A stretch of DNA of 64,000 nt, taken from Hydrogenophaga sp. GTDB taxonomy: Bacteria > Pseudomonadota > Gammaproteobacteria > Burkholderiales > Burkholderiaceae_C. Where the stretch lies: contig NZ_JADMKB010000009.1 in NCBI RefSeq assembly GCF_018780075.1, positions 87,799 through 151,798 of the forward strand, given 5' to 3'. Below the pieces are notes generated by a model. That model had not been told where the DNA came from and searched no databases. It saw nothing but the letters and a program-made list of their open reading frames with translations. The position numbers and the translations under genes were made by a program. Positions 1 to 64,000 of this stretch are shown in pieces (position 1 is the stretch's first letter; every line of letters starts with the position of its first letter).

Positions 1-986
1 CCGTGCTCGATCGCCAGCAGAGGCACGCTGATCTGGCGCGCGCAGGCTTCGCCGTCGGCGCGCGAGTCGTCGATGGACCACTGCGAGAGCCAGGAGCGCA
101 GCGTCGAAAAGCGCGCCATGCCCACCGGCCCGCTGTTCACGGTTTCCGGCACGCCCAGGTAACAGCGGCCCACGGGGCGGCCATTGGGGTCGATGGAACC
201 GTCAAGGAAGCGCGGGTCGGCCAGGGTGCGGTGCGTGACGAAACCGCGCTCCAGCTCGGCACCGCCCCGGCGCCGCAGGTCTTCGAGCGTGTCCTTCACG
301 CGCGCCGTGATGCGCTGCACGCGCGCCAGCTGGGCCGCGCGGTAGGCCGCCAGCCAGTCGGCCGGGTACGGCGCGTTGAAGGGCAGCGACGGCGCATACA
401 GATCGAAGGAGGGATTGCGCTGGTCCGGGTCGGCCTCGTCGATCACGGAAGGGTCGATCCAGTCGCGCAGGCACTGGGCGCGCGAGCGGTGTGCGGCCTC
501 CAGCACCACGCCGTCGGCCGGGATCAGGCCCGCCCCCACGATGTCCACCGGGTCGCCCGCCGGCGTCTGGTTGATCGTCGGGTGCTCGGCCTGCGACTGG
601 TAGAAAAGCGCCAGCGAACCGCCGCCCGACCAGCCCATGAGGATCACGCGCTGGAAGCCCAGCACCTCCTTGGCGTGGCGCACGCAGGCGCCCATGTCGA
701 GCACCACCTTCTCCATGATCAGCGCGGTGTCGTTCTTGGCGTAGCGGCTGGCCATGCACAGCACCGGGTAACCGGCCGCCGCCAGCGCGGGCGGCAGGGG
801 CAGCAGCTGCAGCGTGGAGCTCGGGTGCATCATCAGGAACACCACGTCGCGCGAGGCGCCGGGCGCGCTGATCAGCAGGCCTTCCAGGTTGACCGCGCCC
901 TGGCTGCCGGAAAAACCGTAGGTTTCGGTGAAGGCGTTGGTTTCGCGGTAGGCGATGTGCACCCACTGGTGCGTCAGGCCGCTCAC
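1..986 (-). CDS. alpha/beta-hydrolase family protein, C-terminus cut by window edge
   Basis: The real frame on the minus strand starts at a GTG (VSGLTHQWVHIAYRETNAF) and runs open to the window edge, so at least 328 residues are present and the C-terminus is missing. I translated it by hand because the ORF track lists only shadow frames here. The nucleophile elbow GWSGGGS lies near residue 110, preceded by a strand with MMHPSS, which is typical of the alpha/beta-hydrolase fold. No signal peptide is seen. The start codon lies 4 bases downstream of the fau stop, so the two genes are probably co-transcribed. The substrate is unknown. The fold assignment is fairly safe, the reaction is not. Confidence 0.7.
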   Translation of the reverse strand, partial: MSGLTHQWVHIAYRETNAFTETYGFSGSQGAVNLEGLLISAPGASRDVVFLMMHPSSTLQLLPLPPALAAAGYPVLCMASRYAKNDTALIMEKVVLDMGACVRHAKEVLGFQRVILMGWSGGGSLALFYQSQAEHPTINQTPAGDPVDIVGAGLIPADGVVLEAAHRSRAQCLRDWIDPSVIDEADPDQRNPSFDLYAPSLPFNAPYPADWLAAYRAAQLARVQRITARVKDTLEDLRRRGGAELERGFVTHRTLADPRFLDGSIDPNGRPVGRCYLGVPETVNSGPVGMARFSTLRSWLSQWSIDDSRADGEACARQISVPLLAIEH

Positions 987-990
987 CGCG

Positions 991-1623
991 TCACCCGCTC
1001 ACGGGCCACATCACACCGGTGTCGGCCAGGATCGCGTCCAGCGGCACGTCGTGCGACTCGGGTGCCAGGTCGGGCAGGTAGGAGAAGTCGTAACCCAGGC
1101 CCACGGTGAAGGGCTTGGGCTGAAGCGAGGCCAGTGTGCGGTCGTAGAAACCACCGCCGTAGCCCAGCCGGTAACCGCCGGGGCCGTAACCCACGCAGGG
1201 CACGAAGATCAGCGTGGGTTCGATGATCTCGGTGTCTTTCGGTTTCGGGATGCCGTAGGCGTCTTCTTCCATGGGGCAGCCGGGGAACCAGCTGTAGAAC
1301 GTGAGGGTCTTATCGACCTTGTTGACCACCGGCAGCCCGATGCGGCGGTGCTTCTGGGCGCCTTGGGCGTCTTCTTCGAGCCCCGCCTCCTGCCAGCGGA
1401 ACAGCGCCGGCAACGGGTCGAATTCACCCTTGATGGGCCAGTAGGCACCGATCACCGCGTCGGGCCGGTGGATCAGCCAGACGCGCATCACGCGCTGCAA
1501 CAGGTCGTTGCGCCAGGCCCGGTCGGCCAGGTTCTGGCGCTTCTCGATCAGTTGTTTGCGCCAGGCGGGTTTGGGTCCATCCAAAGGCCGAATGGTTGCA
1601 GGTTGAACGTCTTTGTTGTCCAT
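991..1623 (-). CDS. fau: 5-formyltetrahydrofolate cyclo-ligase
   Basis: About 210 residues, the usual size of the family. The enzyme converts 5-formyl-THF to 5,10-methenyl-THF using ATP, in cytosolic one-carbon metabolism. The N-terminal basic segment PAWRKQLIEKRQNL matches the family's first helix. The signature GYGPGGYRLGYGGGFYDR near residues 150-170 is the ATP/folate-binding motif. The start is the ATG of MDNKDVQP, only 9 bases from the divergent slt start. The track's 765-residue version is an artefact of reading through antisense slt. It is followed immediately by the hydrolase gene. Confidence 0.93.
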   Translation of the reverse strand: MDNKDVQPATIRPLDGPKPAWRKQLIEKRQNLADRAWRNDLLQRVMRVWLIHRPDAVIGAYWPIKGEFDPLPALFRWQEAGLEEDAQGAQKHRRIGLPVVNKVDKTLTFYSWFPGCPMEEDAYGIPKPKDTEIIEPTLIFVPCVGYGPGGYRLGYGGGFYDRTLASLQPKPFTVGLGYDFSYLPDLAPESHDVPLDAILADTGVMWPVSG

Positions 1624-1632
1624 AATCGCCGC

Positions 1633-3621
1633 ATGAAACTGGTGATCCTGAAACAGGGTCTTGTGCCCATTATGGCCGCGCTGCTGATGCAGGGCGCCGC
1701 ATGGGCACAAGGCGGTGCCGATGCGGCCCTGCTCGACATGCACGACGCCTTCCGGCGCAACCACACGCAGGCGCTCAGCGCCCTGCTGCCCCGGGTGCGC
1801 GGCCATGTGCTTGAACCCATGGCCATCTACTGGGACGCCAAGGCCCGGCTGGAGACCGCCAGCCCCGACGAGGTGCGTGCGGCGATGGCCAGCATGGCAG
1901 GCACCTACTGGGAAGACCGTCTGCGCAACGACTGGCTGCTGCGCCTGGGCAAGCAGCGCGACTGGCTGAACTTCGAAGCCGAGCTGCCGCGCTACCGCAT
2001 GAACGACGACCGGCAGGTGCGGTGTTATGCGCTGATGCTCGACGCCGTGGCGCGACGCAAGCCGGCCGACGACGCGGCCCGGCAGGTCGCGCCGCTCTGG
2101 CACGCCCAGCGCGAGGCCGACGACGGCTGCGCCACCGCGGCCAAGGCTTTTGTCGACAGCGGCCACCTCAAGCCCGAGGTGGTCTGGCAGCGCGCCCGCC
2201 TGGCGATGGAGAGCAACCGCCCCGCGGTCGTGACCCAGGCCGTGGCCCTGTTGAACCCGGACTGGATCGGCATGGTCAGCGCCATCGCCGTGGACCCCGC
2301 GCGTTACCTCGACGAGAAGTTCACCGCCATCCGTCCCCGCACCAAGGAGCTGGTCACACTGGCCATCATCCGCCTGGCCAGCCTCGACACCGCGGCCGCG
2401 GCGCGCGAGATGGAGCACATGCGCTGGAAAACGCAACTCACGAACGAAGAGCGCAGCTGGCTCTGGGGCGTGATCGGCAAGCGCCTGGCCCAGACCCCGC
2501 AGGGACCGGCGCTGGCCGCCTTCGTCAACGGTGAGGACCGGTTCATGCACGCCGACCACCTGGCCTGGAAAGCGCGCGCGGGTCTGCGCGCCGGCGCCTG
2601 GGGCCACGTGCGCGACGCGATCGCGGCCATGGACGAGCCCCAGCGCAGCGAGCCCACCTGGGTCTACTGGCGCGCGCGCGCACTGCAGGCGCTCAAGGAG
2701 CCCGACGCGCTGACCGCCCAGACCCAGGCCCGCGCGCTCTACGAATCCATCGCCTCGACCCGGGGCTACCACGAGCAGCTGGCCATGGAAGAGCTGGGGC
2801 GGCCCATTGCCACGCCACCCGCGCCCGCCCCGCTGACCCCCCAGGAACTGGCCTGGCTGCAGGCCCACCCCGGCCTGCAGCGGGCGCTGGCCGCGATCCG
2901 CCTGGGCCTGCGCAGCGAAGGCGTGCGCGAGTGGAACTACAGCACCAACCTGCACACGGCCGGCGGCATGAGCGACCGCGAGCTGCTGGCCGCCGCTGCG
3001 CTGGCCTGCCAGAACGAGCTGTGGGACCGCTGCATCAACACCAGCGAGCGCACCCGCGACTTGCAGGACAACACCCAGCGCTTCCCGATGCCGCACCGCG
3101 CGCTGGTGCTCCGGCGCGCGGCCGAGATCGGGCTCGACCCGGCCTACGTCTATGGCCTGATCCGGCAGGAGAGCCGCTTCGTCACCGATGCGCGTTCGGG
3201 CGTGGGTGCCTCGGGCCTGATGCAGGTGATGCCCGCCACCGCCCGCTGGACCGCGCGCAAGATCGGCCTGACCGACTTCCAGTCGCACCAGATCACCGAC
3301 CGCGACACCAACATCCTGATCGGCACCGCTTACCTGAAGTTCGCGCTCGACGACCTCGAAGGCTCGCTCCCGCTGGCCGCCGCCGCCTACAACGCCGGCC
3401 CTGGCCGCGCGCGGGCCTGGCGCGAGGGCGCCGCGCTCCCGGGCGAAATCTGGGCCGAGAACATCCCGTTCGAAGAGACCCGCGACTACGTCAAGAAGGT
3501 GCTCGCCAACACCACCAGCTACGCGGCCCTGATCACCGGCCAGCCGCAGTCGCTGCGCGCGCGCATGGGCGTGGTCGGCCCGGCGATCGACCCGAACGCC
3601 ATCAACAAAGAGCTGCCTTGA
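1633..3621 (+). CDS. slt: soluble lytic murein transglycosylase (Slt70-like)
   Basis: 662 residues. A signal peptide (MKLVILKQGLVPIMAALLMQ, cleavage near AWA-QG) sends it to the periplasm. It cleaves the MurNAc-GlcNAc bond of peptidoglycan to give 1,6-anhydro ends. A long alpha-helical superhelix region (about 30-480) precedes the C-terminal SLT domain. That domain has the catalytic Glu in RQESRF (about residue 513), GASGLMQVMPATA, and AAAYNAGPGRARAW. This is the Slt70 layout and length. It is divergent from fau with 9 bases between start codons, and its stop overlaps the TTG start of the next gene, suggesting translational coupling. Confidence 0.92.
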   Translation: MKLVILKQGLVPIMAALLMQGAAWAQGGADAALLDMHDAFRRNHTQALSALLPRVRGHVLEPMAIYWDAKARLETASPDEVRAAMASMAGTYWEDRLRNDWLLRLGKQRDWLNFEAELPRYRMNDDRQVRCYALMLDAVARRKPADDAARQVAPLWHAQREADDGCATAAKAFVDSGHLKPEVVWQRARLAMESNRPAVVTQAVALLNPDWIGMVSAIAVDPARYLDEKFTAIRPRTKELVTLAIIRLASLDTAAAAREMEHMRWKTQLTNEERSWLWGVIGKRLAQTPQGPALAAFVNGEDRFMHADHLAWKARAGLRAGAWGHVRDAIAAMDEPQRSEPTWVYWRARALQALKEPDALTAQTQARALYESIASTRGYHEQLAMEELGRPIATPPAPAPLTPQELAWLQAHPGLQRALAAIRLGLRSEGVREWNYSTNLHTAGGMSDRELLAAAALACQNELWDRCINTSERTRDLQDNTQRFPMPHRALVLRRAAEIGLDPAYVYGLIRQESRFVTDARSGVGASGLMQVMPATARWTARKIGLTDFQSHQITDRDTNILIGTAYLKFALDDLEGSLPLAAAAYNAGPGRARAWREGAALPGEIWAENIPFEETRDYVKKVLANTTSYAALITGQPQSLRARMGVVGPAIDPNAINKELP

Positions 3622-4571
3622 ACAACATCCTGGTCCTCGGCGGCACCGGCTTCGTCGGTCGCCATGTGTGCGAAAAAATCCAGCGCGAAGGCTGGTGCAG
3701 CACGGTGCCGACGCGGCGCGCCCTCAACGCGGCGGCGGTGCAACACCTGCCGTGCCTGACCGTGATCGAGGCCGACGTGCACGACGAAGCCAGCCTGCGG
3801 CGACTGCTGCCGGGGCACGACGCGGTGGTCAACCTCGTGGCCATCCTGCACGGCAACGAGGCCTCGTTCGAGCGCGCCCATGTGACCCTGCCCACCACCC
3901 TGGCGCGCGCCTGCCACGCCACGGGCGTGCGGCGGCTGGTGCATTTGAGCGCACTGGGTGTGGCGCTCGACAGCCCGTCCATGTACCAGCGCAGCAAGGC
4001 GCGGGGCGAAGAGGCCCTGCGCAGCGCCGGGCTGGAGCTCAGCATCCTGCGGCCCAGCGTCATCCTTGGCGCCGGTGACCGTTTTCTGAACCTGTTTGCG
4101 CAATTGCAGGCGGTGTTCCCGGTGGTGCCGCTGGCCGCATCGGGCGCGCGTTTCCAGCCGGTGTGGGTGGAGGACGTGGCCAGCGCGGTGATCGCCTGCC
4201 TGCGCGACAGCGGCCTGCCGATGAGCAGCGTGGGCCAGACCTTCGACTGCGCCGGGCCCGAGGTGCTGACCCTGGCCGAGCTGGTGCGCATCGCCGGCGA
4301 ATTCGGCAGCCGCGCCCGGCCGGTGCTGCCCCTGCCGACGGCGCTGGGCCAGCTGCAGGCGCGCCTGATGGAGCTGATGCCCGGCGAGCCGCTCATGAGC
4401 CGCGACAACCTCGCGGCCATGCAGGTGGACAACGTCGCCAACGGGCAGTGGCCGGGGCTGTCGTCCCTGGGCATCACGCCCGCCTCGGTGCGGGCCGTGG
4501 CGCCGACCTACCTCGGTCAGCGCGGTGGCCGCAGCCACCTGGACGGGTTCCGTCGCGGCCTGCGCCGTTGA
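3618..4571 (+). CDS. complex I NDUFA9-like NAD(P)-binding (atypical SDR) protein
   Basis: 317 residues starting at a TTG that overlaps the slt stop (TTGA). The N-terminus NNILVLGGTGFVGRHV is a Rossmann-fold dinucleotide motif (GGTGFVG). HLSALGV, Y-x-x-x-K (YQRSK) and a later ILRPSVILGAGD segment follow the extended/atypical SDR pattern of the NDUFA9 (39-kDa complex I accessory subunit) family. In bacteria these proteins have no proven link to complex I. An epimerase-like or quinone-related role is equally possible. The start has no ATG alternative near the Rossmann motif, and coupling to slt explains the weak start codon. Confidence 0.8.
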   Translation: MNNILVLGGTGFVGRHVCEKIQREGWCSTVPTRRALNAAAVQHLPCLTVIEADVHDEASLRRLLPGHDAVVNLVAILHGNEASFERAHVTLPTTLARACHATGVRRLVHLSALGVALDSPSMYQRSKARGEEALRSAGLELSILRPSVILGAGDRFLNLFAQLQAVFPVVPLAASGARFQPVWVEDVASAVIACLRDSGLPMSSVGQTFDCAGPEVLTLAELVRIAGEFGSRARPVLPLPTALGQLQARLMELMPGEPLMSRDNLAAMQVDNVANGQWPGLSSLGITPASVRAVAPTYLGQRGGRSHLDGFRRGLRR

Positions 4572-4589
4572 GACTGCGTCGAAAAGAAT

Positions 4590-4706
4590 GGCGCCGGAGC
4601 GCCACCTGTGAGCATGAGACGGTGCCGCCCAGGGCACAGCCGGGCTGGCTTTGCCAGACGGCCAGTGCCGCCCCCTCAGGGGGTAGCGCGAAGCGCTGCG
4701 GGGGAT
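4590..4706 (-). repeat. type-A intergenic repeat, long variant, anchored at the fadL-like stop
   Basis: Read on the minus strand it begins directly after the stop of the FadL-type gene: CCCCCGCAGCGCTTCGCGCT, then a CCCCCT/AGGGGG stem, then a TGGCAAAGCCA stem, and a tail ending ACAGGTGGCGCTCCGGCGCC. The same long tail (CACAGGTGGCGCTCCGG) recurs at about 10910-10934. Short copies of the front part occur throughout the window. Confidence 0.85.
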
Positions 4707-5957
4707 TTAGAACCTCGTGGCCCACTGCACGCCCAGGGCCGTCTGGCGCATGCTGACGGACTCGGTGCCACCCAGCATCGACGGGCCGGTGACCTTCACG
4801 CGCGGCGCGTACATGAACGACCAGCTGAGTTCCGTGTCCTTGGCCAGCGCATGGGTCGCACCCAGCGTGAAGTGCGACTTCATGACGCCCGGCGCCAGGA
4901 TGTTGGGTGTGATGTTGGCCGAGGTGACCGGGTTGTCGCTGCGCGTGTAACCCGCGCGCAGCGTCAGCTGCGGGCCCGCCTGCCATTGCGCGCCGAGCTT
5001 GAACACGTCAATGTTCTTCCAGCCGAAGCCGCCGCCCGGCGAACCGCCCAGTGGGCCGGCCGTGGCGGCGTTGCCGATCGCGGGCACGTCGCCATAGCCG
5101 ATGCGCTGGTAGTCGGCCGCCAGCGTCAGGTTCGACGTGGCTTTCACCGCCACGCCCACGCTCAGGTTCTCCGGGATGTCGAAGTCGCCACCGTTGGCGA
5201 ACAGGCCGGCGTATTCCTTGAAGCGGCCCATGTTGACCTTGGGCGAGTACGAAGCGCCCACGCTCACGCTGTCGGACAGCTGGCCCATGTAGCCCAGGCG
5301 CAGACCGATGCCCGAGCTGTAGGCGTAACCACTGCCCGTCAGCTTGCCTGCGTCCACCGACATGGGAGAGAAACCTTCCAGGCCATACGCCTTGAACGCC
5401 TGGTACACCAGCAGGGGCGACACGCCGATGCTGTGTTTCGGGTGGAGCTTGTACGCCACCGTGGGCGCCACCACCAGCTGGATCAGGTCAACCCCCAGGT
5501 CCCCCGAACCGCACAGGGCGTTGGCCGGGCCTTGTCCGCAGTTGAGCTGGCCGCCGGGGTAGGTGGTGTTCATGCCGCCGTTGCCGTAGACCGTGACGCC
5601 CGCGGCCATGTCGCTGGACAGCACCTGGTTGTAGCCAAATTCCGGGTTCAGGAACTCGCGCTTGCCGCTGCGCACCGAGGTGTCGAGCATGCCGCCGGTC
5701 CCCGTGCGCGACATCTCGCGGTCGGGCATGAACAGGTCCGCGCCCAGGTCCATGCGGCCGCCCACGAAGGCCGCAGACGCCGGGTTGTTGGCGCCCGCGA
5801 AAGCGTCCTGGGCCATGGCGGTGGCGGCGCCGCCCATGCCCTTGGCCTTGATGCCGTAGCCGTGAGAGAAGTAGCCGTCGGTGGCATGGGCGGGCGCCAG
5901 GGCGCCACCGATGGCGAGCAAGGCGGCGGCGCGCACGGCGCGGTGGGAACAGTGCAT
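4707..5957 (-). CDS. OmpP1/FadL-family outer-membrane transporter
   Basis: 416 residues with a signal peptide (cleavage near AHA-TDG). The N-terminus of the mature protein, TDGYFSHGYGIKAKGMGGAATAM followed by NNPA, is the conserved FadL hatch/NPA region. The rest alternates in beta-strand fashion and ends in aromatic Phe (GVQWATRF), as outer-membrane barrels do. FadL proteins let hydrophobic compounds such as long-chain fatty acids or aromatic hydrocarbons cross the outer membrane. It lies 56 bases downstream of the DUF302 lipoprotein gene on the same strand, so both are probably under the CsoR-type operator at 6714-6732. The substrate cannot be read from the sequence. Confidence 0.88.
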   Translation of the reverse strand: MHCSHRAVRAAALLAIGGALAPAHATDGYFSHGYGIKAKGMGGAATAMAQDAFAGANNPASAAFVGGRMDLGADLFMPDREMSRTGTGGMLDTSVRSGKREFLNPEFGYNQVLSSDMAAGVTVYGNGGMNTTYPGGQLNCGQGPANALCGSGDLGVDLIQLVVAPTVAYKLHPKHSIGVSPLLVYQAFKAYGLEGFSPMSVDAGKLTGSGYAYSSGIGLRLGYMGQLSDSVSVGASYSPKVNMGRFKEYAGLFANGGDFDIPENLSVGVAVKATSNLTLAADYQRIGYGDVPAIGNAATAGPLGGSPGGGFGWKNIDVFKLGAQWQAGPQLTLRAGYTRSDNPVTSANITPNILAPGVMKSHFTLGATHALAKDTELSWSFMYAPRVKVTGPSMLGGTESVSMRQTALGVQWATRF

Positions 5958-6013
5958 GGGGGTGTCTCCGTTGTTGTGTGGGGGGGGAATCTGTCTGGGC
6001 GCTGGTGTTCAGG

Positions 6014-6592
6014 TCAGAACTCGCCCTTGGAGGCGCGCTGCATCATGGTCCAGATGGTGTCGCGCACGGCCTGCGCTTCTTCCTTCAGCGGCGAGGGCAG
6101 CTTGCGGCCCATCTTGACCATCATGTCCATGTTGAGGGTGTAGAGCCACAGGCTGCCGTCGTCGTGCTCCACCACGCTGATGCGGCACGGCAGGTAGGCC
6201 GCCATGTGCGGGCTGAAGTCCACCATCTTTCGGGCGGTGGCCGGGCTGCAGTAGGAGTACACCGTCAGCAGCTTTTCCTTCTTGCCCGAGCGGGCCTCCA
6301 GCTCCCTGGACAGGGGCAGCACGCCCACGTCGCGCATGTTGCGTTCCACGGCCACGAGCTTCAGGATCTCTTCCACGTCTTTGGCGCTCACGCCGGGCTG
6401 GACCTTGGCTTCCCAGGTGGTGGCCACCGCGATGTCGCCGTTGCCGTCGATCCAGCGGTCCCACATGCGGGACGCCTCGGCACCCGCACCATCTTCCAGC
6501 TTGCCCATGGTGGACATCGTCCCGCAACCGGTGGTGGCGAACAGGGTGGCGGCCAGGGCCAGGCCCAGAGAGAAGCGTTTCCAGATCTGCAT
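6014..6592 (-). CDS. DUF302-domain lipoprotein
   Basis: 192 residues. The N-terminus MQIWKRFSLGLALAATLFATTGC is a lipoprotein signal with lipobox TTGC. The C-terminal half carries the DUF302 pattern (YCSPATARKMVDFSPHMAAYLPCRISV ... DDGSLWLYTLNMDMM). The function of DUF302 is not established. It is often found near thiol, sulfur or metal stress genes. Here it is divergent from a CsoR/DUF156 repressor and heads a probable two-gene unit with the FadL-type porin. Cys residues in CSPA and PCRI could be functional. Confidence 0.85.
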   Translation of the reverse strand: MQIWKRFSLGLALAATLFATTGCGTMSTMGKLEDGAGAEASRMWDRWIDGNGDIAVATTWEAKVQPGVSAKDVEEILKLVAVERNMRDVGVLPLSRELEARSGKKEKLLTVYSYCSPATARKMVDFSPHMAAYLPCRISVVEHDDGSLWLYTLNMDMMVKMGRKLPSPLKEEAQAVRDTIWTMMQRASKGEF

Positions 6593-6705
6593 GAAATGTT
6601 CCTTGAGGTAGGGGGGTGTTCGGCTGAGGCAGACCGAGGCGTCGGGCCTTGACTTTTCTCAACCGCTAACACCCTCCACCGTATCCATGCATTCGAATAT
6701 CGTCA

Positions 6706-6736
6706 TTGGTGACTACCCTAGGGGGTAGGGTATACA
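6706..6736 (+). promoter_or_regulatory. CsoR-type operator inside a promoter
   Basis: The sequence TACCCTA-GGGGG-TAGGGTA (6714-6732) is a perfect 7-bp inverted repeat with a G5 centre, the form expected of CsoR/DUF156 operators. It lies between a candidate -35 TTGGTG (6706-6711) and -10 TATACA (6731-6736), a 19-base spacer, reading toward the repressor gene. Being palindromic and in the divergent gap, it could control both the repressor and the DUF302-FadL unit. Confidence 0.78.
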
Positions 6737-6826
6737 TGACGGATGTGAATCGCTGGCCAACCGGCAAGTTGCCCGGGGTTTCGAATTTTTGGCACACTCC
6801 ACCCGACTCACCACACGGGACACTCC

Positions 6827-7159
6827 ATGGCCACCACCCCCGCCAAATCCAAGCCAGCCGCCACCGCCACCCCCCCGCTGTCGGCCGCGGCCACCTTCCG
6901 CTCCGAACACCAGCGCGATGTGGTCAACCGGCTCAAGCGCATCGAAGGACAGGTGCGCGGCCTGATCGACATGGTGGAGGGTGGCCGCCCCTGCGAAGAC
7001 GTGGCGCAGCAGATGTCGGCCGCGCGCAAGGCCATGGACAAGGCCTTCTACCGGATGATGGCCTGCTCGGTGATGGAGGCGGTGTCGGTGTCGGCGTCCG
7101 AAGACGAGACGCTGCGCGAGGTCGAGCGCTCGACGCGGATTCTTGAAAAGTACGCATAA
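6827..7159 (+). CDS. CsoR/DUF156-family metal- or thiol-sensing repressor, atypical ligands
   Basis: 110 residues. The core HQRDVVNRLKRIEGQVRGLIDMVEGGRPCEDVAQQMSAAR is the DUF156 four-helix regulator family (CsoR, RcnR, FrmR, CstR). The first conserved Cys (Cys56) is present. Where copper sensors carry His and Cys at +25 and +29 from it, this protein has Ser and Ala, with a Cys at +24 (Cys80, in MMACSVME). It therefore lacks the x-H-C copper site and may sense a thiol, persulfide or other electrophile through the Cys pair; this is inference. The palindromic operator lies about 100 bases upstream. The N-terminal Ala/Pro-rich tail (about 20 residues) is unusual. Confidence 0.85.
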   Translation: MATTPAKSKPAATATPPLSAAATFRSEHQRDVVNRLKRIEGQVRGLIDMVEGGRPCEDVAQQMSAARKAMDKAFYRMMACSVMEAVSVSASEDETLREVERSTRILEKYA

Positions 7160-7242
7160 CACGGACTCCCCCCGCAGCGCTTCGCGCTACCCCCCAGGGG
7201 GCGATGCGAGTGGCCCGGCAAAGCCGGTTCCACCGCATCCTG
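7160..7242 (+). repeat. type-A intergenic repeat after the csoR-like gene
   Basis: Starts at the stop codon: CCCCCCGCAGCGCTTCGCGC (stem AGCGC/GCGCT), CCCCCCAGGGGG, then GGCCCGGCAAAGCCGGTTCC (stem CCGGC-AAA-GCCGG). It has the same order and orientation as the other copies. The remaining bases up to 7373 hold no gene that I can support. Confidence 0.85.
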
Positions 7243-7373
7243 GGTCAGTGCATGTCTCGCCGGAGGCTGCTGGGCCTCACCGCCCTGCGCTCGAATCAAT
7301 ACCGCGGTTTTTTGGCATCAATGCCTCGCCGGCCGTGGCTTAGCATGGGCTCCTTCACACGGAGATTTCCCCC

Positions 7374-8081
7374 ATGGCACTGCAGCTCTTCATCGGCAAC
7401 AAAAACTATTCGTCCTGGTCCATGCGCCCCTGGGTGCTGATGACGCAGGCTGGCATTCCTTTTGAGGAGGTGATGGTGCGCTTCGACTCGTTCGAAGCGG
7501 ACTCCAGCTTCAAGAAGCACCTGCGCGGCGTGAACCCGGTGGGCAAGGTGCCGGTGCTGGTCGATGACGGTTTCGCGGTCTGGGACACGCTGGCGATCGC
7601 CGAGTACCTGGCCGAGCGCTTTCCCGAGAAGACCTTGTGGCCGACCGACCCGAAGCAGCGCGCCCGTGCGCGCAGCGTCTGCGCAGAAATGCACAGCGGC
7701 TTTGGCGCGCTGCGCAGCCACTGCCCGATGAACATCGAGGCCTCGCTGCCCGACACCGGCCGCCTGATCTGGCGCGACCAGGCGGGCGTGCGCGCCGACC
7801 TGGCGCGGCTCAGCGGCCTCTGGGGCGAGCTGCTCGCGGCCCAGCCCGCGACCCTGCCCGACGGCAGCGGCCCGCTGCTGTTCGGCGCGTTCAGCATCGC
7901 CGACGCCTACTTCGCGCCGGTGTGCATGCGGCTGAAGACCTACGGTCTGCCGCTGGCCGCCGACCTGCAGGCCTACGTGGACCGCGTGGCCGCGCTGCCG
8001 GGGGTGAAGGCCTGGATCGACGGCGCGCTGGCCGAACACGACTTCCTCGATTTCGAAGAGCCCTACCGCCTGGGGCGCTGA
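7374..8081 (+). CDS. glutathione S-transferase family protein
   Basis: 235 residues. The thioredoxin-like N-terminal domain shows LFIGNKNYSSWSMRPW (candidate catalytic Ser/Tyr region), the cis-Pro segment VGKVPVLVDDG, and WDTLAIAEYLAE, which binds the gamma-glutamyl part of glutathione. The all-helical C-terminal domain includes FSIADAYFAPV. These are standard GST features. The substrate is unknown; family members detoxify electrophiles or dehalogenate. A GGAG Shine-Dalgarno lies about 10 bases upstream of the ATG. It precedes PhzF and cca on the same strand with short gaps. Confidence 0.9.
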   Translation: MALQLFIGNKNYSSWSMRPWVLMTQAGIPFEEVMVRFDSFEADSSFKKHLRGVNPVGKVPVLVDDGFAVWDTLAIAEYLAERFPEKTLWPTDPKQRARARSVCAEMHSGFGALRSHCPMNIEASLPDTGRLIWRDQAGVRADLARLSGLWGELLAAQPATLPDGSGPLLFGAFSIADAYFAPVCMRLKTYGLPLAADLQAYVDRVAALPGVKAWIDGALAEHDFLDFEEPYRLGR

Positions 8082-8102
8082 GCGACCGCCGCGTCAGGCA
8101 GC

Positions 8103-9002
8103 ATGGCCATGGGCATCACCGTTCAAACCGTCAACGCCTTCGTCGACAACCAGGCGGCGCCAGACACCGGGGGCAACCCCGCGGGGGTCGTGCTGGCGGC
8201 CGACGGGCTCGACGCGCACCAGCGCCAGGCATTGGCCGCGCACCTGGGGTTGTCCGAAACCGTCTTCGTCGGTGCATCGGCGACCGCCACGCGCCGGCTG
8301 GAGTTCTTCACGCCGACCCAGCAGATCGCCCACTGCGGCCACGCCACCATCGCCGCTTTCTGGCTGATGCAGCACCTGGGGCAGGTGCGCGACGGGGTGC
8401 ACAGCAAGGAAACCATCGACGGCCACCGCGCCATCCTCATCGAAGGCACGCGCGTGGCCATGGAACAACGCGCGCCCACGTACACCGAGCTGACCACGGA
8501 CACCCAGCGACAGCAGGTGCTGGACGCCCTGCAACTGCAGGCCGACGACCTGATCGCGGGGCCGCCGCCCGCGGTGGTGCACACGGGCAATGCCTTCCTG
8601 GTGGTGGGCATGCGCAGCCGCGAGCGCCTGGCCGCCATCCAGCCCCAACTGGAGCGGATTCACCACCTCAGCGACACCCATGACCTGATCGGGTTTTACG
8701 TGTTCTGCCTGCAGCCCGACCTGCCGGGCCGTCACGCCGCCGCGCGCATGTTCGCGCCGCGTTATGGCATCGACGAGGAAGCGGCCACCGGCATGGCCGC
8801 CGGGCCATTGGCCTGCTGGCTGCACGACCGGCTGGGCATGGCACAACGCCGCTTCTTGCTGGAACAGGGCCGCCTCATGCCCCATCCGTCCCCCAGCCTG
8901 ATCGAGGTGTCGCTGGACATCGGTGCTGCGGGCATGGAGCGCCTGTGGGCCGGTGGCACCGCGCGCCTGACCGGGACGCAGCAGCTCGCCCTGGGTGCCT
9001 GA
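8103..9002 (+). CDS. PhzF-family isomerase
   Basis: 299 residues. The N-terminus VQTVNAFVDNQ...GGNPAGVVL and LSETVFV with the acidic catalytic Glu, then FFTPTQQIAHCGHATIA, are the PhzF signature. A second related half near the C-terminus (YGIDEEAATGMAAG) completes the diaminopimelate-epimerase-like fold. PhzF itself isomerises DHHA in phenazine synthesis, but no other phz genes are present, so the real substrate is unknown. An alternative start two codons later (MGITVQ) is possible. It lies 21 bases after the GST gene. Confidence 0.88.
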   Translation: MAMGITVQTVNAFVDNQAAPDTGGNPAGVVLAADGLDAHQRQALAAHLGLSETVFVGASATATRRLEFFTPTQQIAHCGHATIAAFWLMQHLGQVRDGVHSKETIDGHRAILIEGTRVAMEQRAPTYTELTTDTQRQQVLDALQLQADDLIAGPPPAVVHTGNAFLVVGMRSRERLAAIQPQLERIHHLSDTHDLIGFYVFCLQPDLPGRHAAARMFAPRYGIDEEAATGMAAGPLACWLHDRLGMAQRRFLLEQGRLMPHPSPSLIEVSLDIGAAGMERLWAGGTARLTGTQQLALGA

Positions 9003-9058
9003 AGGGCCTCATCCCCCCGGGCCCCGAAGACCCGGCCGGCGCCCCTACACTTGGCGCG

Positions 9059-10372
9059 ATGGAGATCTACCTTGTTGGCGGGGCGGTGCGCGATGCCCTC
9101 ATGAGCCCCCGAAGTGACGCGTCCGAGCCGTCCCACGTGGACCGCGACTGGGTCGTGGTCGGGGCCACGCCCGAGGCCATGGTGCAGCAGGGCTTTCTGC
9201 CCGTGGGCCACGACTTCCCGGTGTTCCTGCACCCCGACACCCGCGAGGAATACGCGCTCGCGCGCACCGAGCGCAAGACCGCCCCGGGCTACCAGGGCTT
9301 CGCCTTCCACGCCGACCCCAGCGTCACGCTGGAAGACGATCTGGCGCGGCGCGACCTCACCATCAATGCCATGGCGGTGACCCTGCGCGATGCCGACGAC
9401 CCGGCCCGGGCGACCCTGATCGACCCCCATGGTGGCCTGCGCGACCTGCGCTCGCGCGTGCTGCGCCACGTGACCCACGCCTTCGCCGAAGACCCGGTGC
9501 GCATCCTGCGCGTGGCGCGTTTTGCCGCCCGCTTCCCGGACTTTTCGGTCGCGCCCGGCACCCTGGCCCTGATGCGCCAGATGGTCGATGACGGCGAGGT
9601 GGACCACCTGGTCCCCGAACGGGTCTGGCAGGAACTCTCGCGCGGGCTGATGGAGCAGCGGCCGAGCCGCATGTTCGAGGTGCTCAGGGAATGCGGCGCG
9701 CTGGTGCGGCTGCTGCCCGAGGTGGACCGGCTCTGGGGCGTGCCGCAACGCGCGGACCACCACCCCGAGATCGACACCGGCGTGCACCTGATGATGGTGC
9801 TCGACATGAGCGCACGCCTGGGCGCGGGCCTGCCGGTGCGTTTCGCCTGCCTGTGCCACGACCTGGGCAAGGGCACGACGCCCGCCGACATCCTGCCGCG
9901 CCACCTCGGCCATGAAGAGCGCAGTGCCAACCTGCTGCGCGGCGTGTGCGACCGCTGGCGCGTGCCGCGCGAGAGCCGCGAGCTGGCCGACGTGGTGGCG
10001 CGCGAGCACGGCCACATCCACCGCAGCGGCGACCTGGGCGCGGCGGCGCTGGTGCGGCTGCTGGAGCGCTGCGACGCGCTGCGGCGCCCGGCGCGGTTTG
10101 TCGAGGTGCTGCTGGCCTGCGAATGCGATGCGCGCGGGCGCCTCGGCCACAGCGAGAGCGCCTACCCCCAGAGCGCCCGGCTGGGTGGCGTGCTGGCGGC
10201 GGCGCAATCCGTCGACACCGCGGGGATTGCCCGCGCCGCCCTGCAGCCCGTTGCCCATCCGGACCACAATGCACAGGTCAGCGCGCAGGCGGCGGGCGAA
10301 CGCATCGCCCATGCCATCCACCAGGCGCGTTGCCGCGCCGTGGCCCAGTCGCTGAATCTGGAGCACCCCTAG
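9059..10372 (+). CDS. cca: CCA tRNA nucleotidyltransferase with HD domain
   Basis: 437 residues, starting at the ATG of MEIYLVGGAVRD; the track's longer version has no support. It adds or repairs the 3'-CCA of tRNAs from CTP and ATP without a template. Visible features are the nucleotidyltransferase motif GGAVRD, the catalytic Asp region DRDWVVVG, DLARRDLTINAMA, and EDPVRILRVARFAARF. The C-terminal HD hydrolase domain has HHPEIDTGVH and CHDLGKG. The presence of the HD domain matches the E. coli-type multifunctional enzyme. Confidence 0.94.
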   Translation: MEIYLVGGAVRDALMSPRSDASEPSHVDRDWVVVGATPEAMVQQGFLPVGHDFPVFLHPDTREEYALARTERKTAPGYQGFAFHADPSVTLEDDLARRDLTINAMAVTLRDADDPARATLIDPHGGLRDLRSRVLRHVTHAFAEDPVRILRVARFAARFPDFSVAPGTLALMRQMVDDGEVDHLVPERVWQELSRGLMEQRPSRMFEVLRECGALVRLLPEVDRLWGVPQRADHHPEIDTGVHLMMVLDMSARLGAGLPVRFACLCHDLGKGTTPADILPRHLGHEERSANLLRGVCDRWRVPRESRELADVVAREHGHIHRSGDLGAAALVRLLERCDALRRPARFVEVLLACECDARGRLGHSESAYPQSARLGGVLAAAQSVDTAGIARAALQPVAHPDHNAQVSAQAAGERIAHAIHQARCRAVAQSLNLEHP

Positions 10373-10381
10373 GAGCCCGAC

Positions 10382-10792
10382 ATGGCCAGCAACCCGTTCA
10401 ACCCCGCCCTGCCCGAAGGCATCCGCCGTTTCGGTTTTCGCAAGTGGTACGAACGCGAGCTGCTCTCCAGCCACGCCCACATGGCGCTGGCCCTGGTGTC
10501 GGCGGTGGCGCTGATCGCCAGCTTCGAGGCCTTCAAAGGCGGCAGCTGGGGCGAAAAGCTGATCGACACGGCCTTCGTGCTGATCTGTGCCAGCGTCTCG
10601 CTCTGGGCGCTGCGCCGTTACCTCTACCTGTTGATGCACGCCGAAGAAATGGCCAACCAGGCCAACTGCGGGCAATGCAAGGCCTATGGCCTGTTGCTGC
10701 TGGACAAGGCGGCCCCGGCCGAACGCGCGGCCCGTCTGGTGCCGGTGTGCTGCAAACGCTGCGGGTTTCGCTGGAACATGGAAGACGCGTGA
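10382..10792 (+). CDS. small two-TM membrane protein with C-terminal Cys knuckles
   Basis: 136 residues, not assigned to a named family. There are two hydrophobic helices (about 32-52 and 60-78), then a cytosolic tail with CGQC near residue 97 and CCKRCGF near 123. The two Cys pairs look like a zinc-ribbon or rubredoxin-like knuckle. It starts 9 bases after cca with a nearby GGAG, so it is probably co-transcribed. Function unknown. Confidence 0.7.
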   Translation: MASNPFNPALPEGIRRFGFRKWYERELLSSHAHMALALVSAVALIASFEAFKGGSWGEKLIDTAFVLICASVSLWALRRYLYLLMHAEEMANQANCGQCKAYGLLLLDKAAPAERAARLVPVCCKRCGFRWNMEDA

Positions 10793-10798
10793 GGTAAA

Positions 10799-10934
10799 GC
10801 CCCCCGCGCCGCTTCGCGTCACCCCCCTCTCTCGCCTTCGGCGGGAGGGGGACGGCACTGGCCGTCCGGCAGAGCCGGCCCGGCGGTGCCCTTGAGTTGC
10901 ACTGTTTCATGCGGCACAGGTGGCGCTCCGGCCC
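10799..10934 (+). repeat. type-A intergenic repeat, long variant
   Basis: Begins just after the stop of the small membrane protein gene: CCCCCCGCGCCGCTTCGCG, an interrupted CCCCC...GGGGG stem containing GCCTTCGGC, CGGCACTGGCCGTCCGGCAG, and a tail GCGGCACAGGTGGCGCTCCGG shared with the copy at 4590-4706. The remaining bases to 10991 are the upstream region of the response-regulator gene. Confidence 0.82.
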
Positions 10935-10991
10935 CATGCAAAGCTGGTTGAGCGAGTGGACCTGCGTCAAAAGCCCGGATAATTTGGCCGC

Positions 10992-11696
10992 ATGGCCCAC
11001 CTGCTGATTGTTGAAGACGACGAACTGCTGCGCGACGGACTGAGCGCCCAGCTCATGCAGGCGGGTCACCGCATCGACACCGCCGCCGACGGCGAGCAGG
11101 CGCTGGAGCGCCTCCAGAACGACGCGTTCGAAGGCGTGGTGCTCGACCTGGGCCTGCCCAAGCTGGACGGCCTCACGGTGTTGCGGCGCCTGCGCCTGCG
11201 CCTGCCCGCCCTGCCGGTGCTCATCCTCACCGCGCGCGACGGCATCGAGGACCGGGTCGAAGGCCTCAACGCCGGGGCCGACGACTACCTCACCAAACCC
11301 TTCAACCGCGACGAGCTGCTGGCCCGCCTGCAGTCGATGCTGCGGCGCGCCAGCCTGCCCGCCTTCGGCCCTGCCGCCCCCCCGCCCCCACCGGCCACCG
11401 GCAGCCTGCGCGTGGACCCGGTGCTGCCGCGCGCCTGGCTCGGCAACGAGGCCATCGAACTGACCCAGCGCGAGTGGTCGCTGCTCGACCTGCTGGTGCG
11501 CCACAGCGGGCAGGTGGTCAGCCGCGAAGACGTGCTGGCGGTGTGGCAGTCCGAGCCGGGTGAAGCCGGCGGCGTGGCGTCCAACGCGCTGGAGGTGTAC
11601 GTGCACCGCCTGCGCCGCAAGCTCGCGGGCTCCACGCTCAACATCCGCAACATCCGCGGCCTGGGCTACCTGCTCGAATCGGCCAGCGCGCCATGA
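10992..11696 (+). CDS. OmpR-family response regulator (TctD/QseB-like)
   Basis: 234 residues. The receiver domain has VEDDELLRDGL (acidic pocket), the phospho-acceptor Asp in VVLDLGLPKLDG, the conserved Thr in LILTARD, and Lys in YLTKPF. The C-terminal winged helix has ELTQREWSLLDLLVRHSGQVVSRE and NALEVYVHRLRRKL. It overlaps the kinase gene by 4 bases (ATGA), so the two are co-translated. Convergent orientation with the sugar-transport operon suggests, but does not prove, that the pair regulates carbohydrate uptake. Confidence 0.92.
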   Translation: MAHLLIVEDDELLRDGLSAQLMQAGHRIDTAADGEQALERLQNDAFEGVVLDLGLPKLDGLTVLRRLRLRLPALPVLILTARDGIEDRVEGLNAGADDYLTKPFNRDELLARLQSMLRRASLPAFGPAAPPPPPATGSLRVDPVLPRAWLGNEAIELTQREWSLLDLLVRHSGQVVSREDVLAVWQSEPGEAGGVASNALEVYVHRLRRKLAGSTLNIRNIRGLGYLLESASAP

Positions 11697-13060
11697 CGGC
11701 CGGCGTGCCGGGCCTGTCGCTGCGCCGTCAGCTGCTGATCTGGCTGCTGCTGCCGCAGCTGGTGCTCTGGGCCGGCGGCGGCCTGCTGGCCTACCGCATC
11801 GCGCTGTCGTACGCCGAGAAGGGCATCGACCAGTCGCTCACCCAGTCGGTGCGGGCGCTGGCGCGCCAGGTCAAACCCATCGGCTCCGGCCTGCTGATCG
11901 ACTTTCCGCGCGCCGCGCAGGACGTGCTGGAGCAGGACCCGGACGACCGCATCAGCTACATGGTGTCGTCGCCCCCGGGCCAGTTCCTGCTGGGCAACCA
12001 GCGGCTGCCGCAACCCGAAGGCCTGGTCGCGGTGCCTGGCGAGCCCCTGCTCTACAGCGCCACGTTTGAAAAACGGCCGATGCGGTTTGTGGCCATGGAC
12101 CTGAACTACGGCGAAGACAACGCGCCACAGACCATGCGCGTGCAGGTGGGCAAGAGCCTGGCGGTGCAGCAGCGCATCGCGCGCGAGCTGATCGCCGACA
12201 TGCTGGCGCCGCTGCTGGCGGCCGGCGTGCTGCTGAGCCTGGCGGTCTACGGAGGCATCCAGCGCGGCCTGGCGCCGCTGACGCGCCTGACCGCGCAGCT
12301 GGAGAACCGCTCGGTCAACGCGCTCTCGCCCATCGGCATGACGCAAGCGCCCAACGAGGTGCACGCCCTGGTGCAGGCCATCAACGGCCTGCTCGACGAG
12401 GTGGCGCGCAACGTGAACCAGGAAAAACGCTTCATCAGCGACGCCGCCCACCAGTTGCGCACGCCGCTGGCCGGCCTGATCAGCCAGGTGGAACTGGCGC
12501 AGCGCGAAAACAGCGACCCGGTGGTGGGGGCGCGCCTGAACAAGGTGCGCACCGGCGCCGAGCGCAGCGCCCACCTGGTGCACCAGCTGCTCACCCTGGC
12601 GCGCACCGAAACCACGGCCCGGCGCGAGACGCTGGACCTCGCCGCGCTCGCCCGCGAGGTGGCCCGCGAATGGACCCCCAAGGCCGTCGCGGCGGGGGTG
12701 GACCTGGGCTTCGAAGGCAACGACCACCGCGAGCTGCAGGGTGACGCCCTGCAACTGCGCGAAGCCATGGCCAACCTGATCGACAACGCCCTGCGCTACA
12801 CGCCGCGCGGCAGCGCGGTCACGCTCAAGGTCGAGGCCCATGGCGACCGGACCTGCCTGATCGTCGAAGACAACGGCCCGGGGCTCAGCGACGGCGACAT
12901 GGCGCATGTGTTCCAGCGCTTCTGGCGCGCCAGCGAACAACCCGGCGGCTGCGGCCTGGGGCTGGCCATCGTGCGGGAGATCGCGCGGCGCCACGGCGGT
13001 GACGCACTTGTGGAGCGCGTCGAGCCCCATGGGCTGAGGGTCGTGCTGACCCTCAGCTGA
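11693..13060 (+). CDS. sensor histidine kinase (TctE-like)
   Basis: 455 residues. It has TM1 near residues 15-35 and TM2 near 165-190, with a periplasmic domain between them resembling the TctE-type 2CSK_N sensor. These are followed by HAMP-like, HisKA (DAAHQLRTPLAGL, phospho-His) and HATPase domains (N box ANLIDNALRYTP, G boxes DNGPGLSDGD and GCGLGLAI). TctE-class kinases often sense carboxylates or sugars through a periplasmic partner. The stop lies 6 bases from the convergent ATPase stop. Confidence 0.92.
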   Translation: MTAGVPGLSLRRQLLIWLLLPQLVLWAGGGLLAYRIALSYAEKGIDQSLTQSVRALARQVKPIGSGLLIDFPRAAQDVLEQDPDDRISYMVSSPPGQFLLGNQRLPQPEGLVAVPGEPLLYSATFEKRPMRFVAMDLNYGEDNAPQTMRVQVGKSLAVQQRIARELIADMLAPLLAAGVLLSLAVYGGIQRGLAPLTRLTAQLENRSVNALSPIGMTQAPNEVHALVQAINGLLDEVARNVNQEKRFISDAAHQLRTPLAGLISQVELAQRENSDPVVGARLNKVRTGAERSAHLVHQLLTLARTETTARRETLDLAALAREVAREWTPKAVAAGVDLGFEGNDHRELQGDALQLREAMANLIDNALRYTPRGSAVTLKVEAHGDRTCLIVEDNGPGLSDGDMAHVFQRFWRASEQPGGCGLGLAIVREIARRHGGDALVERVEPHGLRVVLTLS

Positions 13061-13066
13061 AGGACT

Positions 13067-14161
<1,095 letters not shown>

Positions 14162-14164
14162 GTG

Positions 14165-15025
14165 TTATCCCTTCACGGCGCCAGCCGTGAGACCTTTGAC
14201 GAAATATTGACCGGCGAGCACGTACACCAGCATGGTGGGCAGGCCGGCGATGATGGCCGCGGCCATGTCCACGTTGTAGGCCTTGACGCTGCTGGTGGTG
14301 TTGGCCATGTTGTTGAGGCCCACGGTGACCGGCTTGCTGTCGGCGCCGCTGAAGGCCACACCGAACAGGAAGTCGTTCCAGATGTTGGTGAACTGCCAGA
14401 TCAGCGTGACCATCATGATGGGCGTGGACATGGGCACCACGATGCGCCAGAAGATGCGCCAGAACCCGGCGCCGTCGATGCGCGCGGCGTTCACCAGCTC
14501 GCGCGGCACGGCGGTGTAGTAGTTGCGGAAGAACAGCGTGGTCCCGGCCATGCCCGCCAGGCAGTGCACCAGCACCAGTCCCGCGATGGAGCTGGAGATG
14601 CCGAGCCAGCCCAGCACCTGGCTCATGGGCAGCAGCACCACCTGGAAGGGCATGAACACGCCGAACAGCAGGAAGCCAAACAGCACCTCGGAACCCCGGA
14701 ACTTCCACATGCTCAGCACGTAGCCGTTGATGGCGCCCCAGGCGGTGGAGATCAGCACCGCCGGCACGGCCATGATCACCGAGTTCCAGAAGTAGGGCTG
14801 CAGGCCGCGGCAGTCCACCCCGGTGCAGGCGGTGGACCAGGCCAGACGCCACGATTCGAAGTTCAGGCTGTGGGGCAGGCTCAGCAGGTTGCCCGAGCGG
14901 ATCTGCTCGGCGTCCTTGAGCGAGGTCGCGACCATCACGTACAGCGGCGCCAGGAAAAACAGCGCGGCGACCAGCAGCAGGCCGTAGACGAACAGGCGAC
15001 CGAGTGAAAACGATTTGGCAGTCAT
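14165..15025 (-). CDS. gtsC: carbohydrate ABC transporter permease (GtsC/MalG type)
   Basis: 286 residues from the ATG of MTAKSFSLGRLFVYG; the upstream track extension is repeat sequence. Six hydrophobic segments are visible. The EAA loop AARIDGAGFWRIFWRIVVPMSTP contacts the ATPase. It belongs to the MalG-like half of CUT1 importers. It is separated from the first permease gene by 117 bases holding a type-A repeat, an unusual insertion between two subunits of one transporter. Confidence 0.9.
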   Translation of the reverse strand: MTAKSFSLGRLFVYGLLLVAALFFLAPLYVMVATSLKDAEQIRSGNLLSLPHSLNFESWRLAWSTACTGVDCRGLQPYFWNSVIMAVPAVLISTAWGAINGYVLSMWKFRGSEVLFGFLLFGVFMPFQVVLLPMSQVLGWLGISSSIAGLVLVHCLAGMAGTTLFFRNYYTAVPRELVNAARIDGAGFWRIFWRIVVPMSTPIMMVTLIWQFTNIWNDFLFGVAFSGADSKPVTVGLNNMANTTSSVKAYNVDMAAAIIAGLPTMLVYVLAGQYFVKGLTAGAVKG

Positions 15026-15053
15026 GACAAGCACCCGGCGAGAAGGGTTTGAC

Positions 15054-15142
15054 CAAGGGCACCCGTGGAACCGGCTTCGCCGGGCCACCAGGTGCGTCCC
15101 CCCTTCAGGGGGGAAGACGCGAAGCGGCGCAGGGGGGTGTGC
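15054..15142 (-). repeat. type-A intergenic repeat inside the transporter operon
   Basis: Read on the minus strand, it starts right after the first permease stop (TAA): CCCCCCTGCGCCGCTTCGCG, CCCCCCTGAAGGGGGG, then GGCCCGGCGAAGCCGGTTCC. It lies between two permease genes of the same operon, so it cannot be a full terminator unless downstream genes have another promoter. Confidence 0.85.
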
Positions 15143-16021
15143 TTACCTGTCATGGGGTTTGCTCCGCAGTTCGCTGTACAGATAGGGAACCACAATCGCC
15201 GCCACGGTCGCCAGCATCATGGTGGCGCTGGCCGCGCCCAGACCGATCTGGCCGCGCGTGAAGCTCATGGTGTACATGAAGGTGGCGGGCACGTCGGTCG
15301 CGAAACCGGGGCCGCCGGCGGTGAGCGCCATCACCAGGTCGAAGCTCTTGATCGACAGGTGCGAGAGCACCAGCACGGTGGAGAAAACCACCGGCCGCAG
15401 GATCGGCAAAATGATGCGCCAGTAGATCAGCGGCAGCGAGGCGCCGTCGATCTGAGCGGCCTTGATGATGCTGTCGTCGATGCCGCGCAGGCCCGCGAGG
15501 AACAGCGCCATCGCAAAGCCGGCCGACTGCCAGATGCCCGCGATCACCACGCAGTAGATCGCGTAGTCCGACTGCACCAGCCAGTCGAAACTGAAGGTCG
15601 TCCAGCCCAGGTCCTGCATGAGCTTCTGCAGGCCGTCGCTGGGGTTGAGGATCCACTTCCAGGCGGTGCCGGTGACGATGAACGACAGCGCCATGGGGTA
15701 GAGGTAGATGGTGCGCAGCAGGCCTTCGGCGCGGATCTTCTGGTCGAGAAAGATCGCCAGCACCATGCCCACGGCCATCGAGCCGCCCACATAGAGCACG
15801 CTGAAGATGCCGAGGTTTTTCAGGGCCACGTACCAGCGGTCCATTTCCCAGAGCGCGGCGTACTGGTCCAGGCCCACGAAGTTCTCGTAGTTGGGCAGCA
15901 TGCGCGAGCCGGTCAGCGAGAGCACGCCGTTCCAGATCATGAGCCCGTAGATGAAGGCGAAGCCCAGCACGAAGGCCGGGGTGATCACCAACTTGGGCAA
16001 GAGGGTTTCAAAGGATTTCAT
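15143..16021 (-). CDS. gtsB: carbohydrate ABC transporter permease (GtsB/MalF type)
   Basis: 292 residues from the ATG of MKSFETLLPKLVITPAF. Six predicted transmembrane helices and the EAA loop KAAQIDGASLPLIYWRIILPILRP are visible. It forms the membrane channel with the MalG-like partner. Its ATG overlaps the stop of the upstream binding-protein gene by one base (TGATG), pointing to translational coupling. The 620-residue track version is a shadow extension into antisense of that gene. Confidence 0.9.
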   Translation of the reverse strand: MKSFETLLPKLVITPAFVLGFAFIYGLMIWNGVLSLTGSRMLPNYENFVGLDQYAALWEMDRWYVALKNLGIFSVLYVGGSMAVGMVLAIFLDQKIRAEGLLRTIYLYPMALSFIVTGTAWKWILNPSDGLQKLMQDLGWTTFSFDWLVQSDYAIYCVVIAGIWQSAGFAMALFLAGLRGIDDSIIKAAQIDGASLPLIYWRIILPILRPVVFSTVLVLSHLSIKSFDLVMALTAGGPGFATDVPATFMYTMSFTRGQIGLGAASATMMLATVAAIVVPYLYSELRSKPHDR

Positions 16022-17295
16022 CAGTGGGATTTCTGCGATGGGGCCGACAGGGCCGTCAGCTGGCTTTGCACCTCGCTCACCGTGAGCTTGTCGTTGTTCC
16101 AGAAGTCCGACACCAGCTTGCGCATGGACGCTTGCTGGGCCGGGGTGAGTGCCATGCCGTGGGCCACCGAAGGCACCAGGGCGCCGCTGCGCGAGGTGGC
16201 GGCGAAGTCGCGGGCCGACACCTTGGCGCAGTCGTCGAAACGGTCCAGCGGCATGTTCAGGCGCACCGGGATCGAGCCCTTGCGCAGGTTGAAGCGTTCC
16301 TGGAAGTCCTTGCCCATCAGCAGGTAGGCGAGGTAGCCCTGCGCCTTCTGCGCTTCCCAGCCCTTGAGCTGGAACATGGCGAAGGAATCCACGTTGTAGG
16401 TGTAGGCCTCGGCCGTGCCCGGCGCGGGCACACAGAGGAAGTCCTTGCCGGGGGTCTGGCCGGCGGCGATGAACTCGCCTTTGGCCCAGTCGCCCATGAA
16501 CTGGAAGCCGGCCTTGCCGCCGATCACCAGTTCGGTGCTCAGGTTCCAGTCGCGCCCGGGGGACGCGGCGTCGGTGTAGGGCTTGATGCGGCGCATCAGT
16601 TCGAGCGAGCGCCGCATGGCGTCGCCCGACAGCGCGGCGGGTTCGAGGTTGACCAGCGCGCGGGTGTAGAGCGCCGGGCCGCCCACGCCGAGCACGATGG
16701 ACTCGAACAGCGTGAAGTCCTGCCAGTCCTGGCCGCCATGGGCGACCGGGATGAAGCCCGCCGCGCGGATGCGGTCGGCGGCGGCGAAGAATTCGTCGAA
16801 GCTGCGGGGTGCGGACGCCACGCCCGCCTTGCGCAGCACGGCGGCATTGGCCCACAGCCAGTTCACGCGGTGCACATTGACCGGCACCGCCACGTAGCGG
16901 CCCTTGTGCTTCATCTGGTCGGCGACCACCTTGGGCAACACGTCGTCCCAGCGGTCGAACGAGGCCATGGCGTCGAGGCTGGTCAGGGCGTTGAGCGCGG
17001 CCCATTCCTGGATCGCCGGGCCTTTGATGTTGGCGGCCGCGGGCGGCTGGCCCTGGAGCACGCGCTCGCGCAACACGGCCATGGCGTTCTGGCCGCCACC
17101 ACCGGGCACGGTGAAATCTTTCCAGGTGTGCCCGCGCTGGGCCATCGAGGCCTTGAGCTCGGCCACCGACTTGGCTTCGCCACCGGACGTCCAGTAGTGA
17201 AGCACCTCCACCTCACCCGCGATGGCGGGCGCACCCACCAGCAGGGTGATCGCCGCCAGCGCGCGTTGCAGAACGGCAGCCAGGGTCATGGACAT
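16021..17295 (-). CDS. sugar ABC transporter substrate-binding protein, copy 1 (GtsA-like)
   Basis: 424 residues with a signal peptide ending near AIA-GEV. The mature N-terminus GEVEVLHYWTSGGEAKSVAE is the same as in the neighbouring paralogue and matches Pseudomonas GtsA. Other shared blocks are GPAIQEWAA, VPVNVHRVNWLWANAAVLRKAG, HGGQDWQDF, and NLRKGSIPVRLNMPLDRFDDC. It captures a sugar, probably glucose, in the periplasm. It looks like the diverged duplicate of the gene at 17389-18639. It sits downstream of the terminator at 17301-17352, so is probably expressed at a lower level. Confidence 0.88.
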   Translation of the reverse strand: MSMTLAAVLQRALAAITLLVGAPAIAGEVEVLHYWTSGGEAKSVAELKASMAQRGHTWKDFTVPGGGGQNAMAVLRERVLQGQPPAAANIKGPAIQEWAALNALTSLDAMASFDRWDDVLPKVVADQMKHKGRYVAVPVNVHRVNWLWANAAVLRKAGVASAPRSFDEFFAAADRIRAAGFIPVAHGGQDWQDFTLFESIVLGVGGPALYTRALVNLEPAALSGDAMRRSLELMRRIKPYTDAASPGRDWNLSTELVIGGKAGFQFMGDWAKGEFIAAGQTPGKDFLCVPAPGTAEAYTYNVDSFAMFQLKGWEAQKAQGYLAYLLMGKDFQERFNLRKGSIPVRLNMPLDRFDDCAKVSARDFAATSRSGALVPSVAHGMALTPAQQASMRKLVSDFWNNDKLTVSEVQSQLTALSAPSQKSH

Positions 17296-17300
17296 GATGG

Positions 17301-17352
17301 AAAAAAAGGGGGCAAAAAAGACCTGTCCGGGCCGACACGGCGCCGGACAGGT
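17301..17352 (-). terminator. rho-independent terminator after the first binding-protein gene
   Basis: Minus-strand ACCTGTCCGG and CCGGACAGGT form a perfect 10-bp stem around a 12-base loop (17321-17352), followed by CTTTTTTGCCCCCTTTTTTT. It lies inside the operon between the two binding-protein genes, which fits partial termination so that the first binding protein is made in excess over the permeases. Confidence 0.85.
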
Positions 17353-17388
17353 GTTTCGGAGGGCACCACGCGGTGCCCGGGCACACGC

Positions 17389-18639
17389 TTACTTGGTCGC
17401 TGCGGCTTTGGCGATGTTCTTCACACCGTCGGCCACCGAGATCTTGTCGTCGTTCCAGAACTGGCTCACGGCGTCCTTGATGGCGCCTTCGGCGGCGGGC
17501 GCAATGGCCATGCCGTGGGCGATCGAGGGCACCAGGCCACCACTCTTGGCGGTGTCCACGAAGTCCTTGCTGGAGAGCTTGGCGCAGTCGTCGAACTTGT
17601 CCATCTTCATGTTCAGGCGGACCGGGATGGAACCCTTGTTCAGGTTGAACACTTCCTGGAACTCGGTGCCCATGATGGCCGCGGCCAGGTCGCCCTGGGC
17701 CTTCTGTGCGGTCGCGTCCTTCAGCTTGAACATGGCGAAGGAGTCCACGTTGAAGGTGTAGGCGTTGGCCGTGCCGGGCGCGGCGGCGCAGATGTAGTCC
17801 TTGCCGGGCACCTTGCCGGCGGCCGAGAACTCGCCCTTGGCCCAGTCACCCATGAACTGGAAGGCGGCCTTTTCCTGGATCAACATGGCCGTGGCCAGGT
17901 TCCAGTCGCGGCCGGGGGCGGCCGGGTCGGTGTAGGACTTGATCTTGCGGAAGGTTTCCAGCGACTTGGTCATGGTCGGGCTGGTCAGGGCCTTCTGGTC
18001 GAGCTTGACCATCGCATCCTGGTAGAACTTGGCGCCACCAACACCCAGCACCACCGATTCAAAGGTGGTGAAGTCCTGCCAGTTCTGGCCACCGTGCGCG
18101 ACGGGAATCAGGCCGGCTTTCTTGACCTTCTCGGCGGCGGCAAAGAACTCGTCCCAGCTCTTGGGCGCGCCCGTCACACCGGCCTTTTTCAGCACGGCGG
18201 CGTTGGCCCACATCCAGTTGACGCGGTGCACGTTGACCGGCGCGGCCACGTAGTTGCCCTTGGACTTCATCACGTCGGCCACCACCTTGGGCAGCAGGCT
18301 GTCCCACTGCTCGGCCTTGGCGACGGCGTCCAGGTTGGCCAGCACGCCTTCGGCGGCCCACTCCTGGATGGCCGGGCCCTTGATCTGGGCGGCGGCGGGT
18401 GGGTTGCCCGACACGACACGGCTCTTGAGCACCGTGGCGGCGTTGTCACCACCACCACCGGCGACCGCGAAGTCTTTCCACACATGGCCCTTGGCCTGCA
18501 TGATTTTTTTCAGCTCGGCAACCGACTTGGCTTCGCCGCCCGAGGTCCAGTAGTGCAGGACCTCCACTTCACCGGCCAGCGCCGCAGAGCCGGCCACGGT
18601 GAGGGCCACGGCCATCGCGAGTTTCGAGAGTTTCAGCAT
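17389..18639 (-). CDS. gtsA: sugar ABC transporter substrate-binding protein, copy 2 (GtsA-like)
   Basis: About 416 residues. Two ATGs are adjacent (18642 and 18639). The GGAG Shine-Dalgarno is 5 bases from the second, which I chose: MLKLSKLAMAVALTVAGSAALA-GEVEVLHYW. It has strong GtsA resemblance (GEAKSVAELKKIM, KDFAVAGGGGDNAATVLKSR, GNPPAAAQIKGPAIQEW). It is the first gene of the transport unit after a 150-base gap from glk and is followed by a terminator. It is likely the principal, high-level binding protein for glucose or a related hexose. Confidence 0.9.
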   Translation of the reverse strand: MLKLSKLAMAVALTVAGSAALAGEVEVLHYWTSGGEAKSVAELKKIMQAKGHVWKDFAVAGGGGDNAATVLKSRVVSGNPPAAAQIKGPAIQEWAAEGVLANLDAVAKAEQWDSLLPKVVADVMKSKGNYVAAPVNVHRVNWMWANAAVLKKAGVTGAPKSWDEFFAAAEKVKKAGLIPVAHGGQNWQDFTTFESVVLGVGGAKFYQDAMVKLDQKALTSPTMTKSLETFRKIKSYTDPAAPGRDWNLATAMLIQEKAAFQFMGDWAKGEFSAAGKVPGKDYICAAAPGTANAYTFNVDSFAMFKLKDATAQKAQGDLAAAIMGTEFQEVFNLNKGSIPVRLNMKMDKFDDCAKLSSKDFVDTAKSGGLVPSIAHGMAIAPAAEGAIKDAVSQFWNDDKISVADGVKNIAKAAATK

Positions 18640-18716
18640 CATGTCTCCAGATAAGAAGGGGTTGCTGCTTGGGCCAGGGGCCGCAGCGGTGTTCCATCCA
18701 GAGAGACACCATGCCA

Positions 18717-18756
18717 CCCCGGAGGCATTAATTTTTCATTAATTAATCTTCCGGGG
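18717..18756. promoter_or_regulatory. inverted repeat with AT-rich direct repeats upstream of gtsA
   Basis: CCCCGGAGG (18717-18725) and CTTCCGGGG (18748-18756) form a near-perfect inverted repeat around an AT island. The island holds two copies of CATTAAT exactly 11 bases apart (18726 and 18737). An AT island in this GC-rich DNA, 78 bases upstream of the gtsA start, suggests an operator/promoter region. A short hairpin CGGGAAAAACCCG lies beside it at about 18759-18771. The regulator is unknown. Confidence 0.5.
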
Positions 18757-18790
18757 CATCGGGAAAAACCCGAGGTCACGTCACAAAGTT

Positions 18791-19771
18791 TCAGCCTGCC
18801 GAACCGAGGGCGCGCGCGGCGCCCATGAGGGCCGGCGACTGGGTCGAGGTGATCACCCACACGGGGATGCCCGACAGCAGGCCGGTGAAGCGGCCCTTGT
18901 TTTCAAACCGCTCGCGAAACGGAGAGCCATCGAACCAGGCGCCCAGGCGCGGCACGATGCCCCCGCCCACGAAGACCCCGCCCCGCGCGCCCAGGGTGAG
19001 CGCCAGGTTGCCCGCCACCGAGCCCAGCATGGCGCAGAAGAGGTGCATGGTTTCCAGCGCCTGCGGGTGCCCTGCCTTGAAGGCCGCGTCGCTGACGGCC
19101 GCGGCGCTCTCCAGCCCCTGGGCGGTGACGCCGTCGGCCTCGCACAGGATGGCGCAGGTGTCCACCAGGCCCTGGCCGCAGCACACGCGCTCGGTGGAGG
19201 CGTGGCCGTAGCGCCGGATCAGGCCGTCCATCACCAGGCGCTCGCGCGCCGTGGTGGCCGGCAGCGTGACGTGGCCGCCCTCGCCTTCCAGCGGAATCCA
19301 GCCCCCGAACCCGTCGGGCACCAGCCCCGACACACCGAGCCCGGTGCCGGCGCCGACCAGCCCCATGGCCACGCCCGGCGCCGCCGCACCGCCGCCGACC
19401 TGGCGCAGCTCGTCGGCCGGCAGGTCGGGCAAGGCGAGCGCGAGCGCCGTGAAATCGTTGAGCAGCCGGAAGGTCTTCAGGCCGAACTCGGCCACCACGG
19501 CCGACTGGGCAAACGACCAGTGGTGGTTGGTCATGCGCACCTGGTCCCCGGTGATGGGGTTGGCGATCGCCATGCCCACGGCCGCCGGCGCCCCACGGCC
19601 CAGGCCGTCGATGTAGGTGCGCATGGCGTCCTGCAGCCGGGGGTAGTCCGCGCAGGGCAGGATGCGGATGTCCGAGATCGGGGCGCCGGGGGCCGCTTGC
19701 CAGGCAAAACGGGCGTTGGTGCCGCCGACGTCGGCCAGCAGGCGGGCGGTGTCAGGTTGGTTGGGGGACAT
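18791..19771 (-). CDS. glk: glucokinase
   Basis: 326 residues from the ATG of MSPNQPDTARLLADVGGTNARF, the glucokinase ATP-binding start. LLNDFTALALALP and GAGTGLGVSGL are conserved, GEGGHVTL is the Glk family motif with the catalytic region, and GGVFVGGGIVPRLG is near the C-terminus. It phosphorylates cytosolic glucose to glucose-6-phosphate. Its place directly upstream of a GtsA-type ABC importer supports glucose as the transported sugar. Confidence 0.93.
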   Translation of the reverse strand: MSPNQPDTARLLADVGGTNARFAWQAAPGAPISDIRILPCADYPRLQDAMRTYIDGLGRGAPAAVGMAIANPITGDQVRMTNHHWSFAQSAVVAEFGLKTFRLLNDFTALALALPDLPADELRQVGGGAAAPGVAMGLVGAGTGLGVSGLVPDGFGGWIPLEGEGGHVTLPATTARERLVMDGLIRRYGHASTERVCCGQGLVDTCAILCEADGVTAQGLESAAAVSDAAFKAGHPQALETMHLFCAMLGSVAGNLALTLGARGGVFVGGGIVPRLGAWFDGSPFRERFENKGRFTGLLSGIPVWVITSTQSPALMGAARALGSAG

Positions 19772-19834
19772 GGGTGAGGGCTCCACAGGTGCTGACCCGG
19801 CACGGTACCCGATACCGGCCAAGGGCGACAGGGG

Positions 19835-19862
19835 ATTATGCCGAACCCGTAACCAAGTTACA
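19835..19862 (-). promoter_or_regulatory. candidate glk promoter with overlapping operator
   Basis: Minus strand: GTAAC-TTG-GTTAC inverted repeat (19849-19861), immediately before a -10-like CATAAT (19840-19835). The repeat covers where the -35 would be and no good -35 is present, so regulated transcription is likely. It is about 65-90 bases upstream of the glk ATG. The protein that binds is not known; sugar-responsive RpiR/HexR or LacI types are possibilities only. Confidence 0.4.
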
Positions 19863-19898
19863 CCCCGGAAGCCGCGCTGGGGGCGGCGGCCCCGGCGT

Positions 19899-20339
19899 TC
19901 AGGCGCGCTGCGAGCGCGCCCAGCGCACGATGTCGGCCGCGCCCATGGCGCCAGGCTGGCGCGCGACCTCGCGGCCGTTCACGAACAGCGCCAGCGTCGG
20001 GATGCTGCGGATGTTGAGCCGGGTGGCCAGGGCCTGCGCTTCTTCGGTGTTGACCTTGGCCAGCCGCATCTGCGGCTCCAGCTGCTGCGCGGCCTGCTCG
20101 AAGGCCGGGGCCATCGCGCGGCAGGGGCCGCACCAGGGCGCCCAGAAATCGACCAGCACCGGGACCTGCGAGCGCGCGATGTGTTTCTCGAACGCCGCCT
20201 CGTCCAGCGCCGCCGGGTGGCCGGTGAACAGGGGCTGGTGGCATTTGCCACAATCCGGGTCGCCGCCCAGATCGGCATGGGCGACGCGGTTGGTGGTGTG
20301 GCAGTGAGGGCAGACGATGTGCAGGGAATCGGTGGTCAT
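19899..20339 (-). CDS. trxC: thioredoxin 2 (zinc-ribbon thioredoxin)
   Basis: 146 residues. The N-terminal zinc ribbon CPHC...CGKC (about residues 10-33) is followed by a thioredoxin fold with active site WCGPC (about 70-74) and cis-Pro in RSIPTLALF. This architecture is that of TrxC, a cytosolic disulfide reductase often induced by oxidative stress. It is a single gene with its own upstream gap of about 130 bases from the convergent-side neighbours. Confidence 0.94.
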   Translation of the reverse strand: MTTDSLHIVCPHCHTTNRVAHADLGGDPDCGKCHQPLFTGHPAALDEAAFEKHIARSQVPVLVDFWAPWCGPCRAMAPAFEQAAQQLEPQMRLAKVNTEEAQALATRLNIRSIPTLALFVNGREVARQPGAMGAADIVRWARSQRA

Positions 20340-20418
20340 GCAGAGGGCTCCGGACGGGTTTCCATGCAGTTGGGCGCCGCAGCACCGATTTCAAGACACC
20401 CCTTGGGGTATCAACCCC

Positions 20419-20613
20419 TCAGAGGATCCGTCCGATCAGGCTGGCCACGAAGCTCAGCAGGATGGTGGTCGTCAACGGAATGAACCACTCGCGACCGAAA
20501 GCGCGGAAGCGCAAATCGCCCGGCAGCTTGCCAAAGCCCAGCTTGTGCAGCAGCGGCGTGAACCAGCTGATCAGCAGCAGGGCCAGGAAGATGACGATCA
20601 TCCAGCGGATCAT
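20419..20613 (-). CDS. DUF2905 small membrane protein
   Basis: 64 residues with two hydrophobic helices flanking GKLPGDLRFRAFGREWFIPL, the DUF2905 signature. It is predicted to be inner-membrane; function unknown. It lies 9 bases downstream of the MidA-like methyltransferase gene, so probably in one transcript with it. Confidence 0.85.
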   Translation of the reverse strand: MIRWMIVIFLALLLISWFTPLLHKLGFGKLPGDLRFRAFGREWFIPLTTTILLSFVASLIGRIL

Positions 20614-20622
20614 TCGCGGACC

Positions 20623-21792
20623 CTACAGCCGGTGGGTTCTGTCACCGGCGGTGAACCCGATCGGGTCCCAACCGGTTTCGCTGCCAGCGGGCGCCAGCGC
20701 GATCACCTTGAACAGCTCGCCCATCTCGTGTTCGTTCACCAGCTTGCCGAGCATCGCGTTCTCGCGCGGGCCAGCGTCTTTCGCCACGTCCAGCAAGCCA
20801 CAGTTGATCAGGAAGCGCCCTTGCGAGGTGTAGCCCAGCACGCTCATGCCGGCGTCCTGCGCCGCAAGCGCGACGCCGGTGAAGTTCACATGCGCGGTGA
20901 TGTCCTTCTCGCCCACATCGGCCAGCGGGTGATCGTCGCTCCGGTGGGCGCGGTGGCAGATCAGCGTGCCCATGTGGCGCTGCGGGTGGTAGTACTCGGC
21001 CTCGGGGAAACCGTAGTCGACGAAAAACGCCGCGCCGCGCCGCAGGCGATCGGCCAGCGTGCGGATGAAGGCCTCGCCTTGCGGGTGGATCTCGGTCAGG
21101 TAGTTCTGCGGGCCTTCGATGTCCAACGGCGGGCGCAGGTCGGTGGGCCACTCGGCCCAGCCCAGCGCGCCGTCTTCGTTCAGCACCACACCGCGCTCGT
21201 GCCATTGGCCGTCGGCCTGCCCGCCGATGCGCACCAGCAACTGCACCGGCATCGCGTCCAACACCTCGTTGCCGAGCACCACCCCCTCGAACGTTTCGGG
21301 CAAGGCCTCGACCCAGTGCACCCGGTCGGCGTGCGCGGCCAGCGTGGCGCGCTGGCGCTCGCGCAGGCTGCCCGAGAGATCGATGATGGTGTAGCGGCGC
21401 GGCGCCTGGCCCAGTTCGCTCAGCGCGTCCAGCACCTGCAGGGCCAGCGCGCCGGTGCCGGCGCCGAACTCCCACACCTCGTCGGTGCCGGTGGCGGCGA
21501 GCGCCTGCGCCACCTGGCGCGCCAGCGTGTGGCCAAACAGCGGCGAGAGCTCGGGCGCGGTCACGAAGTCGCTGCCCTGCCCCGCCACGCCCTCGGGCAT
21601 TTGCCCGAATTTGGGGTTCTGGTTGGCGTAATAGCCCAGCCCCGGCTCGTACAGCGCCATGGCCATGAAGCGGTCGAACGGCAGCCAGCCACCCGACGCA
21701 CGGATGGCCTCGCGCAGGCGCGCCAGCAGGGCGCTCGTTAAACTTGTCGGTTCGCTCACAGATTCGGTGTTCACCCTGACATTGTCCGCCAT
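20623..21792 (-). CDS. MidA/NDUFAF7-like SAM-dependent methyltransferase (COG1565)
   Basis: About 389 residues if the ATG of MADNVRVNTE is used. GTG starts at 21774 or 21759 (VSEPTSLTS) are also plausible. Family features are GGWLPFDRFMAMALYEPGLGYY, DFVTAPELSPLFG, the SAM motif EFGAGTGALA, GNEVLDAMPVQLL, and FVDYGFPEAEYYHP. Eukaryotic NDUFAF7 dimethylates an arginine of complex I subunit NDUFS2; the bacterial role is less clear. The ATG start shares the CATG with the divergent folM ATG, so promoters must overlap coding sequence or the true start is internal. Confidence 0.88.
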   Translation of the reverse strand: MADNVRVNTESVSEPTSLTSALLARLREAIRASGGWLPFDRFMAMALYEPGLGYYANQNPKFGQMPEGVAGQGSDFVTAPELSPLFGHTLARQVAQALAATGTDEVWEFGAGTGALALQVLDALSELGQAPRRYTIIDLSGSLRERQRATLAAHADRVHWVEALPETFEGVVLGNEVLDAMPVQLLVRIGGQADGQWHERGVVLNEDGALGWAEWPTDLRPPLDIEGPQNYLTEIHPQGEAFIRTLADRLRRGAAFFVDYGFPEAEYYHPQRHMGTLICHRAHRSDDHPLADVGEKDITAHVNFTGVALAAQDAGMSVLGYTSQGRFLINCGLLDVAKDAGPRENAMLGKLVNEHEMGELFKVIALAPAGSETGWDPIGFTAGDRTHRL

Positions 21793-22582
21793 GCCCCGCG
21801 CCGCTTCCGCCCCCTCCCACGCCCACCGCACCGTGCTGGTCACCGGCGCGGGCAAGCGCCTGGGACGCGAGATCGCGCTCACGCTGGCGCGCACCGGCTG
21901 GAACGTGGCGGTGCACCACCGGCAATCGGCCACCGAGGCGCAACAGACCGCCGCCGACTGCGACGCCCTCACCGGCCGCCCCGGGAGCGCCGCGCCGTTC
22001 TTTGCCGACCTGGGCGGCGAGGCCAGCGTGCGCGCCCTGCTGCCCGCCGTGGTCGCGCACTTTGGCCAGGTGGACGCGGTGGTCAACAGCGCCTCGCTGT
22101 TTGAACACGACAGCGCGCAGAGCTTTGGCTTTGCCACGATGGACCAGCACCTGCGCACCAACACCGGCGCCGCCATCCTGCTCGCGCAGGCGCTGCACGC
22201 GCACCTGCAGGACAGCGGGCGCGACGGCGCGGTGGTCAACCTGCTGGACCAGAAGCTCTGGAACCAGAACCCCGATTTTTTCAGCTACACGCTGTCCAAG
22301 GCCGCGCTCGAAGCCGCCACCACCATGCTCGCCATGGCGCTGGCGCCGCGCGTGCGCGTGGTCGGCGTGGCTCCGGGCCTCACGCTCACCAGCCACCTGC
22401 TGAGCGACGACAAATTCGCCGAACTGCACCGGCAGTCGCCGTTGGGCCGCTCGTCCACGCCCGACGACGTGGCCGCGACCGTGGCCTTCGCCCTGACCAA
22501 CCGCTCCATCACCGGCACCACGCTGCTGGTGGACGGCGGTCAGCACCTGATGCGCTTCGAGCGCGATTTTTCGCTGATGTGA
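21791..22582 (+). CDS. folM: pteridine reductase-like SDR
   Basis: 263 residues. The SDR Rossmann motif TGAGKRLGREIAL includes the Arg after Gly that marks NADPH-dependent pteridine reductases. NSASLFEHD replaces the usual NNAG, and the catalytic Tyr-x3-Lys is YTLSK. The C-terminus is TTLLVDGGQHL. FolM/PTR1 enzymes reduce dihydropterins or dihydromonapterin to the tetrahydro form. The next gene is FolB-like, 12 bases downstream, which supports a pterin role. There is no clear Shine-Dalgarno before this ATG. Confidence 0.85.
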   Translation: MPRAASAPSHAHRTVLVTGAGKRLGREIALTLARTGWNVAVHHRQSATEAQQTAADCDALTGRPGSAAPFFADLGGEASVRALLPAVVAHFGQVDAVVNSASLFEHDSAQSFGFATMDQHLRTNTGAAILLAQALHAHLQDSGRDGAVVNLLDQKLWNQNPDFFSYTLSKAALEAATTMLAMALAPRVRVVGVAPGLTLTSHLLSDDKFAELHRQSPLGRSSTPDDVAATVAFALTNRSITGTTLLVDGGQHLMRFERDFSLM

Positions 22583-22594
22583 TCGGCGCACCCC

Positions 22595-22978
22595 ATGACC
22601 ACACCCCAAGCGCCGCAGGCCGGCACCCAGATCCTGGCCCTCACCGGCCTGCGCTTTGACGCCAACCTCGGCATCCTGGAGCGGGAAAAGACCACCCCAC
22701 AGCCGATCCAGGTGGACGCCGAGCTCAACCAGGGCACCCAGCCGCTGCTGCCGCACGACGACGACATCTCCCACGTGCTCGACTACCGCAAGGTGCGCCA
22801 GATCATCATCGACGAGTGCACCGCCGAACACGTGAACCTGCTGGAGAGCCTGATCGGCAAACTCACGCGCCGCCTGATGCAGCTGCCCGGCGTGATCGGC
22901 GTGCGCGTGAAGATCGCGAAACTTGAGATTTTTGAGGATTGCGAAGTCGCGATCCGCATGGAAAGCGGGGAGTGGTAA
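22595..22978 (+). CDS. folB: dihydroneopterin aldolase / FolB-FolX-like protein
   Basis: 127 residues, of tunnel-fold (T-fold) type. TGLRFDANLGILEREKTTPQPIQVDAEL and DDISHVLDYRKVRQIIIDECTAEHVNLLESLIGKLTRRLM, with the catalytic Glu in NLLESL, match FolB/FolX. The reaction is retro-aldol cleavage of 7,8-dihydroneopterin (FolB) or epimerisation of its triphosphate (FolX); I cannot separate the two. Coupled to folM. Confidence 0.85.
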   Translation: MTTPQAPQAGTQILALTGLRFDANLGILEREKTTPQPIQVDAELNQGTQPLLPHDDDISHVLDYRKVRQIIIDECTAEHVNLLESLIGKLTRRLMQLPGVIGVRVKIAKLEIFEDCEVAIRMESGEW

Positions 22979-23075
22979 GGCGCCCCCCGCAGCGCTTCGC
23001 GCTCCCCCCCAGGGGGCAACGCTGGCGGCCCGGCGGAGCCGGTTCCGCGGCGTTCCCGGTGGCCTTCCCCTCGTT
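22979..23075 (+). repeat. type-A intergenic repeat after folB
   Basis: Starts at the stop: CCCCCCGCAGCGCTTCGCGC, CCCCCCCAGGGGG, GGCCCGGCGGAGCCGGTTCC, then CGCGGCGTTCCCGG. It has the same orientation and order as the copies at 35612 and 47380. Confidence 0.85.
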
Positions 23076-23106
23076 CGCAAGAACTGTTTTCAATTGAGCT
23101 GTTGAC

Positions 23107-24066
23107 ATGAACCCCGAAAAAGTTGCCCACGAGAACCACAAGCTGGAAAAGCGCCTGTGCCGCGAGGTCGGCCGCGCCATCGTGGACTTCAACATGATCG
23201 AAGAGGGCGACCGGGTCATGGTCTGCGTCTCGGGCGGCAAGGACAGCTACGGTCTGCTCGACATCCTGCTGAAGCTGCAGGCGCGCGCGCCCATCAGCTT
23301 CGAAATCATCGCGGTCAACCTGGACCAGAAGCAGCCGGGCTTCCCCGACCACATCCTGCCCGAGTACCTGGCGAAACTCGGTGTGAAGCACCACATCGAG
23401 ACGCAGGACACCTACTCCATCGTCAAGAAGGTGATCCCCGAGGGCAAGACCATGTGCAGCCTGTGCAGCCGGCTGCGCCGCGGCATCCTGTACCGGGTGG
23501 CCAAGGAGCTGGGCGCGACCAAGATCGCGCTCGGCCACCACCGCGACGACATGCTGCAGACGCTGTTCCTCAACATGTTCTTCGGCGGCAAGCTCAAGGG
23601 CATGCCGGCCAAGCTGGTGAGCGACAACGGCGAGTTCATGGTGATCCGCCCGCTGGCCTACGTGCCCGAGAAAGACCTGATCCGCTGGGCCGAGGTCAAA
23701 CAGTTCCCCATCATTCCCTGCACGCTCTGCGGCAGCCAGGAAAACCTGCAGCGCAAGCAGGTGGGCAACATGCTGCGCGACTGGGACAAGAAATTCCCCG
23801 GCCGGCTGGAGAACATGCTCACCGCGCTGCAGAACGTGGTGCCCAGCCACCTGATGGACCGCAAGATCTTCCCGTTCGCGGCCCTCGAAGTCACGGGCGA
23901 GGCCGACGAAGACGGCGACAAGGCGTTCGACGACGAGGAACTGCCACCGCTGGTGCCGCCCGTCGACGCGGACGCCGACGGGCCGCTCGACGCCGCGCCC
24001 GCGGCCCACCCACCCGTTGGGAACGAAAGCCGCACGCGACCGGTCATACCGATCGGCGTGGCCTGA
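23107..24066 (+). CDS. ttcA: tRNA 2-thiocytidine(32) synthetase
   Basis: 319 residues. The PP-loop [14 protein letters not shown] binds ATP, and the CxxC motifs [10 protein letters not shown] and CTLCGSQ hold the Fe-S cluster or carry sulfur. [15 protein letters not shown] is conserved. It thiolates C32 in certain tRNAs. A 55-residue acidic, Pro/Ala-rich C-terminal tail ([14 protein letters not shown]...) extends beyond the usual end and is probably disordered. Confidence 0.94.
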
Positions 24067-24118
24067 GGCCCGTCGCCCATTCCGCCCAGGGGCGGGCCAT
24101 CCCGCTGGAGAATCCGCG

Positions 24119-24814
24119 ATGCACACCGACACCCCTTCTTTGATGCCACGCCGCTGGACCGCCGCCGCCACGCTCGTGGCCCTGCTGCTCGGCGGCTGCG
24201 CGAGCACCTACCGGGTGGACAGCCAGGTCGAGAGTTTTGCGCGCTGGACCGACACGGGCAGCGCTTCGGGCACCGCGGCCACCGCGCCAGCGGCCCTGCC
24301 CCAGGCGCCCCAGACCTACCGTTTCGAGCGACTGCCCTCGCAGCGCGAAGGCGACGGCGCGGCGGCCGCCCGGCAAAGCACCCTCGAATCGCTCGCTCGC
24401 GATGCGCTAGCCCCCCTGGGCTGGACGGCGGTGGATGGCAACGCCCCATCGCCCTGGACGGTGCAGGTCAGCGCCAGCGGCCAACGCCAGGTCCGTTCCC
24501 CCTGGGACGATCCGTGGCCCCAGTTCTGGCCGATGTTTGGTTTCGGCCTGGGCGGGCAAGGCACGCGCGTCGGCGGCCAGCTGGTCTGGGGCCCCATGTT
24601 TCCGTACCACGAACCGCCTTACTACGAGCGCAAGGTGTCGCTCGTGGTGCGCGAGACCGGCAGCGGGCGGGTGGTCTACGAAACCCGCGCCGCGCACGAC
24701 AGCCGCTGGAACGACTCACCCGCCCTCTGGCGCGCCATGATCAGCGCCGCGTTGCGCGACTTCCCCCTGCCACCGGCGGGCGTGCGCGAAGTGATCGTGG
24801 ACCTGCCCCGCTGA
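24119..24814 (+). CDS. DUF4136-like lipoprotein
   Basis: 231 residues from the ATG of MHTDTPSLMPRRW; a GGAG lies 9 bases upstream. The signal ends in a lipobox LLGGC (Cys near residue 27), followed by ASTYRVDSQVESFARW, the start seen in DUF4136 lipoproteins. A later basic/aromatic stretch YHEPPYYERKVSLVVRE and a C-terminal IVDLPR complete the domain. Predicted envelope lipoprotein, function unknown. It ends before a tandem repeat shared with the convergent kinase. Confidence 0.75.
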   Translation: MHTDTPSLMPRRWTAAATLVALLLGGCASTYRVDSQVESFARWTDTGSASGTAATAPAALPQAPQTYRFERLPSQREGDGAAAARQSTLESLARDALAPLGWTAVDGNAPSPWTVQVSASGQRQVRSPWDDPWPQFWPMFGFGLGGQGTRVGGQLVWGPMFPYHEPPYYERKVSLVVRETGSGRVVYETRAAHDSRWNDSPALWRAMISAALRDFPLPPAGVREVIVDLPR

Positions 24815-24838
24815 AGCAGGCGCAGCGGCGGCGCGTGA

Positions 24839-25009
24839 GGGCACCTCGTTTCGCTGCAGGGCCGCCCCAAAGCGAAACAGCCCCCTCGGGGGGCAGGACC
24901 CGCGCAGCGGCGGAACGTTGGGGCCCTCGTTTCGCCGCCGGGCCGCCCCAGGGCGAAACAGCCCCCTCGGGGGGCAGCGACCCGCGCAGCGGCGGAGCGT
25001 GGGGGCACT
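24839..25009 (-). repeat. tandem type-C repeat (two units of about 85-90 bp)
   Basis: Two adjacent units, each with GCCGCTGCGCGGG, GCCCCCCGAGGGGGC, a TTTCGC...GCGAAA stem and GGGGCGGCCC on the minus strand, directly following the stop of the hybrid kinase gene. The units differ at several places. A related single copy follows glgP at 51568. Confidence 0.85.
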
Positions 25010-27367
25010 TCACTCCGGGTCGAGCAACTGACGAACCGACTCGGCCAGCGCGTCCATGCTGTCCTGCTTGCCCAGCACATCGCTCACGCCCACCACATGT
25101 GCCTCGTTCACCAGCGACTCGTTCACGTGGCCCGACACGATGGCCATGCGCTGCGAAGGCCGCAGTTCGCGCACCGCGCGCACCAGATCGACACCACTCA
25201 TGCCCGGCATGTTCTGGTCGGTCACCAGCAGGTCGACGGGTTCCTGCGCGCGGCGAAACCAGTCCAGCGCCTCTTCGCCCGACACGAAGGTGGTCACGCG
25301 GTAGCCGTGCTTGCGCAGCAGGCGCCCCGCCAGAAACACCAGCGCCTCGTAGTCGTCCACATACACGATGTGGCGCCCCGCGGCCGCCGGGGCCGGCACC
25401 GGGCCGGACACCGGCACGGACGGTGCTTCGGCCGTGGCCGCGGTCGAGGCCAGCGGCAGGTACACGTCGAAGCGCGCGCCCTCACCCGGCACGCTGTGCA
25501 CCGCGATCGCTCCCCGGTGGGCCTTGACGATGCCGTGCACCACCGACAGGCCGAGCCCGGTGCCGCTGCCCGGCGCCTTGGTGGTGAAAAAGGGCTCGAA
25601 GATGCGGCGCTGCGTGTCGGCGCTCATGCCCGGGCCGTTGTCGGCCACGCTGAGGCAGACGTAAGTCCCCGGGTCGATGCTGCCCAGCCTCAGGGCCAGC
25701 GCCGCGTCCACCGGGGTTTCGCGCAAGGCCACGGTGATGTCGCCCGGCTTCGCGCCCATGGCTTGCCAGGCGTTGGTGCACAGGTTCATGAGCACCTGCT
25801 GGATCTGCGTGGCGTCGGCCAGCACCGGCATCGCGGCGGCGCCCAGGCGCGTGTTCAGGTGCACGCCCGCCGGCAGCAGTGAACGCAGCAGGCGCAGGGC
25901 GTCTTCCACCAGCGGCAGCAGCGGCTGGCGTTGCAGCTCCTGCGTCTGCCGTCGGCTGAAGGCGAGGATCTGCTGCACCAGCTGGCGCGCACGGATCGCG
26001 GCGCGGCTGATTTCGGTCAGGCTTTCCTGCGCCAGGTGGTCGGGCCCCACGTCCTCACGCGCGAGCGCCAGGTTGCCCAGGATCGCAGCCAGCAGGTTGT
26101 TGAAGTCGTGCGCCACGCCACCGGCCAGCGTGCCGATGGCTTCCATCTTCTGCGATTCGCGCAGCTGCGTCTCCAGCGCCCGCTGATGGGCTTCGGCGGC
26201 CTTGAGATCGGAGATGTCGGTGTGCGTGCCCACCATGCGCAGCGGCCGACCCTGGCCGTCACGGGCGATCACCATGCCGCGCGAGAGCACCCACTTCCAG
26301 CTGCCGTCCTTGCAACGGATGCGGTGCTCGTTGCGGTAGACCGGCATGTGCCCGTCGAAGTGGGCGGCACGGTCGGCCAGCATCTGCGGCACGTCGTCCG
26401 GGTGGGTACGGCCATCCAGCTCGTGGGCCCCGCGGAGCAGCTCGTCGTCCGCGTACCCGTACATGGCCTTGATGCGCGGCGACACGTACTCCTCCCCGGT
26501 GCCGATGTTCCAGTCCCACACGCCATCGCCCGCGCTGTCCAGCGCCAGCTTCCACAGCGCCTCGCTTTCGTGCAGGGCGATCTCGGCCCGCTTGCGGTCG
26601 GTGATGTCGAGCAGCAGCCCCACCCGCACCTGCCCGCCCGCCTCGCGCGCCACCGTGTCCGAGCGCCGGTACAGCCAGCGCTCGGTGCCGTCGGGCAGGA
26701 CGATGCGGTACTCGAACCCGATGTCCGGCAGACCGTCATGGATGCGGCGGATGTGGTCGGCAAACCGGGGCGCGTCGTCGGGATGGCGGTAGCGCGAGAG
26801 CACGTTCGGGTCGCGCAGCACGTCCTCCGGCGTGAGCCCGTAAATCTGCCGCACCCCGGCGCTGACGAAGCGGTACGCGGGATCGCCCTCGTCGGGCACG
26901 TGCACCACGAAGACCATGCCGGGAATCTGGGTGGTCAGCAGGCGAAGGCGCTCTTCGCTGCGTGCAAGCGCCTCCTGCGCCTGCACCCGTTCGGTGATGT
27001 CCTCCACGGTGCCTTCGTAGTAGAGAACCGCACCCGCCGCGTCACGCACGGCGTGGGCATTTTCATTGATCCACAGGTGCCTACCGTCGGCGTGGCGCAC
27101 CACTTCCGAGACCAGGCCGCGCACGTACCCGTCGCGCGCCAGCAGCGCTTGAAAATGCGCACGCTGCTCCGGCGCCACATACCAGTCGCTGTGGGCCCGG
27201 TTCACATCGATCAGCATGGTGCGTTCGTCTTCATAGCCGTTGATGCGCACCAGTGCCGGGTTGGCCAGCAGCATCTCACCCGCAGCCGAGCTGCGGTAGG
27301 CACCGATGGGAAGGAACTGGAACAGCGAGGAAAAGTCCGGTGCCGGTGCCGGTGCGGATGAGGACAT
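25010..27367 (-). CDS. multi-PAS hybrid histidine kinase with C-terminal receiver
   Basis: 785 residues, no transmembrane segment, so cytosolic. The order is PAS1 (about 10-130), PAS2 (about 145-260), PAS3 (about 275-400) with PAC-type ends (EDITERVQ, LDITDRKRAE, THTDISDLKAAE). HisKA follows (GGVAHDFNNLLAAILGNLAL, phospho-His), then HATPase_c (NLCTNAWQAMG, DNGPGMS, GSGTGLGLSVVHG), and a receiver domain (VDDYEAL, Asp in VTDQNMPG, Lys in VLGKQD). The start ATG gives MSSSAPAPAPDF. There is no partner regulator next to it, so it is an orphan hybrid kinase. The signal is unknown; none of the PAS domains shows an obvious haem or flavin signature that I can be sure of. Confidence 0.92.
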   Translation of the reverse strand: MSSSAPAPAPDFSSLFQFLPIGAYRSSAAGEMLLANPALVRINGYEDERTMLIDVNRAHSDWYVAPEQRAHFQALLARDGYVRGLVSEVVRHADGRHLWINENAHAVRDAAGAVLYYEGTVEDITERVQAQEALARSEERLRLLTTQIPGMVFVVHVPDEGDPAYRFVSAGVRQIYGLTPEDVLRDPNVLSRYRHPDDAPRFADHIRRIHDGLPDIGFEYRIVLPDGTERWLYRRSDTVAREAGGQVRVGLLLDITDRKRAEIALHESEALWKLALDSAGDGVWDWNIGTGEEYVSPRIKAMYGYADDELLRGAHELDGRTHPDDVPQMLADRAAHFDGHMPVYRNEHRIRCKDGSWKWVLSRGMVIARDGQGRPLRMVGTHTDISDLKAAEAHQRALETQLRESQKMEAIGTLAGGVAHDFNNLLAAILGNLALAREDVGPDHLAQESLTEISRAAIRARQLVQQILAFSRRQTQELQRQPLLPLVEDALRLLRSLLPAGVHLNTRLGAAAMPVLADATQIQQVLMNLCTNAWQAMGAKPGDITVALRETPVDAALALRLGSIDPGTYVCLSVADNGPGMSADTQRRIFEPFFTTKAPGSGTGLGLSVVHGIVKAHRGAIAVHSVPGEGARFDVYLPLASTAATAEAPSVPVSGPVPAPAAAGRHIVYVDDYEALVFLAGRLLRKHGYRVTTFVSGEEALDWFRRAQEPVDLLVTDQNMPGMSGVDLVRAVRELRPSQRMAIVSGHVNESLVNEAHVVGVSDVLGKQDSMDALAESVRQLLDPE

Positions 27368-27477
27368 GCCCGTATTCTGGGCGAAACACCCCGCCAGTGC
27401 TCGCGCTGCCGGGTGTTCAGACCCCGGGTGAACAGCTAAAGTGCAGGCCAATCCCGCCTTTTTTTGACAGGTTCCCC

Positions 27478-28116
27478 TTGCAAGTCACCCGCATCCTCGC
27501 CGTGCGCCACGGCGAAACCGAATGGAACCGCGACACCCGCATCCAGGGCCACACCGACATCGGGCTCAACGCGCGCGGTCGCCGCCAGGCCGAGCTGCTC
27601 GCGCGGGCCCTGCGCGACGAACCCATCGCGGCCTTCTACGCCAGCGACCTGAGCCGCGCCCTGGAGACCGCACAGGCGGTGGCCCGAACGCGCGGGCAGA
27701 CCGTGGCCACGCACACCGGCCTGCGCGAGCGCGCCTTCGGCCGCTTCGAAGGCCAGACCTGGGCCGACCTGGAGGCGCGCTGGCCCGAGGACGCGCTGTC
27801 CTGGCGCAAACGCGTGCCCGACTTCGTGCCCGCGGGCGGCGAGTCGCTGCTGCAGTTGCGCGAGCGCGTGGTCGCCACGGTCGAAGAACTGGCCGCGCAG
27901 CACCCCGGCGAGCAGGTGATGATGGTCGCGCACGGTGGTGTGCTGGACATCCTCTACCGCGCCGCGACCCGGCTGGAGCTGCAGGCGCCGCGCAGCTGGG
28001 ACCTCTCCAACACCGCCATCAACCGCCTGCTCTGGTCGCCCGAGGGCCTGAGCCTGGTGGGCTGGGCCGACACCTCGCACCTGCAGGACGGATCGCTCGA
28101 TGAAAGCACCACCTGA
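27478..28116 (+). CDS. histidine phosphatase family protein (GpmB/CobC-like)
   Basis: 212 residues from TTG (QVTRILAVRHGETEWN). The RHGE motif with the phospho-His is near residue 10. YASDLSRALETAQ, RERAFGRFEGQTW and VAHGGVLDILYRA (second His) complete the pattern. It is a cytosolic phosphomonoesterase or mutase-like enzyme; the substrate cannot be deduced. The 3' end overlaps the next gene by 17 bases, suggesting coupled translation. Confidence 0.88.
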   Translation: MQVTRILAVRHGETEWNRDTRIQGHTDIGLNARGRRQAELLARALRDEPIAAFYASDLSRALETAQAVARTRGQTVATHTGLRERAFGRFEGQTWADLEARWPEDALSWRKRVPDFVPAGGESLLQLRERVVATVEELAAQHPGEQVMMVAHGGVLDILYRAATRLELQAPRSWDLSNTAINRLLWSPEGLSLVGWADTSHLQDGSLDESTT

Positions 28117-29266
28117 GCGCTGGCCCCACGCGCAGGCGTGGGTCGGCCAGGGCGTGGCCGCCATCGACACGCCCTCGCTGGTCATCGACCTTGACGCCAT
28201 GGAGCGCAACCTCGCGCGCATGGCCGCGTTCGCGCGCGAGCGCGGGCTGCGCCTGCGGCCCCACGCCAAGCTGCACAAAAGCGCCGAGCTGTCCCGGCTG
28301 CAGATGGCGCAGGGCGCGGTCGGCGTATGCGTGCAGAAGACCGAAGAGGCCCTGCGGCTCGCGGCGGCGGGCGTGGGCGACATCTTCATCAGCAACGAGG
28401 TGATCGCGCCGGCCAAGCTGGCGCGGCTGGCTTCTGCGGTGCGCGAACGGACCACCCGGTTCGCCATCGCGGTGGACTGCGCGGAGGGCATTGACCGGCT
28501 GGCGGCGGCGCTGCACGGCGCGGGCGTGACCGAGGCGGCGGCCATCGACGTGTTCGTCGAAATCGACGTCGGCCAGGGCCGCTGCGGCGTGGCGCCGGGC
28601 GAGGCGGCGCTCGCGCTGGTGCGGCGCATCCACCAGCACCCGGCGCTGCGCTGGGCCGGCCTGCAGGCTTACCACGGCGGCGCGCAACACCGGCGCGGCG
28701 CGGCCGAACGCGCGGAGACCATCGCCGCCTCGGCCCAGGCCGTGCGCCACACGCTCGATGCGCTGCGCCAGCAGGGTTTCGAGGCCCCGCTGGTCACGGG
28801 CGCGGGCACCGGCAGCCTGGTGCACGAGGCCGCCAGCGGCCTTTGGGGCGAGCTGCAGGCAGGCTCTTACCTGTTCATGGACGCCGACTACGCGGCCAAC
28901 GAACGAGACGCGGCATCGCCGGTGTTCGAACACGCGCTGTTCGTCAAATCACAGGTCATGAGTTGCAGCGCCGACCGCGCCATCTGCGACGCCGGCCACA
29001 AGAGCCACGCCATCGACAGCGGCCTGCCGCAGGTCGCGCACCCCGCCGGCCTGGTGTTCGCCAACGGCGGTGACGAACACGGCGTGCTGCGCACCGCCGC
29101 CGCCGGCGCGCCGCTGCCCGCGCTGGGCGACACGGTCTGGCTGATCCCCGGCCACTGCGACCCCACGGTCAACCTGCACGACTTTTTTGTCGGTGTGCGC
29201 GGCGGCCTGAGCGACGGCCGCGTCGAGCGCCTGATCACCATCGACACGCGCGGCGCGCTGACATGA
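28100..29266 (+). CDS. DSD1-family PLP enzyme (D-threonine aldolase / D-serine dehydratase-like)
   Basis: 388 residues, alanine-racemase-like fold type III. DTPSLVIDLDAMERNLARMA and LRPHAKLHKSAEL carry the PLP Lys (HAK). Later VTGAGTGSLVHE and a C-terminal metal site (PGHCDPTVNLHD, with His and Cys) match the DSD1 group. It acts on D-amino acids such as D-threonine, 3-hydroxyaspartate or D-serine. The ATG lies inside the phosphatase gene. Immediately after its stop sits a type-B repeat leading to the ether-lipid fusion gene, so the three genes may form one transcript. Confidence 0.87.
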   Translation: MKAPPERWPHAQAWVGQGVAAIDTPSLVIDLDAMERNLARMAAFARERGLRLRPHAKLHKSAELSRLQMAQGAVGVCVQKTEEALRLAAAGVGDIFISNEVIAPAKLARLASAVRERTTRFAIAVDCAEGIDRLAAALHGAGVTEAAAIDVFVEIDVGQGRCGVAPGEAALALVRRIHQHPALRWAGLQAYHGGAQHRRGAAERAETIAASAQAVRHTLDALRQQGFEAPLVTGAGTGSLVHEAASGLWGELQAGSYLFMDADYAANERDAASPVFEHALFVKSQVMSCSADRAICDAGHKSHAIDSGLPQVAHPAGLVFANGGDEHGVLRTAAAGAPLPALGDTVWLIPGHCDPTVNLHDFFVGVRGGLSDGRVERLITIDTRGALT

Positions 29267-29327
29267 GCGCCGCCCGGCCGCTCCGAAGGCGCTCAGCACC
29301 GCAGTGCGAAGCACGGAGGGTAGCCCA
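29267..29327 (+). repeat. type-B intercistronic repeat carrying a Shine-Dalgarno
   Basis: Fills the space exactly between a TGA stop and the next GTG start. It contains GCGCCGCCCGGCCGC, a hairpin GTGC-GAA-GCAC, and GGAGGG about 7 bases before GTGAGCCC. A second copy lies at 53162-53222. The hairpin stem changes in a compensatory way between copies. Confidence 0.8.
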
Positions 29328-31055
29328 GTGAGCCCGAGCCAGGTCATCGTTCTGGCCACACCGGTTTTTCTCCTGCTCATCGCCATCGAGTTCGCCGTCG
29401 GCCTGCGCCGGGGCCACAACACCTACCGCCTGTCCGACGCGGTCTCCAGCATCGGCCTGGGCATGCTGAGCCAGGTCGCGGCCGTGTTTGCCTTGCTGCT
29501 GCGCCTGGGCATCTACACCGCCGTGTACACCCACGCCGCCCTGTGGCCCGACACGGGCTTCTGGACCACGCCGGTGGGCTGGCTGCTGGCGCTGCTGGTC
29601 TACGACTTCCTCTATTACTGGAACCACCGCCTGGGCCACCGGGTCGGTGTGCTCTGGGCCGCGCACGTGGTGCACCACCAGAGCCAGCACTACAACCTCT
29701 CCACCGCGCTGCGCCAGCCGGTGAGCTACCCGCTGCTGGGCTGGGTGTTCTACCTGCCGATGGCGCTGGCTGGCGTGCCGCCGCTGGTGTTCGTCGTGGT
29801 CGGGCTGATCGACCTGCTGTATCAGTTCTGGATCCACACCGAGCAGATCGGTTCGATGGGCCGCTTCGACCGCTGGTTCGCCTCGCCGTCCAACCACCGC
29901 GTGCACCACGGCGTGAACGATCGATACGTGGACAAGAACTACGGCGGCATCCTGATGCTGTGGGACCACCTGTTTGGCACCTTCGAGCCCGAAGACCCGC
30001 GCGAGCCCTGCGTCTACGGCACGCGCAAGCCGCTGCAGAGCTGGGACCCGGTCTGGGCCAACCTGGAGGTGTACGCCGCGCTCGCTCGCGACAGCGGGCG
30101 CGCCACGCGCTGGGGCGACAAGCTGCGCCCCTGGCTCAAGCCCCCGGGCTGGCGTGCGGCGGACGTGGCGGCGAAGCACCCGGTTGCGGCCTTTGACATC
30201 GCGGCCGTGCAGCGCTTCGACCCGCCGGTCGGGCGCGCCGTGCAGGTGTTTGCTGCGCTGCAGTTCGCGGCGCTGCTGGGCGGCGTGGCGCTGTTCCTCT
30301 GGCATGCCGACAGCCGACCCCTGCTGCACAACGCCAGCGGGGCCGGCGTGCTGCTCGCGGGCCAGTGGGCGCTGGGCGCGCTGCTGCAGGGGCGCATCAC
30401 GGCGGGCGAGCTGCTGCTGATCGAATGCGCGGCCCTCTCTGCGGCCACCGCAGCCACGGGCTGGACCACGCTGCACTGGGTGTTCAAGCCGCTGACCATG
30501 GGCATCGCGCTGGCCCTGGTGATGACGCACCGGCACTCGCGGCCGGATGCCCCGGGCAACGCCTGGCTGCTGGCCGCGCTGCTGGCGTCGCTCGCGGGCG
30601 ACGTGGCCCTGATGCTCGACGGCTTGTTCATTCCCGGCCTGGTGGCCTTCCTGCTGGCGCACATCGCCTACACCCAACGCTTCCGGCAGGACACGCCCTG
30701 GCTGCCCCGGCGCCGCGTCTGGGCCGGCGTGAGCGCGCTTGGGGCGCTGGTGTACGCGCTGCTGTGGGCCGGCGGGCTGCCGCCCGGGTTGCGGTTGCCG
30801 GTGGCGGTCTATGTGTTGGCGATCACGCTGATGGCTTCGCAGGCGCTGGGGCGCGCCAGCGTGTGGCGCGATGGGCCGTCATGCCTGGTTGCTGCCGGCG
30901 CCCTGTGCTTCATGGTGAGCGACACGCTGCTGGCCATCAACCGCTTCATCACGCCCCTGCCCGCATCGGCGCTCTGGGTACTCGGCAGCTACGGCGCCGC
31001 GCAGTGCCTGATGGTGATGGGCCTGCTGCGCGCACGGGGCGCCACGCCCGCCTGA
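29328..31055 (+). CDS. fusion of alkylglycerol-monooxygenase-like and lysoplasmalogenase (YhhN/TMEM86) domains
   Basis: 575 residues from a GTG with GGAGGG before it. Residues 1-375 form a polytopic fatty-acid-hydroxylase (sterol desaturase superfamily) domain. It has the di-iron His clusters NHRLGH (100-104), HVVHH (113-117), H170 and HRVHH (190-194). The surrounding text WAAHVVHHQSQHYNLSTALRQ and VDKNYGGILMLWDHLFGTF is diagnostic of alkylglycerol monooxygenase (AGMO/TMEM195) rather than sterol desaturases. Residues about 380-570 form a second membrane domain beginning TLHWVFKPLTM, with SLAGDVALML, GLVAFLLAHIAYTQRF and CFMVSDTLLAINRF. These are the conserved Asp-containing motifs of YhhN/TMEM86 lysoplasmalogenase. 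AGMO cleaves alkyl ethers of glycerol using a tetrahydropterin; lysoplasmalogenase hydrolyses the vinyl ether. The joint role in ether-lipid breakdown is inference; the two domains are seen directly. Confidence 0.85.
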   Translation: MSPSQVIVLATPVFLLLIAIEFAVGLRRGHNTYRLSDAVSSIGLGMLSQVAAVFALLLRLGIYTAVYTHAALWPDTGFWTTPVGWLLALLVYDFLYYWNHRLGHRVGVLWAAHVVHHQSQHYNLSTALRQPVSYPLLGWVFYLPMALAGVPPLVFVVVGLIDLLYQFWIHTEQIGSMGRFDRWFASPSNHRVHHGVNDRYVDKNYGGILMLWDHLFGTFEPEDPREPCVYGTRKPLQSWDPVWANLEVYAALARDSGRATRWGDKLRPWLKPPGWRAADVAAKHPVAAFDIAAVQRFDPPVGRAVQVFAALQFAALLGGVALFLWHADSRPLLHNASGAGVLLAGQWALGALLQGRITAGELLLIECAALSAATAATGWTTLHWVFKPLTMGIALALVMTHRHSRPDAPGNAWLLAALLASLAGDVALMLDGLFIPGLVAFLLAHIAYTQRFRQDTPWLPRRRVWAGVSALGALVYALLWAGGLPPGLRLPVAVYVLAITLMASQALGRASVWRDGPSCLVAAGALCFMVSDTLLAINRFITPLPASALWVLGSYGAAQCLMVMGLLRARGATPA

Positions 31056-31066
31056 TCAGTTCGGCT

Positions 31067-32188
31067 TCAGTTCGGCTTTTTCGCGCTGCGGTCTTTCAGC
31101 CGCTGGTCCACGGCCGTGAGCAGCGTCGACAGTTCGGCCATCCGCGGCCGCGCCTGTGCCGGGTCCACGGTGCCACGCGCCATGCCCACTTCCAGCTCCA
31201 TCATTTCCAGCAAGTACACGTTGCGGTGCCTCAGGTCGTCCAGCAAAGGCAACGGCGGCGTGGCCTGCACGCGGTCCATGGTCTGCACCACGCCACGTAC
31301 CGCCGGGATGTGGCGCTGCTCCAGCGCGTCAAGAAACCGGTCGTGCGGCAGACGCCCTTCCTTCCTGGCCTGGGCGTCCTGCTGCAGCGCCTTCTCGGCC
31401 GCCTGCAGCGGCGGCAACACCTCGCGCAGCATGGCCTGGTTGCCGAACAGCTCGCGGTGGTCCACCCCGGGCTGGGCGGACCACACGAGACCACCCACAC
31501 CCAAGGCGGTCACGGCCACCGCCAGCACCTGGTGGCCGAAGCGTTGCGTGACGCTGGCGCGCTCGTCCACCAACTCGATCAGCAGCCAGGCGATGACGAC
31601 GCCGGCCACCAGACCGCCGACGTGGGCCGCGTTGTCGACGCCCGACCGGGTGAAGCCCTGCGCCAGCATGAAGACCACAAAGAGCCCCTGGCTGGTCAGC
31701 AAGCGCGTGGCCATCGCTTTGGGCACCCGCTCGCGGTGCTGGTACACCCCCGCCGTCAGCGCGCCCAGCACGCCGAACACCGCGCCCGAGGCGCCCACCG
31801 ACACCGCCTGCTGCGCCGAAAAATGCAGGCTGAGCGCGCTGCCCGCGAGCGCAGAGCCGAGGTAGATCAGCAGGAACTGCCCATTGCCGAACCAGCGGCA
31901 GACCTGGCGCCCGGCGTCCCACAGCGCGACCATGTTCAGCGCCAGGTGCATCACCCCGGCGTGCAGCACGGTGGCGGTGAGCAGGCGCCACCACTCGCCG
32001 TCGCGCACCACCGCCGTGGCCGAGTTGGCGCCCCAGGCGAACAGCTCGGCCGAGCTCGGCTGCATCGCGTTCACGCCTTGCAGCAGGTTCAGCAGCCACA
32101 CAGCGACGTTGACCACCATCACCGCATACAGCGCCCAGGTGGACGGGGTGCGCGCGTGCAGGCGCTGGTGGAAATCAGCGTTTCTCAC
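31067..32188 (-). CDS. rhomboid-family intramembrane serine protease
   Basis: 373 residues. The rhomboid core is visible: WWRLLTATVLHAGVMHLALNM (HxxxN oxyanion region), GASGAVFGVLGAL with the catalytic Ser (GxSG), and a later helix with VDNAAHVGGLVAGV containing the catalytic His. About six transmembrane helices are followed by a 150-residue soluble, charged C-terminal extension (from about residue 220) with coiled-coil character and no recognised family. It is convergent with the ether-lipid fusion gene, with 11 bases between stops. Confidence 0.9.
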   Translation of the reverse strand: MRNADFHQRLHARTPSTWALYAVMVVNVAVWLLNLLQGVNAMQPSSAELFAWGANSATAVVRDGEWWRLLTATVLHAGVMHLALNMVALWDAGRQVCRWFGNGQFLLIYLGSALAGSALSLHFSAQQAVSVGASGAVFGVLGALTAGVYQHRERVPKAMATRLLTSQGLFVVFMLAQGFTRSGVDNAAHVGGLVAGVVIAWLLIELVDERASVTQRFGHQVLAVAVTALGVGGLVWSAQPGVDHRELFGNQAMLREVLPPLQAAEKALQQDAQARKEGRLPHDRFLDALEQRHIPAVRGVVQTMDRVQATPPLPLLDDLRHRNVYLLEMMELEVGMARGTVDPAQARPRMAELSTLLTAVDQRLKDRSAKKPN

Positions 32189-32273
32189 AGCGGCTTCCCC
32201 ACCCGTCCGCTGCGCCGGGACGCGCGGAACACCTTCATCCTCCTGGGGTTGTGTGTGCCCGTTGAACCGCAGG

Positions 32274-33227
32274 TCACGGTGCGTAGACCCGGGCCTCCAG
32301 GCCCAGCGCCCGAACGGTCTTGGCGGCTGCTTCGGCCTGTTCGGATTGATCGAACGGCCCCACCCGAATGCGGGTGAGCGGCCCTCGCGCCGACTCGACG
32401 GGATCGTCCAGCACGGGCAAGCCCGCCTCGGCCAAGCGCGCCTTCACCCGTTCGGCGTTGCCCGCCACGGCAAACATGCCGACGTTGACCCCAAAACCGC
32501 GGGGCCGGGGGCGGATGCCCGGGGCCTCGGGAGCGGCAGGCCCCGGCGCAGCGGCCGGCGAGGCCACCGGGTGCTCGACCACGGGTTCGAGGTCAGGTTC
32601 AGGCTTGGGCAGCGCCGGCTGGGTGGCGGCGGGCGGCGGCACGGCGGCCGCGCTGGCGGCGGGTGGCTGTGCCGGCCGAGGCGCCGCGCTGGCGGGCTCG
32701 CCCGCTGCCACGGGCGCCCGCCACAGTTGCCAGACCACCCCGGCCAGCAGCGCCACCGCCAGGGTCACCGCCGCGGCGACCCCCAAGCCCCGAAGGCGCC
32801 ACGCATTCTCTGAGCGCTCCAGCCGCTCCAGGGCCTCTTTGAAGGTCTCGGCCTCCTCGACAGCAAGCTTCGCGCGCTGGCGCAGGCCACCGTGCAGCCA
32901 GGCCACACCCCACAGCCCGGGCAACGCGCACCACAGCCCACAGAACGTCGCCGTCAGACCGACCCGCACGCCCACGGGCACACCGTCTGCGCGCGCCCAG
33001 AGCCAGCCCAGCGCGCCCGCCCCGGCGACCGCCAGGCTGGCCTGAGCGAGCACAGCGTCCCACAAGCGCCAGTAGACCAGCCACGCCAGGTTGCCCACCG
33101 CCGCGCGCGGGCTCCAGACCGCCCCCGAGCGACCACATGCCTCAAAAACGGTGAAGAAAGGCAGGTAGGCTCGGGCACCAGCCGGCCCGAGCGCCGCCCG
33201 GTACAGCGCCTCGGTGCCAGGCGGCAT
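32274..33227 (-). CDS. DUF2628/SPOR-domain membrane protein
   Basis: About 317 residues from the ATG of MPPGTEALYRAALGP; a GTG 10 codons upstream (33257), one base past the ruvB stop, is the alternative. The N-terminus has hydrophobic helices in a DUF2628-like layout (YLPFFTVFEA...WLVYWRLWDAVL). A later single TM is near VAAAVTLAVALLAGVVW, then a 90-residue Ala/Pro linker, and a C-terminal SPOR domain (GFGVNVGMFAVAGNAERVKARL...TRIRVGPFDQSEQAEAAAKTV). SPOR domains bind denuded septal glycan, so the tail is probably periplasmic. Function otherwise unknown. Confidence 0.78.
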   Translation of the reverse strand: MPPGTEALYRAALGPAGARAYLPFFTVFEACGRSGAVWSPRAAVGNLAWLVYWRLWDAVLAQASLAVAGAGALGWLWARADGVPVGVRVGLTATFCGLWCALPGLWGVAWLHGGLRQRAKLAVEEAETFKEALERLERSENAWRLRGLGVAAAVTLAVALLAGVVWQLWRAPVAAGEPASAAPRPAQPPAASAAAVPPPAATQPALPKPEPDLEPVVEHPVASPAAAPGPAAPEAPGIRPRPRGFGVNVGMFAVAGNAERVKARLAEAGLPVLDDPVESARGPLTRIRVGPFDQSEQAEAAAKTVRALGLEARVYAP

Positions 33228-33258
33228 GCCGGTGGTGTGGTCCCAACCCCTTGGCACG

Positions 33259-34353
33259 TCAGCTCGCGTCCGGGAACAGGTGATCGCCCGACTGCGGGGG
33301 CATCACACCAAGGTGTCGGTAGGCAGCCAGCGTGGCGATGCGCCCGCGTGGCGTGCGCTGCAGGAACCCCTGCTGGATCAGGTAGGGTTCGATCACGTCT
33401 TCGATCGTGTCACGCTCTTCGCCGATGCTGGCGGCGATGTTGTCCAGCCCCACCGGCCCACCGTCGAAGCGGTGGATCACGGCCTCCAGCAGCTTGCGGT
33501 CCATCAGGTCAAAACCTTCGGGGTCCACGTCGAGCATGGCCAGCGCGCGGTTGGCGATGTCGGTGGTGATGCGGCCAGTGCCTTTCACGTCCGCGTAGTC
33601 GCGCACGCGGCGCAGCAGGCGGTTGGCGATGCGGGGCGTGCCACGCGAGCGGCGCGCGATCTCGAAGCCGCCGGCCTCGTCCATCGGCGCGTGGAGCAGG
33701 CCGGCGCTGCGCCGGACGATCAGCGCCAGCTCGTCGGCGGTGTAGAACTCCAGCCGCGCCACGATGCCGAAGCGGTCGCGCAGCGGGTTGGTCAGCATGC
33801 CGGCGCGCGTGGTCGCGCCCACCAGGGTGAAGGGCTGCAGGTCCAGCTTGATGCTGCGCGCCGCCGGCCCCTCGCCGATCATGATGTCGATCTGGTAGTC
33901 CTCCAGCGCGGGGTAGAGGATTTCCTCGACGACCGGGCTGAGCCGGTGGATCTCGTCGATGAACAGCACGTCGTTGGGTTCGAGGTTGGTCAGCAGCGCC
34001 GCCAGGTCCTTGGGTTTTTCCAGCACCGGCCCGCTGGTCTGGCGCAGGTTCACGCCCAGCTCCTGCGCAATGATGTGGCTGAGCGTGGTCTTGCCCAGGC
34101 CGGGCGGGCCGAACAGCAGCACGTGGTCCAGCGCCTCGCTGCGCTTCTTGGCCGCGCCGATGAAGATCTCCAGTTGCTCGCGCACCTTCTGCTGGCCCAC
34201 GTATTCGTCCAGCAGCTTGGGCCGCAGCGCGCGCTCGATCGCCTCTTCCTTGGGCGACACGGCGGCGGCGGACACCACACGGGGCGAGGGAGCGAAATCG
34301 TCGGTCTGGATGCTCACGGCAGGGGCGTCGGTTGGGAACAGCGGGGCGGTCAC
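33259..34353 (-). CDS. ruvB: Holliday junction branch migration ATPase RuvB
   Basis: 364 residues. RuvB hallmarks are [13 protein letters not shown], Walker [10 protein letters not shown], Walker [12 protein letters not shown], sensor motif GATTRAGML, arginine finger region RDRFG, and the C-terminal winged-helix segment FLQRTPRGR. It drives branch migration with RuvA. ruvA lies 1.36 kb away on the same strand, with a divergently oriented carbonic anhydrase gene between, so the usual ruvAB operon is split. Confidence 0.96.
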
Positions 34354-34453
34354 TGACTATACAGGCCACCCCCCGCAGACGGCCGCTCAAGTCGGTGATC
34401 GCCGCTGCCGATACACCGGCAACACCGTCTCACGCACGAACCCTGCCCCCGCC

Positions 34454-35611
34454 ATGAAAACGCCCTCCGCACTCCGCCTGTCCGCCCCGCTGTCCTTGCT
34501 CGCGGTGGCGGCGCTGTGCGGCCTGGCCGGCCCCGCCGCCGCCAGCGACGCCGCGGCGCCCCCTGCGGCGGCCGCGCACGCCGAGCCCCGCCCCGCCGCC
34601 ACCGCCAAGCCCCAGGCCGCCCACCCGGCGGCCGGTGGCGACCGCTCGACCGAGACGCTGGCGGCGGCCAGCCGCATCAAGGCCGCCCTCGACGCCAGCG
34701 GCAGCCCCAAAAGCGGGGTCTCGCTGGTGATCGGCGAACCCGCACGCGCGCCGGCAGGCGGCCCCGCGGTCGCCTCGGCACCGGCTGCCGAACCGCAGGC
34801 GCCGGTCACCGCCAGGCCACGCGTCAGGCTCCACGCCGCGGCCGCCACCGCCCCAGACCACAACCGGGCCGTCGCCGCCATCCGCAGCGGACACGCGGCC
34901 CCCGAAGCCCGGGGCGCCAAAGGCCACGACCCCCACTGGTCCTACGAGGGCGAACACGGCCCCGAGCACTGGGCCGGCGTGAAACCCGAGTTCGACACCT
35001 GTGCCGTCGGCAAGCGCCAGTCGCCCGTGCACATCCAGGACACCGGCACCCTCCAGGGCCCGGCCGAGCCGTTGCAGTTCGACTACCGCCCCACCGGCGG
35101 CAGCGTGGTGAACAACGGCCACACCATCCAGGTCGATCTGGAGCCCGGCAACACCCTGAGCGTGCGCGGCTCGACCTACCAGCTGCTGCAGTTCCATTTC
35201 CACCACCCGGCGGAAGAGAAGGTCAATCACAAGGGTTTCTCGATGGTCGCGCACCTGGTGCACAAAAACCCCGAAGGCCAGCTCGCCGTGGTCGCCGTGC
35301 TGATCGACCCGGGCGCGGCCAACGAACTGGTGCACAAGGTCTGGACCCACATGCCGCTGGACACGGGCGACCGCGTGCGCCTGCCCGCCGGTCTGCTCGA
35401 CATGAACGCCCTGCTGCCGCCAGACCAGCGTTACTACCAGTTCATGGGCTCACTCACCACACCGCCCTGCACCGAAGGCGTGCTGTGGAACGTGATCAAG
35501 GCACCGGTGACGGTCAGCAAGGACCAGTTGAGGCTGTTTGCCCAGCTGTTCCCCAACAATGCCCGCCCTGTGCAGGCGCTCAACGGGCGGGTGGTGCGGG
35601 ACGCGCAGTAA
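34454..35611 (+). CDS. periplasmic alpha-carbonic anhydrase with long N-terminal linker
   Basis: 385 residues. A signal peptide ends near AAA-SDA. Residues 30-155 are low-complexity Ala/Pro/Arg sequence. The alpha-CA domain then starts at HWSYEGEHGPEHWAGV, with QSPVHIQ, the zinc ligands in FHFHHPAEE and MVAHLVH, and TPPCTEGVLW. A Cys pair (DTC near 180 and PPC) probably forms the usual disulfide. It hydrates CO2 in the periplasm. The 120-residue linker is unusual for this family and may tether or space the enzyme. The gene is inserted between ruvB and ruvA. Confidence 0.92.
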   Translation: MKTPSALRLSAPLSLLAVAALCGLAGPAAASDAAAPPAAAAHAEPRPAATAKPQAAHPAAGGDRSTETLAAASRIKAALDASGSPKSGVSLVIGEPARAPAGGPAVASAPAAEPQAPVTARPRVRLHAAAATAPDHNRAVAAIRSGHAAPEARGAKGHDPHWSYEGEHGPEHWAGVKPEFDTCAVGKRQSPVHIQDTGTLQGPAEPLQFDYRPTGGSVVNNGHTIQVDLEPGNTLSVRGSTYQLLQFHFHHPAEEKVNHKGFSMVAHLVHKNPEGQLAVVAVLIDPGAANELVHKVWTHMPLDTGDRVRLPAGLLDMNALLPPDQRYYQFMGSLTTPPCTEGVLWNVIKAPVTVSKDQLRLFAQLFPNNARPVQALNGRVVRDAQ

Positions 35612-35712
35612 AGGAGGACTCCCCCCGCGCCGCCTGCGGCGCCACCCCCCAGGGGGCAACGCGTTGCGGCCCGGCAAAGCCGGTTCCGCCGCGTTCCCGG
35701 CTGGACTTCCCC
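35612..35712 (+). repeat. type-A intergenic repeat between carbonic anhydrase and ruvA
   Basis: Anchored at the carbonic anhydrase stop: CCCCCCGCGCCGCCTGCGGCGC, CCCCCCAGGGGG, GGCCCGGCAAAGCCGGTTCC. The first stem is GCGCCGC/GCGGCGC here but AGCGC/GCGCT in other copies, so pairing is kept while sequence changes. Confidence 0.85.
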
Positions 35713-36291
35713 TTACTTCGCCAGCGCCTTCAACGCCAGCTTGATGCCCTCGCTCACCCCCACGCCCGCGGGCAGGGCCTTGAGCGCGGCGACCGCGTCC
35801 TTTTCGTTGTAGCCCAGCGCCATCAGCGCCTGCTGGATGTCGCTGGCCGCGTCGCCCACGGCGGTGGCGCCACCGGACAGCGGCAGGTCGGCGCCGAGCT
35901 TGCCCTTGAGTTCGAGCAGCAGGCGCTCGGCGGTCTTCTTGCCGATGCCGGGCACCTTGACGATGCGCGCCCCGTCCTGCGCGGTCACGGCCTGCGCCAG
36001 GTCACCCACGCTCATGCCCGAGAGCACCGAGAGCGCGGTGCGCGGACCGATGCCGCTGATCTTGACGAGCTGGCGGAAGGCCTCGCGCTCGGCGGCGCTG
36101 CCAAAGCCGTAGAGCAGCTGCGCGTCTTCGCGCACCACGAAGTGCGTCAGCAGCGAGATTTTTTCGCCCAGCGCGGGCAGGTTGTAGAAGGTGCTCATGG
36201 GCACGTCCACCTCGTAACCCACGCCGTGGCAGTCGATCAGGATCTGGGGCGGATTTTTCTCCAGCAGCGTGCCGGTCAACTTGCCTATCAT
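35713..36291 (-). CDS. ruvA: Holliday junction branch migration protein RuvA
   Basis: 192 residues from the ATG of [12 protein letters not shown]; the longer track ORF reads antisense phoH. The N-terminal OB fold is followed by two helix-hairpin-helix motifs ([17 protein letters not shown] and [19 protein letters not shown]). The C-terminal domain III ([20 protein letters not shown]) contacts RuvB. It binds four-way junctions. It is divergent from phoH with 37 bases between starts. Confidence 0.95.
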
Positions 36292-36328
36292 TGAAGACCT
36301 TTCATTGGACTGTCCTGGATTATCCGTT

Positions 36329-37309
36329 TTGATCCTCCGCCACACCTTCTCCCCGCCCGACAACGCCCGCATGGCCCACCTGTGCGGCCCGATGGACAGC
36401 CACATCCGCAGCATCGAGGCGGCGCTGCAGCTCAAGGTGGCGCACCGTTTCGAGCAGTTCCGCATCGAAGGCCCCAAGGCCAGGGCGCAGCAGGCGCTGG
36501 AGGTGATCCAGGCGCTGTACGAGATGGCGAAGAAGCCGATTCCCGCCGAACAGGTGCAGCTCATGCTCAGCGGCGACACGGCGCTGGCCGAGCCGGGCGA
36601 CGGCGCGCTGGCGATGCAGACGCGGCGCGGCGAGGTGCGCGGGCGCACGCCCAACCAGGCGCGTTACCTGGAGAACATGGCCACGCACGACATCACCTTC
36701 GGCATCGGCCCGGCCGGCACCGGCAAGACCTACCTGGCCGTGGCCTGCGCGGTCGATGCGCTGGAGCGCAGCGCGGTGCAGAAGATCGTGCTCACGCGCC
36801 CGGCCGTCGAGGCGGGTGAAAAGCTCGGCTTCCTGCCCGGCGACCTGGGCCAGAAGGTGGACCCCTACCTGCGCCCGCTGTACGACGCGCTCTACGACCT
36901 GATGGGCGCCGACAAGGTGCAGAAGGCCTTCGAGCGCCAGCAGATCGAGATCGCGCCGCTGGCCTTCATGCGCGGGCGCACGCTGAACCACGCCTTCGTG
37001 ATCCTCGACGAGGCGCAGAACACGACCGTGGAGCAGATGAAGATGTTCCTCACCCGCATCGGCTTCGGCAGCAAGGCCGTCATCACCGGCGACGTGAGCC
37101 AGATCGACCTGCCCATCACCCAGCTCTCGGGCCTGATCGACGCCGAGCGCGTGCTCAAGCGCGTGACCGGCATCGCCTTCAACCGCCTGACCAGCGCCGA
37201 CGTGGTGCGCCACCCGCTGGTGGCGCGCATCGTGGATGCCTACGACGCGCGCAGCCCGGGCGCGGCGGACGCGCCGCCGGTGAAACGCGCCCGCCGCAAA
37301 ACCGCCTGA
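36329..37309 (+). CDS. PhoH-family ATPase
   Basis: 326 residues from a TTG ([20 protein letters not shown]), the start seen in related betaproteobacteria. It has a KH-like N-terminal part, then Walker [30 protein letters not shown], Walker [12 protein letters not shown], and GDVSQIDLP. PhoH/YbeZ proteins associate with YbeY and are thought to act in RNA processing. Here ybeY follows after 4 bases, keeping the conserved pair. Confidence 0.93.
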
Positions 37310-37313
37310 CACC

Positions 37314-37766
37314 ATGGCCCTGCCCTCGCTCTCCCTGTCCCTGCAATTCGGCGCGCTGGACGACGCCGCCCTCCACCGCGCCGCGCTGCCGCGCCACCGG
37401 GTGATCCGCTGCATCCGCCACGCGCTGGACGCCGACGCCGAGATCACCGTGCGCATCGTGGACGCCGAAGAAGGCCAGGCGCTGAACCACAGCTACCGCC
37501 AGAAGGACTACGCCACCAACGTGCTCACCTTCGACTACGCGACCGAGCCCCTGGTGATGGCCGACCTGGTGCTGTGCGCGCCGGTCGTGGCGCGCGAGGC
37601 GAAGGAACAGAAGAAGACCCTGGCCGCGCACTACGCCCACCTGCTGGTGCACGGCACCCTGCACGCCCAGGGCTGGGACCACGAGACCAGCGAGGCCGAC
37701 GCGGAAGACATGGAAGCGCGCGAGATTGAAATCCTCGCCGGGCTGGGCATCGCAAGCCCGTACTGA
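37314..37766 (+). CDS. ybeY: rRNA maturation endoribonuclease YbeY
   Basis: 150 residues. The zinc-binding motif [15 protein letters not shown] is present in full, and NVLTFDY upstream is conserved. It acts in 16S rRNA 3'-end processing and ribosome quality control. It is co-transcribed with the PhoH gene. Confidence 0.95.
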
Positions 37767-37799
37767 CCCGGCTGGCGTTCCGAAGCACGTGCATTCACC

Positions 37800-37881
37800 A
37801 GACCCACCGTGGAACCGGCTTCGCCGGGCCACTGGTGGGGTCCCCCCTTCAAGGGGGGAAGCCGCGAAGCGGCGCAGGGGG
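37800..37881 (-). repeat. type-A intergenic repeat after the chorismatase gene
   Basis: On the minus strand, starts at the chorismatase stop: CCCCCTGCGCCGCTTCGCGGC, CCCCCCTTGAAGGGGGG, then GGCCCGGCGAAGCCGGTTCC. It is convergent with ybeY and oriented with the chorismatase gene. Confidence 0.85.
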
Positions 37882-38880
37882 TTACCGAATTCCCTGTGCC
37901 TCGATCTCGACCAGCAAGTCGGCGCGACACACGTCGGCCAGCACACACACCACGGGCGCACCGCCCACGCGCGGGTCGATGACCTCGCGCACCACCGCCA
38001 GATCGGCGGCGTCGCGCACGTACACGCGGTAGGCAAGATCGGGCAGCCCGAACCCGCCGCTGCGCGAATGTGGCCGCGCCGCGGCCAGCACCGCCGCGAT
38101 GTTGTCCAGGCTCTCGGCCGTCTGCGCCCGCACATCCCCCAGGTGCACGGTCTGGTGGCCGACGATGCTGGCGGTGCCCGACACGAACAGGATCTCCTGA
38201 CCAGGCGTCTGCGCCAGCGCCGCGCGCGAAAAGGTCGGGGGGCGCGGCCCGTAGTCGCTCGGGTACAGGAAGGCGCTGACCTGGCGCGGGTTTTCGATCG
38301 GGATCACCGGCGTGGCGCTGGCCAGGAAGGCAATGCTCAGCGGCCCGCCGGCGAGCCCCAGCGCACACGCGGCCGGCACGCGGCCCACCACGCTGCGCGC
38401 CGCGTGCTCGAAGGCTTCGGCGCGCCCCAGGTTGAACTGCCGGTAGCGCTCCAGCCCGTCAGACTCGCGGTTGATGTCGGCCATGTAGTTCCACAGCCGC
38501 CACAGGTGGGGCAGGCCCTGGGCATCAAGCAGGCGGAAGATGCGCGCGTAGGCCATCTCGCTCGCGATGTGCAGCGCCGAGCGCGGCGGTGCGGCGGTCA
38601 CCTGCGCCTCGTCCAGCTCGATCACGCCGAACAGCAGGTCGTCGCAGCGGCGCCAGGCAATGCCTTCGGTGTGGCCGGCGAGCATCGGCGCGTCGCCCGG
38701 CACCACCCAGGCCTCTTCGAACCCGCGGCGGTCGGCGCCCAGCAACGGGGTGACGAGGCGCTGCAACGGCCAGGCCGGCGCTGCATCGGAAGGCGCATCG
38801 CCCAACCGGAAACCGCCCAGGAGGCGGTCGGCGTCGGGGCGCGGAGAGGCGGAAAAGGAATCGAACAGTTGAAGGGTCAT
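37882..38880 (-). CDS. FkbO/Hyg5-type chorismatase (XanB2-like)
   Basis: 332 residues from the ATG of MTLQLFDSFSAS. It has two YjgF/RidA-like halves. The segment PIENPRQVSAFLYPSDYGPRPPTFSRA, LFVSGTASIVGHQTVH and the C-terminal VYVRDAADLAVVREVI are characteristic of the chorismate-transforming FkbO/Hyg5/XanB2 family. Members hydrolyse chorismate to 3,4-dihydroxycyclohexadienoate, 3-hydroxybenzoate or 4-hydroxybenzoate. Xanthomonas XanB2 feeds both ubiquinone and a pigment. The product class here cannot be read without the specificity residues. No aryl-polyene cluster is in the window. It lies in a minus-strand run with dtd and the CDF transporter. Confidence 0.8.
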   Translation of the reverse strand: MTLQLFDSFSASPRPDADRLLGGFRLGDAPSDAAPAWPLQRLVTPLLGADRRGFEEAWVVPGDAPMLAGHTEGIAWRRCDDLLFGVIELDEAQVTAAPPRSALHIASEMAYARIFRLLDAQGLPHLWRLWNYMADINRESDGLERYRQFNLGRAEAFEHAARSVVGRVPAACALGLAGGPLSIAFLASATPVIPIENPRQVSAFLYPSDYGPRPPTFSRAALAQTPGQEILFVSGTASIVGHQTVHLGDVRAQTAESLDNIAAVLAAARPHSRSGGFGLPDLAYRVYVRDAADLAVVREVIDPRVGGAPVVCVLADVCRADLLVEIEAQGIR

Positions 38881-38915
38881 GACATCGAAGAAAACAGGAT
38901 CGGGACGCGCCGCGC

Positions 38916-39353
38916 TCAACCCATGCGCAGGGGGATCGTCACCGGCCCGTCGTTGATCAGGTGGACCTGCATGTCGGCGCCGAAGCGGCCGGTCTGCACC
39001 ACGGGATGCTGCCGGCGTGCGGTCTCGACGAAGCGGTGGTAGAGCGCCTCGCCCAGCGCGGGCGGCGCGGCCTGGGTGAAGCCCGGTCGGTTGCCGCTGC
39101 GGGTGTCGGCCGCAAGGGTGAACTGGCTGACGATGAGCAGGCCTCCGGCCACGTCCTGCACGCTGCGGTTCATCTTGCCCTGGTCGTCGGAGAAGATGCG
39201 CAGCTTCAGGATCTTGGCCAGCAGCTTCTCGCCGACGGCCTCGGTGTCGCCCGGTTCGGCGCAGACCAGCACCAGCAGGCCGTGACCGATCTCGCCCACG
39301 GTCTCGCCCGCGATCACGACGCGGGCCTCGCTCACGCGCTGCAGCAGGGACAT
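38916..39353 (-). CDS. dtd: D-aminoacyl-tRNA deacylase
   Basis: 145 residues. The motifs SQFTLAADT (catalytic Thr pocket) and the Gly-cis-Pro-like end NDGPVTIPL are both clear. It removes D-amino acids from tRNA. The ATG (39353) overlaps the upstream CDF stop (TGATG); the track start one codon earlier is a GTG. Confidence 0.95.
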
Positions 39354-40282
39354 CACTTGAGATCGGCCTCGTCAAAGAAATGGGCTTCCACGTCGCTGGG
39401 CAGCAACTGGATCGACGCCCGCAGCCCCGGCACCGCGCTCATCAGCGCCTGCTCCACGCTGACGCGCACGGCGGCCGCGCGCCCGAGCGTCCAGCTCGCG
39501 GGCATGTGCATGTGCAGATCGACAAACCGCCGCTGCCCGGCCTTGCGGGTGCTCACGTGGTCAAAGCGGATGATGGCCACCTCGCCTCGCTGGCTCGCAA
39601 AACCGTCCAGCGTCTGCTGGATCGTGGCCATCACCTCCGGCTCCAGGGCCTCGTCCATCAACCCTTGCGACGAGCGCCAGATGAGGTGGAACCCTTCTTT
39701 CAGGATGTTGAGCGCCACGCCAATGGCCACCACCGGGTCCAGCCAGAGCCAGCCGGTGTAATGCACCAGGGCGATGCCGATCACCACGCCGGCCGAGGTC
39801 CAGACGTCGGTGGTCAGGTGTTTGGCGTCGGCCTCCAGCGCGATCGAACGGTGTTCCTTCGCAGCGCGGAACATCACCCAGGCCAGCAGGCCGTTGAGCG
39901 CCGAGCTCGCCACCGACAGCGCCAGGCCCCAGCCCACCTGCTCGATGGGCTGGGGGTCGAGCAGGCGATGGACCGCCGTCCAGACGATGCCCAGCGCCGC
40001 GACGATGATCAGGATGCCCTCGAAACCGGACGAAAAGTACTCGGCCTTGTGGTGCCCGTAAGGGTGGTCGTCGTCCGCCGGGCGGGCCGCGATCGTCACC
40101 ATCACCAGCCCGAAGATGGCGCTGGCCAGGTTGACGAGCGACTCCATCGCGTCCGAGAGCAGGCCCACCGAATCGGTGACGTACCAGGCCAGGGTCTTGA
40201 GCGTGATGGTGATCAGGGCCACCACCACCGAGGCCATGAGCAGGCGCTGCGGGGTGAGAAAACGGGTTGCGGACGTGGGCAT
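39353..40282 (-). CDS. cation diffusion facilitator transporter
   Basis: 309 residues from the ATG of [15 protein letters not shown]. Five to six TM helices are visible, with [18 protein letters not shown] (metal site on TM2, including Asp) and the [14 protein letters not shown] loop. A later [13 protein letters not shown] (TM5 HxxxD) and a C-terminal ferredoxin-like cytosolic domain with VDLHMHMP complete the CDF fold. It exports divalent metals (Zn, Fe, Co or Mn) in exchange for protons. The specificity is not certain. Confidence 0.9.
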
Positions 40283-40358
40283 GGACCGATTGTCTCCCAG
40301 TGCCCGCACGCCCTGATCGCCCCGGTTTGTAACCGCTTGGTACCAGTTCAGTGACAGA

Positions 40359-42290
40359 ATGTCCCAGAGACCCACCACCATGATCCCCAGCACCACCGAC
40401 ACCCCCTCGCCCCCCGGTTTCTGGATCGGTGACACCGATGCCTGGCTGCTCGCCGAGGGCAAGCACCTGCGGCCCTGGCAAAAGCTCGGCGCCCACCCCA
40501 CGGTCATGGGCGGCGTCGCGGGCACGGCGTTTGCCGTGTGGGCGCCCGCCGCCCGCCACGTCGGGCTGACCGGCGACTTCAACGGCTGGCGGGTGCAATC
40601 GATGCGGCTGCGCCCGGAGTGCGGCGTCTGGGAGCTGTTCGTGCCCGGGGCCGGCGTGGGCGCCTGGTACAAGTTCGAGGTGCACGGTGCCGACGGCAGC
40701 ACCGTGATGAAGACCGACCCCTACGCGCGCGAAACCGAGCTGCCCCCGGGCAACGCATCGCGCGTCTGTGAACCCCTGCGCGCCTCGCCCATGGCCACGG
40801 CGGCGCACACGCGGCCGCCCGCGCCCATGGCGGTCTACGAAGTGCACGTGGGTTCGTGGAAACGCCCGGGTGGCGGCCACACCCTGCCCACCTGGGACGA
40901 CCTGGTGGAGCACCTCGTGCCCTACGCCACCGGCATGGGCTTCACCCACCTGGAGTTGCTGCCGGTCAGCGAGCACCCGTTCTACGCCTCCTGGGGCTAC
41001 CAGCCCACCGGCCTGTATTCGCCCACCGCGCGCTACGGCACACCCGAGGGCTTCCGCCGCTTCGTCGACGCCGCGCACGCCGCCGGCCTGAAGATCATTC
41101 TGGACTGGGTGCCCGCCCACTTCCCGACCGACGAACACGCGCTGGCGCGCTTCGACGGCACGGCGTTGTACGAACACGCCGACCCGCGCGAAGGTTTCCA
41201 CCGCGACTGGAACACGCTGATCTACAACTTCGGCCGCCTGGAGGTGCGCAACTTCCTGGTCGGCAACGCGCTGTTCTGGATCGAGCAGTACGGCATCGAC
41301 GGCCTGCGCGTGGACGCCGTGGCCTCCATGCTCTACCGCGACTACAGCCGCCCCGAAGGCGAGTGGGTGCCCAACCGCGACGGCGGGCGCGAGAACTACG
41401 AGGCCATCGCCTTCGTGCGCGAGGTGCACGAGGTGCTGCAGCGCGAGGCACCGCAGGCCACCACCATCGCCGAAGAGTCCACCGCCTTCCCCCGCGTGAC
41501 CGGCCCGGTGGTTGAGGGCGGCCTGGGCTTCGACCACAAATGGAACATGGGCTGGATGCACGACACCCTGGCCTACATGGCGGAAGACCCGGTCAACCGG
41601 CGCTGGCACCACCACAAGATGACCTTCGCCATGGCCTACGCCTACAGCGAAGACTATGTGCTGCCGCTCTCGCACGACGAGGTGGTGCACGGCAAGGGCT
41701 CGCTGCTGGGCAAGATGACCGGCGACCGCTGGCAGCAGCTCGCCAACCTGCGCGCGCTCTACGCCTGGATGTACGCGCACCCGGGCAAGAAGCTGCTCTT
41801 CATGGGCGCCGAGCTGGCCCAGCCCACCGAGTGGAACCACGACAGCGAGCTGCCCTGGCACCTGCTGGGCGACCCGACGCACGCGGGGGTGCAGCAACTG
41901 GTGCGCGACCTCAACCACACCTACCGCCGCGAGCCCGCGCTGCACGCGCGAGACACCGACCCGCACGCCTTCCAGTGGCTGGTGGTGGACGACGCCGACC
42001 AGTGCGTGCTGGCCTTTGTGCGCTACGGGCAGCGGCTGGAAGACACCGTGGTCGTGGTCGCCAACTTCACGCCGGTGGTGCGCCACGCTTACCGCGTCGG
42101 CCTGCCGCACGACGGCGCCTGGCGCGAAAGCCTCAACACCGATTCCGGCCACTACGGCGGCAGCAACGTGGGCAACCATGGCCGCGTGCTGGCCGAGGCA
42201 CAGCCGCTGCACGGCCAGGGCTGGTCGGCGGCGCTCACCTTGCCCCCGCTGGCCGTTGTCTGGCTGCAGCCCGAACCCGCGAGCGCATGA
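40359..42290 (+). CDS. glgB: 1,4-alpha-glucan branching enzyme
   Basis: 643 residues if ATG 40359 is used (MSQRPTTM); ATG 40380 (MIPSTTDT) is equally possible, as neither has a strong Shine-Dalgarno. The CBM48 early-set domain (FAVWAPAARHVGLTGDFNGW) is followed by a GH13 barrel with GLRVDAVASMLYRDY (nucleophile Asp), TTIAEEST (acid Glu) and LSHDEVVHGKGSL. It makes alpha-1,6 branches in glycogen. It is the first gene of the cluster and overlaps glgX by 4 bases. Confidence 0.95.
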   Translation: MSQRPTTMIPSTTDTPSPPGFWIGDTDAWLLAEGKHLRPWQKLGAHPTVMGGVAGTAFAVWAPAARHVGLTGDFNGWRVQSMRLRPECGVWELFVPGAGVGAWYKFEVHGADGSTVMKTDPYARETELPPGNASRVCEPLRASPMATAAHTRPPAPMAVYEVHVGSWKRPGGGHTLPTWDDLVEHLVPYATGMGFTHLELLPVSEHPFYASWGYQPTGLYSPTARYGTPEGFRRFVDAAHAAGLKIILDWVPAHFPTDEHALARFDGTALYEHADPREGFHRDWNTLIYNFGRLEVRNFLVGNALFWIEQYGIDGLRVDAVASMLYRDYSRPEGEWVPNRDGGRENYEAIAFVREVHEVLQREAPQATTIAEESTAFPRVTGPVVEGGLGFDHKWNMGWMHDTLAYMAEDPVNRRWHHHKMTFAMAYAYSEDYVLPLSHDEVVHGKGSLLGKMTGDRWQQLANLRALYAWMYAHPGKKLLFMGAELAQPTEWNHDSELPWHLLGDPTHAGVQQLVRDLNHTYRREPALHARDTDPHAFQWLVVDDADQCVLAFVRYGQRLEDTVVVVANFTPVVRHAYRVGLPHDGAWRESLNTDSGHYGGSNVGNHGRVLAEAQPLHGQGWSAALTLPPLAVVWLQPEPASA

Positions 42291-44443
42291 GCACAGCGCA
42301 CACCGCCCCCGGGTTGGGTGCCCACCTGCAGGCGCAGAACGGGCAGCGTGGCGTGCGGTTTGCCGTCTGGGCGCCCGAGGCCAGTGCGGTCGAGGTGGAG
42401 CTGTTCGACGCGGCGCAACGGTCCACTGGTCGGGTGGCGCTGGTGGCCGCGGGGAATGGCCTCTGGTCGCGCTTCGTGCCGGGCCTGACCTCCGGCCAGC
42501 TCTACGGCCTGCGCGCCCATGGGCCCTGGAACCCCGACGCCGGCCAGCGCTTCAACCCCGCCCGCCTGCTGCTCGACCCCTGGGCGCTGGCCCTGGTCGG
42601 CCACACCGGGCGCCTGGCGCTGCAGACCGGCCACACCGCGGCGGACCCGCTGCAGCCCACCCTAGCCTGGGGGCAGCACCAGCCCGACCCGCAAGACAAC
42701 GCCGCCGCCATGCCCAAGTGCGTGGTGCTGGACACCGAGGCCGAACTGGCCGCCGGCCAGGCCATCGCACCACGCCCATGGGTCGCGGGTGAGCGCGTGT
42801 TCCTCTACGAAGCCCATGTGAAGGCGCTGACCCGCCTGCACCCCGAGGTGCCCGAGGCGCAGCGCGGCAGTTACGCCGCCCTGGCCCACCCGGCCGTGCT
42901 CGCCCACCTGCAGCGCCTGGGCGTCACCACCGTCTGCCTGCTGCCGGTGCACCAGCACATCAGCGAGCGCCACCTGCTGGCGCGCGGCCTCTCCAACCAC
43001 TGGGGCTACAACACGCTCAGCGCCTTTGCGCCCGAGCCCGCCTACGCGGCCGCCACCGGGGGCCGCGACCCCTCGGATGCCGAGCAGGCCGCCGCCGTGC
43101 GCGCCGAGTTCCGCCTGATGGTGGACGCGCTGCACCGCGCGGGCATCGAGGTGGTGCTCGACGTGGTGTTCAACCACACGGCCGAGAGCGACCTCGACGG
43201 CCCCACGCTCAGCTGGCGCGGCCTGGGCCAGAACAGCTGGTACGCCATGGGCGAGCGTGGCGTGCCGCACAACTTCAGCGGTTGCGGCAACAGCCTCAAC
43301 GTGAGCGAGCCGCGCGTGGTGCAGTGGGTGATGGACAGCCTGCGCTGGTGGGTGATGGCCTATGGCGTGGACGGTTTCCGCTTTGACCTCGCGGTGTCGC
43401 TGGGCCGCGTCGCCGCGCTCGGCCATGCCTTCCACCCCCAAGCCCCCCTGCTCACCGCCATGGCGCAAGACCCGGTGCTGCGCCACGTGCGGCTGATCGC
43501 CGAGCCCTGGGACATCGGCCCCAACGGTTACCACCTGGGCGGCTTCGCCCCGGGCTGGCTGGAGTGGAACGACAGCTTCCGCGACGGCGTGCGCGCCTTC
43601 TGGCTCGGCCACCCGGCCACGCGCGGCGAACTCGCCAACCGCGTCTGCGCCAGCAGCGACCGCTTCCGCCGCCACGACCGGCTGCCCACCGCCAGCGTCA
43701 ACCTGCTCACCGCCCACGACGGCTTCAACCTCGCCGATCTCACCGCCTTTGCCCGCAAGCACAACCGCGCCAACGGCGAAGACAACCGCGACGGCCACGG
43801 CCACAACCTGAGCGCGAACGCCGGCACGGAAGGCCCGAGCGACGACCCCGGCGTGCGGCACCGGCGCGGCCTGTGGCGCCGCGCCCTGCTCGCCACGCTG
43901 TTCTGCGCGCAGGGCACGCCGCAGCTGCTGGCCGGCGACGAGATCGGCCACAGCCAGCAGGGCAACAACAACAGCTACTGCCAGGACAACGCCATCACCT
44001 GGCTCGACTGGGCGCGGGCCGACACCACCCTGGCCGGTTTCGTGGGTGGCCTGGCCGCGCTGCGCCGCCAGCACCCGGGCCTGCGCCAGACCCGCTGGTT
44101 CAGCGGCCTGCCCCCCGCCCAGGGCGGGCCGGCCGACATCGCCTGGATCGACGTGAACGGCCTGGCGCCGTCGTTCCAGGCCTGGCAAAGCACGGACCAC
44201 CGCACGCTGGGTGCGCTCATCACGGCGGGCGAACCCGGTCAGCCCCCCACCGAGCGCCTGCTGCTGGTGTGGCACGCCGGCCACGGCCCCACCACCATGG
44301 CGCTGCCGGCGGGCGCCTGGTCGCTGCGGCTGGACAGCGCCCGCGCGCTGACCCGCACCGACGCGTCCGGCGGCGCCCACACCGGGGAGCTGCTGCTGAA
44401 CGAACCGGGCGTGCACCTGCTGGTCCAGAGCTTGCAAGGCTGA
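42287..44443 (+). CDS. glgX: glycogen debranching enzyme
   Basis: 718 residues from the ATG in ATGA overlapping the glgB stop. It has a CBM48 N-terminal domain (VRFAVWAPEASAVEVELFD) and a GH13 barrel with VVFNHTAE, GFRFDLAVSLGR (nucleophile) and LIAEPWDIGPNGYHLG (acid). It also has the GlgX-type LLTAHDGFNLADL and KHNRANGEDNRDGH. It removes short side chains of limit dextrins. Confidence 0.95.
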   Translation: MSTAHTAPGLGAHLQAQNGQRGVRFAVWAPEASAVEVELFDAAQRSTGRVALVAAGNGLWSRFVPGLTSGQLYGLRAHGPWNPDAGQRFNPARLLLDPWALALVGHTGRLALQTGHTAADPLQPTLAWGQHQPDPQDNAAAMPKCVVLDTEAELAAGQAIAPRPWVAGERVFLYEAHVKALTRLHPEVPEAQRGSYAALAHPAVLAHLQRLGVTTVCLLPVHQHISERHLLARGLSNHWGYNTLSAFAPEPAYAAATGGRDPSDAEQAAAVRAEFRLMVDALHRAGIEVVLDVVFNHTAESDLDGPTLSWRGLGQNSWYAMGERGVPHNFSGCGNSLNVSEPRVVQWVMDSLRWWVMAYGVDGFRFDLAVSLGRVAALGHAFHPQAPLLTAMAQDPVLRHVRLIAEPWDIGPNGYHLGGFAPGWLEWNDSFRDGVRAFWLGHPATRGELANRVCASSDRFRRHDRLPTASVNLLTAHDGFNLADLTAFARKHNRANGEDNRDGHGHNLSANAGTEGPSDDPGVRHRRGLWRRALLATLFCAQGTPQLLAGDEIGHSQQGNNNSYCQDNAITWLDWARADTTLAGFVGGLAALRRQHPGLRQTRWFSGLPPAQGGPADIAWIDVNGLAPSFQAWQSTDHRTLGALITAGEPGQPPTERLLLVWHAGHGPTTMALPAGAWSLRLDSARALTRTDASGGAHTGELLLNEPGVHLLVQSLQG

Positions 44444-44465
44444 AGCCACACCTTCGCACCACGCC

Positions 44466-45977
44466 ATGAACCCGCACCCCCACGACATCCTTTCGCGCCG
44501 CACCAGCGGCGTGCTGCTGCACATCACCAGCCTGCCCGGCCCCCACGGCTCGGGCGACCTCGGCTCCGCCGCGCGCCACTTTGTCGACTGGCTGGCCTCC
44601 GCCGGCCAGTCGCTCTGGCAGATCCTGCCGCTCTCGCCCGCCGGCCCGGGCAATTCGCCCTACCAGAGCGTCTCGGCCTTCGCCGGCAGCCCGCTGATGG
44701 TGGACCTGGACGACCTGGTGCAACAGGGCTGGCTGCCATGGATGGCGCGCAAGGGTTTCGACCACCACCGCTGCGACTTCGAGCGCGTGGCGCCGTACCG
44801 CATGGCCTGCCTGCGCAAGGCCTGGGACGGGTTCAACCAGCGCGCCACCGACGTCTGCCGCGAGGCCCTGGCCACGTTCTGCGAAGAACACGCCCACTGG
44901 CTCGACGACCACGCCCTCTTCATGGTGATCGACGAACGCCACGGCGGCCCCTGGTCGCTCTGGCCCGAGCCGCTGGCCCGCCGCGACCAGGCCGCGCTGG
45001 ACGCGGTGCGCGAACAGTCGGCCCACGCGCTGGGCTTCTGGCGTTTCGTGCAGTGGCGTTTCTGGGTGCAGTGGCAGGCGTTGCGCGGCTATGCGCGCGA
45101 GCGCGGCGTGCAGATGGTGGGCGACGCGCCGATCTTCGTGGCGCACCACAGCGCCGATGTGTGGGCCCACGCCGACCAGTTCCTGCTCGACGAACAGATG
45201 GACCCCCATGTGGTGGCCGGTGTGCCCCCGGACTACTTCAGCCCCACCGGCCAGCGCTGGGGCAACCCGCTCTACAACTGGGAAGCCATGGCCCACCGCG
45301 GCCACCGCTGGTGGAAAGACCGGCTGGCGCACCTGTTCCAGCAGGTCGACGTGGTGCGGCTCGACCACTTCCGCGGCTTCGAGGCGCACTGGGAAATCCC
45401 CGCCAGCGAGCCCACCGCCGTGGCCGGCCAGTGGCAGCCCGGGCCCGGGCTCGCGTTCTTCCAGGCGATCGAGGACGAGCTGGGCCAGCTGCCCATCATC
45501 GCGGAAGACCTGGGCATGATCACGCCCGAGGTGAGCGCGCTGCGCCAGGCCTGCGGGTACCCGGGCATGCGCATCCTGCAGTTCGCCTTCGGCAGCGGAC
45601 CGGCCAACCCCTACCTGCCGCACAACCTGGAGCGCGGCTGCGTGGCCTACACCGGCACGCACGACAACGAGACCACGGTGGGCTGGTGGAACAGCGCGCC
45701 CGCCGGCGAAAAGACCTCGGCGCGAGCCTACCTGGGCCTCGGTGTGGACACCGAGCCGCACTGGACCCTGATCAACGCGCTGTCGATGTCGGTCGCCAAC
45801 ACGCTGGTGGTGCCGTTCCAGGACGTGCTGGGCCTGGACACCAAACACCGCATGAACACCCCCGGTCTGGCCACCGGCTGCTGGGAATGGCGCTTCGACT
45901 GGAGCCAGGTGGACCACCGCCCCGCCGAGCGCCTGGCGGCCATGACCCGCGCCCACGGGCGATGGAGGCCGGAATGA
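44466..45977 (+). CDS. malQ: 4-alpha-glucanotransferase (amylomaltase)
   Basis: 503 residues, GH77. [22 protein letters not shown], the [24 protein letters not shown] substrate loop, [17 protein letters not shown] (nucleophile Asp), [14 protein letters not shown] (acid Glu) and [14 protein letters not shown] are all present. It transfers maltosyl units between glucans and works with glgX and glgP on linear products. It starts 22 bases after glgX. Confidence 0.95.
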
Positions 45978-46095
45978 CCCCCCTGCGCCGCTGCGCGCCC
46001 TCCCCCCAGGGGGACGCACCCTTTGGCCCGGCAAAGCCGGTTCTTTGGGTGCCCTGGGTGGGTCACGCGCTCCGGCTTTCCCTTCCCACCGCCTT
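45978..46095 (+). repeat. type-A intergenic repeat after malQ
   Basis: Anchored at the malQ stop: CCCCCCTGCGCCGCTGCGCG, CCCCCCAGGGGG, GGCCCGGCAAAGCCGGTTC. It lies within the glycogen cluster, so transcription probably continues or restarts for glgC. Confidence 0.82.
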
Positions 46096-46116
46096 TCAAC
46101 ACAACAGGAGACAAAC

Positions 46117-47379
46117 ATGGAACACAAGAACACGCCCCAATACCTGGCCCGCCGCACCATCGGCCTGGTGCTCGCCGGTGGGCGCGGCTCGCGCCTGAAG
46201 GCGCTGACCGACCGCCGCACCAAACCCGCGGTGTACTTCGGCGGCAAGTTCCGCATCGTCGACTTCGCGCTCTCGAACTGCCTGAACTCGGGCGTGCGCC
46301 GCATCGGCGTGCTCACCCAGTACAAGTCGCACAGCCTGCTGCGCCACCTGCAGCGCGGCTGGAGTTTCCTGCGCAACGAGTTCAACGAGTTCATCGACCT
46401 GCTGCCGGCGCAGCAGCGCATGGACGACGAGAGCTGGTACCTGGGCACGGCCGACGCGGTGTACCAGAACCTGGACATCCTGCGCGCGCACAAGCCGGAA
46501 TACATCCTCATCCTCGCCGGCGACCACATCTACAAGATGGACTACGCCGAGCTGATCGCCGACCACGTGGCGCAGGGCAAGAAGTGCACGGTGGCCTGCA
46601 TCGAGGTGCCGATCGAAGAGGCCAGCGCCTTCGGCGTGATGGCCATCGACGGTCACCGCCAAATCACCCACTTCCTGGAAAAACCCGAGCACCCGCCCGC
46701 CATGCCGGGCAAACCGGGCGTGTCGCTGGCCAGCATGGGCATCTATGTGTTCGATGCGCAGCACCTGTTTGATGCGCTGGAAAAAGACGCCGCCACACCC
46801 GGCTCCAGCCGCGACTTCGGCAAGGACGTGATCCCCGCGATGGTGGCCGAGGGCCAGGCCGTGGCCCACCCCTTCGGCATGTCCTGCGTGAAGAGCTCGC
46901 CCGAGGCCCCGGCCTACTGGCGCGACGTGGGCACGGTGGACGCCTACTGGGCCGCCAACCTCGACCTCACCGGCACCATTCCCGAGCTCGACATGTACGA
47001 CCGCGACTGGCCGATCTGGACCTACCAGGAGCAGCTGCCGCCGGCCAAGTTCGTGTTCGACGACGACGGTCGCCGTGGCATGGCGGTGGACGCGCTGGTC
47101 TCGGGCGGCTGCATCATCTCGGGCGGCTCGGTGCGCCGCTCGGTGCTGTTCTCCAAGGTCCACATCCACTCCTTCGCCACGGTCGAAGAGGCCGTGCTGC
47201 TGCCCGAGGTGGACGTGGGCCGGAACTGCAAGCTGCGCAAGGTGGTGATCGACAACGGCTGCGTGATCCCCGAGGGCATGCAGATCGGTTTTGATGCCGC
47301 CGAGGACGCGCGCCGCTTCTACCGCACCGACAGCGGGGTGGTGCTGGTGACGCGCGAGATGCTGTTGGCTTTGGAATGA
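46117..47379 (+). CDS. glgC: glucose-1-phosphate adenylyltransferase (ADP-glucose pyrophosphorylase)
   Basis: 420 residues from the ATG of [14 protein letters not shown], with AGGAG 7 bases upstream. The nucleotide-binding motif [52 protein letters not shown] and the C-terminal left-handed beta-helix region ([17 protein letters not shown]) are standard. It makes ADP-glucose for GlgA and is the usual point of allosteric control. Confidence 0.96.
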
Positions 47380-47495
47380 CCCCCCGAGAACTTGATCACC
47401 CCCCGCGCCGCCTTCGGCGTCACCCCCCTGTACGGGAGGCCACACTGGCGGCCCGGCGAAGCCGGTTCCGCGGTGTGCTGGCTTGACTCCCCTTC
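47380..47495 (+). repeat. type-A intergenic repeat after glgC
   Basis: CCCCCCGCGCCGCCTTCGGCG (stem CGCCG/CGGCG), CACCCCCCTGTACGGGAGGCC, GGCCCGGCGAAGCCGGTTCC and GCGGTGTGC, starting about 17 bases after the stop. It has the same orientation as the others. Confidence 0.8.
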
Positions 47496-47515
47496 GTTCG
47501 GACATGGATCTCTGC

Positions 47516-49048
47516 ATGAACTCCCCCAAAGTCCTTTACGTCTGCTCCGAGGTCTTTCCGCTGCTGAAAACCGGGGGCTTGGCCGACGTGAGTGCGGGTT
47601 TGCCGCCGGCCCTGTCGGCGCTGGGCGCTGATGTGCGCCTGCTGCTGCCGGCCTTTCCGTCCATCGTGGCCGGCGTCACGCCCGAAGGGCCGAGCCTGCT
47701 GGTGCCGGCGGGCGGCGCCATGGGCCTGCCGGGCGGGCTGGGGCCGCTGGCCAGTTCGGCGCCCGGTCCCACACCCTGGCTGCAACGGGGCCGCATCAGC
47801 GCCAACGGGCAGGCCGTGATGCTGCTGCACGCGCCCGGCCTGTTCGACCGGCCCGGCAACCCGTACCACGACGCCAGCGGCAAGCCCTGGGCCGACGCAG
47901 CCGACCAGTTCGCCTGGCTGGGCTGGGCGGCGGCGTTGCTGGGCACCGGTCTGGACCCGGCCTGGCACCCCGATGTGGTGCACGGCCACGACTGGCACAC
48001 CGGTCTGGCCTTCGCCTACCTGGCCCGCCTGGTCGCGGCGGGCCACCGCCGCCCCGCCACGGTGTTCACCATCCACAACCTCGCCTACCAAGGCCTGTTC
48101 CCCATCAGCGTGTGCCACCGCCTGGGGCTGCCCGACGCGCTGTTCCACGTGCAAGGGCTGGAGTTCCACGGCCAGGTGTCGTTCATGAAGGCCGGGCTGC
48201 AATACAGCGACGCCATCACCACGGTGAGCCCGAGTTACGCGCGCGAGATCACCGGCGAAGAACAGGGTTGCGGCCTCGACGGCCTGTTGCGCCACCGGCA
48301 AGCCGTGCTGCACGGCATCCTCAACGGCGTCGACGACGCGGTGTGGGACCCGGCGGCCGATGCGCTGGTGCAGCCCGGCTTTGACGCCGACCACCTGCAG
48401 GGCAAGGCCGAGGCCAAGGCGCGGCTGCAGCAGCGCATGGGCCTGCAGGCCCGCCCCGATGCGCTGCTGTTCGTCGTGGTCAGCCGCCTCACCGAACAGA
48501 AAGGCCTGCACCTGCTGCCCGGCGTGATCGACGGGCTGGTGCAGCGCGGCGGCCAGCTCGCCGTGCTCGGCGCGGGCGACCCCGCCATCGAGGACGCCCT
48601 GCGCGACAGCGTGGCGCGACACCCCGCGCAGGTGGCCCTGCACATCGGCTACGACGAGTCGCTCGCCCACGGCGTGATCGCCGGCGGCGACGTGATCCTG
48701 GTGCCCTCGCGCTTCGAGCCCTGCGGCCTGACCCAGCTCTACGGCCTGCGCTATGGCACGCTCCCCCTGGTGCGCGCGGTGGGGGGGCTGGCCGACACGG
48801 TCATCGACTGCAGCCTTGAAAACCTCGACGACGGCAGTGCCAGCGGCTTCGTCTTCCAGGGGCTCGACACACACAGCCTGTGGTCCGCCCTGCGCCGCGC
48901 CTTTGCGCTGCGCCGCCGCCCGGCCGACTGGCAGGCGGTGCAACGCCACGCCATGGCGCTGCGCTTCGGCTGGGAACGCGCCGCCACCGACACCCTGCGG
49001 GTCTACCAGCAGGCCCGCGCCGACGCCACTGGCACAGCTTCTGCTTGA
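47516..49048 (+). CDS. glgA: glycogen synthase (ADP-glucose, GT5)
   Basis: About 510 residues from MNSPKVLYVCSE; an ATG four codons upstream (MDLC) is the alternative. The ADP-glucose-binding KTGGLADV is near the N-terminus. HGHDWHTGLAFAYL, FTIHNLAYQG and the C-terminal EPCGLTQLYGLRYGTLPLVRAVGGLADTV (with the catalytic Glu) are clear GT5 motifs. It elongates alpha-1,4-glucan chains. Confidence 0.95.
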   Translation: MNSPKVLYVCSEVFPLLKTGGLADVSAGLPPALSALGADVRLLLPAFPSIVAGVTPEGPSLLVPAGGAMGLPGGLGPLASSAPGPTPWLQRGRISANGQAVMLLHAPGLFDRPGNPYHDASGKPWADAADQFAWLGWAAALLGTGLDPAWHPDVVHGHDWHTGLAFAYLARLVAAGHRRPATVFTIHNLAYQGLFPISVCHRLGLPDALFHVQGLEFHGQVSFMKAGLQYSDAITTVSPSYAREITGEEQGCGLDGLLRHRQAVLHGILNGVDDAVWDPAADALVQPGFDADHLQGKAEAKARLQQRMGLQARPDALLFVVVSRLTEQKGLHLLPGVIDGLVQRGGQLAVLGAGDPAIEDALRDSVARHPAQVALHIGYDESLAHGVIAGGDVILVPSRFEPCGLTQLYGLRYGTLPLVRAVGGLADTVIDCSLENLDDGSASGFVFQGLDTHSLWSALRRAFALRRRPADWQAVQRHAMALRFGWERAATDTLRVYQQARADATGTASA

Positions 49049-49086
49049 CGCCGTCCACCCGCCCACCGCTCTTTCGAACCGAGACC

Positions 49087-51567
49087 ATGCCCAACACCCC
49101 CCTGATCCCCACCGTCGGCACCGCCACCGCCCCGTTCGAATACGACCACCTGGACAACACGGTCGATGCGCTGCGCAAGTCCATCGCCAACCGGCTGGTC
49201 TACGCCGTGGGCAAAGACCTGCGCTCGGCCACCCGGCGCGACTGGCTGTTTGCCCTGTTCCACGCGGTGCGCGACCGCACCATGCACCGCTGGCGCGAGA
49301 CCCTGGCCGTGTCGCAGGACAACGATGCCAAGCGCGTGTACTACCTCTCGCTGGAATTCCTCACCGGGCGCGCACTCACCAACGCCCTGCTCGCGGTCGG
49401 CATCTACGACGACGCGAAAACCGCCTGCACCCAGCTCGGCGCCGACTTTGACGCGCTGATCGACCTCGAGACCGACGCCGGCCTGGGCAACGGGGGCCTG
49501 GGTCGCCTGGCCGCCTGTTTCCTCGACTCCATGGCCACGGTCGGTCTGCCCGGCATGGGCTACGGCATCCGCTACGACTTCGGCATGTTCGCGCAGCGCA
49601 TCGTCGACGGCCGCCAGGTCGAAGAGCCCGACTACTGGCTGGTCAACGGCAACCCCTGGGAGTTCATGCGCCCCGAGTTCAGCTACCCGGTGCAGTTCGG
49701 CGGCCGGCTGGTGCAGGAAGGCGAGCACGTGCGCTGGGTCGACACCGAGGACGTGATCGCCACCGCCTACGACAGCGGCGTGCCCGGCCACGAGCTCAGC
49801 AGCGTCACCACGCTGCGCCTGTGGACCGCGCGCGCCACCAGCGGCATCAACCTCGACGCCTTCAACAAGGGCGACTACATGCGCGCCGTGGAGGCCAAGA
49901 ACGAGTCGGAGAACGTCTCGCGCGTGCTCTACCCCGACGACAGCACCGAACACGGCAAGGAGCTGCGCCTGCGCCAGGAGTACTTCTTCGTCAGCGCCTC
50001 GCTCCAGGACATCGTGCGCCGCTACCTCAAGACGCACGGCAGCTTCGACCAGCTGGCCGACAAGGTCGCCATCCACCTCAACGACACCCACCCGGCGCTC
50101 GCCGTGCCCGAGCTGATGCGCATCCTGGTGGACGAACACCACGTGGAGTGGGACACCGCCTGGGACCTGTGCCAGCGCATCTTCAGCTACACCAACCACA
50201 CCCTGATGAGCGAGGCGCTGGAGACCTGGCCGGTGGAGCTGATGGGCCGCCTGCTGCCGCGCCACCTGCGCATCATCTACGACATGAACGCGCGTTTCCT
50301 GGCCGAGGTGCACGACCGCTTCCCGGGCGAAAACGAGCTGCTGCGCCGCATCTCGCTGATCGACGAACACGGCCAGCGCCGCGTGCGCATGGCCTACCTC
50401 TCGGTGCTGGCCAGCCACAAGATCAACGGTGTGTCGGCCCTGCACAGCCAGCTGATGGTGGAAACCATCTTTGCCGACTTCGCGCGCCTGTGGCCCGAGC
50501 GCTTCAACAACAAGACCAATGGCATCACGCCACGGCGCTGGCTCTCGCAGGCCAACCGGCCGCTCTCGGCGCTGATCGACGCGCGCATCGGCACCACCTG
50601 GCGCCGCCACCTGGACGAACTGACGCAGCTGCGCGCGCTGGCCGACGACACCGAGTTCCAGAGCGCGTTCCGCCTCGCCAAAGCCCAGAACAAGCAGCGC
50701 CTGACCGAACGCATCGCGAAAGAGACCGGCATCGTGGTCGACCCCGAGAGCCTGTTCGACGTGCAGATCAAGCGCATGCACGAATACAAGCGCCAGCTGC
50801 TCAACGTGTTGCACGTGGTGACGCGCTACCACCAGATCCTGGCCCGCCCCAACGCCAACTGGGTGCCGCGCACCGTGATCTTCGGCGGCAAGGCGGCCTC
50901 GGCCTACTACATGGCCAAGCTGGTGATCAAGCTGATCAACGACGTGGCGCGCACCGTCAACCACGACAAGCGCATCGGCGACAAGCTCAAGGTGGTGTTC
51001 CTGCCGAACTACCGCGTCTCGCTGGCCGAGGTCATCATCCCCGCGGCCGACCTCTCCGAGCAGATCTCCACCGCGGGCACCGAAGCCTCGGGCACTGGCA
51101 ACATGAAGTTCGCGCTCAACGGGGCGCTGACCATCGGCACCTGGGACGGCGCCAACATCGAGATCGCTGAAAACGTGGGGCTGGAGCACATCTTCATCTT
51201 CGGCAACCGCACCGAGCAGGTCGCGGCGCTGCGCGCGAGCGGCTACAACCCGCGCCGCTACTACGACCACAACTACGACCTCAAGACCGCGATCGACCGC
51301 ATCGCCGAAGGCGCCTTCAGCCCCGATGAGCCCAACCGCTTCCACGACATCACGCGCACGCTGCTCGAATCGGACTACTACCTGCTGCTGGCCGACTACG
51401 CCGACTACGTGGCGACCCAGCTGAAGGTGGACGAGCTGTACCGCCGCCCCACCGACTGGGCCCACCACGCGATCATGAACGTGGCCGGCATGGGCATGTT
51501 CTCCTCCGACCGCACCATCCGCGAGTACGCCGACGACATCTGGAAGGTCAAGCCGCTGTTCGATTGA
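49087..51567 (+). CDS. glgP: glycogen phosphorylase
   Basis: 826 residues. YYLSLEFLTGRAL, ETDAGLGNGGLGRLAACFLDSMATVGLPGMGYGIRYDFGMF, HLNDTHPALAVPELMR, TNGITPRRWL, KRMHEYKRQLLN and EASGTGNMKFALNGALTIGTWDGANIEI (PLP-binding Lys in NMKF) are the expected phosphorylase motifs. It releases glucose-1-phosphate. It is the last gene of the cluster. Confidence 0.96.
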   Translation: MPNTPLIPTVGTATAPFEYDHLDNTVDALRKSIANRLVYAVGKDLRSATRRDWLFALFHAVRDRTMHRWRETLAVSQDNDAKRVYYLSLEFLTGRALTNALLAVGIYDDAKTACTQLGADFDALIDLETDAGLGNGGLGRLAACFLDSMATVGLPGMGYGIRYDFGMFAQRIVDGRQVEEPDYWLVNGNPWEFMRPEFSYPVQFGGRLVQEGEHVRWVDTEDVIATAYDSGVPGHELSSVTTLRLWTARATSGINLDAFNKGDYMRAVEAKNESENVSRVLYPDDSTEHGKELRLRQEYFFVSASLQDIVRRYLKTHGSFDQLADKVAIHLNDTHPALAVPELMRILVDEHHVEWDTAWDLCQRIFSYTNHTLMSEALETWPVELMGRLLPRHLRIIYDMNARFLAEVHDRFPGENELLRRISLIDEHGQRRVRMAYLSVLASHKINGVSALHSQLMVETIFADFARLWPERFNNKTNGITPRRWLSQANRPLSALIDARIGTTWRRHLDELTQLRALADDTEFQSAFRLAKAQNKQRLTERIAKETGIVVDPESLFDVQIKRMHEYKRQLLNVLHVVTRYHQILARPNANWVPRTVIFGGKAASAYYMAKLVIKLINDVARTVNHDKRIGDKLKVVFLPNYRVSLAEVIIPAADLSEQISTAGTEASGTGNMKFALNGALTIGTWDGANIEIAENVGLEHIFIFGNRTEQVAALRASGYNPRRYYDHNYDLKTAIDRIAEGAFSPDEPNRFHDITRTLLESDYYLLLADYADYVATQLKVDELYRRPTDWAHHAIMNVAGMGMFSSDRTIREYADDIWKVKPLFD

Positions 51568-51650
51568 GCCCCCACACGCTGCCCCCCGAGGGGGCTGGAC
51601 CAGGTTGGATCGGCCCGGCGGCTGGCCCGGCCGATCTCCCACGCGCCCCT
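51568..51650 (+). repeat. type-C repeat after glgP
   Basis: GCCCCCACACGCTGCCCCCCGAGGGGGC starts at the glgP stop, then GGCCCGGCGGCTGGCCCGGCC. It resembles one unit of the tandem pair at 24839-25009. Confidence 0.65.
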
Positions 51651-51679
51651 GGTCCGGCGTGCATGCCAGAATCCGCCGC

Positions 51680-53161
51680 ATGCGCAACACGGGCTCGGGC
51701 ACGCGGTGGTGGTGGATGGTCGGGGCGGCGGTCTCGCTGGCCGGTGCCGTGCTGCTCGCGCGGCAGGCCATCGCCGAACAGCGCGCCCTGTTCGAGACCG
51801 ACGCCCGCATCGTGCACCGGCTGTTGAGCCAGCAGGTGGTGCAGCACGACGCCATCCTCGACACCCTGGCCCTGCTGCAACCCGGGCCTGAAACGCCGGG
51901 CGCCACGCCCCCCGAACAGCGCCTGCCCGCGCTCTACCCGCACATCCTCGCGGTGCAGCGCCGCGACCGCGACGCCAGCTGGCCGGACGCGGCCCTGGGC
52001 GCTGCCGAAGCCGCCTCGCGGGCCCAGCGGCGGGCCGCGCTCGCGGCGGTGGACCTGGCCAGCGGGCGCTACCGGCTGGTGCTCGCCGCCGCCCCCACGG
52101 CCTATGCCCTCACCATCGACCTGCGCGGCATGGTGCCCTGGGCCGAGTGGCCGATGCAGCCCGCCAGCAGCCCGGTGCGCGTCGCGCTGGAACACGAAGG
52201 CCGGGCCTTCGAGCTGCAGGCGGGCGACGCCACCGCGCTGAGCGACGCGACCGGCTGGCGCTTCGACTTCCACAAACACCTGGCCGCCGGGAGCCAGCCT
52301 TTCGACGTGGTCGCCACGCGGCAGATGGGCTGGGGCGAACTGCCCTGGGGCCGCATGCTGGCGTGGGCCCTGGCGGTGGCGCTGGTGCTCGCGGCCCTGG
52401 CCCAGTGGCAGCGCCAGCGGATCGCACGGCGCCGCGCCGAAGAGCTGTTGCGGCTGGGCCAGGTGGCGCGCCTGAACACCCTGGGCGAGCTGGCCGCCGG
52501 CATGGCGCACGAACTCAACCAGCCGCTCACCGCGGTGCTGGCCAACACCCAGGCCGCGCAGCGCCTGCTGGCCGACGAGCCGCCCGAGCTGGACACCGCG
52601 CGCACCGCCATGGCGCAGGCCGCCGCGCAGGCCCGGCGTGCCGCCGAGGTGGTGGGCCGCCTGCGCCGCGCGGTCGAGCGGCCGGACAGCCACGGCAGCG
52701 TGCTCGCGGTGGATCTGGCCGAGACCGTGCGCCGGGCGCTGTACCTGCTGGAACCCGAATGCCAACGCCGCGGCGTCGCGCCGCAGTTGCAGGCCATGGC
52801 GCCGGTGCGCGTGGCGGCCGACCCGGTGGCGCTCGACCAGATCGTGCACAACCTGCTGATGAACGCGCTGCAGGCGATGGAAGCGGCGGAGCCCGGGGCA
52901 CGCCGCCTCACGCTCACGGTGTCGCAGGCCGACGGCCAAGGCGAGCTGCGGGTGGCCGACAGCGGCCCGGGCATCCCGACCGAGGTGCTGCCGCGCCTGT
53001 TCGAACCTTTTTTCTCCACCCGAGAGGGCGGCCTCGGCCTGGGCCTCTCGCTCTGCGACACCCTGGCCAGCGGCATGGGCGGCTCGCTGAGCGCCGCCAA
53101 CCGGCCCGAGGGCGGCGCGGTGTTCAGCCTGCGCCTGCCACTGGCGGAGGCGCCCCAATGA
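51680..53161 (+). CDS. membrane sensor histidine kinase (FixL/DctB-like)
   Basis: 493 residues from the ATG of MRNTGSGTRWWWMV. TM1 is at about 10-28, a 195-residue periplasmic domain at 29-225 matches no family I can name, and TM2 is at about 226-244. HisKA follows with GELAAGMAHELNQPLTAVLANTQA (phospho-His about 277), then HATPase_c (LLMNALQAME, DSGPGIP, GGLGLGLSLCDTLA). DctB/FixL-class kinases pair with FixJ or NtrC regulators. The next gene, after a type-B repeat, encodes a FixJ-type regulator. The signal is unknown. Confidence 0.9.
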   Translation: MRNTGSGTRWWWMVGAAVSLAGAVLLARQAIAEQRALFETDARIVHRLLSQQVVQHDAILDTLALLQPGPETPGATPPEQRLPALYPHILAVQRRDRDASWPDAALGAAEAASRAQRRAALAAVDLASGRYRLVLAAAPTAYALTIDLRGMVPWAEWPMQPASSPVRVALEHEGRAFELQAGDATALSDATGWRFDFHKHLAAGSQPFDVVATRQMGWGELPWGRMLAWALAVALVLAALAQWQRQRIARRRAEELLRLGQVARLNTLGELAAGMAHELNQPLTAVLANTQAAQRLLADEPPELDTARTAMAQAAAQARRAAEVVGRLRRAVERPDSHGSVLAVDLAETVRRALYLLEPECQRRGVAPQLQAMAPVRVAADPVALDQIVHNLLMNALQAMEAAEPGARRLTLTVSQADGQGELRVADSGPGIPTEVLPRLFEPFFSTREGGLGLGLSLCDTLASGMGGSLSAANRPEGGAVFSLRLPLAEAPQ

Positions 53162-53222
53162 GCGCCGCGCCGGGCCGCCCCAAGCAAGCTCGCCCCGCAG
53201 CTCGAAGAGCGGAGGTGGCCTT
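53162..53222 (+). repeat. type-B intercistronic repeat carrying a Shine-Dalgarno
   Basis: Second copy of the element at 29267-29327: GCGCCGCGCCGGGCCGC, hairpin GCTC-GAA-GAGC, and GGAGG 7 bases before GTGAGCCC. Flanked exactly by the kinase TGA and the regulator GTG. Confidence 0.8.
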
Positions 53223-53861
53223 GTGAGCCCCACCCTGTCGCCTACCATCCACCTGATCGACGACGACGCGGCAGTGCGCGAAAGCCTCGCGCTGCTGATC
53301 GGCACCGTGGGCCTGCGCGTCACGACCTGGGCCGATCCGCAAGCGTTTCTCGACGGCTTCGACCGCGAGGCCATCGGCGCCATCGTGCTCGACGTGCGCA
53401 TGCCCGGCATCAGCGGCCTGACGGTGCTCGACACCCTGGTCGCACAGGGCGTGGACCAGCCGGTGATCATGCTCACCGGGCACGGCACGGTGGAGATGTG
53501 CCGTCGTGCCTTCAAGGCCGGTGCCGCCGAGTTCCTGGAGAAACCGGTCAACGACGAGCTGCTGATCGAAGCGCTGCAGAACGCGGTGCGCCAGCACGTG
53601 CGCTCGCGCGAGCGGCACCAGGCCGACCGCGCCGCGCGCGAACGCTACGCGCAGCTCTCCGAGCGCGAGCGCGAGGTGCTGGGCCTGATCGTCGCCGGCC
53701 TGACCAACAAGGAGATCGGCCGTGCGCTCGATCTCTCGCCGCGCACGGTGGAAAGCCACCGCGCCAACCTGTTCGCCAAGCTGCAGGCCGAGTCGCTGGC
53801 GAAGCTGATCCGTCACTACGCCGCGCTGGTGGACGCCGACAGCGGTGGCAACACTCCGTAG
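53223..53861 (+). CDS. FixJ/NarL-type LuxR response regulator
   Basis: 212 residues from a GTG supported by the repeat-encoded GGAGG. The receiver has LIDDDAAVRESL, phospho-acceptor Asp57 (VLDVRMPG), MLTGHG and Lys in FLEKPV. The LuxR HTH is LSEREREVLGLIVAGLTNKEIGRALDLSPRTVESHRANLFAKL. Its stop codon lies inside a perfect palindrome that is probably its own binding site upstream of the HbpS-ankyrin pair. Confidence 0.92.
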   Translation: MSPTLSPTIHLIDDDAAVRESLALLIGTVGLRVTTWADPQAFLDGFDREAIGAIVLDVRMPGISGLTVLDTLVAQGVDQPVIMLTGHGTVEMCRRAFKAGAAEFLEKPVNDELLIEALQNAVRQHVRSRERHQADRAARERYAQLSEREREVLGLIVAGLTNKEIGRALDLSPRTVESHRANLFAKLQAESLAKLIRHYAALVDADSGGNTP

Positions 53862-53872
53862 TTCTACGGAGT
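53853..53872. promoter_or_regulatory. perfect palindrome, candidate operator of the FixJ-type regulator
   Basis: ACTCCGTAG-TT-CTACGGAGT is a perfect 9-bp inverted repeat with a 2-base centre. It overlaps the regulator's TAG stop and lies about 100 bases upstream of the HbpS-like ATG. There is no T-run after it, so it is unlikely to be a terminator. Its position fits an activator site. Confidence 0.65.
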
Positions 53873-53965
53873 GCCGCGCGTAGCCGCCCGAATGGCGGTG
53901 AAGGCGGCGAATTTTTACAGTTCTCCCACGGTTGATCGAACCGCACACACCCGAAGGAGAACCCC

Positions 53966-54457
53966 ATGAAAGCCACCGTTTTTGCATCCGGCCTCGCCCT
54001 GTCCCTGATCACCGCTGCCGCCAGCGCGCAGGCCGTGCGCACCGAGAAGAACATGTCGCTGGACCTCGCCAACCAGATCGCCGCCGCCACCGTCGCTTCC
54101 TGCAGCGCCGCGGGCTACAACGTCACCGCCGCCGTGGTCGACCGCGCCGGCACCCTGCGCGCCCTGCAGCGCGCCGACAACGCTGGCCCACACACCCTCG
54201 GTGCCGCACAAGGCAAGGCCTACACCTCGGCCTCGGCCAAGGCGCCGACCACCGCGATGCTGGAGAACGTGCAGAAGAACCCCGGCGCCGCGACCCTGGT
54301 CGACATCCCCGGCTTCCTGATCCTGGGCGGTGGCGTGCCTGTCAAGGTCGGCAACGAGGTGATTGGCGCGGTCGGTGTGGGCGGCGCGCCCGGTGGTCAC
54401 CTGGACGAGCAGTGCGCGAACGCGGGCATTGCCAAGGTCGCGGAACTGCTGAAATGA
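53966..54457 (+). CDS. secreted GlcG/HbpS-family protein
   Basis: 163 residues with a signal peptide (cleavage near ASA-QAV). The mature part, with LDLANQIAAATVASCSAAGYNVTAAVVDRAGTLRALQRADNAGPHTLGAAQGKAYTSAS and PGFLILGGGVPVKVGNEVIGAVGVGGAPGG, is the GlcG/HbpS (DUF336) fold. HbpS of Streptomyces binds haem outside the cell and modulates the SenS kinase. Haem binding here is not proven. The preceding GAAGGAG Shine-Dalgarno is strong. It overlaps the ankyrin gene by 4 bases (ATGA). Confidence 0.9.
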   Translation: MKATVFASGLALSLITAAASAQAVRTEKNMSLDLANQIAAATVASCSAAGYNVTAAVVDRAGTLRALQRADNAGPHTLGAAQGKAYTSASAKAPTTAMLENVQKNPGAATLVDIPGFLILGGGVPVKVGNEVIGAVGVGGAPGGHLDEQCANAGIAKVAELLK

Positions 54458-55134
54458 AAACGCTGTTGCTGGCCCTGTCGCTGGGCTTCGGCGGTGTGGC
54501 GGCGCAAGCCCAGGTCGCACCCAGCGCGGTCGAGGCGGCGGTCTACACCGGTCTGCACATGGCGACGCACAAGGGCGATGTGGCCAAGGTCCAGCGCCTG
54601 CTCGCATCGGGTGCGGCACCGAACGCCATCGATGGGTACGGACGCACGCCACTGCACGTGGCCACGTTCGCCCGCCAGCGCGAGGTGATCCGTGTGCTGG
54701 TGAGAGCCGGCGCCGACCTGAACCAGCTGGAAAGCGACCGCTACGACGCCGTCACCATCGCATCGGTGGCGGACGACGAAGAGACGCTGAAGGTGTTGTT
54801 GCAGCTGGGCGCTAGCGCGAAGCAGACCACCAGCCGCTACGACGGCACGGCCCTGATCGCGGCGGCACATCTGGGGCACGACGGTGTGGTGCGGCAACTG
54901 ATCGCGGCGGGCGCGCCGCTGGACCATGTGAACAACCTGCACTGGACCGCCGTGATCGAATCCATCGTGCTGGGCGATAGCGGTGTGCGGCACCAGGCGA
55001 CGTTGAAGGCATTGATTGACGCGGGGGCGAACCTTCAATTGGCGGACCGCAGTGGTCAGACACCCTTGGCGCTGGCGAAGGCCCGTGGGTACTCGGCCAT
55101 GGTGTCGATATTGGAGAAGGCTGGGGCTCGTTGA
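54454..55134 (+). CDS. secreted ankyrin-repeat protein
   Basis: 226 residues. A signal peptide (MKTLLLALSLGFGGVAAQA-QV) is followed by about five ankyrin repeats from residue 30 on (DGYGRTPLHVATFARQREVIRVLVRAGAD, RYDGTALIAAAHLGHDGVVRQLIAAGA, DRSGQTPLALAKARGYSAMVSILEKAG). It is predicted periplasmic. Periplasmic ankyrin proteins in other bacteria support haem catalases (AnkB/KatB in Pseudomonas). Translational coupling to the HbpS-like gene suggests the two work together. Confidence 0.88.
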   Translation: MKTLLLALSLGFGGVAAQAQVAPSAVEAAVYTGLHMATHKGDVAKVQRLLASGAAPNAIDGYGRTPLHVATFARQREVIRVLVRAGADLNQLESDRYDAVTIASVADDEETLKVLLQLGASAKQTTSRYDGTALIAAAHLGHDGVVRQLIAAGAPLDHVNNLHWTAVIESIVLGDSGVRHQATLKALIDAGANLQLADRSGQTPLALAKARGYSAMVSILEKAGAR

Positions 55135-55165
55135 GAGCCTTGGTTTGCTCCTGCGCTTCCTCCAT

Positions 55166-55269
55166 GGTTGGAAGGGCTGGGGTGGCCGACTCCGCTCATG
55201 TCCCCCGGTGCCGCTGCGCGACCCCTCCTCCTTTACTTCGCTGCGTCAGCCACCCCAGTCCTTCCAACC
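55166..55269. repeat. long imperfect inverted repeat downstream of the ankyrin gene
   Basis: Arms 55166-55186 (GGTTGGAAGGGCTGGGGTGG) and 55249-55269 match at 20 of 21 positions in inverted orientation, enclosing 62 bases. It lies in the 297-base gene-free gap between the convergent ankyrin and tyrS genes. I see no coding capacity. Confidence 0.75.
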
Positions 55270-55315
55270 GCGCACAAATGGGCGCGCCCACCGTGGAATG
55301 CCCATATCACCTCGG

Positions 55316-55415
55316 ATCGGGGCGACAGCGCGTTCTGTGCAGTGAGGTAAAAGGAGGAGGACCGGCGCAGCCGGTCCGGGGACACGAACGGAACAGAGCG
55401 CGCTGGCGCCCCGAT
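55316..55415. repeat. second inverted repeat with an inner hairpin near the tyrS 3' end
   Basis: Arms ATCGGGGCGACAGCGCGTTC (55316 on) and its near-complement ending CGCCCCGAT (55390-55415) enclose a perfect inner stem GACCGGC-GCA-GCCGGTC (55360-55376). The loop also holds AAGGAGGAGG. It may act as a bidirectional terminator or a small dispersed element. It has no T-run typical of rho-independent terminators. Confidence 0.7.
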
Positions 55416-55431
55416 CCCGCGAGGTGCAGGT

Positions 55432-56694
55432 TTATGAAAGCGTGACGCGAGCAAACTTCCGCTTGCCCACCTGCACCACGTACGCACCAGCGCCCAGCTT
55501 CAGGCCCTTGTCGCTGACCACCGACGAGTCGATGCGCACACCACCACCGTCGATCAGCCGGTTCCCTTCGCCGTTGGACGCCACCAGGCCCGCCGCGTTG
55601 AGCAAGGCCGCCACGCCCATCGGTGCACCCGACAGCGAGACCTCGGGAATCTCGTCCGGCACACCGCCCTTGCTGCGGTTGATGAAATCCTGCTCGGCCG
55701 CGTCCGCCGCCGCCGCACTGTGGAATCGCGTGGTGATCTCCTTGGCCAGCATCACCTTCGCATCCTTGGGGTTGCGCCCGCCGTCGACTTCCTTCTTCAG
55801 CGCCTCGATATCCGCCAGCGACTTGAACGACAACAGCGTGAACCAGCGCCACATCAGCGTGTCGCTGATCGACAGCACCTTGGCGAACATGCTGTTCGCC
55901 TCTTCGGTGATGCCGATGTAGTTGTTCTTGGACTTCGACATCTTGTCGATGCCGTCCAGGCCTTCCAGCAGCGGCATGGTCAGGATGCACTGCGGCTCCT
56001 GGCCGTACTCCTGCTGCAGGTGACGCCCCATCAGCAGGTTGAACTTCTGGTCCGTGCCGCCCAGCTCCAGATCGGCCTTGAGTGCCACCGAGTCGTAGCC
56101 CTGCATCAGCGGGTACAGGAACTCGTGCACGCTGATCGGCGTGCCGGCCTTGAAGCGGTCGTGGAAGTCGTTGCGCTCCATCATGCGCGCCACCGTGTAC
56201 TTGGCGGCCAGCTGGATCATGCCCATCGACCCCAGCGGCAGGCTCCATTCGCTGTTGTAGCGGATCTCGGTCTTGGCCGGGTCCAGCACCAGGCTGGCCT
56301 GCTTGTAGTAGGTCTCGGCGTTGGCCTTGATCTGCTCGGTGGTCAGCGGCGGGCGGGTGTTGTTGCGGCCCGAGGGGTCGCCGATCAGGCTGGTGAAGTC
56401 GCCGATCAGGAAGATCACCTGGTGCCCCAGGTCCTGCAACTGGCGCATCTTGTTGAGCACCACCGTGTGGCCGATGTGGATGTCGGGCGCGGTCGGGTCC
56501 AGCCCGAGCTTGATGCGCAGCGGCATGCCGCTGGTTTCCGACCGGACGAGCTTTTTCACCCAGTCGCCCTGAGGGATCAGCTCCTCACACCCCCGCAACG
56601 TCACCGCCAACGCTTCGCGCACACCGTCTGTCAGTTCAGCGCCGCCGACAGCCTGGTTTTGAACACCTTTGGTATCGATTTCGCTGTGATTCAT
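55432..56694 (-). CDS. tyrS: tyrosyl-tRNA synthetase (TyrRZ-type)
   Basis: 420 residues from the ATG of MNHSEIDTKG; the track extension is antisense of the peptidase gene. The class I signatures are HIGHTVVL (HIGH) and KMSKSKNN (KMSKS). The C-terminal S4 RNA-binding domain has NRLIDGGGVRIDSSVVSD and a final VQVGKRKFARV. The sequence type matches proteobacterial TyrZ-like enzymes. It is divergent from the M23 peptidase gene. Confidence 0.95.
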   Translation of the reverse strand: MNHSEIDTKGVQNQAVGGAELTDGVREALAVTLRGCEELIPQGDWVKKLVRSETSGMPLRIKLGLDPTAPDIHIGHTVVLNKMRQLQDLGHQVIFLIGDFTSLIGDPSGRNNTRPPLTTEQIKANAETYYKQASLVLDPAKTEIRYNSEWSLPLGSMGMIQLAAKYTVARMMERNDFHDRFKAGTPISVHEFLYPLMQGYDSVALKADLELGGTDQKFNLLMGRHLQQEYGQEPQCILTMPLLEGLDGIDKMSKSKNNYIGITEEANSMFAKVLSISDTLMWRWFTLLSFKSLADIEALKKEVDGGRNPKDAKVMLAKEITTRFHSAAAADAAEQDFINRSKGGVPDEIPEVSLSGAPMGVAALLNAAGLVASNGEGNRLIDGGGVRIDSSVVSDKGLKLGAGAYVVQVGKRKFARVTLS

Positions 56695-56860
56695 AAGGGT
56701 TTTTTCAGATGCGGCATGGGGTGATGTGACTATACTTTTAGGTTTCGCGAGCCCGATTTTAGAGGGCGAGCCGTGGCCCACGTCGATGGCCCGGCTGATG
56801 CGACCCGAACACCCCTTATCGACGGGTGGCGCAGCCCGCCATTTCTGCCGGACATCGATT

Positions 56861-58222
56861 TTGATTTCTTCTTCCCCCAGAGACAAACTGCCCCAACTGG
56901 CACGGTCCACCCCGCAAGCGCTCCTCGACAGCCTGGCCCGCCATCCACGCCGCATCATGGCCGGTGTCGGCGTGCTGCTGCTCGGCACCGGCGTGACCGC
57001 CTTCGGCATCGCGCCGCTCGCGCCCGATGCGTCCCTGTTGCCCGTGCACGAGGTCGTGGAAGCGCTGCCCATGCGTCCGCTGGCAGACCTGGGTGTGGGG
57101 ACCGTTCCATTGACGCTGTTCCGCAGCGACACCGTGCGCCGCGACGACACCGCCCAGAGCCTTCTGCAGCGTCTGGATGTGCGCGATCCCGCCGCCGTGG
57201 CCCTGCTGCAAAACGATCCGCAGGCCCGCCAGCTGTTCGAAGGCCGGACCGGCAAGCTGGTCACCGTCGAAACGAATGACCAGCAAGCGCTGCAACGCCT
57301 GAGTGCACGCTGGCTGCCGGACGATGGCCGCGTGTTTCAGCGCCTGGTGGTTGAAAACGGCCCAGAGGGGTTCAAGGTCCGCCAGGAGAGTGGCGAGCTG
57401 ACCGCACAGATTCGCCTGGCCAGTGGCGTGATCCACAGTTCGCTGTTCGCCGCCACCGACGCCGCCAACCTGCCCGACAGCGTGGCCGTGCAACTGGCGG
57501 AAGTGTTCGCCAGCGACATCGATTTCCGCCGCGACCTGCGCCAGGGTGACCGCTTCAGCGTGGTCTACGAAACCCTCGACGCCGATGGCGAAACCATGCG
57601 CGCGGGCCGTGTGCTGAGTGCCGAGTTCGTCAACAACGGGCGCGCGCACGAGGCGGTGTGGTTCGAGGAACCGGGGCAGAAGGGTGCCTTCTACGGCTTC
57701 AACGGCGAGAGTTCACGCAAGTCATTCCTGGGCTCGCCCCTGGAGTTTTCGCGCGTGAGCAGCGGCTACGGCATGCGCTTTCACCCGATCTCCGGCAAAC
57801 AGAAGGCCCATCTGGGCATTGACTACGCCGCCCCCACCGGCACCCCGGTGCGCACCATCGGCGATGGCGTGGTGACGTTCGCGGGCGTTCAGCGCGGTTA
57901 TGGCAACGTGGTCGAGATCACCCACCGGGACAACCAGTCCACCCTCTTTGCCCACCTGAGCCGCATCGACGTGCGCACGGGCCAGAAGGTGTCGCAAGGC
58001 GACTTCGTGGGTGCCGTCGGCTCCACCGGCGCCTCCACCGGACCGCACCTGCATTTCGAGTTCCGCATCAAGGGCGTGCACCAGGACCCACTGGAGATCG
58101 CACGCCAGAGCGAGAACATCCCGATCAATCAGGCCTTCCGCGCCCGTTTCGAGGCCGTCGCCCAACAGCAGCGGCTGAGCCTCAACGCTGCGGCCACCTT
58201 GCAGCAAGCCAGCGCCGAATGA
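56861..58222 (+). CDS. M23-family metallopeptidase (LytM domain, MepM-like)
   Basis: About 453 residues from a TTG (ISSSPRDKLPQLARSTPQALL); an upstream GTG at 56726 is less likely. One TM anchor (IMAGVGVLLLGTGVTAFGIA) is followed by an OapA/LysM-like region and a DUF3194-like middle part with DFRRDLRQGDRFSVVYE. The C-terminal LytM domain then has RFHPISGKQKAHLGIDYAAPTGTPV (zinc His and Asp) and GPHLHFEFR (HxH). It hydrolyses peptidoglycan cross-links or acts on them from the periplasmic face. Confidence 0.9.
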   Translation: MISSSPRDKLPQLARSTPQALLDSLARHPRRIMAGVGVLLLGTGVTAFGIAPLAPDASLLPVHEVVEALPMRPLADLGVGTVPLTLFRSDTVRRDDTAQSLLQRLDVRDPAAVALLQNDPQARQLFEGRTGKLVTVETNDQQALQRLSARWLPDDGRVFQRLVVENGPEGFKVRQESGELTAQIRLASGVIHSSLFAATDAANLPDSVAVQLAEVFASDIDFRRDLRQGDRFSVVYETLDADGETMRAGRVLSAEFVNNGRAHEAVWFEEPGQKGAFYGFNGESSRKSFLGSPLEFSRVSSGYGMRFHPISGKQKAHLGIDYAAPTGTPVRTIGDGVVTFAGVQRGYGNVVEITHRDNQSTLFAHLSRIDVRTGQKVSQGDFVGAVGSTGASTGPHLHFEFRIKGVHQDPLEIARQSENIPINQAFRARFEAVAQQQRLSLNAAATLQQASAE

Positions 58223-58245
58223 GCGTGCGCCGTCGAGCGGCGTAA

Positions 58246-58272
58246 AAAAAGGAGCGCATCGCGCTCCTTTTT
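58246..58272. terminator. bidirectional rho-independent terminator
   Basis: AAAAAGGAGCGC-ATC-GCGCTCCTTTTT is a perfect 12-bp inverted repeat with a 3-base loop and runs of A and T at its ends. It separates the convergent M23 peptidase and erpA genes and works for both strands. Confidence 0.93.
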
Positions 58273-58291
58273 CATTGGCGGTCCAGCGATC

Positions 58292-58657
58292 TCAGACACT
58301 GAAGCTGGATCCGCAACCGCAGGTGGTGGAGGCGTTGGGGTTCTTGATCACGAACTGAGCGCCTTCCAAGTCTTCCTTGTAGTCAATCTCAGCGCCCACC
58401 AGGTACTGGTAGCTCATCGCGTCGATCAGCAGCGACACGCCGTTCTTGGTCATCGTCGTGTCGTCTTCGTTGACCACTTCGTCAAACGTGAAGCCGTACT
58501 GGAACCCCGAGCACCCGCCGCCCTGCACGAACACGCGCAGTTTCAGGTCGGGATTGCCTTCTTCGGCCACCAGCTCGGCCACTTTCGCAGCGGCACTGTC
58601 GGTGAAGACCAGCGGTGCTGGCATGTCGGTCTGGATGTTTTCGGCGACGGCGCTCAT
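58292..58657 (-). CDS. erpA: iron-sulfur cluster insertion protein ErpA
   Basis: 121 residues from the ATG of MSAVAENIQ. The A-type carrier motif has three Cys: [11 protein letters not shown] and the C-terminal [10 protein letters not shown]. It delivers Fe-S clusters to target enzymes, including those of isoprenoid synthesis and respiration. It ends at a shared terminator and has its own promoter candidate. Confidence 0.95.
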
Positions 58658-58743
58658 GCGTGTCCTTGAATGGTGGGATTCGGGCTTTGACCCAAGTCCG
58701 AAAGGGGTGTCGTGAATGCCCTTCACTCACGACGAAATGCAAT

Positions 58744-58774
58744 GCTATAGCAAAACGCTCGGGATTGTGCTCAA
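58744..58774 (-). promoter_or_regulatory. candidate erpA promoter
   Basis: Minus strand: TTGAGC, 19 bases, then TGC-TATAGC, an extended -10. It overlaps the last codon of the bactofilin gene and leaves a leader of about 80 bases before the erpA ATG. The leader holds a GTGAA-N5-TTCAC inverted repeat (58712-58726) whose role is unknown. Confidence 0.55.
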
Positions 58775-59169
58775 CCGTTGTTTGCCGCCAGCTTCAGTGT
58801 GGGTTTGTCTTCGAGGCCGCCGGTCATGGGCCTGAGCTGGCCGGAGATCGTGGCGCCCTGGTGCATTTCCAGCGCCTTGTAGGACACATCCCCTTCGATG
58901 CGCGCCTTGGGCTGCAGCTCCAGCAGGTCAAAGGCAAACACGGGGCCCTTGACGGTGCCATTGATGATGACGTGATCGGCATGAATCTGCCCGCTCACGC
59001 TCGCCGACTCGCTGATCACCAGAATGCTGGACTGCTCGTCGCTCGCGCGGATGTCGCCGACCACTTCACCGTCCACGCGAAGCCCGTCGTGAAACACCAC
59101 GTTGCCTTCAATGCGGGTTCCCTGGGCGATCAGGCTTTTGATGGGGGGTTGTTTTTTCTTGCCAAACAT
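58771..59169 (-). CDS. bactofilin (polymer-forming cytoskeletal protein)
   Basis: 132 residues. A short basic N-terminus (MFGKKKQPPIKSL) is followed by the bactofilin beta-helix (IAQGTRIEGNVVFHDGLRVDGEVVGDI and VSGQIHADHVIINGTVKGPVFA and ARIEGDVSYKALEMHQGA). It polymerises without nucleotides into membrane-associated filaments that organise cell-shape or envelope enzymes. It is 25 bases downstream of the coiled-coil membrane protein gene, with which it may act. Confidence 0.92.
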   Translation of the reverse strand: MFGKKKQPPIKSLIAQGTRIEGNVVFHDGLRVDGEVVGDIRASDEQSSILVISESASVSGQIHADHVIINGTVKGPVFAFDLLELQPKARIEGDVSYKALEMHQGATISGQLRPMTGGLEDKPTLKLAANNG

Positions 59170-59194
59170 GGGGGATTCTCGGGAACGACGTTGG

Positions 59195-59902
59195 TCAGAG
59201 TTTGATGGTGTGCAGAACCTTCACGGCCCCGCCCTGCAGGATTTTTGCGGTCACGGTTTTTACCACGGCCTGCGGCGGAACGTCCACGAGGCCTTCCTGA
59301 CGCAAATAGCCTTTGATCAGCACCGGTGAAGGCGCTGGCGCCTGCAATGCGGTCCACGGCCGGCCATCCAGCGTGCCGGTGAAACTCACTTCCAGTTGCC
59401 CCTTGAACTCGGGGGCATTTTTTTCCGCCTGAATCATCAGGACCTGCCATTTGAGCTGCGCTTCAGCCACCCGCTCGATCTGCAAGCCACGGATGCTCAG
59501 GGCATCGCTTCCGGTGCCGGGAATCAGGCGTTCGAAAAACCCCAGGTCACTGCGCAGCGTCTGGTTGTCGGCCTGCAACTGGCCGATCTGCAGCATCAAC
59601 TGCCCCTGCGCGGCCTTCTCGGCCGTCAGCAGGCTTTCGGACGTGTTGACGATCGACTGCGCCTTGCCCAGATCGGCGCGCAGCGCCTGCACCTCTTGGC
59701 GCAATTGCTCCAGTTCCTGTTTGGCGTTGCGCTCCAGCCCGGCAATCTCTTTGCCGAACTCAAAGGCCCACAACGCCAGTGCGCCCGAGAACCCCAGCAC
59801 CACAGCCGCGAGCAACCAGCGAAGCGGCCAGGGCGTCGCACTGCGGATCGCCATGCGCGGCGCACTCACCGTCATTCTTCTGCGCAACAGGCGCAACCTC
59901 AT
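59195..59902 (-). CDS. DUF6776-like membrane protein with coiled coil
   Basis: 235 residues. One TM helix (WLLAAVVLGFSGALALWAF, about 28-47) is followed by a heptad-rich coiled coil (about 50-115: LERNAKQELEQLRQEVQALRADLGKAQ). A C-terminal beta-rich domain ends IKGYLRQEGLVDVPP...AVKVLHTIKL. Such proteins are found next to bactofilin in related genomes. Predicted single-pass envelope protein, function unknown. An ATG nine codons in (MTVSAP) is an alternative start. Confidence 0.75.
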   Translation of the reverse strand: MRLRLLRRRMTVSAPRMAIRSATPWPLRWLLAAVVLGFSGALALWAFEFGKEIAGLERNAKQELEQLRQEVQALRADLGKAQSIVNTSESLLTAEKAAQGQLMLQIGQLQADNQTLRSDLGFFERLIPGTGSDALSIRGLQIERVAEAQLKWQVLMIQAEKNAPEFKGQLEVSFTGTLDGRPWTALQAPAPSPVLIKGYLRQEGLVDVPPQAVVKTVTAKILQGGAVKVLHTIKL

Positions 59903-59942
59903 GAGCCGACCCCTTCAACAGGAAAACAGGCCACAGAAAACA

Positions 59943-59975
59943 AAAACCGCCCCAAGCCAGGCTTGAAGGCGGTTT
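59943..59975 (-). terminator. terminator after rpsI
   Basis: On the minus strand AAACCGCC pairs with GGCGGTTT around an inner AAGCC/GGCTT stem, followed by TTG and TTTTC, 24 bases after the rpsI stop. It separates the ribosomal operon from the downstream membrane-protein gene. Confidence 0.8.
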
Positions 59976-59998
59976 CTGCGGCAGAGACCAGGCGCTGG

Positions 59999-60391
59999 TT
60001 AGCGCTTGCTGAACTGCTTGGCGCGGCGTGCGGAACGCAGACCGACCTTCTTACGTTCGACTTCGCGGGCATCGCGGGTCACGAAGCCGGCTTGCGACAG
60101 ACCGGACTTGAGCGTGGCGTCGTAGTCGATCAGGGCGCGGGTGATGCCGTGACGCACCGCACCGGCCTGGCCGGATTCGCCACCGCCGTGCACGTTGACC
60201 ATCACGTCGAAAGTCTCGGCGTGGTTGGTCAGCAGCAGGGGCTGCTTGCAGATCATGATGGAGGTCTCGCGGCCGAAGTAGGCCTGGATGTCCTTGCCAT
60301 TGACCACGATCTGGCCGGAGCCTTTTTTCAGAAACACGCGGGCGACGCTGGATTTGCGACGGCCGGTGCCATTGTTCCATTCACCAATCAT
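59999..60391 (-). CDS. rpsI: 30S ribosomal protein S9
   Basis: 130 residues. [42 protein letters not shown] and the basic end [17 protein letters not shown], with the terminal SKR tail that reaches the P site, are diagnostic. It is 12 bases after rplM in the conserved rplM-rpsI operon. Confidence 0.98.
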
Positions 60392-60403
60392 CTCAAGGCT
60401 CCT

Positions 60404-60835
60404 TTAGAGTTCCAGCACTTGCGGCTGTTGGGCGGTGTGCGGGTGCTCTGCACCGCCGTACACCTTGAGCTTCTTGATCATGGCGTAGCCGAGCGGGCCC
60501 TTGGGCAGCATGCCCTTGACGGCCTTCTCGAGCGCGCGGCCGGGGTGCTTGGCCTGCATGTCGCGGAAGTTGGTGGCATAGATACCGCCGGGATAGCCCG
60601 AGTGGCGGTAATAGATCTTGTCGGTGGACTTGGTGCCCGTGACACGGATCTTGGATGCGTTGATGATGACGATGAAGTCACCGGTATCGACGTGAGGCGT
60701 GTAAATGGCCTTGTGTTTGCCGCGCAAACGGAGAGCAACTTCGCTGGCTACTCGTCCGAGGACCTTGTCGGTCGCGTCAATCACAAACCACTCGTGCTTC
60801 ACGTCAGCTGGTTTGGCGCTGAACGTAGTAGTCAT
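60404..60835 (-). CDS. rplM: 50S ribosomal protein L13
   Basis: 143 residues from the ATG of [55 protein letters not shown] and [12 protein letters not shown] are family signatures. It is the first gene of the operon. The leader of about 120 bases starts with a hairpin. In E. coli L13 represses its own operon through the mRNA leader, so similar control is possible here. Confidence 0.98.
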
Positions 60836-60921
60836 GAGTTTTCTCTGCAAAGAGGTGGTTTGGCGGGCTCTTTTCCACGGTCGGTTCTTCTCTGATGGAA
60901 GACTCTTAGGTGGGATTTGAT

Positions 60922-60955
60922 GCTTCGTCGCGGAGCCACTGAATCGCTGCGAAGC
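60922..60955 (-). promoter_or_regulatory. hairpin at the start of the rplM-rpsI leader
   Basis: GCTTCG and CGAAGC pair across about 22 bases with further inner pairing (CAGCG/CGCGA region). The stem starts within a few bases of the predicted transcription start. It is a candidate site for autoregulation by L13 or for mRNA stability. Confidence 0.5.
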
Positions 60956-60960
60956 CTTTG

Positions 60961-60990
60961 ATTGTACGATTTTTGGGCATGGCGTGGCAA
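60961..60990 (-). promoter_or_regulatory. sigma-70 promoter of rplM-rpsI
   Basis: Minus strand TTGCCA (60990-60985), 18-base spacer, TACAAT (60966-60961), both near consensus. The start of transcription is expected near 60954, about 120 bases upstream of the rplM ATG. Confidence 0.8.
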
Positions 60991-61030
60991 GTAGTGCCCG
61001 GCCAACCCGGGCCGGCGCTACCATTCAGGC

Positions 61031-61945
61031 ATGTTCAGTTACCGACACGCCTTCCACGCAGGCAACCACGCCGATGTGCTCAAGCACATCACTTTGATCG
61101 CCACCCTGCGCCACCTGATGCAGAAAGAGGCGGGCATCACGTTGATCGACACCCACGCCGGGGCCGGGCTCTACCGGCTGGACGGCGACTACACGGAAAC
61201 CGGCGGCGAGGCCAAGGACGGTGTGGTCAAGCTGATGGCCGCGCTGCGCCCGGCGGGGGCGGCGCCGGTGCCCGCCGCGCCGGCCATCGACGACTACCTG
61301 GACCTGATCACCAGCTTCAACCCCTCGGGCCTGCTGCGTGTCTACCCCGGATCGCCGTTTGTGCTGCATTCGCTGCTGCGCACCGAGTCGCGCGACAAGC
61401 TCAAGCTGTTCGAACTGCACCCCACCGACAGCCGCACGCTGACGGCCAACATCGGCCAACTCGAAGCGGGCCGCCAGATCGCGGTGGCGCTGCAGGACGG
61501 TTTTGAAGGCGTCAAACCTTTGCTGCCGCCGCCGCCATCGGCCACCGGCTCCAAGCGCGCGGCCGTCCTGATCGACCCCAGCTACGAGATCAAAAGCGAT
61601 TATGGAAAAGTGAGCGCCTGCATACAGGAAATCATGCGCCGCTTTCCGACCGGCACCTACCTGGTCTGGTACCCCATCATTCCGAGGCCCGAGGCGCATG
61701 ATCTTCCCCGGCGCCTCAAGACGCTGGCCAACCAGGCCCAGCGGCCATGGCTGAACGCCACCCTGGCCATCGGCCAGGACCCCACCGACGGCCCGGACGA
61801 CCGGCCCGGCCTGACCGCCAGCGGCATGTTTGTCATCAACCCGCCGCACACGCTCAAGGCGGCACTGCAGGCCGCACTGCCCCAGCTGCTGACCCACCTC
61901 GGGCGCGGCCGGGGCAAGGCGCAGTCGCTCGACACGGGCGGCTGA
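61031..61945 (+). CDS. rlmJ: 23S rRNA (adenine-2030-N6)-methyltransferase
   Basis: 304 residues. FSYRHAFHAGNHADVLKH is the RlmJ N-terminus, with DTHAGAGLYRL in the SAM site. LIDPSYEIKSDY stands in place of the usual DPPYE: Ser replaces the second Pro of the catalytic (D/N)PPY motif, a conservative variant to note. YLVWYPIIPRPEA and the C-terminal MFVINPPHTL are conserved. It methylates A2030 of 23S rRNA. Divergent from rplM. Confidence 0.93.
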   Translation: MFSYRHAFHAGNHADVLKHITLIATLRHLMQKEAGITLIDTHAGAGLYRLDGDYTETGGEAKDGVVKLMAALRPAGAAPVPAAPAIDDYLDLITSFNPSGLLRVYPGSPFVLHSLLRTESRDKLKLFELHPTDSRTLTANIGQLEAGRQIAVALQDGFEGVKPLLPPPPSATGSKRAAVLIDPSYEIKSDYGKVSACIQEIMRRFPTGTYLVWYPIIPRPEAHDLPRRLKTLANQAQRPWLNATLAIGQDPTDGPDDRPGLTASGMFVINPPHTLKAALQAALPQLLTHLGRGRGKAQSLDTGG

Positions 61946-61946
61946 C

Positions 61947-62392
61947 CGCCACGCAGGCTCGGGGCCGCGTCAGAACCAAGGCCCAATAAGGGACATGGGG
62001 ATGGGCCGGCTGCAGCACGCAGCCGACGCCCACCTCGTCGAAGTCGCGGCTCATCAGGTCGCTGCAGTGGCCAGGGCTGGACAGCCAGCCCGCGACCACC
62101 CCCTCCACCGTGGGCTCGCCCACCGTCAGGTTTTCACCCACCAAGGTCCAGGCATAGCCCTCAGCGGGCACCCGCTGGGCCAGCACCCGCACATCCGTGG
62201 CTGGGCGCGGGCGGCGTTGATCCGCGCCTCCAGCGCCGCGCGCAAGCCGGGCAGAGCACAACGGGTCTGGCGATCCACAGCCTCACCCAGCGCCAGGGCC
62301 GCGAACAACAAGGCCCCCGCAGCCACCGCCGACCGGCCCGCGGCCCTCCACGAAAACGGAATCCAGGTCGTGCAGGCCTTGTTCATGAACAT
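61947..62392 (-). pseudogene. CAP/SCP-like domain protein, broken by deletion and frameshift
   Basis: Frame one gives MFMNKACTTWIPFSWRAAGR with a TM/signal helix and ALEARINAARAQPR, the normal start of a bacterial CAP protein. The remaining CAP core (LAQRVPAEGYAWTLVGENL, GVVAGWLSSPGHCSDLM, DFDEVGVG, YWALVL) is in another frame from about 62210 on. The stretch between, which should carry the first catalytic His and the pL-x-W-N helix, is missing. The shifted frame has no stop before running into antisense rlmJ. Both defects suggest a decaying gene. Confidence 0.78.
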
Positions 62393-62454
62393 GGCGCCAC
62401 TGTAAAGACAGCGAAGACAGGCGCCCCCGGAAAAACCCTGATCGCCCTCACCCC

Positions 62455-62491
62455 AATTAACCAACCGATCGGTCGGTTAATTGCATATACT
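62455..62491 (+). promoter_or_regulatory. PaaR-type operator and -10 of the paa operon
   Basis: AATTAACCAACCGATCGGTC... forms a 28-base palindrome (62455-62482) with a single mismatched pair, centred on CGATCG. It matches the ACCGACCGATCGGTCGGT form of TetR-family PaaR operators. TATACT (62486-62491) just downstream is the likely -10, so bound repressor would cover the -35. About 48 bases separate it from the paaA ATG. Confidence 0.83.
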
Positions 62492-62538
62492 GCCGTCTCA
62501 CCCCATCAGGCACCCGGTTCCGGGGGCAGGAGACCCGC

Positions 62539-63561
62539 ATGTACACCCAATCCTTTTCGGTCGCCGACAGCGAAACCAAGCCCGGGCTGAAGGCCGTCGC
62601 GGCACCCGCCAGCGCCGAAGACGCCGCGCTGCAGGCGTATTTCGACACCGTGATCGACGCCGACGGCAAGGTCGAGCCGCGCGACTGGATGCCCGAGGCC
62701 TACCGCAAGACCCTGGTGCGCCAGATCAGCCAGCACGCGCACAGCGAAATCGTGGGCATGCTGCCCGAGGGCAACTGGATCAGCCGCGCACCCAGCCTCA
62801 AGCGCAAGGCCATCCTGATCGCCAAGGTGCAGGACGAGGGTGGGCACGGCCTCTACCTGTATTCCGCAGCCGAAACCCTGGGCACCAGCCGCGACCAGAT
62901 GCTGGACGCCCTGCACAGCGGCAAGGCCAAGTACAGCTCCATCTTCAACTACCCGACGCTCAACTGGGCCGACGTCGGCGTGATCGGCTGGCTGGTGGAC
63001 GGCGCGGCGATCATGAACCAGATCCCGCTGTGCCGCTGCTCGTATGGGCCGTATGCCCGCGCCATGATCCGCGTCTGCAAGGAAGAGAGCTTCCACCAGC
63101 GCCAGGGCTACGAGGCCCTGCTGGTGATGATGCAGGGCACGGCCGAGCAGAAGGCCATGGTGCAGGACGCGGTGAACCGCTGGTGGTGGAAGTGCCTGGC
63201 CATGTTCGGCCCGCCCGACGCCGACAGCCCCAACAGCGTGCAGGGCATGCGCTGGGGCATCAAGCGCATTTCCAACGACGACCTGCGCCAGAAGTTCGTG
63301 GACGCGACCGTTCCGCAGGCCGAGGTGCTGGGCGTGACGCTGCCCGACCCCGACCTGAAGTGGAACGAAGCTCGCGGCCACTGGGACTACGGCCCCATCG
63401 ACTGGGACGAGTTCTGGGCCGTGGTCAACGGCCACGGCCCCTGCAACAAGGAACGCCTGGCCACCCGCGTGAAAGCCCACGAGCAAGGCCAGTGGGTGCG
63501 CGACGCCGCCATGGCCCACGCCGCCAGACAGCAAGCCCGCAACCTGAAGGAGGCCGCATGA
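62539..63561 (+). CDS. paaA: 1,2-phenylacetyl-CoA epoxidase, subunit A
   Basis: 340 residues; AGGAG 7 bases before the ATG. It is the catalytic di-iron subunit of the PaaABC(D)E oxygenase, which epoxidises phenylacetyl-CoA. Ligand-bearing helices include [30 protein letters not shown] (ExxH) and [16 protein letters not shown] (ExxH). [15 protein letters not shown] is a PaaA signature. The 3' end overlaps paaB (ATGA). Confidence 0.96.
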
Positions 63562-63866
63562 CCGCGCCCGCATCGACTCCCGCACTGAAAGAATGGCCGC
63601 TCTGGGAAGTGTTCGTCCGCAGCAAGCAGGGCCTGGAGCACAAACACTGCGGCAGCCTGCACGCCAGCGACGCGCAGCACGCACTGCAGATGGCGCGCGA
63701 CGTGTACACCCGCCGCCAAGAAGGCGTGAGCATCTGGGTGCTGCCGTCCAACGCCATCACCGCCAGCGAACCTGACAGCAAGGACAGCTTCTTTGACCCC
63801 GCGGCGGACAAGATCTACCGCCATCCCACGTTCTACGAGATCCCGGAAAAAGTGGGGCACATGTGA
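63558..63866 (+). CDS. paaB: 1,2-phenylacetyl-CoA epoxidase, subunit B
   Basis: 102 residues. [53 protein letters not shown] is the PaaB family core. It is a small structural subunit that bridges PaaAC heterodimers. Its stop overlaps the paaC ATG by one base. Confidence 0.96.
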
Positions 63867-64000
63867 TGGCTGCGCCAGTTGACTACCTGCTGCACCTCGC
63901 CGACAACGCCCTGGTGCTGGGCCAGCGCAACGCGGAGTGGTGCGGCCACGGCCCCATCCTCGAAGAAGACCTGGCCCTGGCCAACAACAGCCTGGACCTG
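63866..64000 (+). CDS. paaC: 1,2-phenylacetyl-CoA epoxidase, subunit C, N-terminal part
   Basis: Only the first 45 codons are in the window: [20 protein letters not shown] followed by RNAEWCGHGPILEEDLALANNSLDL, the conserved PaaC start. It is the structural partner of PaaA. The reading frame is open at the window edge. The rest of the paa operon presumably continues to the right. Confidence 0.93.
   Translation, partial: MAAPVDYLLHLADNALVLGQRNAEWCGHGPILEEDLALANNSLDL

Follow-up and report, generated by a model that had tools for sequence, protein, structure and literature searches.

A putative two-domain ether-lipid enzyme in Hydrogenophaga: an AGMO-like monooxygenase fused to a YhhN lysoplasmalogenase, and its gene-coupled counterparts in Bacteroidota

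Two enzyme families are known to break the ether bond of the same lyso-lipids, the characterised members of one (AGMO) cleaving alkyl ethers and those of the other (YhhN/TMEM86 lysoplasmalogenase) cleaving alkenyl ethers. Both AGMO and lysoplasmalogenase require a free sn-2 hydroxyl. A review of AGMO gives its occurrence in animals and leaves bacteria unmentioned (PMC3617469), and a report of bacterial AGMO activity was not found in the literature searched. Similarly, no paper describing an AGMO–YhhN pair or fusion was found in PMC, where subscription journals are sparse. Here, a gene of Hydrogenophaga sp. encoding both families in one frame was analysed within a stretch of 64,000 nucleotides (the window) and was compared with its relatives in the home family and in Bacteroidota.

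Domains and conserved residues of the fusion protein

The frame at 29328-31055 (plus strand) was found to be intact, with a GTG start, zero internal stops and a GGAGG sequence ∼8 bases 5′ of the start (Table 1). The initial annotation had read its product as one protein carrying both families, and this was borne out in the 575-residue frame by Pfam, which covered the full profile of FA_hydroxylase (PF04116, E 2.2e-29, residues 85-218) as well as that of YhhN (PF07947, E 1.9e-43, residues 382-566). The short motifs listed at that stage (WAAHVVHH, NLSTALRQ, DKNYGG, FKPLTM, GDVALML, and SDTLLAI) were all located in the fusion protein, and the YhhN match and the Asp residues of that domain, whose absence had been named as grounds for giving up the claim, are both present. 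Profile searches of the home genome returned the fusion as the sole YhhN match and as one of five FA_hydroxylase matches.

Table 1. Coordinates in the window of the fusion gene, its conserved residues and its upstream neighbours
Feature	Position	Strand	Basis
Histidine phosphatase, conserved upstream neighbour (longest ORF; true start perhaps downstream)	27253..28116	+	synteny
PLP aldolase (Ala_racemase_N + D-ser_dehydrat, BhcC-like), conserved upstream neighbour	28100..29266	+	Pfam/NCBIfam, synteny
GGAGGG, likely ribosome binding site for GTG at 29328	29315..29320	+	sequence
Fusion gene, AGMO-like monooxygenase + YhhN lysoplasmalogenase, 575 aa	29328..31055	+	ORF, Pfam, family survey
FA_hydroxylase (PF04116), residues 85-218	29580..29981	+	Pfam
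His clusters 1 and 2: H100, H104, H113, H116, H117 = human AGMO H132, H136, H145, H148, H149	29625..29678	+	alignment
R105 at AGMO E137 site (tetrahydrobiopterin Km residue)	29640..29642	+	alignment
Q130 = AGMO Q162, essential in AGMO	29715..29717	+	alignment
H170 = AGMO H201	29835..29837	+	alignment
His cluster 3 H190, H193, H194 + D202, N204, Y205, W212, D213 = AGMO H221, H224, H225, D233, N235, Y236, W243, D244	29895..29966	+	alignment
Two AGMO-type C-terminal helices (303-329, 332-353) linking the halves; homologous helices persist in YhhN-only relatives	30234..30386	+	model, alignment
Eight-helix YhhN unit, residues 359-568 (PF07947 382-566)	30402..31031	+	Pfam, model
K387 = TMEM86A K43	30486..30488	+	alignment
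G424, D425 = TMEM86A G81, D82	30597..30602	+	alignment
H445 = TMEM86A H104	30660..30662	+	alignment
G524, S531, D532 = TMEM86A G182, S189, D190	30897..30923	+	alignment
Y555 = TMEM86A Y213	30990..30992	+	alignment

The essential residues of human AGMO (PMC3617469, PMC7911779) were placed on the fusion by alignment, and all 15 of them (nine His and six others) were found to be conserved, the di-iron His clusters described earlier being thereby complete. Directly after the second His, where AGMO has its tetrahydrobiopterin-binding Glu137, the home fusion has Arg105. Among the fusions readable at this site, 32 of 36 have Glu, as do 65 of 81 stand-alone relatives. The Pfam domain for the AGMO C-terminus, PF24858 (AGMP_C), did not match the fusion; it was weak in 10 of 38 aligned sequences, some Bacteroidota homologues among them, and two inspected members fell below its cut-off. 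As E137 is replaced by R105 and PF24858 fails to match, the N-terminal half is termed AGMO-like and not AGMO, and the replacement weakens the case for tetrahydropterin use by the home copy. Arg at the pterin Glu site was also present in a stand-alone AGMO-like gene of Legionella anisa (L081:7983-9200), whose genome also has YhhN at another position and matches Lipid_desat weakly.

In the C-terminal half, the eight functionally tested residues of human TMEM86A/B, i.e., K43, G81, D82, H104, G182, S189, D190, and Y213 (PMC11994398), were all conserved in the home fusion and in nearly all other fusions. Together with the full PF07947 match and eight helices, this agrees with the complete YhhN domain that had been claimed. 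Structure prediction, which had been suggested as a check, was carried out with AlphaFold2 and gave one high-confidence model spanning both domains (pLDDT 94.6, pTM 0.90). It contains fifteen membrane-type helices, five from the AGMO core, two of AGMO type at its C-terminus and eight from YhhN (359-568). The first YhhN helix (359-376) aligns where stand-alone AGMO-like relatives have their third C-terminal helix; hence, the division into two halves stands as first described, with the border near residue 355 rather than at 375-380. A sequence search of the PDB returned no chain resembling either half, and Foldseek against the PDB, with the whole model and with the AGMO half, produced no hit at E ≤ 0.001; TM-scores were low throughout, and this outcome was given little weight.

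The charges of the loops are consistent with an N-in/C-in orientation of the YhhN part, the orientation proposed for M. tuberculosis YhhN (PMC9052158). With the YhhN part so placed, the His clusters would lie at the cytosolic ends of their helices, and K387, D425, H445, D532, and Y555 would occupy the outer halves of the helices that bear them. The two active sites of the model would thus face opposite sides of the membrane, the sidedness being read from sequence position.

Distribution of the fusion and coupling of separate genes in Bacteroidota

A survey of the spread of the fusion, which the initial annotation had called for, found the full-length protein in one frame in 49 of 301 family genomes sampled (home included), belonging to 30 genera; the carriers include Hydrogenophaga flava, two Acidovorax and further Comamonadaceae. 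An assembly error joining two ORFs, named beforehand as a possible undoing of the claim, is contradicted by this recurrence. Among 369 genomes sampled evenly across the class, two carried full-length fusions, both in the home family and one of them the home genome itself, and the architecture seems to be confined to one bacterial family. The AGMO halves of the fused proteins could share a single origin.

The conserved fusion locus follows a histidine phosphatase and a PLP aldolase. At the same locus, some relatives in the family carry an AGMO-only gene (L171, L173, L175) and others a YhhN-only gene (L159, L160, L164). The 12 YhhN-only proteins of the family (L159-L170) nest within the fusion clade in the tree, where ∼7 changes to this state are needed, at least four of them forced by well-supported branches, and several of the 12 apparently still possess the two AGMO-type C-terminal helices. 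The simplest reading would be one fusion event followed by several losses of the AGMO half. The retention of each half alone at the locus is evidence against an obligatory two-site machine. A shortened fusion (407 aa) from which the first His clusters are missing was also observed (L177:2497-3717), which is possibly a decaying copy or a frameshift. The phosphatase and BhcC-like aldolase genes (27253-29266) adjoin the fusion, AGMO-only and YhhN-only versions alike across the family.

Outside the home family, 297 Bacteroidota genomes were drawn evenly, of which 53 had a YhhN match to the query, and 50 loci were inspected. An AGMO-like gene was located directly upstream of YhhN on the same strand at 15 of these loci (14 of 49 besides the query genome), the first YhhN ATG lying at most 26 bases before and at most 14 bases after the AGMO stop (-26 to +14). 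Overlapping or near-touching pairs with AGMO first are exemplified by L069:7992-9873, L078:849-2747, L130, L134, L135, L138-L140, L142-L145, L147, L151, L152, and L155. The order of the genes is that of the domains in the fusion. The probability of such pairing by chance was crudely estimated at < 1e-20, with related genomes counted as if independent, and the paired genes occur in no fewer than three distinct AGMO subclades of the tree. At one other inspected locus, a distant FA_hydroxylase was positioned directly downstream of YhhN. That the same pair is gene-coupled in Bacteroidota argues strongly, at the level of gene organization, for a functional link between AGMO-like and YhhN proteins.

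In alignments, the coupled Bacteroidota AGMO-like genes were found to have Gln at the E137 site in 13 of 17 cases and His at the Y236 site in 16 of 17, a hint that cofactor or chemistry may have shifted in this clade. Upstream of the pair in the three loci examined (L214, L216, L218) are genes of 91 aa and 277-288 aa, identified in L214 as ClpS and PrmA. Other arrangements noted were a Roseivirga genome with two AGMO-like paralogues in tandem (L034:7971-10550) and a Bacteroidota-type AGMO-like gene (L041:7947-9200) in a MAG named Thalassobius (Pseudomonadota), reflecting either transfer or a binning error.

Proposed activities and alternative readings

It is moderately likely that the fusion is a two-activity enzyme which degrades lyso-alkyl and lyso-alkenyl lipids at two independent sites. 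The protein would reside in the inner membrane, and its AGMO-like di-iron site, at the cytosolic face, would oxidise C1 of the 1-O-alkyl chain of an alkylglycerol or lyso-alkyl-phospholipid; the unstable hemiacetal so formed would give a fatty aldehyde and glycerol or a glycerophospho-compound. Closer to the outer face, the YhhN site with its eight helices would act on lysoplasmalogen, breaking the 1-O-alkenyl bond by hydrolysis and releasing an aldehyde and a like polar product. Given the requirement of both enzyme types for a free sn-2 hydroxyl, one protein would handle saturated as well as vinyl lyso-ethers and so cover the main kinds of lyso-ether lipid, its role possibly being carbon scavenging and detoxification of ether lipids from outside. 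Both reactions, their membrane sides and the exogenous source of the substrate are probable deductions from homology and setting, and the electron donor would be tetrahydropterin in most homologues and less certainly so in the home copy owing to R105.

The bifunctional ether-lipid enzyme of the initial annotation is supported by the complete domains, the conserved catalytic residues and the Bacteroidota pair; its further proposal that the released aldehyde is handed off was not sustained. Aldehyde is the end product of both reactions, and direct transfer is unsupported because the sites are modelled on opposite faces and the halves repeatedly occur alone. Among the neighbours scanned (PrmA, ClpS, FKBP, MoxR, phosphatase, aldolase), no aldehyde-handling gene was found. 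The nearby FolM/FolB genes, earlier linked tentatively to a tetrahydropterin supply, were rejected as a dedicated cofactor operon, being part of general synteny that is also present in Acidovorax (L009). Adjacent genes for PhhA and PhhB are present in the home genome, and hence tetrahydropterin is probably made and recycled in it. The family of the aerobic plasmalogen desaturase (Lipid_desat, CarF/PEDS1, PF10520) gave no match in the home genome while matching a myxobacterial positive control, which fits a substrate acquired from outside.

Against the two-ether reading stand R105, the missing PF24858 match and synteny partners (phosphatase, aldolase, PrmA, ClpS) that give no pointer to lipid metabolism. 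Members of the di-iron superfamily also catalyse other reactions and act on other lipids, which likewise counts against it. The N-terminal half might act on another membrane lipid, such as ornithine lipid, a hopanoid or a fatty acyl chain, with the YhhN fusion reflecting shared lipid turnover, and R105 and the absence of AGMP_C would suit this unlikely alternative. OlsE, the sole name given by NCBIfam, points the same way, yet weakly, NF052566 scoring 66 bits where its equivalog cut-off is 475, by which OlsE identity is ruled out. As a control, three of the four other FA_hydroxylases of the home genome could be aligned, the fourth lying outside the profile search; all three keep the His, W, and D residues and at most two each of Q162, D233, N235, and Y236. 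The fusion has all four of these AGMO-distinguishing essential residues, a set that no alignable home paralogue holds jointly, and the pairing with YhhN recurs across two phyla, both of which oppose an unrelated lipid substrate.

A still less probable arrangement is that the halves act in sequence, the di-iron half desaturating lyso-alkyl lipid at C1′ to a vinyl ether that the YhhN half hydrolyses. Consecutive steps are often marked by fusions and coupled gene pairs, the order of AGMO before YhhN is common to the fusion and the operons, and related membrane di-iron enzymes are able to desaturate. The change of the pterin Glu to Gln in most coupled Bacteroidota genes and to Arg in the home fusion would also suit such chemistry, as would the lack of the known plasmanyl desaturase in the home genome. 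However, every AGMO essential residue is kept, AGMO-only and YhhN-only genes at the same locus retain each half without the other, and the modelled sites lie at opposite faces. If true, the scheme would constitute an alkyl-ether cleavage route without pterin-dependent hydroxylation and would account for the coupled pairs in which the pterin Glu has been replaced.

Fusions sometimes take up dead domains, and the YhhN half could have lost its enzymatic activity and serve the monooxygenase as a scaffold in the membrane or as a sensor of substrate; this is highly improbable given the eight TMEM86 residues kept in the fusions and the repeated survival of YhhN where the AGMO half has been lost. An assembly artefact or chance readthrough of adjacent genes, brought to mind by the two adjacent genes of the Bacteroidota relatives, is negligible, being already refuted by one frame in 49 independent genomes and by the high-confidence single model.

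Comparison with known systems

The fused or gene-coupled set of an AGMO-like protein and a lysoplasmalogenase, of which the separate Bacteroidota genes coupled in fusion order are new here, provides genetic evidence for two ether-cleaving activities working as one unit. The fusion, together with pairs in a distant phylum, suggests that bacteria routinely join both routes of ether-lipid clearing. AGMO has so far resisted purification, and the bacterial homologues, in which the pterin Glu is often present and in a few cases missing, could serve as laboratory-friendly material for cofactor tests and structure determination.

Similar to AGMO/TMEM195 (EC 1.14.16.5), the fusion has the FA_hydroxylase domain, the 15 essential residues (nine of them His), and C-terminal membrane helices, and most of its bacterial relatives keep the pterin Glu. 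Unlike AGMO, the home fusion has Arg at the pterin Glu, is without a PF24858 match and is joined to YhhN. With OlsE, the ornithine lipid hydroxylase, it shares the FA_hydroxylase superfamily and His pattern. The CarF/TMEM189 plasmanyl desaturase (PF10520), found in other bacteria and in animals, also acts on ether lipids and belongs to a different family. The full PF07947 domain, the eight conserved residues, the eight helices and the probable N-in/C-in orientation are comparable to those of the YhhN/TMEM86 lysoplasmalogenases (EC 3.3.2.2), which include YhhN of Legionella pneumophila and M. tuberculosis; the known bacterial YhhN proteins stand alone, whereas here YhhN is the C-terminal partner in a fusion with a monooxygenase.
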